Below are positions 1-49,863 of a DNA stretch of 49,863 nucleotides, piece after piece. Origin of the DNA: Desulforamulus hydrothermalis Lam5 = DSM 18033 (lineage in GTDB: Bacteria; Bacillota; Desulfotomaculia; Desulfotomaculales; Desulfotomaculaceae); contig NZ_CAOS01000015.1 in assembly GCF_000315365.1 (NCBI RefSeq), positions 1 to 49,863 of the forward strand, in the 5' to 3' direction. Positions within the stretch are counted from its first letter, which is position 1; every line of letters starts with the position of its first letter. The translations under genes were made by a program, and so were the position numbers. A model generated the notes under the pieces. That model made no database searches. It had not been told where the DNA came from and saw only the letters and a list, made by a program, of their open reading frames with translations.

Positions 1-484
1 TTTTTTTCTTTTTTTTTTTTTTTTTTAAAAAATTATTTAGGGAGGAGATTTTTTTAATAAACTCCCCTCCTATTTTTTTCTGGGGGGGGGGGGGGCCCAG
101 GGGGGGGGGGGGGGTTTTTTTTTTTTGTTAGAAGGAAAAAAAATATAAAAACTCCCTCTCACGCAAGTTTTTTCCCACACCCTTCGTCATATATTATTTT
201 TTTTTTTTGCCCGCCCCCCAATAGAATATATTTTTTGTTCCCCCCCCTCTTTTTTTGCAGGGAGGGGGAGGGGGGGGGGGGGGTAAAGATTTCCCCCTTC
301 ATGGGAAAAATAAACCCCACAATTAATTTTCCCCTCCCGGGGTTTTTTTTGAATTTGAAAAAAAATCCGGGTTTGGGGAGGAAGGGTTTTTTTAAACAGG
401 GGTGGCTTTTTTTTTTTTTTTTAAAGCATTTTGTTGCGGGGGCCGCCCCCCACGGGGCTGGGGGGTTTTTTTTTTTGTTTTCTT
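1..484. other. Low-quality contig end, stretched homopolymers
   Basis: This stretch is made of long runs of single bases (for example G-runs of about 14 bases around 80-115, and T-runs throughout). It does not resemble the rest of the window in composition or coding character. The IS21 transposase gene to its right can be followed into it with more and more stop codons and substitutions before the signal disappears near position 485. I read this as unreliable base calls at a sequence end, not as a natural low-complexity region. Open frames here should not be annotated as genes. Confidence 0.85.
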
Positions 485-1267
485 TTTGGGATTTTCTGTA
501 AGTTTTACGGGCAAAATTCCCTTTAACGTTCCCCCTCCCGGCCCCGCAGCAGTTGTTCCTAACCATTATAAAACGGACGTTCACCTTTCCCTTTTGTTCG
601 GGCCGGGTCCTTTTGCGGGCTGAGGGCTGGATACCCATATAAACCACAGAACTTTAGAAAATCATCAATTGTAACGAAAGATACCGTCTCCCTGGTGGGT
701 AATAACCATTTGCTGGGCATTGTCCATTACCAGTTCCAGGGCATACCCGCCAAAAAAATCAAAGGATTCAGTAAGGGCACGGATTACGTCGGCCGTGGTT
801 ATACTCAAAGAGAAGGCATAATATTTCATCCGACTGCATGATAAGACTACTTCATGGATATATATTTTTACTGGCTTTCCGGCAACCGGCAGCATCCACT
901 CCTTCCAATCATACTGCATCTGCCTGCCAGGATCAGTTTCAACACGGGTAGTAGCTAATTTATCGGCCTTATCATCTTCTTTAAATGCTCGCAGGAAACG
1001 GTGTACACTGGATAAAGAGCCGTTATAGCCTTTTTGAACCAATTCTTTGTGGATTCTTGTACCAATATAGCCTTTATGGAGCATAGTTTGGATTTCTTCA
1101 CGGTACTGATCAAGTTGTTTTTCATACTTTCTGGCCTTAAACTCCGGCGGATTAACATCTCTTAGGTACTTTCTAACGGTGTTCCTTGATACTCCCACTG
1201 TTTTGGCTATTTTCCTGATGCTAACCCCCTGGGCATACAGAGCTTTAATACGTTGCCATTTGTACAT
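485..1267 (-). pseudogene. istA: IS21-family transposase IstA, 5' part; 3' part lost in poor sequence
   Basis: IstA is the DDE transposase of IS21-type insertion sequences and acts with the ATPase IstB. The clean part (665-1267) encodes an N-terminal helix-turn-helix (KWQRIKALYAQGVSIRKIA) and the start of the catalytic core, with the first Asp in MQYDWKEW and the second in ELVMDNAQQ. The ATG at 1267 is preferred over a GTG at 1276 because AGAGGTGG lies just upstream of it. The frame stops at 665, but one extra T near 667 explains this. In the next frame the family sequence continues as DDFLKFCGLYG, then ARTKGK-ERPFY, then EQLLRGRE, then NLQK, interrupted by stops at 570 and below. The gene may therefore be intact in the organism and only look broken because of base-call errors. 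No istB is visible, as the sequence ends first. Confidence 0.85.
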
Positions 1268-1285
1268 ACTGACCACCTCTTTTGC

Positions 1286-1303
1286 ATCCCCCTTTCGGGG
1301 GAT
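1286..1303. promoter_or_regulatory. Hairpin upstream of istA
   Basis: ATCCCCC (1286-1292) and GGGGGAT (1297-1303) form a perfect 7-bp stem with a TTTC loop about 20 bases upstream of the istA start. It lies between the gene and the repeats at the element end. By analogy with other insertion sequences it could block transcription entering the transposase gene from outside. That role is inferred. Confidence 0.5.
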
Positions 1304-1318
1304 ATTTTATCATATGGT

Positions 1319-1364
1319 GGGTCAGTTTTATTTGACGATCAGGGGTCAATTCTATTTTACGATC
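1319..1364. repeat. Tandem terminal repeats of the IS21-type element
   Basis: Two 22-bp direct repeats (1319-1340 and 1343-1364) match at 19 of 22 positions. Both begin GGGTCA and end ACGATC. IS21-family elements carry several such repeats near each end as transposase binding sites, so this marks the istA-side end of the element. The exact outer boundary, probably between 1365 and 1400, could not be fixed. Confidence 0.7.
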
Positions 1365-1560
1365 TATATTAATGTACCGTTATCTGCCCTGTGTAAGCAT
1401 CTTACCCTGTAAGTTATCCCCGGAATACCTTTGTAGCTACCGCTTGTAGTGGAGTAAGAGTTATTGGTTACTATTTAGCCTTCAGCGGAGATAGCTACCG
1501 CTTGCGGCATGCTTTAGGTAATATTCAAAACTAACATTATGTTGGCAAGTGATCTATTAA
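1365..1560. other. Gene-free insertion-sequence debris with a 13-bp direct repeat
   Basis: No credible coding frame is visible. The 13-mer tagctaccgcttg occurs at 1434-1446 and again at 1492-1504. It may be a scar of an earlier insertion or excision, but nothing else supports that. The stretch separates the IS21 end from the ISL3 transposase remnant. Confidence 0.4.
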
Positions 1561-1821
1561 GAAATTGGCTGCCATTTTATTAACTTTTATCTTGCCAAAC
1601 ACAGGCTAAATCTCGTTAAACAACATAAAATCAAAGAATTTTACTACCTGGCTAATACAATCGTAAACTGGAAAACTGAAATTCTAAATTCATTTGATGT
1701 CCCTTACTCAAATGGGTGTATTGAAGGCTACAACAACAAAATTAAAGTCATCAAGCGTAATGCTTTTGGTTTTAGAAATTTTAATAGATTCCGCTCACGT
1801 ATTCTTCACTGCTGCGCTTAA
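1561..1821 (+). pseudogene. ISL3-family transposase, C-terminal remnant
   Basis: The frame is open to the TAA at 1819-1821 and encodes about 86 residues of the C-terminus of an ISL3-type transposase. The recognisable stretch contains NWKTEILNSFDVPYSNG, then IEGYNNKIKVIKRNAFGFRN, then FNRFRSRIL, which is the conserved end of the DDE domain containing the last catalytic Glu (IEG). The rest of the protein (normally about 400 residues in total) is absent, with no homologous sequence to its left. The gene is a dead fragment. It is followed by the element's terminal inverted repeat, so the right end of the element is preserved. Confidence 0.85.
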
Positions 1822-1842
1822 TTTTGGACATAAAAATATGGC

Positions 1843-1889
1843 GACAGGTATCCGTAGACACCTGTCACCCCAACATTTGACATAGAGCC
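1843..1889. repeat. ISL3-type right terminal inverted repeat with subterminal hairpin
   Basis: Read on the minus strand from 1889, the sequence begins ggctctatgtcaaatgttgg, which matches the typical GGCTCTTTGTCAA-type ends of ISL3-family elements. Just inside it, GACAGGT (1843-1849) pairs with ACCTGTC (1860-1866). The repeat ends 7 bp before the stop codon of the MerR-type gene, so the element landed directly behind that gene. Confidence 0.75.
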
Positions 1890-1896
1890 ATATTTT

Positions 1897-2307
1897 TTAA
1901 TTTTTCGACTGGCATCCCTGGTTGTAGTGCGGGCAAACACTGCAATGATCTGCCTTGTCTTCAATGATAAAGCAATATGTACCCTGCTCTTTCCAGCATG
2001 GTTTGTTAATGTTGACCGGTTCACCCTGACCGGTGTTGCCGCCGCCGTTGCAGTTTTTGGTGTTCCAGCAAGGATACATGCTAATAATTTGCTGAACACC
2101 GGCAATGTTTAAACCCTTTTCATTAATCAGGTAATGAATAAACTGCAGTCGCTTAACATCATTGTTGCTGTATAAACGCTGCTTGTTGCGGCGTGACGGT
2201 TGCACCAACTTATGCTTTTCCCAAATACGCAAGGTTTCTGGATGAACTTTTAAAAGATCTGCAATAACCCCAATGTTAAACATGGGTTGATCATCATTAC
2301 AAAACAA
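1897..2307 (-). CDS. MerR-family transcriptional regulator with Cys-rich tail
   Basis: The N-terminal ~75 residues form a MerR-type winged helix (IGVIADLLKVHPETLRIWEK and RRNKQRLYSNNDVKRLQFIH), closest in style to HspR/GlnR-like one-domain regulators. The C-terminal ~60 residues hold seven cysteines (PCWNTKNC, KPCW, TYC, HCSVC, GC), a spacing that suggests metal, Fe-S or thiol sensing. The TTG at 2307 is preferred because AGAGGAG lies 7 bases upstream; a GTG at 2325 lies inside that ribosome binding site. The protein has about 136 residues. A TATAAT-like box lies on the minus strand upstream (near 2341). The target is unknown; the TRAP operon upstream on the same strand is a candidate by position only. 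Confidence 0.85.
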   Translation of the reverse strand: MFCNDDQPMFNIGVIADLLKVHPETLRIWEKHKLVQPSRRNKQRLYSNNDVKRLQFIHYLINEKGLNIAGVQQIISMYPCWNTKNCNGGGNTGQGEPVNINKPCWKEQGTYCFIIEDKADHCSVCPHYNQGCQSKN

Positions 2308-2477
2308 AGTATTATCTCCTCTCACTTGCTATTTTGTATTTATTATATAGTATATAGTCTATAAACCAAATTTGTAAATAAGCTAAATGGGTGCAAATTT
2401 ATTAGTTTTTCTTAAATATCTGGCTGTTTTAGGACAAGTCGCGAAATTTTGTAGATTTTGCCGAAAGTGGTATTTGG

Positions 2478-2801
2478 CTAATCTGTCTCAATTGTTAATT
2501 CTAATAAGGGAGCATGTTGTTGAGCCCCGTAAACATCCGTCTCGCCCAATGCACCCGAAGGGTAAGGACGGACGATGGTGGCTTTGATGGCACAGGCAGG
2601 GGGAAACTCAACAATGCCGATCACGTCTGCTTCGCTGATCCCGTAAAGCCTGGCAATGGTTGTTTTATTAATTACTCCGGAACGGCAGGCCAAATCAAAG
2701 GAGGGCTTGTCTTTAAAAATAACATCCAGGGTCAGTTCATAAGGCCCGGAATTTTTACTGCGTATTACCGAGGCAATTTGTTGTAGTTTTACTGTAGCCA
2801 A
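2478..2801 (-). CDS. DUF4387 family protein
   Basis: This is a 107-residue protein of the DUF4387 type (RSKNSGPYELTLDVIFKD near residue 15 and PPACAIKATIVRP near residue 66). The family has no established biochemical role but is often encoded next to AtuA/DUF1446 genes, and here it directly follows one. The start is a TTG with GGGAGG eight bases upstream; that ribosome binding site overlaps the last codons of the AtuA gene, so the two are translationally coupled. It is the last gene of the TRAP operon. A role as a small partner of the AtuA-like protein in organic acid or CoA-ester metabolism is inferred from linkage only. Confidence 0.8.
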   Translation of the reverse strand: MATVKLQQIASVIRSKNSGPYELTLDVIFKDKPSFDLACRSGVINKTTIARLYGISEADVIGIVEFPPACAIKATIVRPYPSGALGETDVYGAQQHAPLLELTIETD

Positions 2802-2806
2802 TGATA

Positions 2807-4168
2807 TTACCTCCCTGCCTGAATAATTTCTATCGGGAATAAACTTAACGGGTCATCAACCTGCATTAAATGATAAATATTAAAATTATATACGGCGCCG
2901 GCTTTAAAATCCGACGGTGAATAAGGAAAGGCCAAATTGCCTGCTGTCGCCAGCCTTCCCGGGTACCCGTAATGCAGCATGGTAGATCGGGCAAAGCTGC
3001 AAATGGTATTGGCAAGTTCCTGGGTCTCAGCTACCGCTTCAATGATGATCCCCAGTTCATGAGGGTTGCCTTTCGGTTTGGGTTCCAGGCTGCCCATAAC
3101 ACCGTTTCTCCCATAAATGTTAAAGTGCAAGAAATACTGATAACCATATTGCTTAAAGTTGTCTTTTACTCTTTCCCGCACAGCCTCTACTATATGGTCA
3201 ATTTGCTCAATCATAATGGGATCCCGGCAGCCGGCAACAGATACCGTCCGGTAACCCACCCGCTTGACCCCCTCCAGTTTAACTGCATAACTTTCGCCGG
3301 GGACAAATTTACTACCGGCAACCCTGACTGTGCGGGAGGTTACTTGCGTGAAGGTTGTCTGCCGGAGATCTAAAACTCCTCCCGGGCCGGGCAAAAGGTA
3401 AGGGTTGGTTTTTTCATACAGCGTATGGGCTGCCACCGAAGTGGTAGTGCAGGCACGAATGGGATTTAAAGGTTCTACCAAAAAAGAATCCTGCTGCAGG
3501 ATACCCAGCAAGCAGTCACTGCCGCTGCCCGGTGAAGCTGCAATCGCCCCGCATTCCAGTATTTTGCCCATATGTATGGCCAGGCCTTTATCATAGCCCT
3601 GCAGCAACGCGCCGGCACAGAATACTGCCGGATCGTAAGCCCTGCCCGCCAGCACCACCTGGGCACCCTGTTCCAGGGCAGACATAACCGGTTCCGGACC
3701 CATTTGAGCAACAATTCTGACGGCTGCATTAATATCTTCCTCTGTCAGCCGGGGCGCCGGATGCAGTGGCGAAATCCTGTTCTGTCGCCAGGCCTGCCAA
3801 ACTGTTTCTTTACTTACTTCCGCATGAATAACAGCCAGCGAAAAATGCCAGCCCTTTTCCCTGGCCAGTTCAAGAATAATCTCTTTATTCCAACTGACAT
3901 GCGCAGCGGCTCCGCAGCCGCCGGCGGTACCGATTACCACCGGAATTTTCCCGGCCAGGCCCGCTTCTATCATTAATTCTAAATCACGTTTAACCGCCAT
4001 CCGGTCGGTAAAAGATACTCCTGCCCCCAGGTAGTAAGGACCCGGGTCGGTGGAACCCGCATCAACCGCAATCAGATCGGGGGATCGTTCCAATCCGGCC
4101 TGAAAAGATTCCTCCGGAAAACCATAACCTAATATTGCAGTGGGAGATAATACTTTGTATTCCCTCAC
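2807..4168 (-). CDS. AtuA/DUF1446 family acyclic-terpene-utilisation-like protein
   Basis: This 453-residue protein belongs to the AtuA (DUF1446) family, named after a gene of the Pseudomonas citronellol/geraniol pathway. Family features include SPDLIAVDAGSTDPGPYYLG near residue 28, VIGTAGGCGAAAHVSWN near residue 76 and VVLAGRAYDPAVF near residue 170. The enzymatic reaction is not known for most members. The start is a GTG with GGGGAGGG seven bases upstream. It sits behind a TRAP transporter and in front of DUF4387, an arrangement that suggests processing of an imported carboxylate. A terminator-like hairpin separates it from dctM, so it may be expressed at a lower level than the transporter. 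Confidence 0.85.
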   Translation of the reverse strand: MREYKVLSPTAILGYGFPEESFQAGLERSPDLIAVDAGSTDPGPYYLGAGVSFTDRMAVKRDLELMIEAGLAGKIPVVIGTAGGCGAAAHVSWNKEIILELAREKGWHFSLAVIHAEVSKETVWQAWRQNRISPLHPAPRLTEEDINAAVRIVAQMGPEPVMSALEQGAQVVLAGRAYDPAVFCAGALLQGYDKGLAIHMGKILECGAIAASPGSGSDCLLGILQQDSFLVEPLNPIRACTTTSVAAHTLYEKTNPYLLPGPGGVLDLRQTTFTQVTSRTVRVAGSKFVPGESYAVKLEGVKRVGYRTVSVAGCRDPIMIEQIDHIVEAVRERVKDNFKQYGYQYFLHFNIYGRNGVMGSLEPKPKGNPHELGIIIEAVAETQELANTICSFARSTMLHYGYPGRLATAGNLAFPYSPSDFKAGAVYNFNIYHLMQVDDPLSLFPIEIIQAGR

Positions 4169-4183
4169 TGGTTATCCCTCCCC

Positions 4184-4219
4184 AAAAAAAATAAGGTAAG
4201 ACCCATGCCTCACCTTATT
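4184..4219 (-). terminator. Intra-operon intrinsic terminator between dctM and the AtuA gene
   Basis: On the minus strand AATAAGGTGAG pairs with CTTACCTTATT (11 bp, one G-U) and is followed by a run of T. The next gene's ribosome binding site begins right after the T-run. It can end most transporter transcripts and let a fraction through to the two downstream genes. Confidence 0.8.
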
Positions 4220-4236
4220 ATATACCCAATTGTCAG

Positions 4237-5517
4237 TTATTTCATCAAGACCCGCGGAATATAAAGGGAAATATCCTCCCACAGCACAAAAACAACAAGC
4301 ATGGCAATCATGATGGCAATAAAGGGCAACACCCCTTTAACAACATTCTCTAAAGGGTCTTTAGCCATAGCACTGACTACAAACAAATTCAATCCTACCG
4401 GCGGCGTAATCATAGCCAGTTCCATATTTACCGTCATAACAACAGCAAATTGTATCAAATCAATACCTAAATGGTGAATCATCGGCAGCAATATGGGCAG
4501 GGTGATAAGCGTAATGGAAACAGCCTCCAGAAAAGTTCCCATCACAAAAAACATCAGGTTGGTGGCCAGGAAAAACAAGTATTTGTTCAAGTGGTTTGCT
4601 GCAATCCAGTCCGCCACCGCATTGGGTACCTGATTGGTCGTTAGAAACAAGGCAAAGATCATAGCTGCGGCAATAATCATAAAAATCATGGAAGAGATAT
4701 TAATTGACTCGACAAAGATTGAACGAATATCCTGCCATTTAAGTTCTCTGTATATTAGAGCTGAGACCAGGATGGTATAAAATACGGAGAGAACCGCTGC
4801 TTCGGTGGGCGTGACTATCCCTGTGTAAATACTGCCTAAAATAAAAACCGGTAATAAGCCGCCGGGCAGTGCTTTGAGAGCTGATTTCCAACGGGTTTCC
4901 CAGTCGGCCTTTGCTCCCCGGCCGAAATTGTTTTTTTTAGCGGTCAGTACAGCTGTGATTAGCAATACGGCAGCCAATAATATCCCCGGCAACAATCCTC
5001 CCATAAATAATTTTCCTATGGATTCCTCAGCCACTACACCGAAAATAACCATGGTGACACTGGGCGGTATTAAAATCCCCAGGGTACCGCCCACAGCCAC
5101 CAGGCCCATGGCGTACCTTTTAGGGTAGCCATTGTCAATCATTGCGGGCAGCATGATAGAACCAATGGCTGCTGCAGTAGCCGGACTGGAACCGGAAATA
5201 GCGGCAAAAACGGCACAGGCCAGTACGGTGACCACTGCCAAGCCGCCGGGTAAATGACCCAGCCAGGCCCTTAAAAAATCAATTAAGTATTTGGCAATGC
5301 CTCCTCTGGACATAAGTACCCCGGCAAAAACAAAGGCAGGAATAGCCATCAAAGTAGGGGATAACAAAGAAGCAAACATCCGCTGCACAATCATATAAAG
5401 ACTGTAATCCATGGTTACAGCCAGCACAATGACGGCAGATGTGGCCAAGGCAATAGCAATTGGGACATTGAGCAAAAACAGAATGATAAACAGACTAAAG
5501 ATGTAAACCGTCGCCAT
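4237..5517 (-). CDS. dctM: TRAP transporter large permease subunit (DctM)
   Basis: This is the 12-helix large membrane subunit of a tripartite ATP-independent periplasmic transporter, which uses the ion gradient to import a carboxylate delivered by the binding protein DctP. The protein (about 426 residues) is hydrophobic throughout and carries the family segments AISGSSPATAAAIGSIMLPA and GTLGILIPPSV, and near the C-terminus NMELAMITPPVGLNLFV. The ATG at 5517 is chosen because AGGGGTG lies 6 bases upstream. It overlaps the end of dctQ by 23 bases, consistent with coupled translation. The sequence alone does not reveal the substrate. Confidence 0.93.
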   Translation of the reverse strand: MATVYIFSLFIILFLLNVPIAIALATSAVIVLAVTMDYSLYMIVQRMFASLLSPTLMAIPAFVFAGVLMSRGGIAKYLIDFLRAWLGHLPGGLAVVTVLACAVFAAISGSSPATAAAIGSIMLPAMIDNGYPKRYAMGLVAVGGTLGILIPPSVTMVIFGVVAEESIGKLFMGGLLPGILLAAVLLITAVLTAKKNNFGRGAKADWETRWKSALKALPGGLLPVFILGSIYTGIVTPTEAAVLSVFYTILVSALIYRELKWQDIRSIFVESINISSMIFMIIAAAMIFALFLTTNQVPNAVADWIAANHLNKYLFFLATNLMFFVMGTFLEAVSITLITLPILLPMIHHLGIDLIQFAVVMTVNMELAMITPPVGLNLFVVSAMAKDPLENVVKGVLPFIAIMIAMLVVFVLWEDISLYIPRVLMK

Positions 5518-6022
5518 GCTGCTCACCCCTGTTCTTGGCCAACCAGTGTTTGCCGCCGTCCTTTAATAAATAACAGAGCTTTTCGATAAAACGCACGCCC
5601 AGCATGACACCGCTGGCCGGCATAATTAAATTGACAATCCACAGGGGAAACTGGCTGTCGGTGGAACGCTGACCGTACAGGATATAATTTTGCACCAATG
5701 CCACGCCATAGTAAGTAAAAAAGACAGCAAAGGCAAGCCCCAAGGTATTGGAAAAAATGCTGACCACCCACTTGCCGCCCACAGGCAGAAAGTTATAAAG
5801 CATATCTACTTTAATATGATGATTGTTCCGCAAGGCCACCGCCAAACCGGCCATGGTACCCCAGATTACAAAATAAACCGAAAACTCATCCAACAGTGAC
5901 TGCGGCTTGCCAAAAAAATATCTTAAAACAACATTAATAAAAACCAGGGTCAGGCCGATGAACAGCATGCCGCCGGAAAAATAATCTTCAAAGGCAGTGT
6001 AAATTCTGATCAGTTTTCGCAA
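5495..6022 (-). CDS. dctQ: TRAP transporter small permease subunit (DctQ)
   Basis: This is the small membrane subunit of the TRAP transporter, with four predicted transmembrane helices, about 175 residues long. Segments such as VFINVVLRYFFGKPQSLLDE, YFVIWGTMAGLAVAL and HHIKVDMLYNFL are typical of DctQ. The best start is a TTG at 6022, preceded by GGGAGGGG at a 5-base spacing; an upstream ATG would read through that ribosome binding site. It lies between dctP and dctM and overlaps dctM, as in most TRAP operons. Confidence 0.9.
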   Translation of the reverse strand: MRKLIRIYTAFEDYFSGGMLFIGLTLVFINVVLRYFFGKPQSLLDEFSVYFVIWGTMAGLAVALRNNHHIKVDMLYNFLPVGGKWVVSIFSNTLGLAFAVFFTYYGVALVQNYILYGQRSTDSQFPLWIVNLIMPASGVMLGVRFIEKLCYLLKDGGKHWLAKNRGEQHGDGLHL

Positions 6023-6046
6023 GCTAACCCCTCCCATGGAATAAAA

Positions 6047-6070
6047 GGGGCGGTCAGGTTGCACCGCCCC
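6047..6070 (-). terminator. Strong hairpin between dctP and dctQ
   Basis: GGGGCGGT (6047-6054) and ACCGCCCC (6063-6070) form an 8-bp G/C stem. On the minus strand TTTTATT follows. It lies 12 bases after the dctP stop codon. Hairpins at this place are common behind binding-protein genes, where they stabilise that mRNA segment or attenuate the permease genes. Confidence 0.75.
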
Positions 6071-6082
6071 GGCAAAGAACTT

Positions 6083-7099
6083 TTATTGACTGGCCCTGGC
6101 TGCCTCAATATACTCTCTGCCAATCTTATCGGTATATTCTGCATATACAGGTTCTAAGGCCTTAATAAAAGCTGCCCGGTCCGTTTCTGTTAACTCATAA
6201 ACTTCAACTTTACCACTTTCCTTAATCTTGGCAAAGCTCTTGGCGTTCAGTTCCTCAGCCAGCTTACGCTCAAAGGCAGTGGCCTCTTGCATTGCCTCAT
6301 TAATAATTTGCTGCTGTTCGGGAGTTAAGCTCTGCCAAAACTTCGTGTTGGTCAGCACCACATAATCCAGGCGACCATGACCGGAAACTGTAAGGTATTT
6401 TTGTACTTCAACATATTTTTGGGTGTCGATATTGTTAAAGGTATTTTCCTGTCCATCCACCGTTCCGTTCTGCAAAGCCTGGTAAACTTCTGCAAAGGCC
6501 AGGGTTTGGGAACCCGCTCCTAAGGCTTTAAACTGAGCATCCAACAGACCGCCGCTCTGGGTTCTGAATTTAAGCCCTTTGAAATCAGCCGGTGTTTTTA
6601 ATGGCCGCTTGGAGTTGGTAAAATGCTTGGCACCGTTGGGCCACCAGGCCATTCCCAGCATACCCTTGGGTTCCAGGCTTTTCATTAACTTTTGACCGGC
6701 CGGCCCGTCATAAAAATTGTAGGCAGCCTGGTCACTGCTGAACAAAAATGGCATGTCAACTAATTGAAAAGCCGGTACAAAACCAACCAATTTGGTTACC
6801 GAAGGGGCTATCAACTGCACGTTGTTGGCCTGCAATGCTTCTAATTCTTCTTTATCTCCGAACAGTTGCGAAGAAGGAAATACCTGCACTTCCATCTTGC
6901 CGCCGGATTTTTGCTCGACCAGCTCTTTAAATTTCAAAGCTGCCTGCCCTTTGGGAGTTGTTTCAGCCACTACATGGCTGAATTTAATAACAACTTTTTC
7001 ATCTTTTGTCCTGGTTGACCCGTCACTGCCACAGCCCGCTAAAGATAACAGCAATAAGGTTGCTAACAAAAAGGTAAAAATTGTTTTTATTTTACGCAT
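6083..7099 (-). CDS. dctP: TRAP transporter solute-binding lipoprotein (DctP)
   Basis: This is the extracellular substrate-capture subunit of the TRAP system. The first 23 residues form a lipoprotein signal (a hydrophobic stretch ending LAGC), so it is probably anchored at the membrane surface by Cys23. The mature protein carries the DctP family pattern: KIKFSHVV-like start, FPSSQLFGDKEELEALQ, then GLKFRTQSGGLLDAQFKALG with the carboxylate-binding Arg of the family, and FAEVYQALQNGTVDGQENT. The length (338 residues) is normal. The ATG has GGAGG seven bases upstream. It is the first gene of the operon, with about 370 bases of promoter-bearing sequence before it. Confidence 0.93.
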   Translation of the reverse strand: MRKIKTIFTFLLATLLLLSLAGCGSDGSTRTKDEKVVIKFSHVVAETTPKGQAALKFKELVEQKSGGKMEVQVFPSSQLFGDKEELEALQANNVQLIAPSVTKLVGFVPAFQLVDMPFLFSSDQAAYNFYDGPAGQKLMKSLEPKGMLGMAWWPNGAKHFTNSKRPLKTPADFKGLKFRTQSGGLLDAQFKALGAGSQTLAFAEVYQALQNGTVDGQENTFNNIDTQKYVEVQKYLTVSGHGRLDYVVLTNTKFWQSLTPEQQQIINEAMQEATAFERKLAEELNAKSFAKIKESGKVEVYELTETDRAAFIKALEPVYAEYTDKIGREYIEAARASQ

Positions 7100-7471
7100 A
7101 CCGGTGCCTCCTTTGTTTTATTTTTTTGAAAAATCAAATAATTTTGCCGAAAGTCCACCTCCCTAAAATTATACATATGACTGCCAATATACTATATAAA
7201 TACAATAGTCTGTTAAATTGTATGTCTTAATACTAGTATGTTGTAACCTAATTACCAATAAAAAAACCGCTAACGGTCAAAAATAACGCCTTAACGGTTA
7301 AGTCTGTAGCCGGCCCTAGTGGCACGGCAAATTAGTTTTAGCTTGCCGCTGATGACTTGCAAGGAAATATTTTATGATATAATGACACTGGTATTGGGTT
7401 ATTAAACCGCCCGGCCAATTTATAAGTCTTGTGGCATGACTGCGGCAATCTGCATATAAAGGAGAAAATAA
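7100..7471. promoter_or_regulatory. Divergent promoter region between dctP and ecfT
   Basis: No gene is visible in these 372 bases. For the plus-strand transporter genes, TTGCAA (7357-7362) and TATAAT (7378-7383), 15 bases apart, make a plausible sigma-A promoter. Just before it CGGCAA (7325-7330) and TTGCCG (7343-7348) form an inverted repeat that may be an operator. The heptamer taacggt occurs twice near 7272-7303. For dctP, a TATAAT on the minus strand near 7169 is a candidate -10 box without a clear -35. I do not see a cobalamin riboswitch core. Confidence 0.5.
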
Positions 7472-8248
7472 ATGCTGCCCATTGAAAGATTAGCCTACTG
7501 CAACGGTTTGCGGGGAATACACCCGGGAGAAAAGTTTTTGTTGACCAGCTGTTTCTTGCTTACCTGCCTGGCACTTAATGTGCCGGTTGTCTCAGGTTTG
7601 GTTTTGCTTACCATGTCTGTAATTACACTGCGCCAGGGGAAAATTCCTCTGGGTTTTTACCTCAAACTGTTATCTGTTCCCATGTTTTTTCTGATGGCCG
7701 GTACTGTTACCATTGCTGTCAATATTTTGCCGCCCCAGGCACCCGCCCTGTGGAGCTGGCAATGGGGCGGGCTTAAACTGGGGGTTACATCAAGCAGCTT
7801 GCTTGCCTGCGCCAAGCTCATATTGCGCTCGCTGGCGGCGGTAACTTGCTTATATTTTTTGGCCTTAACCACACCTTTAATTGAAATTATCGGCATATTG
7901 CGAAAGCTGAAAGTCCCTCCCTTGTTTATCGAATTAATGTCTTTGGTATACCGCTACTTATTTATATGGCTGGCAACGGCAACCGGTATCTATACTTCGC
8001 AAACTGCCAGGCAAGGTTACAGTTGCCTGAAAAACAGTTATCGCTCCCTGGGACTGCTGGCCTCCAGTCTGCTGGTACGATCCCAGCAACGGGCTCAGGA
8101 GCTGTACACGGCTTTAGAAGCAAGGTGTTATCAGGGCACCATTGAGGTACTGGAACAAACATATCCCCTCTCCAAAAAAAACCTGCTGTTGATTGCCATA
8201 GCTGAAATATTATTAATTCTGGCCTATTATTTAAGCGGAGGAAATTAA
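7472..8248 (+). CDS. ECF transporter T component (CbiQ-like)
   Basis: This 258-residue membrane protein is the energy-coupling transmembrane subunit of an ECF-type transporter, most like CbiQ/NikQ for cobalt or nickel. It has a hydrophobic N-terminal two-thirds, and the cytoplasmic coupling motifs are visible as KVPPLFIELMSLVYRYLF and near residue 215 ALEARCYQG (the A-R-G signature that contacts the ATPase). It ends one base before the ATPase gene starts. No CbiM/NikM-like substrate-specific component is present in the window, so it must pair with one encoded elsewhere or be a shared module. The metal assignment is inferred from family resemblance. Confidence 0.85.
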   Translation: MLPIERLAYCNGLRGIHPGEKFLLTSCFLLTCLALNVPVVSGLVLLTMSVITLRQGKIPLGFYLKLLSVPMFFLMAGTVTIAVNILPPQAPALWSWQWGGLKLGVTSSSLLACAKLILRSLAAVTCLYFLALTTPLIEIIGILRKLKVPPLFIELMSLVYRYLFIWLATATGIYTSQTARQGYSCLKNSYRSLGLLASSLLVRSQQRAQELYTALEARCYQGTIEVLEQTYPLSKKNLLLIAIAEILLILAYYLSGGN

Positions 8249-9097
8249 ATGTCTGATCATATTTTTCAAATGCAAGACCTTTACTTTTACTATCCTGACG
8301 GCACTCCTGCCCTGCAGGGCGTATCCTGCAACATTGCCAGAAATAAAAAAATTGCTCTTTTGGGAGCCAACGGGGCTGGTAAATCTACTTTTTTACTACA
8401 TTTAATCGGCATTTTACAACCTGCCCGGGGAAATATTCGGTTTAACGGGCTGCCGCTGCAATACGACCGGGATTCATTAATCAGATTGCGCAGTAAAGTG
8501 GGTTATGTCTTTCAAGACCCGGACAGCCAGCTGTTTTCGGCCAGCGTCTGGCAGGAAGTTTCCTTTGGACCCATGAATTTAGGTTTGCCCAAGCAAATAG
8601 TGGCCAACCGGGTGGCCGATGCTTTGCAGGCAACCGGCACCTTTCACTTAAAAGATAAACCAACTCATTTCTTGAGTTTCGGCCAAAAAAAACTGATCTC
8701 CATTGCGGATATCCTGGCCATGCAGCCGGAAATGATTATATTTGATGAACCCACGGCTTTCCTTGATCCCCGGTATACCCGGCGTATCCTGGACCTTTTA
8801 GACAATCTTAATCAGCAAGGAATTTCTATTATTATGGCCACCCACGATGTGGATAAAGCCTATCAATGGGCCGATACAGTTTTTGTCATGAAAGAAGGTC
8901 GGCTGGTTAAGATAGGCTCGCCGGCAGAAATATTCAGTGATGATGACTTATTACAGGCAACCTCCCTGGAAAAACCGTTAATTCTCAGTATTTTCCGGCA
9001 ACTGCAGCAAGCCGGTTATATTTCACACCGCTTGGCGCCGCCGAAACAATTGGATGAATTAATTGCGCTGCTGCCGGGCCGGCCTGCCGCCCGATAA
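8249..9097 (+). CDS. ECF transporter ATPase (CbiO-like)
   Basis: This is the ATP-binding subunit of the ECF transporter, 282 residues. The Walker A is LLGANGAGKSTFLLHL, the Q-loop is VGYVFQDPDSQLF (the PDxQ form is typical of EcfA/CbiO), the ABC signature is FLSFGQKKLISIA, the Walker B is MIIFDEPTAFLDP, and the switch His is in MATHDVDKA. The signature has FGQKK in place of the common SGGQ. The start codon follows the stop of the T-component gene without a gap, and GGAGG lies upstream inside that gene's end. The two form one operon driven from the promoter near 7380. Confidence 0.92.
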   Translation: MSDHIFQMQDLYFYYPDGTPALQGVSCNIARNKKIALLGANGAGKSTFLLHLIGILQPARGNIRFNGLPLQYDRDSLIRLRSKVGYVFQDPDSQLFSASVWQEVSFGPMNLGLPKQIVANRVADALQATGTFHLKDKPTHFLSFGQKKLISIADILAMQPEMIIFDEPTAFLDPRYTRRILDLLDNLNQQGISIIMATHDVDKAYQWADTVFVMKEGRLVKIGSPAEIFSDDDLLQATSLEKPLILSIFRQLQQAGYISHRLAPPKQLDELIALLPGRPAAR

Positions 9098-9257
9098 GCG
9101 GCTGTAAAACATTCAGTAACAGATCTTTCCCCTTGGATTAAAAACAGTTTTTCTTTCCCGGCATTACTAAAGGGTGGCTTTTGATACCCTGGTCATGCCA
9201 ACCGGGCATCATTAACCACCCACCAAAATTCAACCATAGGATTATTTGGGGTTAACT

Positions 9258-10499
9258 TTACTTGACTTGCAGCACATTCCAGGCTGCTTTTATCACACCC
9301 AGCCTTACATATTCTTTGGATAAGCCACCCTGTAAATATACAGCATAGGGTTCCCGCAGCGGAGCATCAGCAGTCAGTTCCAGTGATGCTCCCTGGACAA
9401 AGGTACCGGCCGCCATAACAACATCATCCTGGTAGCCCGGCATGTAGTCCGGTTCCGGCAGGGCATGGGCGTCCACCGGAGAAGCTGCCTGTATGCCGCG
9501 GCAAAAGGCCAGCAGCCTCTGGGGGCTGGTCAAGGCAATGGATTGAATAATGTCAGATCTGGGTTCATCATAGGCCGGTGAAACTTGAAAACCCAATCTT
9601 TCAAATAGCCGGGCCGCAAACACCGCTCCCTTAAGGGCTTCTGCCACCGTGTGCGGTGCCATGAAAATACCCTGCATTAAAAGCCGCTGATGCCCCAGGG
9701 ATGGCCCCACTTCCGCACCGATGCCCGGTGCTGTCCAGCGGTTGGCAGCCATTTCCACCAGTTCCCGGCGCCCCGCTATATATCCCCCGGTGGGTGCTAT
9801 GCCGCCGCCGGGATTTTTAATCAGCGAACCGGCCACCAAGTCAGCCCCTACGGCGGTTGGCTCGGTGGTATCCACCAGTTCACCGTAGCAATTATCAACA
9901 AACACAATGGCCTGGGGAACACGGGATTTAATAAAATCGGCCAACCTGGTTAGCTCTGCCAGGGTTAATGAAGGGCGCCAGGCATAACCCCGGGAACGCT
10001 GCACTAAAACTACCTTGGTTCTGGGGGTCAGGGCTCTTTCGATGGCAGCCCAATCCAGTGTCCCCCGGTCAGTTAATTCCACTTGTTGATAAGTAACCCC
10101 CAGGTCCTTTAAAGAACCAGGGGCATTTCCCCTTTTGCCGATAATTTCTTCCAGAGTATCGTAGGGTGACCCCTGTACCGCCAGCAGTTCATCCCCCGGC
10201 CGCAGCAAGCCGTACAGGGCAATGGCAATGGCATGGGTGCCTGAAACAATCTGGCTCCTGACTAAGGCGGCCTCTGCCCCGAAGACATGGGCATAAATTT
10301 TCTCCAGGGCCTCCCTGCCGGCATCATTATACCCGTAGCCGGTGGAACCTCGCAAATGGTAATCAGAAACCCGGGCCAGGTGAAAACCTTCCAGCACCCG
10401 GGCATGATTCAGCAAGGCCCGGGCTTCAATTTCGCGGTATACCGGTTGTACTTCAAGTTCTACTTCTGCAGCAAGTTTGTCCAATTGTGCAAAATCCAT
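9258..10499 (-). CDS. ynbB: YnbB-like PLP enzyme (methionine gamma-lyase family, aluminium-resistance protein)
   Basis: This is a fold-type I pyridoxal-phosphate enzyme of the YnbB/aluminium resistance family, 413 residues. The cofactor Lys is in LVAGSLIKNPGGGIAP, and the aspartate that holds the pyridine ring is in VFVDNCYGELVD. The family is annotated as a putative C-S lyase (methionine gamma-lyase-like), but the substrate is not established. In Bacillus subtilis ynbB lies near spoVK, hfq and miaA, and the same neighbours are found here. It starts with an ATG at 10499. Confidence 0.9.
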   Translation of the reverse strand: MDFAQLDKLAAEVELEVQPVYREIEARALLNHARVLEGFHLARVSDYHLRGSTGYGYNDAGREALEKIYAHVFGAEAALVRSQIVSGTHAIAIALYGLLRPGDELLAVQGSPYDTLEEIIGKRGNAPGSLKDLGVTYQQVELTDRGTLDWAAIERALTPRTKVVLVQRSRGYAWRPSLTLAELTRLADFIKSRVPQAIVFVDNCYGELVDTTEPTAVGADLVAGSLIKNPGGGIAPTGGYIAGRRELVEMAANRWTAPGIGAEVGPSLGHQRLLMQGIFMAPHTVAEALKGAVFAARLFERLGFQVSPAYDEPRSDIIQSIALTSPQRLLAFCRGIQAASPVDAHALPEPDYMPGYQDDVVMAAGTFVQGASLELTADAPLREPYAVYLQGGLSKEYVRLGVIKAAWNVLQVK

Positions 10500-10540
10500 G
10501 TTACACCCCTGATGCTATTTTTTTACTGGCTCTGATGGTA

Positions 10541-11506
10541 TTATATTTCTTCCACCGCCTCTGTCAAGTCTTCCCTGTAAATGGTCATCAGGTCTTCCCG
10601 GGTAATATTTTTTCGCCCCACCAGGCGTACTGCCTGATGCCGCATGGCCCGCTCAATCAAGTTGCGTACCAGCCTGGCGTTGCCGCTATGCTCATGCTTT
10701 ACCGTCTGGTATTGCAGAATTTTGTATAATTCCTCCCGGGCCGGCGGGGACAGCACATATTGGCGCTGCTTCAGCATCAGGTCGGCAATTTCCATCAGTT
10801 CTTCCAAGGAGTAATCCGGGAAGGTGATATGTATAGGAAAGCGAGAGCGCAGCCCCGGATTAGTTTCTAAGAAATAATTCATTTCTTCCTGGTAGCCGGC
10901 CAGTATAATGATTAAATTATCTTTGTTATTTTCCATACTGGCTACCATCGAATCTATAGCCTCCTTGCCAAAATCCTTTTCGCCGCCTCTGGCTAAAGAA
11001 TAAGCCTCGTCGATAAAAAGGATTCCTCCCAGGGCTTTTTTAATCTGATCCCGGGTCTTGGCTGCCGTATGGCCGATGTATTCGCCAACCAGATCGGCCC
11101 GTTCAACTTCAATCAGATGACCTTTCGGCAATACCCCCATTTCCTTAAATAAACGCCCGATAATCCTGGCCACTGTAGTTTTGCCGGTACCCGGGTTACC
11201 TTTAAAAATCATGTGCAGCACCATAGGTTCATAAATAAGCTTTTCCTTTTGCCTGAGTTTTTGAATTTCAACAAAGGCTTGAATTTCTTTAACCAGTTTT
11301 TTCACACTGGACAAACCGATTAACTGATCTAATTCACCCAATATCTCCTGAGTAGCCTTACGGCTGGCTTCTTCGTTAAGGGGGGTTTTGTCCTGGGAAT
11401 TCAACTGCTTGCCCGTAAAGGATGTTTTTCTGACTGGTCCCACCGGTTTTGTTGCTTCGGGCCGGGGCAGATTTTGCCACATTCTAATCTTAACCAGGTT
11501 GTTCAC
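10541..11506 (-). CDS. spoVK: SpoVK-like AAA+ ATPase (stage V sporulation protein K)
   Basis: This CbbX/SpoVK-type AAA+ ATPase has about 321 residues. The Walker A is KGNPGTGKTTVARIIGRLF, the Walker B is GGILFIDEAYSLA, sensor 1 lies in LIIILAGYQEEM, and an arginine-finger region is NPGLRSRFPIHITF. In B. subtilis spoVK is needed for late spore maturation and is transcribed in the mother cell. The start is uncertain. The GTG at 11506 lies inside the only good ribosome binding site (GGAGGTG), a CTG follows at the ideal distance, and the first ATG is about 20 bases downstream of the site. The upstream region holds the repeated hairpins and the mobile element, so transcription from hfq should be cut off there. 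Confidence 0.88.
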   Translation of the reverse strand: MNNLVKIRMWQNLPRPEATKPVGPVRKTSFTGKQLNSQDKTPLNEEASRKATQEILGELDQLIGLSSVKKLVKEIQAFVEIQKLRQKEKLIYEPMVLHMIFKGNPGTGKTTVARIIGRLFKEMGVLPKGHLIEVERADLVGEYIGHTAAKTRDQIKKALGGILFIDEAYSLARGGEKDFGKEAIDSMVASMENNKDNLIIILAGYQEEMNYFLETNPGLRSRFPIHITFPDYSLEELMEIADLMLKQRQYVLSPPAREELYKILQYQTVKHEHSGNARLVRNLIERAMRHQAVRLVGRKNITREDLMTIYREDLTEAVEEI

Positions 11507-11577
11507 CTCCGGGCAATAACTTTATGGTTGTTAAACATTATACGCTCGGAGGGTGCTATTGTGACCATAAAATCAAC

Positions 11578-11601
11578 AGCCTCTCCCTTTGGGAGAGACT
11601 G
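11578..11601. terminator. Distal copy of the duplicated hfq terminator hairpin
   Basis: AGCCTCTCCC, a TTT loop and GGGAGAGACT make a 10-bp stem with one mismatch. On the minus strand it is followed by the T-rich GTTGATTTT, which the proximal copy lacks. It is 23 of 24 identical to 11868-11891 on the other side of the 265-bp element, so it is one half of a direct duplication. Confidence 0.85.
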
Positions 11602-11866
11602 CAGAGTGTCGACATACATTATCGGTGATTTATGATCCCCTTTGGCTCCGGTCTACGCACCGACAGCACTATGATTCGCTACGGTCGCCCTTGGGGTCGC
11701 CTCAAACGGGCCATCCTGGCCCGGTTCGGCTGGCGCCCACATCCTGTGAGCGCCACCCCAATGGCTCCTTTCGCTCATCAAGTGCTGTTTCCGGTGCTTC
11801 GACAAGTCGCCCACAGGGGATCATTAAACCACCTCACTTTGTTTTACAGCCTTTGTCTACAGTCTG
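11602..11866 (+). mobile_element. 265-bp terminator-targeting fold-back element, copy 1
   Basis: This 265-bp block is about 95% identical (14 differences by eye) to the reverse complement of 24720-24984, which has exactly the same length. It begins CAGAGTGTCGACA and, read on the other strand, begins CAGACTGTAGACAAA, giving imperfect inverted repeats of about 15 bp. The interior folds as nested stems: ATGATCCCC (11632-11640) with GGGGATCAT (11816-11824), GCACCG with CGGTGC, CAGCACT with AGTGCTG, then CCCTTGGGGT with ACCCCAATGG. The last stem encloses the two hairpins GGGCC/GGCCC and GGCGCCCAC/GTGAGCGCC. An open frame crosses it, but differences between copies mostly change amino acids, so coding is unlikely. 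It lies between hfq and spoVK, flanked by a duplicated hairpin. A MITE-like or structured-RNA mobile element is inferred. Confidence 0.85.
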
Positions 11867-11867
11867 T

Positions 11868-11891
11868 AGCCTCTCCCTTTGGGAGAGGCTG
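11868..11891 (-). terminator. Proximal copy of the hfq terminator hairpin
   Basis: AGCCTCTCCC, TTT and GGGAGAGGCT form a perfect 10-bp stem that begins 6 bases after the hfq stop codon. On the minus strand no T-run follows; the mobile element begins at once. The likely ancestral terminator was this stem followed by the GTTGATTTT tail now found next to the distal copy. Confidence 0.85.
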
Positions 11892-11897
11892 TCAGTG

Positions 11898-12143
11898 TTA
11901 GGACACGGGCTTGTTTTCCGAAAAGGAGGTATTAACCGGACGCAGCGGGCTGATGGTGGAAATTGCATGTTTATATACCATCAACTGTTTGCCGTCGCTT
12001 TCCAAAATCACCGTAAAGTTATCAAAACCCTTCACCATACCTTTTAATTGAAAACCGTTGATAAGAAATATGGTAACCGGGATATTTTCCTTTCTGACCT
12101 GGTTTAGAAAGGCATCTTGCAAATTAATCTGGGGTTTTGTCAT
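11898..12143 (-). CDS. hfq: RNA chaperone Hfq
   Basis: Hfq forms a hexameric ring that binds A/U-rich RNA and assists small-RNA pairing; in Firmicutes its role is often minor. The 81-residue protein shows both Sm motifs: Sm1 around [21 protein letters not shown] and Sm2 with [14 protein letters not shown], whose YKHA holds the conserved KH of the RNA-binding pocket. The ATG at 12143 is chosen because GGAGGG lies seven bases upstream; a longer ATG start at 12158 would overlap that site. It follows miaA in the same direction, the usual miaA-hfq order. Confidence 0.95.
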
Positions 12144-12197
12144 GAGGGTTCCCTCCATTATTGGAAAATATTTTCTTTCTATATCATAACAAGTGTT

Positions 12198-13145
12198 CTA
12201 CGCGTTGACTAATTCTCCTGCTATTTGTTTAGCAATTTCCCGGGCCAACTTACTTTTATCGCTGTAATTTTCCAGGCAGAGCCAGTGAATTCGCTTATCC
12301 GCCCTGAACCAGGTTAGCTGCCGCTTGGCAAAGCGCCGGGTATTCCGCTTAATTAGTTCAACCGCATCCGCCAGCGTGCACTCTCCCTTTAAGTAGGCAA
12401 TTATCTCCTTATAGCCCAACCCCTGCAGGGCGGTGCCCCAGGTATCATACCGCTCCATTAATTGCCTGACTTCCTCTACCAGTCCCTGCTGCAGCATCAG
12501 ATCAACCCGCTGTTCAATCCTTTGATAAAGCAGCTGCCGGTCCATGGTTAAGCCAAACATTCGGCAGCGGTACTTGGGAAGATTGTTCTTTTGTACATAC
12601 CGGTATTCTGAAATTGGTTTGCCGGTTTGATAATATACCTCCAGAGCCCGGATTACCCGCCTGATATCATTGGGATGCAATTTTTGAGCAGTCACCGGAT
12701 CCACTGCCGCCAGTTGCCTGTGCATAGCCTGGTTGCCCAACCTGGCCGCTTGCTGTTTTAGCTGTTCCCTTAATTCAGAATTACCGTCAGCGGGGGTAAA
12801 ATCATAGTGATCAATGACTGAACGGATATATAATCCGGTGCCCCCCACCAGCAAGGGCAAATTTCCCCGGTCTGTTATTTCTATAATTAACTTTTCGGCA
12901 GCCCGTTGAAACATAGCCACACTGAATTCCTGGTCTGGCTCCACAATGTCAATTAAGTGATGGGGTATGCCCTGTCTTTCGGCCAGGGTCGGCTTGGCCG
13001 TCCCGATATCCATACCCCGGTACACCAGCATGGAATCAGCAGAAATAACTTCTCCCCGCACCAGTTTGGCCAACTCAATAGCTACGTCGGTCTTCCCCGC
13101 CGCCGTTGGCCCCACAATGACAACTAAAGGCCGCAAGTCCTGCAT
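12198..13145 (-). CDS. miaA: tRNA dimethylallyltransferase MiaA
   Basis: MiaA transfers a dimethylallyl group to N6 of adenosine 37 in tRNAs that read U-starting codons. The product is then methylthiolated by MiaB, also encoded in this window. The P-loop is VVIVGPTAAGKTDVAIELA, followed by SADSMLVYRGMDIGTAKP and GIPHHLIDIVEP, all family signatures; KRNTRRFAKRQLTWFR is near the C-terminus. The length (315 residues) is standard. The start lies two bases after the stop of the preceding methyltransferase gene, so the mutL-methyltransferase-miaA-hfq genes form an operon. Confidence 0.96.
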   Translation of the reverse strand: MQDLRPLVVIVGPTAAGKTDVAIELAKLVRGEVISADSMLVYRGMDIGTAKPTLAERQGIPHHLIDIVEPDQEFSVAMFQRAAEKLIIEITDRGNLPLLVGGTGLYIRSVIDHYDFTPADGNSELREQLKQQAARLGNQAMHRQLAAVDPVTAQKLHPNDIRRVIRALEVYYQTGKPISEYRYVQKNNLPKYRCRMFGLTMDRQLLYQRIEQRVDLMLQQGLVEEVRQLMERYDTWGTALQGLGYKEIIAYLKGECTLADAVELIKRNTRRFAKRQLTWFRADKRIHWLCLENYSDKSKLAREIAKQIAGELVNA

Positions 13146-13147
13146 TG

Positions 13148-13942
13148 TTACGGCACCACCTTTTCTATAATGCCGTAAGCCACCGGCGAATATTTTCCTC
13201 CCTGTACGGCAGGAAAGTTCAGTCTTTTAAATTCGTCACTGCCCCTGTTTTCTTTCATCACCACTCTCTTTCTGGCAACCCGAACAGCCTCGGCCACAGC
13301 TTCCCTGGATAGGGGGTTGTGGTTGGCAAACAGGCGCAACGGTGCCATGGAACTGGATTTTTCCCTGGCCACCCGAAACATGGGGTCAAAATACACCACA
13401 TCAAAGGAGTTGGCAGGCAGGTTTTTCAAATATGTCAAGTGATCTGTCGGGATCACTGTTATCCGTCGCATGGCCTTTAAAATCTCCGGCTTTTCTCCGG
13501 TATAAGACTGTAAACCAAGGCGAACAACGGACGCCACCGGTGCGGCATCCTCCAAGCCTACAACAGTTCCTGCCGGGCCCACCACATAACTGGCTACCAG
13601 TGCATCCGCCGCCAAACCCAGGGTACAATCCAGTACCGCATCCCCTGCTTGCAGATTCATTGCACTGATCATTTGGTCAGTTTTCCCAGACTGGATTTCC
13701 TTTATACGCAGTTTGGCTAATCCTGGATGAAAAAACAGTTCTTTGTCGTCCACCACCAGAGATAATTTTTCACAGGACAGCAGCATAACAGCCGCTGCAC
13801 CGCTTGCCTGCCGGATTGCGGCCAAAGACTGCTTACCCCGACGCACATAGGGAATATTCAGTTCCCGGCTTAACGCTAACGCCTTTGCTTCCAGCTCTGC
13901 CGCCCTGCGGATACCGGTGGTAATAACAAGGGATTGTATCAT
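13148..13942 (-). CDS. Class I SAM-dependent methyltransferase, RsmJ-like
   Basis: This 264-residue protein has a class I methyltransferase core: DAVLDCTLGLAADALVASYV as motif I near residue 103, VVGLEDAAP as the motif II acidic loop, and SFDVVYFDPMF as the DPxF catalytic loop. The arrangement resembles RsmJ, which methylates 16S rRNA G1516, although the substrate here is not proven. The N-terminal ~90 residues are of unclear function. It overlaps the mutL stop codon by ATGA and precedes miaA, a position kept in related Peptococcaceae as far as I recall. Confidence 0.8.
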   Translation of the reverse strand: MIQSLVITTGIRRAAELEAKALALSRELNIPYVRRGKQSLAAIRQASGAAAVMLLSCEKLSLVVDDKELFFHPGLAKLRIKEIQSGKTDQMISAMNLQAGDAVLDCTLGLAADALVASYVVGPAGTVVGLEDAAPVASVVRLGLQSYTGEKPEILKAMRRITVIPTDHLTYLKNLPANSFDVVYFDPMFRVAREKSSSMAPLRLFANHNPLSREAVAEAVRVARKRVVMKENRGSDEFKRLNFPAVQGGKYSPVAYGIIEKVVP

Positions 13943-15843
13943 CGTTTGAACCTTTTATTCAGCTCCTCATGGGAAATTTGGATCAGGGTGGGCCTGCCAT
14001 GGGGACAGGTAAAGGGCTGACGGCAGCCGGCCAAACCCGAAAGCAGCGCCTTTATTTCCAGGCTGCCCAAATTTTTCCCCGCTTTTACCGCCTCACGGCA
14101 AGCCATCGAGGCCGCCAAACGATCGATTACCAGTGACATGTCGATTTGACGGGAAGGACTCTCCTGCAGCAAGGCCAGCAGATCCATAAATATCTCGCCG
14201 GGTGCCTGGGCAGCCTGGGGCGGTATACCTCTTAATAAGAAAGTATCTCCGCCAAAATGTTCCACTATAAAACCAAGTTTGTTAAAATCCAGGATATGCC
14301 GCACCGTCAATTGGGCTTCGTGAGGCGGAATTTCTAAGGGAACAGGTGTCAACAGCATTTGCGCAACAACTTCCTGCTGCAGCTGCTGCAGGTATTTTTC
14401 ATATAAAACCCGTTCATGGGCGGCATGCTGATCAATGATGTAGAGGCCGCCTTCGCCGTAAGCCAGGACATAAGTGGGTGGCAGCAGCCCGGTTGGCGTT
14501 AAAGCAGGGAAAAAAACGGCCGGCCGGTAGTCCTTTTGTTGTTCCAGTAAAATATTCTCCGATGAGTCCGCCCGGTCCTGCTGTTTTTCGGTTATCCTTT
14601 CAGTTTGTTCAACCGGCGGCATGCTTGGGTTGGATTTGAGCGGCAAAGCAAAATGCAGCTGCCGGCTGTTAATTGCACCGCCGCTTTTCTCGGCCGCAAC
14701 ATGTTGCTGCTCCGTCTGCCGGTTTGCGGCAGCCGGCGGGGCCGGCTCACCTGCGGCCCTTTGCTCGCTATAGACTGACCCCGCCAAGGAGGGCGTAGCC
14801 TGTCTTTCATGACGCCTTGCCGGCATGTTTTCCCACAACCCGCCAATGGCGCCGGTTGATTGCAAAGGCTTGATCAGGGCTGCCGTCAGTTCGTCCAGAA
14901 CTTCTTTTTCTCTGGCCAAACGCACTTCCATTTTGGTAGGGTGAACATTTACGTCAACCTGGGCAGGATCTATAGTCAGGTGCAGCACAGCCACGGGAAA
15001 ACGCCCACCGGGTATTTGGTTCTCATAAGCCTGTTGTAAAACATTGGAAAACAAACTACTGCGAATATACCTGCCGTTAATAAAGAAATTTTGATATTGT
15101 CGGGATGCTCGGGTCAGCACCGGCTTGCTTATCAGGCCCTTGACAGCCAGCAACTCTCCCTGGCAGTTAACTTCCAACATGCTGTTTAAATTAGCAGCAC
15201 CCAGGATAACAGCGGCAGCATCTTTGAGGGAGCCGCTGCCGGGGCTGACAAACAGTATCCTGTTGCCGCTGCGCAGTTCAAAACGAACATCCGGCCTGGC
15301 CAGAGCCAACTTGGCTAACAAATCACTGATCTGGCCGGTTTCCGCAGCAACCGATTTAAGAAATTTTCTTCTGGCCGGAGTATTAAAAAAAAGATCTGTT
15401 ACCTCTACCGTAGTTCCCACCGGGCAGCCCACCGCAGCAATCTCTTTAATCTGGCCGGCCTCGATACGGACCGCTGTTCCTCCCAGTTCGCCGGCCGTTC
15501 TGGTGGTTAAAGTTACCCGAGCCACCGCTGCAATGCTGGGCAGGGCTTCGCCACGGAAGCCCAGTGTATTGATCCTGTTTAAATCCTCGGGCCGGCGAAT
15601 TTTACTGGTAGCATGCCGTTGAAAGCACAGGGCGGCATCTTGGGCTGACATACCGCAGCCGTTATCCACCACTTTAATGCCGGTTATCCCGCCCTGTGTC
15701 AATTCCACGGAAATACGCTGAGCACCGGCATCCAGGCTGTTTTCCACCAGTTCCTTAACAACAGAAACCGGCCGCTCCACAACCTCACCGGCAGCAATTT
15801 GGTTAGCAATGGTTTCATCCAGTACAATGATATTTGCCAACAT
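13939..15843 (-). CDS. mutL: DNA mismatch repair protein MutL
   Basis: MutL couples mismatch recognition by MutS to strand excision. The N-terminal GHKL ATPase is seen as IANQIAAGEVVERPVSVVKE, ENSLDAGAQ, DNGCGM and TLGFRGEALPSIAAVA. The C-terminal domain has the nuclease metal motif DQHAAHERVLYE, plus ACREAVKAG and CPHGRPT, so this is an endonuclease-type MutL as expected where MutH is absent. A variable linker lies near residues 340-450. The ATG at 15843 gives MLANIIVLDE, the normal N-terminus; a longer open frame upstream is not needed. mutS lies upstream on the same strand, with two unrelated genes between them. Confidence 0.96.
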   Translation of the reverse strand: MLANIIVLDETIANQIAAGEVVERPVSVVKELVENSLDAGAQRISVELTQGGITGIKVVDNGCGMSAQDAALCFQRHATSKIRRPEDLNRINTLGFRGEALPSIAAVARVTLTTRTAGELGGTAVRIEAGQIKEIAAVGCPVGTTVEVTDLFFNTPARRKFLKSVAAETGQISDLLAKLALARPDVRFELRSGNRILFVSPGSGSLKDAAAVILGAANLNSMLEVNCQGELLAVKGLISKPVLTRASRQYQNFFINGRYIRSSLFSNVLQQAYENQIPGGRFPVAVLHLTIDPAQVDVNVHPTKMEVRLAREKEVLDELTAALIKPLQSTGAIGGLWENMPARRHERQATPSLAGSVYSEQRAAGEPAPPAAANRQTEQQHVAAEKSGGAINSRQLHFALPLKSNPSMPPVEQTERITEKQQDRADSSENILLEQQKDYRPAVFFPALTPTGLLPPTYVLAYGEGGLYIIDQHAAHERVLYEKYLQQLQQEVVAQMLLTPVPLEIPPHEAQLTVRHILDFNKLGFIVEHFGGDTFLLRGIPPQAAQAPGEIFMDLLALLQESPSRQIDMSLVIDRLAASMACREAVKAGKNLGSLEIKALLSGLAGCRQPFTCPHGRPTLIQISHEELNKRFKR

Positions 15844-15850
15844 GTCACCC

Positions 15851-17206
15851 CTAACCGTCTGAACGAAACTCCTGACGTTCCTCACGCCGGTACATCATAA
15901 AAGTATCAGTAGACTTATCCTGCATATATATATAATTAAATCGGTAATCCTGTTTGTTTTGCTCATAAACATCCCAGGCCTCTTCCTGACAGTATTTGCA
16001 AGCCTGTATCGGAATAGTCACCGCCAGCACGTGATAACGCTTACCGTCGGGATGATAAGCCTGCGAATCAAGGATGATGTAGCCCGGACACTGGGGGCAG
16101 ACCCGTACCTTTTCAAACTGTTTTTCTTCTATAAATTGGGTATCGTAATAAATAGGTTTGCTGCGCTGGTAAAATTTAGCCCCGTTGGCCAGCATAAATT
16201 TGTCTGTTTTGTGACGGTTAGACCAGATTTCCTGCAATTCTTCCACCACTCGATGGATTTCGGAGGTCACCTTGGGATTTTCCTTAAAGCGATCAGGCCG
16301 GTATTCCGGTTCCACTACCGATGAATAATCCTTGCCGGCCAACGCCAGTAAAATGGCAAGGTTTACATAAGGCAATGCGGTTTCAATGGCATAACCGCCT
16401 TCCAAAACAGCCAGATCCGGTTTTAACTTTTCGGTTAACCGGGCATATCCCTGGGCGGTAATGCGCATTTGCCCCAGGGGATCAGTAAAATGATTATCCT
16501 GTCCGGCAGAGTTAACTAAAAAATCCGGTTGAAAATCCGCCAGGATCGGCAGAATTAAATTATCCATTACATAGTGCAGCCCGCTATCCGTGACACCAGG
16601 CGGCAGCGGAATGTTAACAGTGGCAGCATATGCCCCGGGGCCGCCCAGTTCATAAGTAAAACCGGTGCCGGGATAGATGGTGCGACCGTCCTGGTGAAAT
16701 GATATAAACAGCACATCCGGATCATGATAAAAAATATCCTGGGTGCCGTCACCATGGTGAACATCCGTATCAACTATGGCAATTTTTTTCACGCCATAGG
16801 CTCGGCGCAAGTAATCCACCAAGACTGCTTCATTATTTATATTGCAAAAACCCCGGTTGCCATGCACGACCCGCATGGCATGATGACCCGGCGGCCGAAC
16901 CAGGGCAAAGCCGTTTTTAATTTGTTGATTCATAATTTTATCTCCCAAATGCATGGCTGCGCCGGCAGCAATACGGTGGGCCTCCAACACCTGGTCACTC
17001 ACTGTGGGCACACAAAAATGCGTCCGGCAAATATCGTGCGGAGAGGCCAATTTGGGAGAAAACTCCTCAATTTCCGGCAGATCGAGAATACCTTCCTCAA
17101 ACATCTGGTCCCGGGTATACAGCAAACGCTCTTCACGTTCCGGGTGGGTGGCAGAAATAGCCCAGTCAAAGGCCGGAAAGAAAATAATGCCGGTTTTTTT
17201 AATCAT
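15851..17206 (-). CDS. Histone-deacetylase-family (AcuC-like) protein with Cys-rich C-terminal extension
   Basis: This zinc-dependent deacetylase-family protein has 451 residues. The active-site motifs are LVRPPGHHAMR, then DTDVHHGDGTQDIFY with the zinc-binding Asp and His, and NSAGQDNHFTDPLG with the second zinc Asp. AcuC of this family reactivates acetyl-CoA synthetase by removing acetyl-lysine, and an AcuA-type acetyltransferase is encoded at 45222. After the catalytic domain, about 110 residues carry CPQC near residue 370 and CKYC near residue 405, resembling a zinc ribbon and absent from standard AcuC (about 390 residues). It could also be an acetylpolyamine hydrolase. It overlaps the hydantoinase gene by ATGA. 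Confidence 0.85.
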   Translation of the reverse strand: MIKKTGIIFFPAFDWAISATHPEREERLLYTRDQMFEEGILDLPEIEEFSPKLASPHDICRTHFCVPTVSDQVLEAHRIAAGAAMHLGDKIMNQQIKNGFALVRPPGHHAMRVVHGNRGFCNINNEAVLVDYLRRAYGVKKIAIVDTDVHHGDGTQDIFYHDPDVLFISFHQDGRTIYPGTGFTYELGGPGAYAATVNIPLPPGVTDSGLHYVMDNLILPILADFQPDFLVNSAGQDNHFTDPLGQMRITAQGYARLTEKLKPDLAVLEGGYAIETALPYVNLAILLALAGKDYSSVVEPEYRPDRFKENPKVTSEIHRVVEELQEIWSNRHKTDKFMLANGAKFYQRSKPIYYDTQFIEEKQFEKVRVCPQCPGYIILDSQAYHPDGKRYHVLAVTIPIQACKYCQEEAWDVYEQNKQDYRFNYIYMQDKSTDTFMMYRREERQEFRSDG

Positions 17207-18885
17207 TTTATCAACCTCCCCCCGGAACCGATGTGTCCCAGAATGCCCCTGGGCGTTTGAACCGAGATATGATACAACCTGCCGGTTGTACGCCAGTCGC
17301 GTACAATATTAAAAACATCCCGATTGGTAATTTCAATTTCCTCTACATATTCCAGCAAGTTCATATTAGCCGCCCGCTTCATCAGCCAGCTTTTGGCCAA
17401 TTCAACCGCCCCGATCTCATCCAGCCGGCCGCTTAACCTGCCCTGGTAGCCTTCTTCTTCCACAATAAAAATCTGACGTTCGGTATCTGCCAGCAGGCTT
17501 ACTTGTAAAGTGGGCCTGGCTACTGCTGCTCCAATGGCGTTGGCAACCGGAGCGTAAGGAGGTAAAATAGGGGTACAACCCAAGCGGGCGGCAATTTGCG
17601 GCACAAAGCCGGCAGCCCCGCCCCCTACCCCCACCACATTTTGCGGGCGCAGCTTTTTTTTCTGCATTACTTCCCATACCCGGTAGGCCGGCTCCTGCTC
17701 CCATTCTACAAACATCTGCTGGATTTCGGAAACTATGGTATCAATAACCAGATTAACAATGTTGTGGGCCACTTCCATGGGGCCCATTCCCATCGGGTCA
17801 CCCAGACTCTGCATAGCTTCCCGGGCTCTGTCTGCATCCCCGATTTGCGTCATGCCCATGTAACGCAGGGCATCGGTGGGTGTGGGCAACGGCCCGCCCA
17901 GGCAGTAAGCCTGACCGACTCGCTCGGAATAAATAATCAGTTCTTTGCCAACCCGTTCTACCACACTGTCGCCACCTACCGGTACCGAACGGACCGACAA
18001 TGCCCTGACCTGGGTATAACGATCGCCAATTTTCGCTCCCCGGGAAGCCAGCAGCGGTTGCCCCGATAAGATGAGGGCCAGGTCGGTCGTAGTGCCGCCG
18101 ATATCAACTACCAGGGAAGTTTCTCCCGGCGGGGTTAATGCCTGTACACCCAGAGTACTGGCGGCGGGACCGGAAAAAATCGTTTCTACAGGCACTTGCT
18201 CTGAAAAAACAAGGGGCAAAGTACCGCCATCAGCCTTTAAGATAAATACATCGGCACCGATATCACGGCGGGCCATCGCATCACGTACCGCATTGGCAAA
18301 ATAACGGTATTTATCCCGGGTAGCACAGGTGAGCAACGTATTAACAATACGCCGCGGGAAATTTAACCTGCCACCTGCCCGGTGCCCCATCTCCACCTGC
18401 CAGTCCGGGTGCTGTTGTTTGATATATTCAGCCACCCGCAACTCATGCGCATTATTGCGGGTGGAGAACTTTCCTACCACAGCCACCCTTTGATAACCCT
18501 TTTCCTCCAACCAGCCAACAGCTCTGACCAACTCATCCTCAGCCAGCGGAATAATCTCCCTGCCCCGGTAATCAATGGCTCCGGTTAAGAAAAAAACATC
18601 TTCCTGCTGCCGAAATTCCATCAAGGTTCGGCCGGGACCCGGCAGTAACAACAAGCCCACCGGATCATATTTTTTTTCAGCAATTAGATTGGTGACAATG
18701 GTGGTACTAAAAACAACCCTTTGAATCTGCTTGCCCGGTATTCCTTTTAACAGGTTGTCCAGCGCATCCCCCAGGGACAATAATAAATCATCCTGGGTTT
18801 CCACCTTTGCGGTAGCACGCACAGCACCGCCATCCAACAGGACAGCATCGGTACAGGTACCGCCAACATCAATGCCGATCAGCAT
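17203..18885 (-). CDS. Hydantoinase/oxoprolinase family protein (HyuA-type)
   Basis: This 560-residue protein of the ASKHA fold is related to the A subunit of ATP-dependent hydantoinases, 5-oxoprolinase and acetone carboxylase. The phosphate-binding loops are LIGIDVGGTCTDAVLLDGG at the N-terminus and SLVVDIGGTTTDLALIL near residue 262, and GVGGGAAGFVPQIAARLG completes the nucleotide site. No HyuB partner gene is adjacent. It starts with an ATG with GGAGG 8 bases upstream and overlaps the deacetylase gene, which suggests coexpression with the AcuC-like protein. The substrate is not evident. Confidence 0.87.
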   Translation of the reverse strand: MLIGIDVGGTCTDAVLLDGGAVRATAKVETQDDLLLSLGDALDNLLKGIPGKQIQRVVFSTTIVTNLIAEKKYDPVGLLLLPGPGRTLMEFRQQEDVFFLTGAIDYRGREIIPLAEDELVRAVGWLEEKGYQRVAVVGKFSTRNNAHELRVAEYIKQQHPDWQVEMGHRAGGRLNFPRRIVNTLLTCATRDKYRYFANAVRDAMARRDIGADVFILKADGGTLPLVFSEQVPVETIFSGPAASTLGVQALTPPGETSLVVDIGGTTTDLALILSGQPLLASRGAKIGDRYTQVRALSVRSVPVGGDSVVERVGKELIIYSERVGQAYCLGGPLPTPTDALRYMGMTQIGDADRAREAMQSLGDPMGMGPMEVAHNIVNLVIDTIVSEIQQMFVEWEQEPAYRVWEVMQKKKLRPQNVVGVGGGAAGFVPQIAARLGCTPILPPYAPVANAIGAAVARPTLQVSLLADTERQIFIVEEEGYQGRLSGRLDEIGAVELAKSWLMKRAANMNLLEYVEEIEITNRDVFNIVRDWRTTGRLYHISVQTPRGILGHIGSGGRLIK

Positions 18886-18972
18886 GACGAGGCCTCCTTA
18901 TAATGCAAGGATCATTCAATATCCTCTGCAGAATAACATTTATTCCTCCAGAACGGATATCATATACCAAGT

Positions 18973-19001
18973 TTATCATATTCTTATTTTTAATTGTACA
19001 A
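18973..19001 (-). promoter_or_regulatory. Candidate promoter of the hydantoinase-deacetylase-mutL operon
   Basis: On the minus strand TTGTAC (19001-18996) and TGATAA (18978-18973) are separated by 17 bases, a fair sigma-A match. It lies between the mutS stop and the hydantoinase start, in an A/T-rich stretch. Between it and the gene a GGAGG is followed by a seven-codon mini-frame, whose meaning is unclear. Confidence 0.5.
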
Positions 19002-19062
19002 AAAATAATCATTTTTACCGGGTAAACAGCCATACGCCAAGGCTTTCCCCGATAAAGCAGCG

Positions 19063-21675
19063 TTATTGGTTATTGCGCAGTTTGCTTTGCAAACCGCTCA
19101 GGTAATTTAAGCATTGCAGCGGCGTCATATTGGTAAGATCCAGGGCTAATATTTCCTGCCGCAACCAATCCTGCTCGGTTGTAAATAATGCCGGCGCTTG
19201 TTCCTGCCCGGATACGGCAACCTGATTTTTCCCCGCCACCACCTCTTGGGCGGCCCGTTGACGGTATTCCAGTTGCTGCACCAGCTCGGCAGCTCTTTCA
19301 ATAACATGGCCGGGCAATCCTGCCAATCGGGCACAGTGTACGCCATAGCTTTTACTGGCCTTATCCCGTACCACTTTTCGCAAAAATACCACCTGGTCAC
19401 CTTGTTCCTGCACTGCGGTAGCATAGTTTTTTAATCCCGGCAGCAAACCTTCCAGTTCGGCCAATTCATGATAATGGGTAGAAAATAACGTCCGGCAACC
19501 TACCACATCGTGCAGGTATTCAATAACCGCCTGGGCTATCGCCATACCCTCCAGGTTAGAGGTGCCTCTGCCCAGTTCATCAATAATAACCAGGCTGCGG
19601 GCAGTGGCGTTATCAAGTATTTGCCGGGTTTCGAACATTTCTACCATGAAGGTGCTTTGTCCTGAGCTCAGATCATCCGAAGCACCAACCCGGGCAAAAA
19701 TTCTGTCAACAATCCCGATTTTGGCCATTGAAGCCGGTACAAAACTTCCCACCTGGGCCAGCAGGACAATTAAAGCCACCTGTCTCTGATAGGTGCTTTT
19801 CCCCCCCATATTGGGTCCTGTAATCAAACACAGCCGCCGGTTGGCGGTATCCAAACAGGTATCATTGGGCACAAAGCGTCCCGGCCCCAGAGTCATTTCC
19901 ACTACCGGGTGCCTTCCCTCCGTAATTTCAATTACACCCTCATCAGATAACCGGGGCTTTACATAACCACGGGCGGTCGCCACTTCGGCCAGTGATACCA
20001 ATACATCAATTTGTGCTATCAGGGCAGCCGTCTTTTGAATTCTCTGCACCTGATCAGCCACCCTGCCGCGAATTTCCGTAAATAAATCGTATTCCAGCTC
20101 TACCAAGCGGTCTGCCGCTCCTAAAATCATGCTTTCATATTCTTTTAATTCGGGTGTAATATAGCGCTCGGCGTTGGCCAGGGTTTGCCTGCGCTGGTAA
20201 TAATCCGGCACGGCATGGAGATTGGCTTTCGTTACCTCCAAATAATATCCGAAAACTTTGTTAAAACCCACTTTTAAATTTTTAATGCCGGTTTTTTCCT
20301 TCTCTCGGGCCTCCAAACCGGCCAGCCAGGCCTTACCGTCCCTGGCAGCCGCCCTCAGCCGGTCAACTTCCGGGTGATAACCGTCTTTAATTAATCCGCC
20401 GTCCCGCAGCGATGCCGGCGGGTTGTCCGCCAGGGAAGCAGACAGCAAATCTCTCAGGTCGTCCAAAGTGTCAAACTGTCTGCTGATACTGCGCAGCAAA
20501 CTGCTACGGCTCTGCTGCAGTGCCTGGTACAGGGAAGGAAGTTTCTCCAGCGAGCCCAACAAGGCGGTCAGATCCCGCCCGTTGGCGGTGCCGTATGCTG
20601 CCCGTGCGGTCAGCCGCTCTAAATCATAGATTTGTTTTAAAGCCCCTGCCAGTTCCTCGCGCAGCAGGAGAGCATGCACCAGTTCCTCCACCGCATCCAG
20701 GCGTGCCTGAATATCTGACAGGTTAATTAACGGCTGCTCCAACCAACTTTTTAAAAGACGCCCCCCCATGGCGGTACGGGTTTTATCCAGCACCCCTAAC
20801 AGAGTTCCCTTGGTTCCCCCGTCCCGTAAAGATTTAGTGATTTCCAGGTTGCGCCTGGCAATGCCGTCTAACATCATATAAGCCCGGGGAGAATAGCAGG
20901 TAATTTCCGTAATATGATATAATTTGCGCCTTTGGGTTTCTGTTAAATAACTGAGCAAACCGGCAGCTGCCAAACACAAAGCCTGTTTTTCATTGTAATT
21001 GGCCAGCTTGTCTGACCCAAAATGATTTTGCAAAATTTGCCGGCAACCGGCCTGATCCAGGTTGAGCCGGAAAGGTGTCAGGGTAGTGGAGGGCAGTCCT
21101 TGAAGCAGCGCAGCCACCCTTGCATCCTTCATCATATCTTGATCCAGCAACACTTCCCGGGGTGATAAACGTACTATCTCATCCAGCAGGATGTCTCCGG
21201 CACCACTGCCGGACAGCTCTGTGACTTGAAATAACCCGGTCGACAAATCAGTTACAGCCATGCCGTAAAGGTCTTGCTTTGCTTGACAGAGCGCCACCAA
21301 GTAATTGTTGTCTTTCTCGCTTAACATGCTTCCGTCAATCAGGGTGCCGGGCGTAATTATCCGCACCACCTCACGTTTGACAATACCCCTGGCAGTCCTG
21401 GGGTCTTCCACCTGTTCGCAAATTGCTACCTTGTATCCTTTATCTATTAACTTACCAATATAGTTATCCGCCGCATGAAACGGCACACCGCACATAGGAA
21501 CCCGTTCCGGTTCTCCGGCATCCCGCCCCGTTAAAGTAATCTCTAATTCTTTGGCGGCCAGTTTGGCATCCTCAAAAAACATTTCATAAAAGTCTCCCAA
21601 GCGAAAAAACAATATGGCATCGGGAAATTGCTTTTTTATTTCCAAATACTGCTGCATCATTGGCGTTAAGGCCAC
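19063..21675 (-). CDS. mutS: DNA mismatch repair protein MutS
   Basis: MutS recognises mismatched base pairs. The mismatch-contact motif is in FRLGDFYEMFFEDA, the connector and core domains follow, and the C-terminal ATPase has Walker A ITGPNMGGKSTYQRQ, signature region DDLSSGQSTFMVEM and Walker B VIIDELGRGTS. A helix-turn-helix dimerisation segment follows (GVHCARLAGLPGHVIERA). The GTG at 21675 is chosen since GGGAGGAG lies 8 bases upstream, giving 870 residues; an upstream frame to 21714 reads through that site. It ends with MTPLQCLNYLSGLQ, the usual C-terminus. Confidence 0.96.
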   Translation of the reverse strand: MALTPMMQQYLEIKKQFPDAILFFRLGDFYEMFFEDAKLAAKELEITLTGRDAGEPERVPMCGVPFHAADNYIGKLIDKGYKVAICEQVEDPRTARGIVKREVVRIITPGTLIDGSMLSEKDNNYLVALCQAKQDLYGMAVTDLSTGLFQVTELSGSGAGDILLDEIVRLSPREVLLDQDMMKDARVAALLQGLPSTTLTPFRLNLDQAGCRQILQNHFGSDKLANYNEKQALCLAAAGLLSYLTETQRRKLYHITEITCYSPRAYMMLDGIARRNLEITKSLRDGGTKGTLLGVLDKTRTAMGGRLLKSWLEQPLINLSDIQARLDAVEELVHALLLREELAGALKQIYDLERLTARAAYGTANGRDLTALLGSLEKLPSLYQALQQSRSSLLRSISRQFDTLDDLRDLLSASLADNPPASLRDGGLIKDGYHPEVDRLRAAARDGKAWLAGLEAREKEKTGIKNLKVGFNKVFGYYLEVTKANLHAVPDYYQRRQTLANAERYITPELKEYESMILGAADRLVELEYDLFTEIRGRVADQVQRIQKTAALIAQIDVLVSLAEVATARGYVKPRLSDEGVIEITEGRHPVVEMTLGPGRFVPNDTCLDTANRRLCLITGPNMGGKSTYQRQVALIVLLAQVGSFVPASMAKIGIVDRIFARVGASDDLSSGQSTFMVEMFETRQILDNATARSLVIIDELGRGTSNLEGMAIAQAVIEYLHDVVGCRTLFSTHYHELAELEGLLPGLKNYATAVQEQGDQVVFLRKVVRDKASKSYGVHCARLAGLPGHVIERAAELVQQLEYRQRAAQEVVAGKNQVAVSGQEQAPALFTTEQDWLRQEILALDLTNMTPLQCLNYLSGLQSKLRNNQ

Positions 21676-21732
21676 AATTATCTCCTCCCGTACCCAATTA
21701 TACCATAAGACCAAACTGCTGCTATGATAAAG

Positions 21733-21768
21733 AAACCCCCTGGGGAATTAAACCATCCCCAGGGGGTT
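21733..21768. terminator. Bidirectional intrinsic terminator
   Basis: AAACCCCCTGGGGA and TCCCCAGGGGGTTT form a 14-bp perfect stem with a short A/T loop. On the minus strand it closes the YlbF-family gene and isolates mutS from it. On the plus strand TTTTT follows. Confidence 0.9.
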
Positions 21769-21807
21769 TTTCGTGAGTGTCGCAGACCTGCGACAGCAGC
21801 TTTAGCC

Positions 21808-22185
21808 TCAAGAATACGGGCCGCAAGCGGCACAATTGTGTTGTTCCTTTGGTTTGCCTTCAATTCCTTCGCTTATGCGCTCATTAACTTCATTAAGGAA
21901 TTTTTGAAACTGATCTTGGATTTCTGCAAACTCCCTGATGTGATGATTTTCCATCATCTGGTCTTCCAGGGCATATACTTCACTAAGCTGCTCATCCGTT
22001 AATTCATGACCCTGCATGCGCATCATGTGGTGGGATTGCTGCAGGCGCTGGAATTTTTCTATTAATTCAACAGCAGCAGCGTCTGCCATCATGGCAGCTT
22101 CTTTTTCCCGCATGATTTTATACTTTTCGGAATCTGCAATCAGCTTGCCCAGCTCTAAGGCTTTTTCCAATACTAAATCACTCAT
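21808..22185 (-). CDS. YlbF/YmcA family regulator with Cys-containing tail
   Basis: This 125-residue, mostly alpha-helical protein belongs to the YlbF/YmcA (DUF964) family. B. subtilis relatives form the YlbF-YmcA-YaaT complex, which carries Fe-S clusters and affects competence, sporulation and mRNA processing. The family stretch runs from VLEKALELGKLIADSEKYK to EFAEIQDQFQKFLNEVNERI. The C-terminus adds HNCAACGPYS, a CxxC that could bind a metal or cluster. The ATG at 22185 has GGAGG at an 8-base spacing. It follows miaB in the same direction and is closed by the terminator at 21733, so miaB and this gene form an operon. Confidence 0.85.
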   Translation of the reverse strand: MSDLVLEKALELGKLIADSEKYKIMREKEAAMMADAAAVELIEKFQRLQQSHHMMRMQGHELTDEQLSEVYALEDQMMENHHIREFAEIQDQFQKFLNEVNERISEGIEGKPKEQHNCAACGPYS

Positions 22186-22217
22186 CCATGTCACCTCCCC
22201 TGGTAATGATCAGAGAA

Positions 22218-23597
22218 TCAATTAATGGCACCCGCAAGCACCAGTTCTCCCTCTAGCAGGTTTAACCTGCCCCTGGTAATCTTAACTTGTACCAGTCGGC
22301 CGGTTAGCTCCTTAGCCCCGGGAAAAACAACCAGCTTATTGGTACGTGTGCGGCCGGCCAGCAGGTCAGGGTTATTTTTGGTTTCCCCTTCCACCAGCAC
22401 TTCAAAAACTTTACCTTCTTCCTGTTGATTGTTTTCCAGGGAAATTTGATTCTGTAATTGTATCAGTCTTTGGATTCGATCACTTTTTACTTCCTCCGGC
22501 ACCTGTTCCATTTTGGCAGCAGGGGTACCGCTGCGAATGTTATAAACAAAAGTAAAAGCGCTGTCGTAGCGAACCTGCCGCACCAGGTCCAGGGTGTCGG
22601 CAAAATCCGCTTCGCTTTCGCCCGGAAAACCCACCATTAAATCCGCTGTAATACTGGCCCTGGGAAAAGCGGCTTTAATTCTCCGCACCAGGTCCAGGTA
22701 TTGTTCCCGTGTGTAACCACGATTCATCAACTTAAGAATACGGTTGCTGCCGGCCTGCGCGGGCAGGTGGAAATGTTCACACACCTTTGTGGTGGAGGCA
22801 ATGGCATCAATTAAACTTTGATCAAAATCCCGGGGATGGGAAGTCATAAATCTGATCCGCTGCAGCCCCTGAATTTTATCCAGGTCCAGCAGCAAATCCG
22901 CAAAACGATAATTGGCAGCTAAATCTTTACCATATGAATTTACATTTTGTCCCAGTAGTGTAACTTCTTGATAACCTTCCTGTACTAAAGATGCAATTTC
23001 TTTAATTATATCATCCGGCTGCCTGCTCCGCTCCCGCCCCCGCACATAGGGAACAATGCAATAGGTACAAAAGTTATTGCAACCATACATAATAGTAACC
23101 CAGGCCTTCAGCTTGTCCTTGCGGCGCACCGGTATATTTTCGATAATTCCCTGCTCAGCAGCCCAAACTTCAAATACCGATTGGTGATCCTGCTGTACTT
23201 GCTGAATCATGCGTGGCAATTCATGAATATTATGGGTGCCGAAAATTATATCAACGTAGGGAAAACCCTGACGCAACCTTCTGGCAGCATCCTCCTGCTG
23301 CGGCATACAGCCGCAAACCCCTAAAATTAAATCAGGTTTAGCCACCTTTAATTTTTTTAACCGCCCAAGCAAACCGTATACTTTGTTTTCTGCGGTTTCA
23401 CGAACGCAGCAGGTGTTTAAAATAATTATATCCGCCTCTTCCTGTTTCTGAGCCGGCCGGTAGCCCAGATCCTCCAGGATACCGGACAAGGATTCGGCAT
23501 CCCGCTCGTTCATCTGGCAGCCAAAGGACTGGATTAAATACTTTTTACAACCATTAATCTTCTTTCCCGGTGATAGATAGTCAATTTTTTCTGCCAT
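22218..23597 (-). CDS. miaB: tRNA-2-methylthio-N6-dimethylallyladenosine synthase MiaB
   Basis: This is the radical-SAM methylthiotransferase that completes ms2i6A37 in tRNA after MiaA. The N-terminal UPF0004 domain has its three cluster cysteines in [24 protein letters not shown] and GVCGCMPQ. The radical-SAM triad is CNNFCTYC within [22 protein letters not shown]-terminal TRAM domain ([20 protein letters not shown], ending in [17 protein letters not shown]) binds RNA. The length of 459 residues is typical. GGAGG lies 12 bases before the ATG, a rather long spacing. Confidence 0.96.
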
Positions 23598-23758
23598 GCA
23601 ATATGTAAGCCTCCTAAAGTTGGCATAATTACTTTGCAGCAGTTACATTTTCCCATATTTACAGCGTGATTGCAAACCATATGTTATATTTTGGGGAAAT
23701 TATCTCAGAAAAATACTTATTTATAGCCCGGTAAAAGCTATATTTAGCCAAAAACCAA

Positions 23759-23785
23759 GAACCCGGCTCAGTAACGACCGGGTTC
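23759..23785 (-). terminator. Intrinsic terminator behind the 41-residue peptide gene
   Basis: GAACCCGG (23759-23766) pairs with CCGGGTTC (23778-23785). On the minus strand the stem is followed by TTGGTTTTTGG. It begins 12 bases after the stop codon of the small frame at 23797-23922, which supports that frame as a transcribed unit. Confidence 0.7.
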
Positions 23786-23796
23786 TCCAGATCAAA

Positions 23797-23922
23797 TTAT
23801 AATAATCCTTTTCTTAAGATAACTTCCATGATGGCTGTGGTATCCAGGGAAATGTTAGGAACAACCCACAGGGCCAACAATAGGATGGCCATTGACAACA
23901 GTGCAATGAGCATTTTTCTCAT
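23797..23922 (-). CDS. Small single-span membrane peptide, 41 residues
   Basis: An ATG-started frame of 41 codons encodes a positively charged start (MRK), one hydrophobic span of about 18 residues (MLIALLSMAILLLALWVV) and a short tail ending in RKGLL. I do not recognise a family. The evidence for reality is the classic membrane-peptide layout, the position in a 580-base gap that otherwise holds no gene, and the intrinsic terminator directly after its stop. The ribosome binding site is weak (GGG about 9-13 bases upstream). It could be a small regulatory or stress peptide, or the residue of a longer gene. Confidence 0.5.
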   Translation of the reverse strand: MRKMLIALLSMAILLLALWVVPNISLDTTAIMEVILRKGLL

Positions 23923-24178
23923 CCCGATTTTCAACCCTTTCTACAGCAATACCTGATTAAATTATACATACCGGTTATTAAGGTGGTGTGAACTATTTAT
24001 TAAATCTTTCTGTTTTTCTACCAAGACGTAATCTGCAGGCCTTTTGTAACACGTTTTAATAAAAATTATAAAACCCTAATCTTATTATAAATCCTCGCTC
24101 AGAGTAAAAAATATCAACCATAAGACATATTTAAAGGGACTTTTGTCTTGTTTTAATTAACAGCACTGAGGTGATAAC

Positions 24179-24274
24179 ATGCTAAAACTTGGTTCATATT
24201 TATATCTGCTTATCATTGGCAGTATTATTTTATTTTTGTTGGCATTACTGGCCACCCAGCTGAAAATCCGGTAA
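24179..24274 (+). CDS. Small single-span membrane peptide, 31 residues
   Basis: The frame begins at an ATG with the strong ribosome binding site GAGGTG six bases upstream and encodes 31 residues. They are a short polar start (MLKLGS), a hydrophobic span of about 20 residues (YLYLLIIGSIILFLLALLA) and a basic end (TQLKIR). No family is recognised. The strong site and clean transmembrane layout argue for a real gene. It lies divergent to the 41-residue peptide, about 255 bases apart, so the two could share a control region. Possible roles are a small membrane-protein partner or a sporulation peptide, both speculative. Confidence 0.6.
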   Translation: MLKLGSYLYLLIIGSIILFLLALLATQLKIR

Positions 24275-24290
24275 TATTAGTCTTGGCCGT

Positions 24291-24629
24291 TCATGTCCCG
24301 TGACTGCCACGGTTCAGTTCATCTTTGTTCCCGGCACAACCGTCGGTGCACACCCGGTCTTTAGCAGCATCCGCCAGGCCGTTTAATAAATGCACCATAC
24401 CGGGTCCGGTAGTGCCGATACACACTGCCGGTTGGCCCGTTAACTTGGCAAAGGCGGCGGCCATCAGGGCAGCAGTTTCTTCATGGCGTACCGCATAAAA
24501 GCGAACGGTCTGCTGACGCGCCAGGGCATCCAGCAAATGAAAAATACCGTCTCCAACTACGCCAAAAACATGTTTGATCCCCCATCTTGCCAGTTGTTCC
24601 ACCATCACATGAGCCACAGTTTTGGACAT
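24291..24629 (-). pseudogene. Truncated ThDP-dependent enzyme (acetolactate synthase/pyruvate oxidase type)
   Basis: The first ~92 residues are a good N-terminal PYR domain of the acetolactate synthase/pyruvate oxidase family: VEQLARWGIKHVFGVVGDG, AVRHEETAALMAAAFAKLTG with the cofactor-activating Glu, and GTTGPGMVHLLNGLADAAKDR. After that the family continuation (a PVLAITG-like strand) is missing, replaced by about 20 unrelated residues and a stop. Enzymes of this family have about 550 residues, so more than 80% is lost, probably by a deletion. The ATG and its GGGAGG ribosome binding site are intact, so a short peptide may still be made. It sits just beyond mobile element copy 2. Confidence 0.85.
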
Positions 24630-24700
24630 AATCTTACCTCCCTTAAGTTATTTTAGTTTTGCCAATTCCGTCCGGCCCATGCAAAAACCCAACAAAAAAG

Positions 24701-24719
24701 CACCACCGGAAGTGGTGCC
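24701..24719 (-). terminator. Distal copy of the duplicated acyl-CoA synthetase terminator hairpin
   Basis: CACCAC, a short loop and GTGGTG form the stem. Read on the minus strand the hairpin is followed by CTTTTTTG, a normal terminator tail. It is identical over 19 bases to 24987-25005 on the other side of the element. Confidence 0.88.
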
Positions 24720-24984
24720 CAGACTGTAGACAAAGGTTGTAAAACAAAGTGAGATGGTTTTATGATCCCCTGTCGGCGACTTGTCGAAGCACCGGTCACA
24801 GCACTTGATGAGCGAAAGGAGCCCTTGGGGTGGCGCCCACAGGACGTGGGCGCCAGCCGAACCGGGCCAGGATGGCCCGTTTGAGGCGACCCCAAGGGCC
24901 ACCGGAGCGAATCATAGTGCTGTCGGTGCGTAGACCGGAGCCAAAGGGGATCATAAACCACCGCTAATGTTTGTCGACACTCTG
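24720..24984 (-). mobile_element. 265-bp terminator-targeting fold-back element, copy 2
   Basis: This is the second copy, in inverted orientation relative to copy 1 at 11602-11866, with the same length and about 95% identity. The plus strand begins CAGACTGTAGACAAA and ends TGTCGACACTCTG, the same imperfect terminal inverted repeats. Two stems mismatched in copy 1 are fully paired here: GGCGCCCAC with GTGGGCGCC, and GCCCTTGGGGT with ACCCCAAGGGC. It lies between the acyl-CoA synthetase gene and the truncated ThDP gene, flanked by 19-bp perfect direct repeats that are themselves a terminator hairpin. It has no transposase, so mobility would need enzymes supplied in trans. Confidence 0.87.
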
Positions 24985-24986
24985 AA

Positions 24987-25005
24987 CACCACCGGAAGTG
25001 GTGCC
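24987..25005 (-). terminator. Proximal copy of the acyl-CoA synthetase terminator hairpin
   Basis: This perfect 19-base duplicate of 24701-24719 lies 22 bases after the synthetase stop codon. On the minus strand it is followed by only TT and then the element, so the T-run was separated from this copy by the insertion. Confidence 0.88.
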
Positions 25006-25027
25006 TTGTTATTATAATACTAACATA

Positions 25028-26665
25028 CTAACGTTTCTTGCCTTTTTTCGCCCATTCCATCTCCCGCAACTGCACCCGGCGGATTTTTCCGCTGACAGTT
25101 TTCGGCAAAGCATCTACAAATTCAATCTCCCGTGGATATTTATAAGGTGCGGTAACTTTTTTGACATGATCCTGCAGTTCTTTAACCAGCTGGGGTGAGG
25201 GTTGATAACCTTCAGCCAGAACCACAAAGGCTTTAACTATTTCACCCCGCAAATCATCCGGGCTTGCCACCACCGCAGATTCCGCCACAGCATCATGCTC
25301 AATCAAGGCGCTTTCTACCTCGAAGGGCCCGATGCGGTAGCCGGAAGCCAGAATAACATCATCGGCACGGCCGACAAACCAGAAATATCCGTCTTCATCT
25401 TTAACGGCCCGGTCTCCTGTGATGTACCAGTCACCCCGAAAACAACGCTGGGTTCGCTCGGGTTCCTGCCAGTATTCCTTAAACAATCCGGCAGGCCGTG
25501 CCGGAGTAACCCTGATGGCAATATCACCCTCCTTACCCGGCGGCAGTACATTACCGGCATCATCGATCACTTCTACCTCAAAGCCAGGTGCCGGCTTGCC
25601 CATCGCTCCGGGTTTTACCGGCAGACAAGGAAAGTTGCCTACCACCAAAACTGTTTCAGTCTGGCCGTAACCGTCACGGATAGTTAATCCGGTGTGGTTT
25701 TTCCAAATTTCTATAACCTCGGGGTTTAGCGGCTCCCCTGCCCCGGTGCAGCTTCTCAGGGTGGGAAACTTATACTGGGACAAATCTTCCAGCACCAGCA
25801 TGCGATAGTTGGTGGGTGCCCCGCAAAAGGTGGTAATGGGGTATTTTTGCAATACTTCCAGACAGCGCTTGGTGTTAAAACGTTTTTCATGGTGAACAAA
25901 TAACGCTGCCCCCTGATGCCAGGGCCCAAAAAGACTGCTCCAGGCTGCTTTACCCCAGCCGGTGTCGGATAAATTCCAATGCAGGTCATCCGGTGTAAGA
26001 TCAAGCCAATATTTACCGGTAACTTTATGGGCATATGGATAGCTGGCATGGGTGTGCAGAGTCATTTTAGGGTTGCCGGTGGTGCCGGAAGTAAAGAATA
26101 AAATTGCCCCGTCTGTACTTTTGGTTTTAACGGCACTAAACTGAGCAGGATATTTTTCTATGGATGACTGATAATGCAACCAGCCTTCCCGGGGCTCCCC
26201 TACCACTACTTTAAATTTTACGGTGGGTATGATGTCTTTAATTTCATCTACTTTGGCGGCAGTCTTTTCATCAGTGATTAAGGCAACCGCCCGGGCAGTT
26301 TTAATGCGATAGGCCAAATCTTTGGCTGTTAATTGAACCGTCCCGGGGCTGACTATGGCGCCCACCCGTAAACAAGCCAGAAAAGACTCCCACCACTCTA
26401 TGTAGCGAGGCATAATTAAAATAACAACATCACCGGGCTGTACGCCCTTTTCAGACAGCAGGTTGGCCAATTGGCAGGATCGATCTTTAAAATCTTTAAA
26501 AGTGCGTTTAACCTCCCGGTCGTGTTCATCCACCCATAACATAGCCAGCTTGTCCGGATTGCCAGCCCATTTATCGACCACATCGGTGGCAAAATTAAAA
26601 TACTCCGGTACATCCCATTGAAAACATTGTCGCTCTTTTTCATAATCTGTCATATTGTTGGTCAT
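25028..26665 (-). CDS. AMP-forming acyl-CoA synthetase (medium-chain/acetyl-CoA synthetase family)
   Basis: This enzyme activates a carboxylic acid with ATP and CoA to the acyl-CoA. It has about 545 residues. The P-loop motif is ILFFTSGTTGNPKMTLHTH, followed by DGYGQTETVLVVGNFP, GDWYITGDRAVKDEDGYFWF and VGRADDVILASGYRIGPFEVE. The C-terminal catalytic Lys is in LPKTVSGKIRRVQLRE, the usual site of regulatory lysine acetylation. Sequence style fits the medium-chain (ACSM) group rather than true acetyl-CoA synthetase, which is longer. The ATG at 26665 has GGAGGGAG 7 bases upstream. The AcuA and AcuC-like genes elsewhere in the window could act on it; this is inference. Confidence 0.92.
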   Translation of the reverse strand: MTNNMTDYEKERQCFQWDVPEYFNFATDVVDKWAGNPDKLAMLWVDEHDREVKRTFKDFKDRSCQLANLLSEKGVQPGDVVILIMPRYIEWWESFLACLRVGAIVSPGTVQLTAKDLAYRIKTARAVALITDEKTAAKVDEIKDIIPTVKFKVVVGEPREGWLHYQSSIEKYPAQFSAVKTKSTDGAILFFTSGTTGNPKMTLHTHASYPYAHKVTGKYWLDLTPDDLHWNLSDTGWGKAAWSSLFGPWHQGAALFVHHEKRFNTKRCLEVLQKYPITTFCGAPTNYRMLVLEDLSQYKFPTLRSCTGAGEPLNPEVIEIWKNHTGLTIRDGYGQTETVLVVGNFPCLPVKPGAMGKPAPGFEVEVIDDAGNVLPPGKEGDIAIRVTPARPAGLFKEYWQEPERTQRCFRGDWYITGDRAVKDEDGYFWFVGRADDVILASGYRIGPFEVESALIEHDAVAESAVVASPDDLRGEIVKAFVVLAEGYQPSPQLVKELQDHVKKVTAPYKYPREIEFVDALPKTVSGKIRRVQLREMEWAKKGKKR

Positions 26666-26761
26666 ACAAATACTCCCTCCGTTTTTATGCCGCAAATAAA
26701 TCCTGGGTTGTGTTTTTAGTCAACACCATTCGAGATCTACCGCGCAATTGACTGACTAATT

Positions 26762-26790
26762 ATAAAATTTATTATATCAGATTATGTCAA
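26762..26790 (-). promoter_or_regulatory. Candidate promoter of the acyl-CoA synthetase gene
   Basis: On the minus strand a perfect TTGACA (26790-26785) is followed 17 bases later by TTTTAT, or 20 bases later by a perfect TATAAT (26764-26759). The 20-base spacing would suit an activator of the MerR type; the 17-base spacing gives a plain sigma-A promoter. It lies about 100 bases upstream of the start codon. Confidence 0.6.
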
Positions 26791-26808
26791 GGAAATGGAC
26801 AAAATTTT

Positions 26809-26823
26809 AGGGCCCGAGGCCCT
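26809..26823 (-). terminator. Terminator of the deoxysugar operon
   Basis: AGGGCC and GGCCCT form a 6-bp G/C stem with a three-base loop, followed on the minus strand by AAAATTTT. It begins three bases after the stop of the last epimerase gene. Confidence 0.65.
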
Positions 26824-26825
26824 CT

Positions 26826-27752
26826 TTAATTTTTATTAAGTATTTGGCGGTACCATTGAAGGGTGGTTGTCAGACCTTGTTCCAGCGAAGTGGCGGGCTG
26901 CCATTGTAAAATTTGCCGGGCCAATTTTATATCTACGCAATAAGCAAACTGTTCCTCTGCCGCGTAAGGCTTAGCCCCGTAGCGCAAGAGATCTGTCCCG
27001 CCGGTCAGGGCGCCGACCGTTTCTGCCACATCCCGCAAGGACACCGACTGCCCGCTGCCGATGTTAAAAACACCTCCGGCAGCCCGGGGAGTATTGGCAG
27101 CCCGCCACAGGGCTTCCACCACATCGGCCACATATACAAAATCCCGGTATTGTTGACCTGCTGTCATGGCAAAGGGTCGCTTGTATAAAAGAGATCTCAT
27201 CAACTGACTTAAAAACAGATGTTCTCCCTGGGCCGGGCCATAAACCAGAGTGGGCCGCAGCACAACTACCGGCAGCTTAAAATATTCCCAGCACAAACCG
27301 GCCAGCATAGTGGCAGCGGCCTTGGCAGCACCGTAGGCTGATACCGGCCGTAACCTGTCAAGTTCCCGGTAGGGCGTTGCCCCCCGACCATATTCAGCCG
27401 CGCTGCCCAACAAAACCACCGCCCGGCAACCGGTATCCTGCAGTGAACGAAGCAAGTTCATGGTACCCAGCAGATTTGTTTGATAGGCCTGTTGAATGGC
27501 TGACCAGGAACGTCCCGTGGGCCTGACGGCTGCTAAATGAAAAACCATCTCAGGCTGAAAATGCCGGATTTGTTGACTGAGGGTGGGGTAATCCAGGATA
27601 TCTGCCGTGACGAAAGTTGCGTCAGTATTAATTAGCCTTACATTTTTCCGGCGCCTGACCAACCCCAGGATCTCAACTTCTTCCGCCTTTAAGCGTGTTA
27701 TCAGGTGAGCAGCGATGAAGCCGCCCGCTCCGGTTATTAGCGCACGTTTTTT
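26826..27752 (-). CDS. NAD-dependent epimerase/dehydratase lacking its own start codon
   Basis: This is a short-chain dehydrogenase of the extended sugar-nucleotide epimerase group. The dinucleotide fold begins RALITGAGGFIAAHL, and the catalytic Ser and YxxxK are in LLGSAAEYGRG and VSAYGAAKAAATML. It has about 308 residues counted from the A-run. The frame is open back to a stop at 27777-27779 but contains no ATG, GTG or TTG before the nucleotide-binding motif; the first is a TTG at 27662, which would remove that motif. The upstream dehydratase gene ends inside this region, and its A AAA AAC at 27752-27746 would shift ribosomes by -1 exactly into this frame. It probably reduces or epimerises the product of the upstream dehydratase. 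Confidence 0.85.
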   Translation of the reverse strand, partial: KKRALITGAGGFIAAHLITRLKAEEVEILGLVRRRKNVRLINTDATFVTADILDYPTLSQQIRHFQPEMVFHLAAVRPTGRSWSAIQQAYQTNLLGTMNLLRSLQDTGCRAVVLLGSAAEYGRGATPYRELDRLRPVSAYGAAKAAATMLAGLCWEYFKLPVVVLRPTLVYGPAQGEHLFLSQLMRSLLYKRPFAMTAGQQYRDFVYVADVVEALWRAANTPRAAGGVFNIGSGQSVSLRDVAETVGALTGGTDLLRYGAKPYAAEEQFAYCVDIKLARQILQWQPATSLEQGLTTTLQWYRQILNKN

Positions 27753-28744
27753 ATTGACCCCAAGTCTTTCACTCCCTCAAGGTATTGACGGTACCAGGCC
27801 AACGTATCAGCCAAACCCGCTTCTAAACCCCAGCGGGGATGCCATTGTAAAATTTTGCGGGCCCGGCTGCTGTCACTGTACTGCTGTTCAATTTCAGCGG
27901 CCGGCGTCCTTTGACCCAGTATGCGCGGCTTAAGGTTTTTTCCGGATATTTTAATTATCGTCTGAACCATCTCCAGCACTGAAATGGGGTGGTGGGGCGC
28001 AAAATTAAAGGCCTGACCCACCACAGCCGGGCGGTGCAGATGCTCTGCCAGTAATAAATAGGCAGCTACCGCATCTTCTATATAAAGGTATTCACGCAGG
28101 GGAGAACCATCACTGCGAATGGTAGGCGCCCGGTCTGCCAATACCGCCTGGACGGTGCCCGGTACCAACCGGTTAAAATTTAAGTCTCCGCCGCCATAAA
28201 CATTGGCCAGCCGGGAGATTACCACCGGCAGTCGATAGGTTTGGTAATAACTCTGGGCAATTAAATCGCTGCATGATTTAGAAACATCATAGGGATGATT
28301 GCCCTGCAGCGGCTGATCCTCTGTATAAGGCAGCTCGGCTGACCGCCCGTAAGCCTTATCGCTGGATGCTACCACTATTCTCTCCACGGTGGGAGAAAGA
28401 CGGCAGGCTTCCAAAACAGTCCAGGTGCCTTTAATATTAGACTCAAAGGTGGAAAGGGGCGAACGGTTGGCAATGGTAACAATAGTTTGGGCAGCCAAAT
28501 GAAAAACCGTGTCTATTTCATATTCTGCCAGCACCCGGTTAACAAAGTGAAAGTCTGTAATATCACCATAAGCAGCCTGCATGTGGTTGAAAACACCGCT
28601 TTGAAAAAGATTGCTTGCTGCCACATGATCTCGGATGATGCCCACCACTTGAGCCCCTGACTGAACCAGCCTGTTAGCCAACCGGCTGCCAATGAAACCC
28701 GTACAGCCGGTTATTAAAACGTTTTTTCCCTGCCATTGACTCAT
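27737..28744 (-). CDS. rfbG: CDP-glucose 4,6-dehydratase-like protein (RfbG)
   Basis: This extended short-chain dehydrogenase has about 335 residues. The nucleotide-binding motif is NVLITGCTGFIGSRLANRL, the catalytic residues are in VVASSDKAYG and HPYDVSKSCSDLIA, and SRLANVYGGGDLNFNRLVPG resembles CDP-glucose 4,6-dehydratase. Such enzymes make CDP-4-keto-6-deoxyglucose, the precursor of several O-antigen deoxysugars. The ATG at 28744 overlaps the rfbF stop codon (ATGA), with GGAGGTG 8 bases upstream. Its last codons (GSIKNVR) contain a slippery A-run that links it to the next frame. Confidence 0.85.
   Translation of the reverse strand: MSQWQGKNVLITGCTGFIGSRLANRLVQSGAQVVGIIRDHVAASNLFQSGVFNHMQAAYGDITDFHFVNRVLAEYEIDTVFHLAAQTIVTIANRSPLSTFESNIKGTWTVLEACRLSPTVERIVVASSDKAYGRSAELPYTEDQPLQGNHPYDVSKSCSDLIAQSYYQTYRLPVVISRLANVYGGGDLNFNRLVPGTVQAVLADRAPTIRSDGSPLREYLYIEDAVAAYLLLAEHLHRPAVVGQAFNFAPHHPISVLEMVQTIIKISGKNLKPRILGQRTPAAEIEQQYSDSSRARKILQWHPRWGLEAGLADTLAWYRQYLEGVKDLGSIKNVR
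27746..27752 (-). promoter_or_regulatory. A AAA AAC slippery heptamer at the dehydratase-epimerase junction
   Basis: In the dehydratase frame the codons are ATA AAA AAC, three codons before the stop at 27737. A -1 slip gives AAA AAA CGT and continues straight into the epimerase frame, whose start codon is otherwise missing. Upstream AGGGAG (about 19 bases away) and GGGG (5 bases away) could act as stimulators. A sequencing indel in the six-A run would give the same picture. Confidence 0.5.
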
Positions 28745-29523
28745 GTTTGCCACACCTCCCACGGCGCATTACCCTGCTGCCACCAGGCATTTAGCTGTTC
28801 CATATCACGATAGGTATCCATACACTGCCAAAAACCCTTGTGTTTAAAAATTTTTAATTGTCCCTCCCGGGCTAACTGTTCCAGTGGTTCACGTTCTAAT
28901 ACACAATCTTCTTGGTCAACTAAATAGTTGAAAAATTCTCGCCGGAAAACAAAAAAACCGCCGTTAATCCACCCGCTTTTTACCTGTGACTTCTCACGAA
29001 AAGAAGTTACTGTATTGCCCCTTACCTCTAATTCCCCAAACCGGGATAAAGGCCGTACACCGGTTACGGTAGCCAGGCTGCCATGACTTTTGTGAAAAAG
29101 GTACAACTCATGCAAATTAACATTGCCCAGGCCGTCGCCATAAGTAACCATAAAATCACTGTCCTCAGCAATATATTGCTCTATTCTTTTTAAGCGGCAA
29201 CCGGTCATTGCGCTAATGCCGGTATCCGCCAGGGTCACCTGCCAGTCAATGGTCTGGCTGCAGTGAACTTGCACCTGTGGCTGCGGCGAAAAACGGATGG
29301 TCAAATCACTGTTCATCATTTCATACTGAAGAAAATATTGTTTAATCATATCTCCCAGATAGCCCAGGCAAAGAATAAAATCTTTAAAGCCAAAATGAGC
29401 ATAGTATTTCATAATGTGCCACAGTATAGGCCTGTTGCCTATGGTCACCAGCGGTTTAGGGCGAACCACGGTTTCTTCTTTAAGCCGGGTTCCTTTGCCG
29501 CCACACAAAATCACCACCTTCAC
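28741..29523 (-). CDS. rfbF: Glucose-1-phosphate cytidylyltransferase (RfbF)
   Basis: This enzyme forms CDP-glucose from glucose 1-phosphate and CTP, the first step of the CDP-deoxysugar branch. The signature VVILCGGKGTRLKEETVVRPKPL is split here as VILCGGKGTRL followed by EETVVRPKPLVTIGNRPILW, and VTYGDGLGNVNLHEL holds the metal-binding Asp. About 260 residues is normal. The GTG at 29523 is chosen because AAGGGGTG lies six bases upstream. The 5' end overlaps the glycosyltransferase gene by 44 bases and the 3' end overlaps rfbG by 4, a tightly packed operon. Confidence 0.92.
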   Translation of the reverse strand: MKVVILCGGKGTRLKEETVVRPKPLVTIGNRPILWHIMKYYAHFGFKDFILCLGYLGDMIKQYFLQYEMMNSDLTIRFSPQPQVQVHCSQTIDWQVTLADTGISAMTGCRLKRIEQYIAEDSDFMVTYGDGLGNVNLHELYLFHKSHGSLATVTGVRPLSRFGELEVRGNTVTSFREKSQVKSGWINGGFFVFRREFFNYLVDQEDCVLEREPLEQLAREGQLKIFKHKGFWQCMDTYRDMEQLNAWWQQGNAPWEVWQT

Positions 29524-30223
29524 GCAAAACACCCCTTATGCGGTAAATTGTCATATTGCGCAGAAATTCCCATACAGTTCTTGGCCGCACGCTTGATCTG
29601 CCGCCCTGACGACGGCGGAAAACTATCGGTATTTCTCCTACCGACAAATTTAAGTAACTGGCTTTAAGCACTACCTCCGCATCTAAAAACCAGTCCTTTG
29701 AACAAAGATTGAGATTTTCATAGCACCAACGGGTCATTATTTTAGGTGAACCGTTAATATCGCCAACATTTACCTTAAATGTATATACAAAAAGTTTGTT
29801 AAATATGTGGGAAACCAGTTTTCTTAGCAATCCGTCCTGTCGCTTTTGCCGTTTAACTTTGCAAAGCTGGAAGTTTCCAGCCAGCAGGTGTTTGAACACC
29901 CTGGGCACATCGGCCGGGTCAACTTGCCCGTCTCCTCCCATAAAGCCCAGGTACTCACCGGCGGCCCAGCGCAAGCCGTTAATGATGCCCCAGCCATAAC
30001 CAAGATTTCTGGGCACCCTGACAACTTTAACAGCAGGATTACCCTGCGCCAGTTTCGCCAGGATTAAACCGGTACCGTCCCGGGAGCCGTTATCTACCAA
30101 AATTAATTCGAAACAAATTTTTTCTTTTTCCAGTGCGGCTATCAGTTCATTTACCACCGCCGCGGCATTGGCTGCCTCATTGTACATGGGTAAAACCAGG
30201 GATAGTTTTGCAGCAGGGGGCAT
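29480..30223 (-). CDS. Family 2 glycosyltransferase (dolichyl-phosphate-sugar synthase type)
   Basis: This is a GT-A fold glycosyltransferase of 247 residues. The nucleotide-sugar site is KLSLVLPMYNEAANAAAVV, followed by ELILVDNGSRDGTGLIL, and a metal-binding acidic patch is in YLGFMGGDGQVDPADV. No C-terminal membrane spans are evident, so it probably acts at the cytoplasmic face and loads a sugar onto polyprenyl phosphate. It is the first gene of the deoxysugar operon. AGGAG lies eight bases before the ATG. The divergent GT-C-type gene at 30395 could use the lipid-linked sugar it makes, which is an inference from the pairing. Confidence 0.88.
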   Translation of the reverse strand: MPPAAKLSLVLPMYNEAANAAAVVNELIAALEKEKICFELILVDNGSRDGTGLILAKLAQGNPAVKVVRVPRNLGYGWGIINGLRWAAGEYLGFMGGDGQVDPADVPRVFKHLLAGNFQLCKVKRQKRQDGLLRKLVSHIFNKLFVYTFKVNVGDINGSPKIMTRWCYENLNLCSKDWFLDAEVVLKASYLNLSVGEIPIVFRRRQGGRSSVRPRTVWEFLRNMTIYRIRGVLREGGDFVWRQRNPA

Positions 30224-30349
30224 GTTAATTACTCCTGTCTTTGTTTTTTAAACAATAAAATCTTGCCCACATTTTGCCAAAGTATTCCGGATATACTAGA
30301 GAAATAAGCGGTATAGAGCGGACTGTTGACTAAGGTTGAAAAATATAAG

Positions 30350-30384
30350 GTAACGGTTTCCACCGTTACATCCGTAACTTACGG
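30350..30384 (+). promoter_or_regulatory. Tandem competing hairpins in the leader of the GT-C gene
   Basis: GTAACGGT (30350-30357) pairs with ACCGTTAC (30362-30369), and CCGTAA (30372-30377) pairs with TTACGG (30379-30384). A third pairing, GTTAC with GTAAC across ATCC, would exclude both. The second hairpin abuts the ribosome binding site GGAAGGTGAG of the next gene, so switching could control its translation. The function is inferred. Confidence 0.45.
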
Positions 30385-30394
30385 AAGGTGAGTT

Positions 30395-31846
30395 ATGACA
30401 AAAAAAATAACCGCCTGGGGGCGGCTGACTCTGCCGGTTTGGCTTGTCCTGGTGTGGCCAAGTATGGTCGGGTATATCAACCGGGCCGGTATTAAGGACT
30501 ATTATCATGTTTATTTTGCTTTGCAAAGTATTGCCGTCAGCAGCATAACGGAACCGTTAATACTGACCCTGGTGTTTACCCTGGCTTTTATTTTATACCT
30601 GCAAGCCATCAGAAATTGCACAAAAGAAACCGATCCCCGGACAGTCTTTGCCTGGACCGGAGTATTTACAGCCTGCTTGCTCCTGATGTTTCCCTTTGCC
30701 TGTGAAGATGTTTATTATTACATCGCCATCGGTCACCTGCAAAACTATTATCAAGTTAATCCTTATTTTGTCACCGCTCATCAAGTTGCCGGTTGGTCGG
30801 CTGACCCGCTGTTAAGTACCACCCGCTGGGGTTTTTTATTAAATGTTTACGGGCCGGTGTGGACAAAGGTTAGCCACTGGCTGGTTGCCGCTGCTGCCGA
30901 CCGTCTCTGGCAGGCGGCGGCACTGTTTAAACTTTGGGCTGCGCTGCTGCATTTGCTTAATACCTTGCTGGTGGGAAAAACCGCCCAACATCTGAGCTTG
31001 CCTGCCGCACAGGCCATGCTTATTTACGGCTGGAACCCCCTGCTGTTATTTGAGCTGCCCGGTCACGCCCATAACGACGCCCTGCTGCTCACCTTTGTGC
31101 TCCTGTCCTTTTATGCCCTCAGCAGCGGTTTGGCAAGCTGGCACCTGCCCTGCTTAACCATGGCGGCACTGGTTAAGTACACACCTGTTTTGTTAATACC
31201 CCTGGGATTCCTGTGGTTGTTAATGAAAAGACAATATCAAGCCCTGGCAATCGGCTGTTTAATCTCCGCGTTTCTGACGGTTGCAGCCTGGACCCCCTAT
31301 TGGCAAGGGTTTGCCACTCTTAAAGGCTTGTTACGGCAGATGAACTTCTACTCCTTAAAATCCCTTCATTATGTTATCATACAGGTGTTACAGACCTGGC
31401 CCGGGCAACTGCCTAAAACGGTTATTTTTGCTGTAACGGCAAACTGTTTGCTTTTGGTCTTTTTGTTGTTTTACGTTTACCACCTTGTAAAATTTGTTGC
31501 CCCGGAACGGCAAAACGGCTTTGACCGGCTTGTTGTGACATGTAGTTTTATCTTACTGGGATATTTGCTGCTGGCCAACAAATGGTTTCAACCCTGGTAC
31601 ATGACCTGGCTTATCCCCATGGCGGCCCTCATCCGATGGCCCCACCCGCTTGTTTGCCTGCTGCTGTTATTGTCATATACTGCAGAATTGTCTCGTATCC
31701 CCCTGTTGTTAACCCAACATAACGGTATCACCATACAACTGGCCGCCTTTTTAATTATCTGGTTGCCCCTGCCGTGCTATTGCCTGTTACGGGTTTATTC
31801 GGATAAAAAGCTGCTGATGCTGCGACAAAAACATACCAAGCATTAA
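30395..31846 (+). CDS. Polytopic membrane glycosyltransferase, GT-C type (mannosyltransferase-like)
   Basis: This hydrophobic protein has 483 residues and about 11-13 predicted membrane spans. After the second or third span comes FACEDVYYYIAIGHLQNYYQVNPYFV, an acidic loop that matches the D/E-x-D/Y-type active-site region of GT-C enzymes using polyprenyl-phosphate sugars. Later segments include YGWNPLLLFELPGHAHNDALLL and KWFQPWYMTWLIP, which are typical of DUF2029/GT87-like mannosyltransferases. It is divergent from the GT2 gene and probably moves a lipid-linked sugar onto a surface polymer outside the membrane. The acceptor is unknown. GGAAGGTGAG lies just upstream of the ATG. Confidence 0.8.
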   Translation: MTKKITAWGRLTLPVWLVLVWPSMVGYINRAGIKDYYHVYFALQSIAVSSITEPLILTLVFTLAFILYLQAIRNCTKETDPRTVFAWTGVFTACLLLMFPFACEDVYYYIAIGHLQNYYQVNPYFVTAHQVAGWSADPLLSTTRWGFLLNVYGPVWTKVSHWLVAAAADRLWQAAALFKLWAALLHLLNTLLVGKTAQHLSLPAAQAMLIYGWNPLLLFELPGHAHNDALLLTFVLLSFYALSSGLASWHLPCLTMAALVKYTPVLLIPLGFLWLLMKRQYQALAIGCLISAFLTVAAWTPYWQGFATLKGLLRQMNFYSLKSLHYVIIQVLQTWPGQLPKTVIFAVTANCLLLVFLLFYVYHLVKFVAPERQNGFDRLVVTCSFILLGYLLLANKWFQPWYMTWLIPMAALIRWPHPLVCLLLLLSYTAELSRIPLLLTQHNGITIQLAAFLIIWLPLPCYCLLRVYSDKKLLMLRQKHTKH

Positions 31847-31891
31847 ATTATCTGCCATTACCTAACGTTTAGCAAATTTTCCCCGACAACG

Positions 31892-31920
31892 GAAGGATTT
31901 GCTCGTCTGTAGTCGAATAA
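31892..31920 (+). promoter_or_regulatory. Sigma-H-type promoter of minC
   Basis: GAAGGATTT (31892-31900), an 11-base spacer and GTCGAATAA (31912-31920) fit the B. subtilis sigma-H consensus RnAGGAwWW-N11/12-RnnGAATww at every defined position. The minC start codon lies 36 bases further. Sigma-H acts at the onset of sporulation, when the division site moves to the pole. Confidence 0.75.
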
Positions 31921-31956
31921 ACTATTTTATATGTAAAAAATGGCAGGTGTATGGCT

Positions 31957-32640
31957 ATGAATGAAGCCGTCAGTATAAAAGGAACCCGGCACGGCTTATT
32001 AATTCTGGTTGATCAGGAGCGGGATTTTGAAGAAATAAAACAAAATTTGTATAAGAAAATGGAAGCTGCCCGGGGCTTTTTTAAAGGAGCAAGATTCGCC
32101 TTTTACCATGAGCCGGTGGAAAACGAACAAAGGCGGGCACTGGAAGAAATATGTCTGCAATATGGGCTGATTCATCAACCGGAAATCAAAACAAAAATAC
32201 AAAATACAGCGGTTTCTCTTTCATCCAACCATAATCAGCCCGCCAATCAATTGTCGCCGGCGCCTCAAAACTGCGCTGCCAATTGTGACACCCTTTTGGT
32301 GAAAAGAAGTTTGCGTTCCGGACAGCAAATTGAATATCCCGGCCATGTAGTTGTTCTGGGTGATGTTCATGCCGGTGCTCAGGTGGTGGCATACGGTAAT
32401 GTACTGGTGATGGGCTGCTTGCGTGGTGTGGTGCATGCCGGGGCCAACGGTAATGCCAATGCCCGGGTAGTGGCACACCGTCTCGCGCCGGCTCAGTTAA
32501 GAATCGGTACATCCATTGCCTGCTCCCCGGCCTACGAGCAAAACCAGGCCAACTACCCGGAAATTGCTTATCTTTCGGAAGACGGTCAAATAATTGTGGA
32601 ATCTTACAACAGCAGCCGTCCCGCCGGGCGGCCAACCTAA
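31957..32640 (+). CDS. minC: Septum site-determining protein MinC
   Basis: MinC inhibits FtsZ ring formation away from the division site. The N-terminal domain (about residues 1-100) is the FtsZ-binding part, a linker of about 25 residues is rich in Asn, Pro and Gln, and the C-terminal domain shows the beta-helix repeats RSGQQIEYPGHVVVLGDVHA, AQVVAYGNVLVMGCLRGVVH and AGANGNANARVVAHRLAP. The ATG at 31957 has AGGTG seven bases upstream; one at 31951 is too close. Unusually no minD follows: the gene stands alone behind a sigma-H-type promoter and ahead of a terminator. A MinD must be encoded elsewhere. Confidence 0.93.
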   Translation: MNEAVSIKGTRHGLLILVDQERDFEEIKQNLYKKMEAARGFFKGARFAFYHEPVENEQRRALEEICLQYGLIHQPEIKTKIQNTAVSLSSNHNQPANQLSPAPQNCAANCDTLLVKRSLRSGQQIEYPGHVVVLGDVHAGAQVVAYGNVLVMGCLRGVVHAGANGNANARVVAHRLAPAQLRIGTSIACSPAYEQNQANYPEIAYLSEDGQIIVESYNSSRPAGRPT

Positions 32641-32657
32641 TAAAAGGCAGCAAAGTC

Positions 32658-32697
32658 AAACCCGGAACTGCTGAACTGCTCAGAGTATCCGGGTTTT
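32658..32697 (+). terminator. Intrinsic terminator of minC
   Basis: AAACCCGGA (32658-32666) pairs with TCCGGGTTT, followed by a T-rich end. It lies 17 bases after the minC stop and also faces the convergent Nudix gene. Confidence 0.8.
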
Positions 32698-32743
32698 CTG
32701 TTGCCTGAAGGTTGATGCAAACGGTCTGCCGGCGCAATTTTAT

Positions 32744-33298
32744 TCACTCGGCAAAGTTATTTTTTTGCAACAAGTTAAATGCCGCCAGTAAGCCGGCAAT
32801 GGTTTTGCCGTCCCTTATTTGGCCATGATATATCATATCCAGGGCCTCCTGCAGGTCAACCTCGGTTACCTGCAGAAACTCGTCTTCATCCGGTTTTTGC
32901 TGCCCCGGTGTCAGATCCCGGGCCAAAAAAACGTGCATTAACTCATTGGTAAAGCCCGGCGTGGTATAAAACTCACATATTTTTTGCAAAGTGCCGGCGG
33001 TATAGCCGGTTTCCTCTTGTAACTCCCGGCGGGCACATGACTCAGGACTTTCTCCGGGGTCTTTTTTACCGGCAGGTGCTTCCAGCAGAATTTCCGCTAC
33101 CGGATAGCGGTACTGGTTGACCAGTAAAACTTTTTGTTCCGGAGTAACAGCTACAATTGTTACTGCCTCTGAAAATTCCACCACCTCGCGGCTGCTTTGC
33201 TTGCCGTTAGGCAGCAACACTTGATCTACCCGCAAGTTTAATATCCTTCCCTCATATATTTTTTGCGAGGACAATGTTATTTCTTGTAAATGTTTCAT
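32744..33298 (-). CDS. nudF: ADP-ribose pyrophosphatase, Nudix family
   Basis: This Nudix hydrolase has 184 residues and splits ADP-ribose into AMP and ribose 5-phosphate. The Nudix box is complete: GKKDPGESPESCARRELQEE followed by TGY. The N-terminal pattern (VVEFSEAVTIVAVTPEQKVL, then VNQYRYPVAEILLEAPAG) is that of the NudF/YqkG branch. The ATG lies at 33298, with the promoter presumably in the 175-base gap shared with the divergent activase operon. Confidence 0.9.
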   Translation of the reverse strand: MKHLQEITLSSQKIYEGRILNLRVDQVLLPNGKQSSREVVEFSEAVTIVAVTPEQKVLLVNQYRYPVAEILLEAPAGKKDPGESPESCARRELQEETGYTAGTLQKICEFYTTPGFTNELMHVFLARDLTPGQQKPDEDEFLQVTEVDLQEALDMIYHGQIRDGKTIAGLLAAFNLLQKNNFAE

Positions 33299-33388
33299 AT
33301 AACTAAGCCTCCAGTCATTTTATATACTGCATTAATTTCCTTGCCGGATAAAAGATTCCTGCCCATTAGGGCAATTCGCATTCAAATG

Positions 33389-33417
33389 TTGATAAGAAAG
33401 TTCCCCTGTTTTATGAA
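33389..33417 (+). promoter_or_regulatory. Candidate promoter of the CoA-dehydratase activase operon
   Basis: TTGATA (33389-33394), a 17-base spacer and TATGAA (33412-33417) give a moderate sigma-A match, 56 bases upstream of the first start codon. Confidence 0.45.
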
Positions 33418-33472
33418 GGAGTTTCATGGAGCATGTAGAAATAAATTCCTGAGCAATTAAGGAGGGCATGAC

Positions 33473-34471
33473 ATGTCTGTTGCTACAGTTGGTATTCCTC
33501 GGGCTTTGGCATATTATATATACTACCCCAGATGGCGTTCTTTCTTAAGTGAGCTGGGTGTCCGGGTTGTCACCTCCGGCCTCAGCAACAGGCAAATGCT
33601 GGATGAAGGCGTTAAAGAGGCGCTGGCGGAAGCCTGTGTGCCAATTAAACTTTATTTTGGTCATGTCCTCTCCCTAAAGGACAAAGCCGATTTTATTTTT
33701 GTTCCCCGGCTGTACTGTCTAAACAGCAAAACACTTTACTGTCCAAAATTTTTAGGCTTACCGGATATGATCAAACACAGCCTGCATCATCTGCCGCCTG
33801 TTATTGACACTATGTTCAATAACCGTTATAAGGGTTTCTTAGCCAGGCGAACCGAATTAGCCAAATCTTTTTTTCAACTGGGTAGCAAGTTTACCAACGA
33901 TAAATTGAAAATTCTCAAAGCCATTTATCATTCAATTAAAACCGAACAGCGTTATCACCAGTTATTACAGTCAGGTCTGTTACCTAATCAGGCCATTGCT
34001 CTGTTAAGCGGCTCTAAGAATGTTAGTGCCGCTCCCCCTCAGAACGCCCTTAAATTTGCTGTTCTGGGTTATCCTTATCATTTATATGATGAATTTATCA
34101 ATGTAGGCGTGTTAACCAAATTACGGCGTTTGGGAGTTCAAATAGTAACCACTGAAAATTTGCCGCCAAGGGTTTTGTACCGCCAACAACACCCCTACCC
34201 GAAAGACATGTTCTGGACCTTCAGCGATCGGGCTTTCCGTTCAGCCCTTCATTTTTTTCGGGAAGGCGGTGTGGATGGCATTATCTATGTGACCGCCTTT
34301 GGCTGTGGTCCTGACGCCATGGTTTACCGGCTTATTGAAATGGAAGCCAAAAAATACCCTCATATTCCGTTTATGATTTTAATGATTGATGAACACAGCG
34401 GCGAAGCCGGTATCTCTACCAGGCTGGAGGCTTTTACAGATATGGTCAGGCGTAGAAAAAAAGGGGGCTAG
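33473..34471 (+). CDS. CoA-dehydratase activase-related protein (DUF2229 type), first of two
   Basis: This 332-residue protein belongs to the DUF2229/acyl-CoA dehydratase activase-associated family. It starts with VGIPRALAYYIYYPRWRSFL, a signature of these proteins, and has conserved cysteines in EACVPIKLYFGH, PRLYCLNSKTLYCPKF and TAFGCGPDAM, which suggests a shared Fe-S cluster as in 2-hydroxyacyl-CoA dehydratase subunits. In many clostridia this domain is one part of a giant fused activase of about 1,400 residues; here it is a separate gene. It ends MILMIDEHSGEAGISTRLEA, a segment repeated in the next gene, so the two are paralogues. Its substrate is unknown. Confidence 0.82.
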   Translation: MSVATVGIPRALAYYIYYPRWRSFLSELGVRVVTSGLSNRQMLDEGVKEALAEACVPIKLYFGHVLSLKDKADFIFVPRLYCLNSKTLYCPKFLGLPDMIKHSLHHLPPVIDTMFNNRYKGFLARRTELAKSFFQLGSKFTNDKLKILKAIYHSIKTEQRYHQLLQSGLLPNQAIALLSGSKNVSAAPPQNALKFAVLGYPYHLYDEFINVGVLTKLRRLGVQIVTTENLPPRVLYRQQHPYPKDMFWTFSDRAFRSALHFFREGGVDGIIYVTAFGCGPDAMVYRLIEMEAKKYPHIPFMILMIDEHSGEAGISTRLEAFTDMVRRRKKGG

Positions 34472-34477
34472 TTGCAG

Positions 34478-35584
34478 ATGCTTAAGGTCACATTTCCCCG
34501 CATGGGCCATTCTTATATTGCCTTTAAAATGCTGATGGAAGAAATGGGCAATCAAGTAATTGTGCCTCCCCGCCCCAGCAAGAGAACTCTCGACTTGGGT
34601 GTACAGCACGCCCCGGAGTTTGCCTGTTTGCCTTTTAAAATCTTGCTGGGCACTTATTTAGAAACCATTGAAATGGGCGCCAACACCCTGGTTACTTCCG
34701 GCGGCCACGGCCCCTGCCGGGCGGGGTTGTATGCCCAGGTGCATCACAGGATTATCCAGGAGCTGGGCCATCAGGTTAACATGGTTTGTTTTGAAGCTCC
34801 CCTGCGGCACCCGCTGGACTTTTTAAAAAAGGTTAACTTTCTCAACAGTGCCAGGCTGTCTTACAAGGCTGTCTATCAGGCCATTAAAAAAGGTTGGCAT
34901 AAACTTAAAGCGTTGGATAACGTAGAAAAATTAACTCATAAAATACGCCCCCGGGAACTGGTGACCGGCACCACTTCTAAGGTTTACCGGCAAGCCCAGC
35001 AGTGGCTGGATCAGGCCAGAACTTTCCAGGAAATCGACGAGGCTTACCGTGAATCTGTTAACGCATTAAACAACATTCCCCAGGATCCAGACCGCCTGGT
35101 CTTTAAAGTAGGCTTGATTGGGGAGATTTATGTTTTGCTGGAACCGGCCAGCAATCAGGAAATTGAAGAAGTATTAGGAAATTTAGGCGTTGAAGTGGAA
35201 CGTTCCATCTTCCTGACCGGCTGGACCAAAGATAACTTAAATAAAAACAGTAAAGACCTGGTTACCTGTCACGAAGCTGCCCGGGCTTGGATTCCGGTGG
35301 CCATCGGCGGCCATGGCCAGGATTCGGTGGGCCATACAGTGCTCTACGCCCTGCAGGGTTTTGACGGGGTAATTCAACTGGCCCCCTTTACTTGTATACC
35401 CGAAATTGTTTCCAAAACAGTGTTAACCAAAGTAAGCCGAAAGTATGATATTCCGGTGCTAACCTTCTTTTTGGATGAGCAAACCGGCAAGGCAGGTATG
35501 GCTACCCGTCTGGAGGCCTTTGTGGACTTATTAAGAAGAAAAAAACTTGCACGTCTGGATACCCATCCGGCTGTAACTGGTTAG
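34478..35584 (+). CDS. CoA-dehydratase activase-related protein (DUF2229 type), second of two
   Basis: This is a paralogue of the preceding gene with about 368 residues. It has LKVTFPRMGHSYIAFKMLME at the N-terminus, conserved cysteines in APEFACLPFKILLG, HGPCRAGLYAQ and FTCIPEIV, and ends FFLDEQTGKAGMATRLEAF like its neighbour. The two probably form a heterodimer that carries a [4Fe-4S] cluster, similar to the alpha/beta subunits of 2-hydroxyacyl-CoA dehydratases. The ATG at 34478 has GGGGG ten bases upstream; a TTG at 34472 directly after the previous stop is an alternative. It is followed after 9 bases by the ATPase gene. Confidence 0.82.
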   Translation: MLKVTFPRMGHSYIAFKMLMEEMGNQVIVPPRPSKRTLDLGVQHAPEFACLPFKILLGTYLETIEMGANTLVTSGGHGPCRAGLYAQVHHRIIQELGHQVNMVCFEAPLRHPLDFLKKVNFLNSARLSYKAVYQAIKKGWHKLKALDNVEKLTHKIRPRELVTGTTSKVYRQAQQWLDQARTFQEIDEAYRESVNALNNIPQDPDRLVFKVGLIGEIYVLLEPASNQEIEEVLGNLGVEVERSIFLTGWTKDNLNKNSKDLVTCHEAARAWIPVAIGGHGQDSVGHTVLYALQGFDGVIQLAPFTCIPEIVSKTVLTKVSRKYDIPVLTFFLDEQTGKAGMATRLEAFVDLLRRKKLARLDTHPAVTG

Positions 35585-35593
35585 GAGAAGTGT

Positions 35594-36556
35594 ATGAAAG
35601 CATATTTAGGTATAGACGTAGGTTCTGTCAGCACAAATATCGTTATTGTAACTGAAGATAATAATGTTCTGGCTTCATTGTACTTGCGAACCCGGGGACG
35701 CCCCATCGAAGCACTGCAAGCCGGTTTAAAAGAAGTGGCGGCGAGCATTCCTGCTCACCTGCAAATTGCCGGCGTTGGCGCCACCGGCAGCGGCCGTTTT
35801 TTGGCCGGTGTGATGGTCGGGGCGGATGTGGTAAAGAACGAAATTACGGCCCACGCGGTGGCTGCATCACTGGTACAACCCAATGTTCAAACGGTGTTGG
35901 AAATTGGCGGCCAGGATTCAAAAATTATTATTTTACGCAACGGGGTGGTAACTGACTTTGCCATGAATACCGTTTGCGCCGCCGGCACCGGTTCCTTTTT
36001 GGACCAGCAGGCTGCCCGCTTGGGCATACCCATTCAGGAATTCGGTCAACTGGCATTAAAGTCTGCCTCTTCGGTCAGAATTGCCGGCCGCTGTACTGTT
36101 TTTGCCGAATCAGACATGATTCACAAACAGCAAATGGGACACCGGGTAGAAGATATTATCAACGGTTTATGCGAAGCATTAGTCCGCAACTATCTCAACA
36201 ACGTGGGCAAAGGCAAAGAAATATTACCCCCTATACTTTTTCAAGGTGGGGTAGCGGCCAACCAGGGAATAAAAGCCGCCTTTGAACGGGCTCTGGGACA
36301 CGATGTACAAATACCAAAGTATTATAATGTTATGGGTGCCTTGGGCGCTGCTCAGTTAGCCAAAGAAGAGTTGAACCGCCGGGGCGGCAAAACTAAATTT
36401 AAAGGTTTTGATGTCACCAATCTTTCTTATCTGACACGCAGCTTTGAATGCAACAGTTGTTCTAACCTGTGCGAAATTGTTGAGGTGCTGGAAAACGATG
36501 CGGTCATTGGCCGCTGGGGTTCCCGCTGCGGCAAATGGGATATTGCAGATTTATAG
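35594..36556 (+). CDS. BadF/HgdC-type ATPase, 2-hydroxyacyl-CoA dehydratase activator
   Basis: This archerase-type ATPase injects one high-energy electron into a dehydratase or reductase partner at the cost of ATP. It has 320 residues. ASKHA phosphate loops are YLGIDVGSVSTNIVIV and TVLEIGGQDSKIIIL. The bridging [4Fe-4S] cluster Cys are in NTVCAAGTGSFLDQQA and AGRCTVFAESDMIH. The C-terminus has an extra Cys cluster (FECNSCSNLCEIVEV and SRCGKWD) that is not in the classical ~260-residue HgdC but matches the activase part of the large fused proteins. It is the third gene of the operon, and a terminator follows immediately. Confidence 0.9.
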   Translation: MKAYLGIDVGSVSTNIVIVTEDNNVLASLYLRTRGRPIEALQAGLKEVAASIPAHLQIAGVGATGSGRFLAGVMVGADVVKNEITAHAVAASLVQPNVQTVLEIGGQDSKIIILRNGVVTDFAMNTVCAAGTGSFLDQQAARLGIPIQEFGQLALKSASSVRIAGRCTVFAESDMIHKQQMGHRVEDIINGLCEALVRNYLNNVGKGKEILPPILFQGGVAANQGIKAAFERALGHDVQIPKYYNVMGALGAAQLAKEELNRRGGKTKFKGFDVTNLSYLTRSFECNSCSNLCEIVEVLENDAVIGRWGSRCGKWDIADL

Positions 36557-36577
36557 AGCCAGGCAGCTTGCCTGGCT
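36557..36577. terminator. Bidirectional terminator between the activase operon and the sensor kinase
   Basis: AGCCAGGCA and TGCCTGGCT form a perfect 9-bp stem with a three-base loop, starting one base after the activase stop codon, followed by ATTATTTATT. It also sits just behind the convergent kinase gene (stop at 36583). Confidence 0.88.
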
Positions 36578-36582
36578 ATTAT

Positions 36583-38067
36583 TTATTGCTTTGGAATGGT
36601 AAAACGGAAGGTTGTACCCCGGCCCGGTTTACTGCTTAGACTTACGGTACCGCCGTGCAGCTCCACCAACTGCTTAACAATGGCCAGCCCCAGACCGGTA
36701 CCGCCAGCAGAGCGGCAGCGGGATTTATCTACCTTGTAAAATTTATCCCAAATAAAGGGTTGTTCTTCTTCCGGGATACCCGGACCATTGTCTTTAACTT
36801 CCGCAATAAGAGCTTGCCGGTGCTCCGCCAAGGTTACCAGCACCTCGCCGCCGGGTGGAGAGAATCGCAGAGCGTTTTCTGTTAAGTTAATTAAAATTTG
36901 GCCCAAGCGATCACTGTCTGCAGTTATTAATATTGGCCGGGACGGCGGCACAAAGCGCAACACAATCCCCCTGGCTGCCGCCAGGTCCTGCATTTTATTT
37001 ACCACACTGTTAAACAGACTTACCGCATCTACCGCCTGCTTATTAAGAATCACTTCACCCAGCTCGATTTTTCGCATATCCAACAATTCACTGGTTAATC
37101 GACGCAACCGTAAAGTTTCTTCTAAAATGTTGTTAAGGTACTGCCGTTGTTTGGCCGGGTCTTTTACCACACCGTCCAAAAGAGCTTCCGCATTACCCTG
37201 AATAATCGTCAACGGTGTGCGTAATTCGTGGGAAACGCCGGCCACAAAATCCCGCCTTGTTTGGTCAATCCGGCGCAGCAAGCTGATTTTTTCAGCCAAC
37301 TGGCAGGCCAAAGAGTTCAAAGATTCGGCCAGCCAACCAATTTCATCGTTCCGGGTCACGTCTACCCTCCTGCTGTAATCGCCCTGGGCCATGGATTTCG
37401 CCACTTCTTGCATCTGCAGCAACGGTCCCGACAAGTACCGGGATAACAGCCAGCTGACCAGCGCGGCCAGCAACAAGCCTCCCAGCAGGCTGTACAGACT
37501 GGTCCCCTGCAAAGCCCGCAGGTTGTTATCAATAGGCTGCAACGGGGTATTAACCACCAGGGCTCCCACTACAGAAGCCGCTTTTTTAACGGGCACGGCA
37601 GCCGTTAATATCTCCGTGTTAAACATGGGATGATGCCCGCGGTAGATTATCTCAGCGCCAGCCAGTATTTGCGACATATCCACCTTGGTTTGGGATTGAC
37701 TCACATTGCCGGAAAGCCACTGATGACCCATACCCATACCCATACCTAAACCCATGCCGTGCATCATGCCGTGACCCCAGCCGGAACGGGCTGTCAGCAC
37801 AATAGTTCCTTCCCGGTCGGTGAGGAACACCGTAGCCTGTAAACTGTTGGCCAAACCCTGCAACTGTTGAAAAACTGTCTGACTGTTGTTCTCCTCAGCC
37901 AGGTCTGCAGCAGCTGCCCGGGCTTCTGTCAACAATCTGTCCGACTGCTGTCTATAATATGTTTTCTCCAACAGCCACAACTGGCTTAAGGTTGTCAGGC
38001 CCATGGTTAAAATTACCAATAAAGTGGTGGCCAGCCATAGTTTTTTAACAATACCGCCGGGTTTCAT
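36583..38067 (-). CDS. Sensor histidine kinase with Met/His-rich extracytoplasmic loop
   Basis: This membrane histidine kinase has 494 residues. Spans lie near residues 8-28 and 190-208 with an external domain between. A HAMP linker ([20 protein letters not shown]) leads to the phospho-acceptor His in [20 protein letters not shown] and an ATPase domain with the N-box [13 protein letters not shown]1 VKDNGPGIP and G2 [13 protein letters not shown]. The outer domain contains [19 protein letters not shown] near residues 98-116, with eight Met/His-rich repeats reminiscent of periplasmic copper-binding motifs. The start overlaps the response-regulator stop by 4 bases, so they form one operon. Copper or silver sensing is an inference. 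Confidence 0.92.
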
Positions 38068-38756
38068 TTAGGCACCTCAAATTTATAGCCTACTCCCCAC
38101 ACAGTAACAATAAGCTGTTTGCCCCCTTGTACATTTAACTTGTCACGCAGGCGGTTGATGTGCGTATCTACAGTGCGCAGGTCGCCATAATAGTTATAAC
38201 CCCAAACGTTTTCCAGTAAAGTTTCTCGTGAAAAAGCCCTGCCCGGTGACTTAGCCAGGTAAAGGAGCAAATCAAATTCCCTGGGGGTTAACGTAATATC
38301 CTTGCCTTGAAACTCTACAGTGCGGGACTCCGGGTTAATTACCAACTGAGGAAAAGCTAAAACCGCCGGTTTTTTTTCAACGGGCAACCGGTCCGGATGA
38401 GAGCGACGCAAAACCGCTTTTACCCGTGCCACCAGCTCTCTTGGACTGAATGGTTTAACTATATAGTCGTCTGCCCCCACTTCCAAGCCCAGTACCCGAT
38501 CAATCTCCTCTCCTTTAGCTGTCAGCATTATTATGGGAATCTGTGAGGTTTTTCGAACCTCCTTGCACAGAGTCAAACCGTCAACACCCGGCAGCATAAG
38601 ATCCAGCAACAGCAGGTCGTAAGAATTTTTTGTCACCATGTCAACAACCCCGCTGCCGCTGTCATGCTCAACTACGGTAAAGCCATCCTTTTCTAAGTAA
38701 ACTTTGACCAGATCTCTGATTTTTTCTTCATCGTCCACCAGCAATACCCTGGGCAT
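38064..38756 (-). CDS. OmpR/PhoB-family response regulator
   Basis: This two-component regulator has about 230 residues. The receiver has the acidic pair in RVLLVDDEEKIRDLV, the phospho-accepting Asp in LLLLDLMLPGVDGLTL and the Lys in DDYIVKPFSPRELVARV. The C-terminal winged helix is visible as LTPREFDLLLYLAKSPGRAF and TVDTHINRLRDKLN. The ATG at 38756 has CAGGTG six bases upstream. It is cotranscribed with the kinase that follows. The gene it controls is unknown; the EamA exporter that lies upstream on the same strand is a candidate by position only. Confidence 0.95.
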   Translation of the reverse strand: MPRVLLVDDEEKIRDLVKVYLEKDGFTVVEHDSGSGVVDMVTKNSYDLLLLDLMLPGVDGLTLCKEVRKTSQIPIIMLTAKGEEIDRVLGLEVGADDYIVKPFSPRELVARVKAVLRRSHPDRLPVEKKPAVLAFPQLVINPESRTVEFQGKDITLTPREFDLLLYLAKSPGRAFSRETLLENVWGYNYYGDLRTVDTHINRLRDKLNVQGGKQLIVTVWGVGYKFEVPK

Positions 38757-38806
38757 AGGCATCACCTGCTTAATAAAATAGTTTTAGCCCCGGCATGGAA
38801 TGCTTG

Positions 38807-39736
38807 TTATATTCCCCGGGAAACCTTGCCCGCAGGGAGTACCGTCCCGGCAGGCTTTGTCACCAGATAAACACCGCCTAATATTAACCCGCCGCCAACA
38901 GCGTGAAACAGTTGCCATTGCTCACCCAGCAAAAGCACAGAAAAGACAGCCCCGGATAGGGGTACCAAATTTTGAAATATCGCCGCTTTGCCCGCCCCTA
39001 CCCTGTTAATTCCTGCAAACCAGAGGACAAAGCTAAGGGCTGATGCAATAACAGCCAAGTAAGTCAGGCCGGCCACTGAGACAATAGTCATGCGGCCAAA
39101 GGGATTATCTTGCCACTGTGTAACGGCTGCCAGGGTAAGCATCACCGCACCTATCCCCATGGCATAGGTACTGCATGTCAGCGGCGATAATCTTTTCATA
39201 ATAACTTTACCACCAACTGAATAAAAACTCCAGGTCAGGGCGCTGCAAGTTAACATTAAATCACCGTGGTTAATATCCCAACTCAGCAGAGCCGCTGGCA
39301 CTCCTTTGGTGACAATCACCACGACCCCGCCGAGGGATACCAAAAAACCAGCGGCCTGGCGCCAATGCAAGGGTTCCTGTAAGAAAAAAGCAGATAAAAG
39401 GGCTGTTAAGACAGGCCCACAGGCCACCAGCAAAGAACCGTCCATGGCGGCAGATACTCTTAAGCCGTTAAAAAACAGTATGTTATATAAAAAAATGCCG
39501 CTAAACCCCAGGAATACTAAAGCGGGCCAATCTTTAGACGAAATCTTTGCTTTTCTTCCCTCTTGCACCAGCATAAAAGGTAACAGGCATAAAAAAGCCA
39601 GCCAAAATCGTAATGCCGCTGCCACCAGGGCAGGTATCTCGCCGACAACCATTTTCGCTGCCACAAAGGCGCCCCCCCAGCTAACTGTAGCCAAAATCAA
39701 CACAGCATAACTAAACATGTTGCTACCGGATATCAT
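38807..39736 (-). CDS. EamA/DMT-family transporter
   Basis: This membrane protein of about 309 residues has ten predicted helices in two repeated EamA halves. The first half has SWGGAFVAAKMVVGEIPALV and the second has SFYSVGGKVIMKRLSPL. The family exports metabolites such as amino acids, but members cannot be assigned a substrate from sequence. The ATG at 39736 is supported by AGGTG eight bases upstream. It ends 50 bases before the response-regulator gene on the same strand, so all three may be transcribed together. Confidence 0.88.
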   Translation of the reverse strand: MISGSNMFSYAVLILATVSWGGAFVAAKMVVGEIPALVAAALRFWLAFLCLLPFMLVQEGRKAKISSKDWPALVFLGFSGIFLYNILFFNGLRVSAAMDGSLLVACGPVLTALLSAFFLQEPLHWRQAAGFLVSLGGVVVIVTKGVPAALLSWDINHGDLMLTCSALTWSFYSVGGKVIMKRLSPLTCSTYAMGIGAVMLTLAAVTQWQDNPFGRMTIVSVAGLTYLAVIASALSFVLWFAGINRVGAGKAAIFQNLVPLSGAVFSVLLLGEQWQLFHAVGGGLILGGVYLVTKPAGTVLPAGKVSRGI

Positions 39737-40013
39737 TAATATTTCACCTGCCAAATATTAGATAGCAATTAATCATGCTAATATCATACCACAAAGCCTG
39801 ACCAGAGAAGCAAAAAATATTATTTACTACCCGACCGAGTGACATAATTAAATGGCACAAAACTTTATTCAAAGTTTTTAAGCTATTGTAATTAAATAGC
39901 AACTATGGCATAGTAAGATATAATTAGCCAAAATGCAAATTTTATACTTCTTGTAGTGATAAAATTTTGGGGAGGTACGTAATAGCTACCTTATTTCCGA
40001 CAAACCTTGATAA

Positions 40014-40682
40014 AACTTAACAATATTAACTATAAGCAAAGCGGCAAAGAAATTAGGTGTACATCCGAACAGCCTGCGCAACTGGGAGAAGCAAGGCTTG
40101 ATTAAGCCTGTCCGTTTACCTGGCGGTCAGCGCCGGTATTCCATGGACGAACTCAACAGGCTTTTGCAGTCCGGCCAACTGGACGCCGGGCAGGAAGGCG
40201 TCGTCCTGTACGCCCGGGTGTCCACCAAAAAGCAGGCGGATGCCGGCAACTTAAACAGGCAGCTGGAAAGGCTGAGGCAATATGTGATTGAGTCGCATTA
40301 CCGTGTTGTTGCCGAGTTCACCGACGTAGCCAGCGGTTTAAACCAAAAACGCCGCGGTCTGACAAACGTGCTCAAGCTGGCCGAGCGGGGTGAGTACAAA
40401 AAACTAATTATCGAATATCCCGACCGGCTGGCCCGGTTCGGGTATTCGTACATTGAGCGGCATTTAAGGTACTGTGGCGTAGAGATCGTAGCCATAGCTG
40501 AAAAAGAGCCGGAAGACGCACAATCCGAATTGGTCAGGGACTTATTGGCAATAGTCACGTCTTTTTCGGCCCGGCTGTATAGCGCCAGAGGCGGGAAGAA
40601 GGTCAGGCAGGGTTTTCGGGAACTGATAGCGGAGGCATCTCAAAGTGAAAAAACGGAAGAACAACAAGAAGAAGCCGACTAA
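40014..40682 (+). CDS. IS607-type serine recombinase TnpA; start codon not found
   Basis: This recombinase has an N-terminal MerR-type helix-turn-helix (SKAAKKLGVHPNSLRNWEKQ, then GGQRRYSMDELNRLL) and a small serine-recombinase domain with the catalytic Ser in VVLYARVSTKKQ and the Arg-rich SGLNQKRRGLTNVLKLAERG. The frame is open from 40014, but no ATG, GTG or TTG precedes the DNA-binding helix. The first candidate, a TTG at 40098, would delete most of it. Either a rare start such as ATA is used, or the 5' end is damaged. The C-terminal part (EASQSEKTEEQQ) overlaps tnpB. The catalytic domain looks intact. Confidence 0.8.
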   Translation, partial: NLTILTISKAAKKLGVHPNSLRNWEKQGLIKPVRLPGGQRRYSMDELNRLLQSGQLDAGQEGVVLYARVSTKKQADAGNLNRQLERLRQYVIESHYRVVAEFTDVASGLNQKRRGLTNVLKLAERGEYKKLIIEYPDRLARFGYSYIERHLRYCGVEIVAIAEKEPEDAQSELVRDLLAIVTSFSARLYSARGGKKVRQGFRELIAEASQSEKTEEQQEEAD

Positions 40683-42354
40683 GACCGGTGGCGGCATAAG
40701 CTACACCGTCTGCGGCGAATTTTTTCCGGAGGTTTACCCTGCCTTCCGCTCTCAAAAGTGGAGCCGCGGGATGGAGGATCCGTTAGACACCGAGATGCGG
40801 CTGTTCTGCTCCTGCACCCGCTGGGCCTTCAACCGGTTACAGGAAGATAATTCCCGCCCAGAGCTAAAGAAGCAGGGTCAAGGAACATTCAGCATAAACT
40901 CCCGCTATTGCGACGACGCCATACTGAAGGCCAAAGCCGTAATTGAATCGCAAACAGAGCTGCTGACACTGGAAATGGAAGAGACGGAAACGAAACTGGC
41001 CCGCGCCAAGAAGAAACTCAGTTGGGCAGAAAAAGACCTGGACAGGGCCGTTAAAGCAAACAATACGGCTAAAATCGAGGACTTTAAGCACACCGTACAC
41101 GGCCGCAAAGCCAGGGTAAAAAAGCTGGCTGACAAGCTGGACGAGCTAAAGGTCCACCGGGACAACGGCACCATACCAAAAGTAATTTTCGGGGGCCGTT
41201 CTCTGTGGAAGCGAGTGTGCAGAGGCAGGGTTTCGAGAGAAGAATGGCGGCAGGCCCGGCAGGACAGGCTATACGCCCGCGGCGACGAGACCAAAGGCGG
41301 CAACCCGAATCTCAAAATAAGCTGGCATAATGGAGAATTCACCCTGTCTGTGACCATCTCTCACCTGTCCGAACAGAAAGGGACAGACAAGAAGGGTAGA
41401 CCCATAATGACCAGGGCCCCCCGGGTAACGGGCAAGCTCTGGCTGCCTGAGAAGCACCGGCAAAAAGTGCTGGAGCTGCTCTTATCAGGTGTGCCTTACA
41501 CTGTGGAGCTAATCAAAGGTAGGGACAGCCGGTATAGGGTGCACATCACCTTGGCCGTTACAGCCCCCGTTTTAGTGACCAACCCCAACCAGGGTTACCT
41601 GGGTGTAGACACCAACCCCGACGGAGCAGCGCTGGCCAACGTCAGTTACACCGGACAGCCCACGCCCTGGCCGGAAGGTTTCACCGTACCCTATCCGAAA
41701 GCACTGCACAAATTCGCCGGGGAATTTCAGATAACCATGCACCCGAACGGTTTTCTTTACATCAAGGTACCAGAATTGTCCTACAGCCGGGGCTTCCGGC
41801 GCACGTACTTAATTGGCGTGCTTGCCAAAGTAGTGGTGGACACAGCTAAAACTTTAGGCAAACCCATCGCTTTAGAGAGCCTGGACTTCGGCAAAGACCG
41901 TTTTGACACCAACCGGAAATTCAACCGCATGGCGGCCAATTTTCCGTTCAAGAAGATGGTCGAGGCCGTCACCCGTAAAGCCTTCAAAGAAGGCGTCGGT
42001 GTAAAGCAAGTCTGGCCGGCGCACACGTCCACCATCGGCTATTACAAATACATGGAGCGTTACGGCATAACTATCCACCACGCCGCGGCATTAGTGATAG
42101 CCCGGCGGGCAATCGGTTTCAAAGAATACATAACCAAAGAGTTAAAGCAGAAAGTTCAGGCCGTCAAAGAGAAGCTGAGTCAAAAGGTAAATTCCTTGCC
42201 TGGGGAAGGAAGAGGGATGACCCGAAAGGTGAAGCAACTCTTCAAGCGGCTGGACGGAAAGATTTTTGTACACAACGGTTTGACCCGTTACAAACAGGAA
42301 TCGTTTCACTCTGTCTGGCATGACTTGAAACACCTTGCTTTATCAAGTAGGTGA
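40645..42354 (+). CDS. TnpB-like RuvC protein, variant without zinc finger
   Basis: This TnpB/OrfB-family protein has 569 residues, well above the usual ~400, with an inserted charged coiled-coil segment near residues 95-175. In TnpB the RuvC domain cuts DNA guided by the element's own RNA. RuvC-I Asp is present in QGYLGVDTNPDGAALANVS (about D322) and RuvC-II Glu in PIALESLDFGKDRF (about E411). The usual CxxC...CxxC zinc finger is absent. The RuvC-III region reads HTSTIGYYKYMERYGITIHH then AAALVIARRAIGF, with His where the catalytic Asp is expected. It may be a natural variant subfamily or nuclease-inactive. The GTG start has GGAGG nine bases upstream. Confidence 0.85.
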   Translation: MKKRKNNKKKPTKTGGGISYTVCGEFFPEVYPAFRSQKWSRGMEDPLDTEMRLFCSCTRWAFNRLQEDNSRPELKKQGQGTFSINSRYCDDAILKAKAVIESQTELLTLEMEETETKLARAKKKLSWAEKDLDRAVKANNTAKIEDFKHTVHGRKARVKKLADKLDELKVHRDNGTIPKVIFGGRSLWKRVCRGRVSREEWRQARQDRLYARGDETKGGNPNLKISWHNGEFTLSVTISHLSEQKGTDKKGRPIMTRAPRVTGKLWLPEKHRQKVLELLLSGVPYTVELIKGRDSRYRVHITLAVTAPVLVTNPNQGYLGVDTNPDGAALANVSYTGQPTPWPEGFTVPYPKALHKFAGEFQITMHPNGFLYIKVPELSYSRGFRRTYLIGVLAKVVVDTAKTLGKPIALESLDFGKDRFDTNRKFNRMAANFPFKKMVEAVTRKAFKEGVGVKQVWPAHTSTIGYYKYMERYGITIHHAAALVIARRAIGFKEYITKELKQKVQAVKEKLSQKVNSLPGEGRGMTRKVKQLFKRLDGKIFVHNGLTRYKQESFHSVWHDLKHLALSSR

Positions 42355-42605
42355 CCCCGTTTAGCCGGAGTACGGGAACAACCGGTAGGCCGCATCTAAC
42401 AGATTGCGGGAAGCAGAGCCGCAAGGCTTTTGCCGGACGGTCAACGCAAGACGGAAACCACCGTGGTTTTCCATATGGCCGCGTTTTGCGCCCGTAAAGC
42501 ACTGTTTTTCCGTCCGGGTGAGACTCCCGGGGCCGAGGCCCCCTGTCACCCCAGGGAAAATTTTTCATGGAGGTGTAAAGCCTGGTCATGGGGGGCCGGG
42601 TTTAC
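42355..42605 (+). ncRNA. Putative reRNA/omega-RNA region downstream of tnpB
   Basis: The 250 bases after tnpB are G/C-rich and highly self-complementary. CCGGACGG (42433-42440) pairs with CCGTCCGG (42510-42517), enclosing the local hairpin GGAAACCA/TGGTTTTCC. GGGTGA with TCACCC encloses GGGGCC/GGCCCC (42529-42542), and CCCGT/ACGGG lies at the start. TnpB guide RNAs come from this position of IS605/IS607 elements, running into the right end. The RNA's ends and guide are not determined. Confidence 0.5.
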
Positions 42606-42654
42606 AAAAATCTAACTATTGTTAGGTATTGTGAACTTTTTTGAACCAGGCGAT

Positions 42655-43416
42655 ATGATGAAAACCATTATGATTCACAGTTTGCATCAGGGCGAAGGAA
42701 AAACAAAAATTGCCAAGGAGTTGGCAGGATATACGCAACTGCAAGGGAAACGAGCATTACTGGCAGACCTCGATTTTATTACGGAGCCGCACAGCAGAGC
42801 ACTGGGGTTGCCCAGTTCGCCCAATTTACAAGACCTGCTGCAGGAAATAACCGCCGCCGCCAAAGAAAAACCTTATTTTGCCGTCCAGCTGGGGGAGGAA
42901 AAACTGGAGCAATACCTGCTCACTCATCATAGCGGTCTTAAAGTATTATCCAGCGAAAATGCCAAGCACCTGGCTGAGGATGAAGAAATTGCACAAAAAA
43001 TCAGAACGGTAGTAAGAAATCTTAAACAACTCCCCTATGATTTAATGGTTATTGATACCGACAGCAGCAACCGTGACTACAACCAGGCGGTGCTGGAGGA
43101 AACGGATCAAGTGCTGATTGTTATGGACAATTTCCGATACAACGTAAAAGATCTCATCCTTTACTTGCATAAATTACAGGATATGGATTATTCCACCGAC
43201 AACTTTAAAATAGTACTGAACAAGGTCCCTGATCCGGTGCATGTTACCATTGATGAAATTGAAAAGGAGACGGGTTTACCGGTTATCGGTATTGTACCGG
43301 TTTTGGATAAGACCCCCCTCCCCCCTCAAGAAACTGAAAACGTCTACCTGAACGTAGCAAATCCCAATAATGTTGAATTTATTGCTGCCATTAAGAAAAT
43401 TGTCGATGTTTTATAA
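42655..43416 (+). CDS. ParA/MinD-superfamily ATPase (CpsD/SIMIBI type)
   Basis: This P-loop ATPase has about 254 residues. The deviant Walker A is MIHSLHQGEGKTKIAKELAG; the signature Lys of classical ParA (KGGxGKT) is replaced by His. Walker A' is ALLADLDFITEPHS, and Walker B is YDLMVIDTDSSNRDYNQ. Such proteins position plasmids, chromosomes, flagella or large assemblies at the membrane or nucleoid, and the target here is not evident. Either of two adjacent ATGs (42655, 42658) may start it; the only ribosome binding site is a weak CCAGG. The IS607-type element ends just upstream, possibly cutting it off from its original promoter. The convergent neighbour encodes a coiled-coil protein. Confidence 0.82.
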   Translation: MMKTIMIHSLHQGEGKTKIAKELAGYTQLQGKRALLADLDFITEPHSRALGLPSSPNLQDLLQEITAAAKEKPYFAVQLGEEKLEQYLLTHHSGLKVLSSENAKHLAEDEEIAQKIRTVVRNLKQLPYDLMVIDTDSSNRDYNQAVLEETDQVLIVMDNFRYNVKDLILYLHKLQDMDYSTDNFKIVLNKVPDPVHVTIDEIEKETGLPVIGIVPVLDKTPLPPQETENVYLNVANPNNVEFIAAIKKIVDVL

Positions 43417-43455
43417 AAATTACCCAGGCAGGTGATCATAACCTGACAAAAGTAG

Positions 43456-43479
43456 AGGGTGCACCTTTTGGTGCACCCT
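43456..43479. terminator. Bidirectional terminator between convergent genes
   Basis: AGGGTGCACC (43456-43465), TTTT and GGTGCACCCT (43470-43479) form a perfect 10-bp stem. It ends both the ParA-like gene and, overlapping its stop codon, the coiled-coil gene. Confidence 0.8.
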
Positions 43480-44854
43480 ACCATCCAAACAGATTACATA
43501 TTTTATTAAAAAATCTTACCAGGGGGCGGTTTAATTGAGCTTCTAATTCTTGCTTTTCCGATTGCAGCCGGCTTAGTTCTTGTTGGGTCAGGCGCAGGGA
43601 TTTTTGCAAATCCTCCCCTCCCTCTAAAGCCTCTTTTAAATCATTACTAAGGGTATGAATATCCTGTTTTAATTTGCGTTCTTCCAGGTTAGCCAGCTCT
43701 TGGTATTTTTCAATTTTTTGCTTCAGTTCAACAATCTCCGTTTGTAATTCTGCCACCCTGGTGCTGTAACGTTCCTTAAGTTCGGCCAGGCGGGCTTTGT
43801 TTTCCCGATCACGTTCTTTATATTGTTGTAGTTTAGAAAACAAACCTTCTAAACTGGACTGATTTTTTTCAGCCGTATCCTTTAAACGCCTGTTTTCGGT
43901 TTCTAACTCTTTGCACTTGCGAACCCATAATCTACACTGGTAAAGAATGCTGTTAGCTTTATTTTCGGTTCTTTCTAACTCGTGACGATAACGAAGAATT
44001 TCTTTTTTGCGCATATTAAGCAATAAATCTTTTTCAGACAGTTGGGTAGCCAGGTGATTGTACTGTTCAATTACCGAAGCTCGTTGAGCCATAGCTGCGG
44101 CTGCTTCTCTCTGGGCGGCCCCCAACTCCTGCAGTTGATGTGTCAAATGCTCATTTTTTTGCAGCAGCTTTTCCCTATCCTGCTGCCATTGTTTTTTCTG
44201 TCTGTTTAATATTTTCAAGTAACGTTTAACCAGCTCATCATATAATATATGTGCCGATTGATTATAATTCCAAATATCACTTACTCTTTCAAAATAAGGA
44301 AATTTACTTAATACTTGCTGAACAGCAGCTCCGGTGGTGGGACGCCATTCATTTACACACTCAAAAACCTGTTGGCCGGATAAGCCTCCCGGGTGCATTT
44401 TAAGTGCTTTAATTACCAAATGCTTTAAAGAATACTGATCTGCTTCCACATTCCATTCAGTTAAACCCCAACTGCCGTTATCCAGCTGGACAAACCTGCC
44501 ATCAGGCATTAAGGCGGCTTCTTCAGCTAACTTCCTAATCCTTTTCTTTCTTGCCACCTGGTTGGTTACTACTTGCCGCAAACCGATGGGCTGCTGTCTT
44601 TTAATCAACATTTGGTAAAAATGATCATTTTCCGGATAACCCTGCAATTTTAACCGCCATTTACCGCTTTCGTCAGTGTAAAAACAAGCGTGCTGTTTCA
44701 GACACAGTTTTATTTTTTCAATTACTTGTTCGGCAGAATAGTCTTGCAACATCCTTTTCTGAACGTAGGGTGCAATTTCTTCTACAGATAATCCATCAAA
44801 AAAGAAGAGCGTCTTTTTTAAAACGTCGGTTAAAGAATTTAATTTGGCAGTCAC
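43478..44854 (-). CDS. Winged-helix (HARE-HTH-like) plus long coiled-coil protein
   Basis: This protein has 458 residues and no recognised family name. Residues 1-70 and about 140-205 each resemble small winged-helix HARE-HTH-like units (LFFFDGLSVEEIAPYVQKRM with KWRLKLQGY; LKMHPGGLSGQQVFECVNEW), and a middle part includes GRFVQLDNGSWGLTEW. From about 210 to 440 the sequence is heptad-rich, with many Glu, Lys, Leu and Gln, and is surely a long coiled coil. It ends with an amphipathic PLVRFFNKICNLFGW that could bind a membrane or partner. It could be a DNA- or protein-tethering scaffold, perhaps working with the convergent ParA-like ATPase; that is a guess from position. The start is a GTG with AAGGTG about ten bases upstream. 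Confidence 0.6.
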   Translation of the reverse strand: MTAKLNSLTDVLKKTLFFFDGLSVEEIAPYVQKRMLQDYSAEQVIEKIKLCLKQHACFYTDESGKWRLKLQGYPENDHFYQMLIKRQQPIGLRQVVTNQVARKKRIRKLAEEAALMPDGRFVQLDNGSWGLTEWNVEADQYSLKHLVIKALKMHPGGLSGQQVFECVNEWRPTTGAAVQQVLSKFPYFERVSDIWNYNQSAHILYDELVKRYLKILNRQKKQWQQDREKLLQKNEHLTHQLQELGAAQREAAAAMAQRASVIEQYNHLATQLSEKDLLLNMRKKEILRYRHELERTENKANSILYQCRLWVRKCKELETENRRLKDTAEKNQSSLEGLFSKLQQYKERDRENKARLAELKERYSTRVAELQTEIVELKQKIEKYQELANLEERKLKQDIHTLSNDLKEALEGGEDLQKSLRLTQQELSRLQSEKQELEAQLNRPLVRFFNKICNLFGW

Positions 44855-45221
44855 CGAAACCCATCACCTTCCTGTACTATAATTAAACGGCAGAAATGGA
44901 ATTATATTCCTTTTTATCAATAGATATTCCCCTTCAGGTTTCAGTTCCCTGCTCTCTGTCTGTAAAATTTTTCCTACAAGTTTCGTTACTTCTTTACACA
45001 GTAATCCTTATCCACTAATATCTTTAAAGATGTTTGTCTTATTTCTGAAAAAAAGACTGACAGATGTCAAACTACAAAACTTTAGTGCAAGAACCATCTC
45101 TAATTTATTTGCTTGATGCTTGTAAATTTAGGCACAATTAACATATAATAAAGTTAAGTGGTTATTTTTTTAACCTAAACGGTAGTAATACCTGTCTAAA
45201 CTGTTATAAGGGGGGAGAACC
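44855..45221 (+). promoter_or_regulatory. Divergent intergenic region with acuA promoter
   Basis: No gene is visible in these 367 A/T-rich bases. TTGTAA (45120-45125), an 18-base spacer and a perfect TATAAT (45144-45149) form a good sigma-A promoter about 73 bases before the acuA start. The 5' untranslated part may bind a regulator, but I see no clear operator. For the minus-strand coiled-coil gene only weak boxes are present. Confidence 0.55.
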
Positions 45222-45884
45222 ATGAGTATTGCCATTCGTTCTGACGCCGGCGATCTAAATAAAAATGCCGTGGTAAAATTGGAAAACGGTGTGCTCAGAA
45301 CCGCCCGGGGCATTATTCACATGGAAGGCCCCTGCAGCAGTGATTATATTGCGCGCCTGACTATGGACAGCGGTCTCAAGAATTTTCGCCCCCCCGCCCG
45401 TCAACAGGAAGCATTAATGTTGATTTCTAACCTTCCGGAAGGTAAGGTTTTTATCGCCAGGCACCAGGATAAAATTATTGGTTATGTAACCTTCCATGCA
45501 CCTGATGAATACAGCCGCTGGAGCAAGCATCCTTACATTCTTGAATTGGGCGCTGTAGAGGTCAGTCCGGAATGGAGAAACGACAGAATAGCCCATTACC
45601 TGCTAACAGAGGCCTTCTCCCATGACTTTGTTGAAAATCATATTATAATTACCATTGAATTTTGCTGGCACTGGGATTTGAAGAACAGTGGCTTAACCAT
45701 GATGAACTATCAAAAAATGTTAACCAGGCTTTTCTCTGCTGTGGGGTTAGTCAAAAGGGCCACCGACGATCCTGATATTACCGAGCATCCCGCCAATGTT
45801 ATGATGGTACGCTTTGGTAAAAAGATTCCCAAAGAGGCCATTCAACGGTTTGAAGAGCTAACTTTTCTAAATCGCAGTTTATAA
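45222..45884 (+). CDS. acuA: AcuA-type protein acetyltransferase (GNAT)
   Basis: This GNAT acetyltransferase has 220 residues and closely follows B. subtilis AcuA, which acetylates and inactivates acetyl-CoA synthetase on its catalytic Lys. Family stretches are IIHMEGPCSSDYIARLTM, FRPPARQQEALMLISNLPEG, VFIARHQDKIIGYVTFHAPD, LELGAVEVSPEWRND (the acetyl-CoA site), IEFCWHWDLKNSGLTMMNYQ and RATDDPDITEHPANVMM. The RND in the acetyl-CoA loop replaces the common RGxG, so the loop is slightly atypical. In B. subtilis acuA is in an operon with acuB and acuC; here it stands alone, with an AcuC-like gene 28 kb away. GGGGGGAG precedes the ATG. Confidence 0.88.
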   Translation: MSIAIRSDAGDLNKNAVVKLENGVLRTARGIIHMEGPCSSDYIARLTMDSGLKNFRPPARQQEALMLISNLPEGKVFIARHQDKIIGYVTFHAPDEYSRWSKHPYILELGAVEVSPEWRNDRIAHYLLTEAFSHDFVENHIIITIEFCWHWDLKNSGLTMMNYQKMLTRLFSAVGLVKRATDDPDITEHPANVMMVRFGKKIPKEAIQRFEELTFLNRSL

Positions 45885-45924
45885 AATGAACTGACCACAA
45901 TTTTGTTTTAATTCTATCAGCCAA

Positions 45925-45956
45925 GAAACCCGTACCATTCCGGTGGTACGGGTTTC
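45925..45956. terminator. Bidirectional terminator between acuA and guaB
   Basis: GAAACCCGTACCA and TGGTACGGGTTTC form a perfect 13-bp stem around a short loop, followed by TTATT. It serves the convergent acuA and guaB genes. Confidence 0.9.
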
Positions 45957-45979
45957 TTATTGCCGGTTATGCTGCTATT

Positions 45980-47485
<1,506 letters not shown>

Positions 47486-47599
47486 TTATTATAGCACAGG
47501 TATGTTCAGGTTGCCAGAAAATCATTGTTAAAAATGTTTTTTTGTATACAATTTGACATGCTTAAGCAACTGATTAAGCAGTACCCTCCGGAAAAAAAC

Positions 47600-47646
47600 A
47601 AGACTCCTCCCGTTAACTAACAGGAACTGAGTCTTTTATCTTTAGG
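47600..47646 (-). terminator. Intrinsic terminator of the small HTH gene
   Basis: GACTC and GAGTC with inner GTTA/TAAC pairing form the hairpin; on the minus strand TTGTTTTTTT follows. It starts five bases after the stop of the gene at 47651. Confidence 0.75.
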
Positions 47647-47650
47647 CGCT

Positions 47651-47875
47651 TTAATCCTGACCCATGATGGAGCCAATGCCATGGGTCCAAAAATGCTCTT
47701 TTAAGTAACCAATACATTTTGGCGTCACGCCAAACTCCTTAGCCATTTCTTCATCCGAGCGATTATTTTTGATACCTTCAATGAGGGCATCAAAATCTAC
47801 CCCTACTTCACTGGCCTTGGTTTGCAGACTGGGTTCTGTACTCCATGGTACTCTGGACCGAATAAACTCTTCCAT
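47651..47875 (-). CDS. Small helix-turn-helix domain protein, 74 residues
   Basis: This 74-residue protein has a C-terminal half reading SDEEMAKEFGVTPKCIGYLK then EHFWTHGIGS, which looks like a small helix-turn-helix of the resolvase/Trp-repressor kind. The N-terminal ~35 residues are unassigned. It has a good GGGAGG ribosome binding site, nine bases before the ATG, and its own terminator, so it is a real gene. Its promoter should lie in the gap up to cobC. The target and role are unknown. Confidence 0.7.
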   Translation of the reverse strand: MEEFIRSRVPWSTEPSLQTKASEVGVDFDALIEGIKNNRSDEEMAKEFGVTPKCIGYLKEHFWTHGIGSIMGQD

Positions 47876-47960
47876 GTTAACTTCCTCCCTGCTGACTTGT
47901 TATGCCTAGTCTTTCACAGGGTGATACAGATTATCCAAGAAAGAGTTGCAGCCCAGCACA

Positions 47961-48596
47961 CTATTTTTCATGTAAATGACAGGTATCATTATACAATTCC
48001 AGCACTGCTTTTTCCGGACCGTCATATGCAAGAACTGTCAGTGATAAATTGTCCATCCGTAACTGCCAAAAGCAATTTAAGTCCAGGCCAAGGGCTAATC
48101 CCACTATTACCCGGATCACACCGCCGTGCGTGGCCAGTAATACGGTTTCTCCCGCATGGCGCATAACTAACTCAGTCACTGCTTTGCTGCAGCGATCCAC
48201 CACCTGCTGCAAACTCTCCCCGTCGGGAATCGTTATAGTTAACGGGCTGGCCCACCAACGGGCACTTAGTTCGCCGTATGTTTCTGCAATTTCCTTAAAG
48301 GTAAGACCTTCCCAGCGGCCAAAATTGATTTCACGTAAAGCAGGCAAGCTGTAAACCGTCCCTTGATGTGGTTCTGCCAGGATCACGGCGGTTTCTCGGG
48401 CCCGGGACAAATCACTGCTGTAAAAAGCATCTATTTTCTGCTTGCTGAGACGATCCGCCAAGGCTTTGGCCTGTTCTCTGCCGCGTTGGGACAGTGGTAT
48501 ATCAGAATGACCTTGAAATTTGCCCCCGGCATTCCAGGCTGTCTCGCCATGGCGCACCAGGTATAGCCTGGTTCTCAACGCTATCAACCCTTTCAT
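47961..48596 (-). CDS. cobC: Histidine phosphatase, alpha-ribazole phosphatase type (CobC)
   Basis: This is a histidine phosphatase (phosphoglycerate mutase-like) of about 211 residues. The catalytic RHG is in LYLVRHGETAWN, with FYSSDLSRARETA and LLATHGGVIRVIV carrying the other active-site residues. The family includes CobC, which removes the 5' phosphate of alpha-ribazole or of adenosylcobalamin 5'-phosphate in cobalamin assembly. The assignment rests on the 4-base overlap with cobU. The ATG at 48596 overlaps the cobU stop; a TTG at 48578 with AAAGGG nine bases upstream is an alternative start. Confidence 0.82.
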   Translation of the reverse strand: MKGLIALRTRLYLVRHGETAWNAGGKFQGHSDIPLSQRGREQAKALADRLSKQKIDAFYSSDLSRARETAVILAEPHQGTVYSLPALREINFGRWEGLTFKEIAETYGELSARWWASPLTITIPDGESLQQVVDRCSKAVTELVMRHAGETVLLATHGGVIRVIVGLALGLDLNCFWQLRMDNLSLTVLAYDGPEKAVLELYNDTCHLHEK

Positions 48597-49180
48597 AAAC
48601 TATTAGATCCTGCCAGAGATTTTAAGGCAATGGGCAAGCCGGCCGCCACAAAGTAAACCTCATCGGCCAAATGTGCTATCACCTGGTTGGCTGACCCGGC
48701 GATATCCCGGAAAGTGCGTCCCAGAGGGGTATCAGGCACTATGCCCAGCCCTACTTCATTGCTCACCACCAGTACAGAGGAACCACAATTCCGGCAGACT
48801 GCAGCCAATTGCGTCACTTTATTTAATATATATTTTTCTTGCTCCGGCGCCGTTCTGCCGTGGAAAGGGCTGTTGTCATTTAAAAGTAAATTGGTCAGCC
48901 AGAGAGTAAGGCAATCCAGCAGTATAACATGATACCGCTTGGCTTGTTTTTGTATAACTTCAATAACCTGCAACGGTTCTTCCACCGTATCCCAAACAGC
49001 CGGTCGTCCGGTGCGGTGCAACTGCACCCGCCGGGCCATTTCCTCATCATATACAGTGGCGGTGGCAAGATAAAGAACTTTTTCTCCCAGCTGTTGAGCC
49101 AGATTTTCAGCAAACCGGCTTTTGCCGCTGCGACTGCCGCCTAAAACCAAAAATAGTTTGCCTTGCTGACATGATTTCAT
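48593..49180 (-). CDS. cobU: Adenosylcobinamide kinase/guanylyltransferase (CobU)
   Basis: This bifunctional enzyme of the late cobalamin pathway phosphorylates adenosylcobinamide and then attaches GMP to make adenosylcobinamide-GDP. It has 195 residues. The P-loop is LFLVLGGSRSGKSRFAENLA; KVLYLATATVYDEEMARRVQ with the conserved HRTGRPAVWDTVEEP follows, and VLVVSNEVGLGIVPDTPLGR is near the end. The active-site His is in the HR of QLHRTGRP. GGAAGG lies five bases before the ATG. It overlaps cobC, and no cobS or cobT is present in the window. Confidence 0.94.
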   Translation of the reverse strand: MKSCQQGKLFLVLGGSRSGKSRFAENLAQQLGEKVLYLATATVYDEEMARRVQLHRTGRPAVWDTVEEPLQVIEVIQKQAKRYHVILLDCLTLWLTNLLLNDNSPFHGRTAPEQEKYILNKVTQLAAVCRNCGSSVLVVSNEVGLGIVPDTPLGRTFRDIAGSANQVIAHLADEVYFVAAGLPIALKSLAGSNSL

Positions 49181-49313
49181 AACAACCTTCCTTACTCCTA
49201 CCAGGTATAAATTTCTTTGTCTTGCTAAATGTGTTATATTAATGCTATTACATTTCTGCCCTTACCCCTTATTATCCTGCTTATGGCACAGCCCGGCTGC
49301 AAGGGAGGAAAAA

Positions 49314-49847
49314 TTGTTGCTTTTAAATCGCCTTAAACAATTCTGGCACGCTCTTTTCAGTCAAGTGGGCCCTGAAGAAACTGCGTTTATTAAAAAATAT
49401 TTAGATGCCCGGGAACAATCGCTGTTTTGGGCCATGGACCGGCCAACCCAAACTCACTGTATCAGAGTAGCCCGCACCTGCCTTAATTTATTAAAAAACT
49501 GTCAAACCCTTGAGGTTAACCAAAATATTTTGCTTAAATCAGCCCTACTGCACGACCTGGGCAAACCAGCCCGTCTCATCAAAACAAGGGACCGGGTTCT
49601 TATTGTCATATTAAGCACATTGGCCCCCGCACTGTATCAATATATCCTGCAGGGTAAGTTGGGGCAGGGGCGTTTTTACCGGGCAGCTGCGGCTCATGCC
49701 AACCATTGTCTGGCAGGTGCCCGGAGGGCCGAGCAAGCCGGCCTGCCGCCGGCCGTAATTTACCTTATAGCCAACCACCACCGGCCGGAGCAAGCCGGAG
49801 ACCCGCCGGAGTTAACGCTGCTGCGCCAAGCAGATGCTTTAAATTAA
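49314..49847 (+). CDS. HD-domain phosphohydrolase
   Basis: This HD-domain protein has about 177 residues. The metal-binding HD is in SALLHDLGKPAR, with an earlier His in TQTHCIRVARTCL and later His in AAAHANHCLAGARR and YLIANHHRPEQAG. Such proteins often hydrolyse nucleotides or cyclic dinucleotides, but this short type has no output or sensor domain to indicate its role. The TTG at 49314 is chosen because AGGGAGG lies five bases upstream; a longer frame from 49242 has no ribosome binding site. It is divergent from cobU and ends 16 bases before the window end, so it is complete. Confidence 0.78.
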   Translation: MLLLNRLKQFWHALFSQVGPEETAFIKKYLDAREQSLFWAMDRPTQTHCIRVARTCLNLLKNCQTLEVNQNILLKSALLHDLGKPARLIKTRDRVLIVILSTLAPALYQYILQGKLGQGRFYRAAAAHANHCLAGARRAEQAGLPPAVIYLIANHHRPEQAGDPPELTLLRQADALN

Positions 49848-49863
49848 GCAGTGTCAGAAAATT

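Follow-up and report, generated by a model that had tools for sequence, protein, structure and literature searches.

The window analysed here, a 49,863-nucleotide stretch of the draft genome of Desulforamulus hydrothermalis Lam5 = DSM 18033, carries two copies of a 265-bp block that is very probably a MITE moved by an IS1182-family transposase acting in trans, with duplication of whole stem-loops. The ends of the block, the duplication, the empty sites and the autonomous relatives that follow the same rule are shown directly. We describe the block as a new IS1182-type MITE that duplicates whole stem-loops, often terminators, on insertion and carries a known RNA family, TwoAYGGAY (RF01731), as cargo; the mobility part of this description is well supported. 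We infer that the element may have an RNA function and bind CsrA, and put the CsrA part forward as a testable hypothesis.

An earlier note on this DNA had called the block a MITE-like element or a mobile structured RNA, and it turned out to be both at once, with IS1182-type ends and duplications around an RF01731 interior. The view that it belongs to no named family did not survive for its parts, the interior being RF01731 TwoAYGGAY and the ends those of the IS1182 family; what stood was the combination of an IS1182-end MITE with a TwoAYGGAY interior, of which we found no description in the literature searched (open-access, with few subscription papers). The same note had asked for a copy count, for empty sites in relatives and for full-length elements that share the ends and carry a transposase, and each of these was found, as described below.

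Two copies of the element in the window

The two blocks lie at 11602-11866 (copy 1, with the TwoAYGGAY RNA on the minus strand) and 24720-24984 (copy 2, with the RNA on the plus strand). They had been noted as two 265-bp blocks in opposite orientation with about 14 differences, and these coordinates were right: both are 265 bp long, and copy 1 differs from the reverse complement of copy 2 at exactly 14 positions (BLAST identity of 95% across 1-265, E 4.2e-117). The ends are imperfect inverted repeats, as had been claimed, reading CAGAGTGTCGACATA / CAGACTGTAGACAAA in copy 1 and CAGAGTGTCGACAAA / CAGACTGTAGACAAA in copy 2. In copy 1 these terminal inverted repeats occupy 11602-11616 (CAGAGTGTCGACATA, plus strand) and 11852-11866 (CAGACTGTAGACAAA, minus strand). 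The block had also been said to hold no transposase, for which 265 bp is indeed too short. Its size, its lack of coding capacity and its ends, which read CAGASTGTMGACAAA with 1 mismatch at one end of copy 1, are those of a MITE.

Two features go beyond the earlier note: each block is flanked on either side by a copy of a local hairpin, and one of its strands matches RF01731. A stem-loop at 11577-11601 abuts the low end of copy 1; a T-rich tail comes after it on the minus strand, giving it the look of a terminator for the hfq transcript. A second copy of this stem-loop, with 2 differences in 25, is found at the high end (11867-11891), where it adjoins the end of the hfq ORF. For copy 2, the stem-loop CACCACCGGAAGTGGTGCC abuts the element at 24701-24719 and recurs at 24987-25005, 2 nt from the other end.

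Copy 1 is downstream of hfq (window 11602-12158), and its TwoAYGGAY RNA is in sense orientation; a readthrough hfq transcript would therefore carry the RNA. A promoter scan of copy 1 gave a single sigma-70-like match, which is not on the RNA strand but on its complement. We also observed that window 24291-24629 encodes a TPP-enzyme N-terminal domain of only 112 aa, and that this gene looks truncated.

Copies of the element across the host genome

The host genome, a 2.69 Mb draft in 16 contigs, gave at least 40 near-full-length BLAST matches to the element (the best 40 of 160 candidates). A 31-bp core, allowing up to 3 mismatches, was present in 89 places compared with 0 for the reversed control, and the 15-bp end, allowing up to 1 mismatch, in 137 places compared with 1 in the control. 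Because of these copy counts against near-empty controls, the likeness of the two window blocks is not due to chance. By crude ORF calls, none of 74 element copies lay inside an ORF of at least 100 codons, and their gene context was tandem for 41, convergent for 27, divergent for 5 and at an edge for 1. At locus L074 we saw 115-bp copies 2.6 kb apart and at L092 pairs of matches recurring at 718-bp spacing, which looks like local duplication.

Stem-loops flanking the element are duplicated

To count flanking duplications, 95 chained copies were reduced to 76 with both ends and then to 74 after removal of duplicates. A direct repeat between the left and right flanks scoring at least 12 was detected in 61 of the 74 unique copies, compared with 2 of 1457 mispaired controls, the other 13 copies falling below this threshold; over all 74 copies the median flanking repeat was 22 bp. 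In 58/61 cases the repeats were no more than 2 nt away from the element, left and right, and 58/61 folded as a hairpin of at least 4 bp. Both sides were identical in 24 duplications, with a median identity of 96%. When the first 30 loci were inspected by eye, copies were seen between two copies of a local stem-loop whose sequence varied by site; at L009 one flank held only half of the stem-loop.

T- or A-runs, typical of intrinsic terminators, adjoin 42 of the 61 duplications, and the target of the remaining 19 is a stem-loop only, which we do not call a terminator. With respect to the T-run, neither orientation of the RNA was favored (19 vs 16).

Thirteen copies of 107-124 bp are without the RNA core, and 7 of these 13 pass the hairpin-duplication threshold. 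Since some core-less derivatives carry hairpin duplications, the TwoAYGGAY core is not needed for mobility. We also observed much shorter derivatives, of ~37 to 111 bp, that keep these ends (L109:8242-8295, L123, L124, L125, also L112, L122 and L128), and by eye those in L109, L123, L124 and L125 sit between duplicated hairpins. A further interior subfamily shares the ends (L109:2475, L118, L119, L120:2449-2632 and L121; 75-90% similar over 41-130 bp). Most of the ends at four lone end-matches (L109, L120, L121, L127) belong to other short subfamilies, and the ORFs listed beside these four, considered as candidate transposases, were set aside, since by eye they resemble ordinary genes of the host.

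Both window sites are empty in Desulforamulus putei

As the flanking hairpins directly abut the element, they might be thought part of it, or of a segmental duplication, rather than target-site duplications. We regard this as having next to no probability: the hairpin sequence varies from site to site, and the orthologous empty sites of Desulforamulus putei DSM 12395 (genome G001) hold one hairpin. Over the window region this is the most similar genome of the same genus (79-83% in the longest matches), and it carries one full-length MITE copy as well as fragments (best 12 of 25 candidates). The empty-site comparison covered the two window copies. At the copy 1 site, beside hfq on D. putei contig C23, the flanks are contiguous, with one hairpin and the element absent. 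The copy 2 site is likewise empty, with one GCACCACCCGAAGTGGTGCC hairpin where the window carries two. For the two window copies, these sites refute the idea that the hairpins belong to the element. By eye, the copy 1 site in genomes G005, G006 and G008 also shows no element and one hairpin-like stretch.

Autonomous IS1182-family relatives follow the same target rule

Contigs C17 and C28 of D. putei both start with a 1604-bp element whose ends match those of the MITE. Its transposase belongs to the IS1182 family (NF033551, 456 bits against a cut-off of 270; also PF13751, PF05598 and PF01609). The IS on C17 and the IS on C28 adjoin 27-bp hairpins that are reverse complements of each other, the pattern predicted for contigs representing opposite sides of a single duplicated target. 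Five 1607-bp IS copies are present in genome G008, also of this genus, and every one has a perfect hairpin duplication of 21-27 bp. The MITE has the same ends and the same target rule as the autonomous IS, but the two share only ~15 bp at these ends.

Transposase relatives with 44-82% identity, in genomes G096, G389, G004, G080 and G195, had a repeat scoring at least 17 in 17/17 loci, and single IS loci in G287, G064, G342 and G127 also show the repeat. A repeat scoring at least 20 was detected in 25 of 31 IS loci (10 of 13 genomes) compared with 0 of 1240 mispaired controls (control maximum 19.5), and all 25 hold a hairpin of at least 6 bp in the repeat; with the threshold lowered to 17, the counts were 26/31 and 30/1240. 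This count omits L284, L288, L289 and L296, which are cut by contig ends, and keeps the six loci scoring below 20. Among the 31 IS loci, no duplication was detected at the three loci of G431 (34% transposase identity) or at L292 and L293, and the repeat at L327 scores only 17. The IS repeats range over 17-35 bp with stems of 6-14 bp, so the duplication is without a fixed length; its length appears to follow the hairpin.

No close transposase was found in the host draft genome, where the best tblastn match was 25% identical, and the host copies may therefore be orphans. The host PF13751 matches at L129 and L130 were rejected as the autonomous partner, being distant transposases without the MITE ends. 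At L130 (1100-3000; G000:C6, host), the distant IS1182-like transposase gene has 24-bp inverted ends and lies inside a CRISPR-like array, the repeat of which, GTTTCAATTCCTTATAGGTAGGCTAATAAC, was seen by eye on both sides of the transposase. The closest transposase of the phylum search (G432:C109:12899-14299, L284) is 91% identical, in a genome with which the host shares the phylum label only, and this distribution suggests horizontal transfer.

Proposed mechanism and comparison with known elements

In the mechanism that we propose, an IS1182-family DDE transposase would act in trans on the non-autonomous 265-bp MITE. The target stem-loop would presumably be extruded as a cruciform, with joining at its 5' feet, and repair would copy the whole stem-loop, leaving the element between two hairpin copies. 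At a terminator target, the upstream transcript could still be terminated by the hairpin copy that retains the T-run, and insertion would then be nearly harmless.

A strong RNA fold, hairpin targeting and a structured-RNA interior would also be in keeping with RNA-mediated spread, in which a retro-element or group IIC intron-like RNA homes to terminators. We consider this highly improbable: the terminal inverted repeats are also those of DNA transposons with a DDE transposase, the target is duplicated on both sides of the element, and some core-less derivatives moved too. Group IIC introns are not known to leave such a target duplication.

The IS1182-type mechanism can be set beside that of IS1272 and TnSha1, members of the same family. 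According to the text available of PMC5678879 and PMC4923244, these target stem-loops or terminators by structure with no sequence consensus, and remove the stem-loop with no target duplication. The present element is like them in its IS1182-family transposase and its structure-based targeting of stem-loops and terminators. However, IS1272 replaces or deletes the stem-loop, whereas here the whole stem-loop is duplicated, which places the MITE outside the stem-loop-replacing type. Wan et al. drew, as "pathway b", a joining at the 5' feet of the cruciform that may duplicate the whole stem-loop (PMC5678879, in the portion available), and our natural loci fit this pathway. In their accessible text both papers (PMC5678879, PMC4923244) cite Siguier et al. 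2015 for palindrome-targeting IS1182 members, and part of the whole-stem-loop rule may be recorded already there.

The MITE also resembles BOX, RUP and SPRITE of pneumococcus and the QMITEs of Coxiella, which, as far as the available part of PMC10969869 describes them, are short, intergenic and multi-copy with stable RNA folds. Two things set the present MITE apart from those elements: insertion duplicates an entire stem-loop, and it carries as cargo a conserved RNA family found elsewhere in the phylum with different outer arms.

A TwoAYGGAY RNA forms the interior of the element

RF01731 matches copy 1 at 11650-11804 on the minus strand (58.9 bits) and copy 2 at 24782-24936 on the plus strand (59.1 bits), against a gathering score of 43. 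Both GGA-type terminal loops of the family are present in the alignment. In copy 1 the CsrA-site-like AGGA motifs, with coordinates computed from alignment position, lie on the minus strand at 11742-11745 (hairpin loop 1) and 11714-11717 (hairpin loop 2). Both AGGA loops are kept in 55 of 56 full-length copies; strict CAGGAYG motifs number two in 39/56 copies and one in 17/56. Folding of copy 1 gave a z-score of -10.7 for the RNA strand and -9.6 for its complement; with both strands folding strongly, the fold by itself does not pick the strand.

In the available part of their paper, Weinberg et al. 2010 (PMC2864571) judged TwoAYGGAY to be probably an RNA and probably not cis-regulatory, whilst Rfam types RF01731 as cis-reg. 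It has been proposed to bind CsrA (PMC4333381, in the text accessible). The available portions of these two publications present RF01731 as a candidate RNA that has two loops of GGA type, with no mention there of mobility or transposon ends, whereas here it lies inside a MITE with dozens of copies. CsrA-sequestering RNAs of the CsrB/RsmY type, as described in the accessible parts of PMC4333381 and PMC4383904, similarly carry GGA in hairpin loops, more than once per RNA. Unlike these, each produced from one dedicated sRNA gene, the MITE has two putative sites per copy and many dispersed copies.

We compared the host copies with their consensus, those beyond the first 40 having been retrieved by a pattern covering element positions 206-236 and the divergence rates recomputed outside that pattern. 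Differences amounted to 127 of 6598 cells in core stems (1.9%), 182 of 2730 in core loops (6.7%) and 366 of 3527 in the ends (10.4%). If the MITE needed nothing but its ends, we would expect the opposite, with the ends less divergent than the core. At shared core positions the 13 short copies differed more than the full copies (4.6% vs 2.5%, p 0.006), in a comparison from which we draw no conclusion, as the positions overlap the search pattern and the cells are not independent. Variable sites showed almost no linkage (median r2 0.014; four gametes in 227 of 703 pairs), a sign of gene conversion or recurrent change; selection on the core is therefore no more than a possible explanation.

These patterns bear on whether the MITE is purely selfish, with the same mobility but a TwoAYGGAY interior that has no cellular role and is kept by gene conversion and a recent burst, a reading to which we give slightly less than an even chance. 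The near-zero linkage is what conversion predicts, as is the finding that singletons are rarest towards the middle of the element. The unbiased orientation of the RNA, the strong folding of both strands and the duplications around 7 of the 13 core-less derivatives also favor it. Against this, stems within the core diverge less than loops, and AGGA differences were found in 0/224 cells for loop 1 and 2/224 for loop 2. There were also 9 double-sided compensatory cells, at 5 pairs, compared with 0-1 in slid controls, in a pairing test that gave 30 one-sided and 48 broken cells as well and used a structure derived from the same sequences; these compensatory cells may be taken as modest support for the pairing.

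TwoAYGGAY and csrA across Bacillota

RF01731 was found at E <= 0.001 in 51 of 398 Bacillota genomes, 34 of them over the cut-off (host included). The gene csrA (PF02599) was present in 49/51 of these genomes compared with 236/347 of the others (Fisher p 4e-6), and when counted by genus in 38/40 compared with 157/226 (p 3.5e-4), both comparisons being confounded by phylogeny. This occurrence across the phylum, going with csrA, also speaks against a purely selfish element. The host genome itself carries csrA (G000:C13) together with the GGA hairpin loops.

The data do not bear out TwoAYGGAY as a family that is always MITE-borne: only 4 of 72 loci (L182, L229, L220 and L244, in genomes G090, G167 and G309, outside the genus) have both a hairpin duplication and IS1182-like ends or pieces of such ends. 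A flanking repeat scoring at least 13 was present in 9/72 (compared with 0.56% of 1080 controls, control maximum 16), and the other loci with such a repeat are not clean hairpins. This 72-locus test omits 4 of 30 loci from the Bacillota RF01731 search: L170, from the host, and L171, L190 and L192, which are near contig ends. At L188 an end-like stretch was seen by eye, with no flanking duplication in the 72-locus test. The TwoAYGGAY RNA and the MITE can be separated, yet they are found together in more than one case.

We observed different direct repeats, not clean hairpins, flanking the TwoAYGGAY cores of genome G407 (L179, L237, L238, L239). In G002, G005 and G008, other members of the genus (L034, L041, L042, L046, L047, L049, L051), the core is repeated with other outer arms; by eye these are near GGGTATGGTGTTATCC...GGATAACACCATACCC and without IS1182 ends.

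Implications for element spread and CsrA regulation

For an IS1182-type MITE, these natural insertions show duplication of the whole target stem-loop, which in the available text of the IS1272 paper is only one drawn pathway, and they do so for the MITE as well as for autonomous IS of several families. This suggests how an element can fill gene ends genome-wide without breaking termination.

An unexplained RNA family, classed in Rfam as cis-regulatory, is now placed on a mobile element, which makes its copy number, its position and the titration of CsrA open to test. Tentatively, and with a chance approaching but not reaching one in two, the TwoAYGGAY cargo may be a CsrA-binding RNA dispersed by the MITE. 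Rather unlikely, in our estimate, is the further proposal that an IS1182 clade duplicating whole stem-loops, often terminators, picked up TwoAYGGAY more than once and in the host made it a dispersed CsrA sponge. If true, such a sponge would consist of dozens of copies with two CsrA sites each, placed at gene ends without breaking termination, and transposition would set the strength of a global post-transcriptional regulator.
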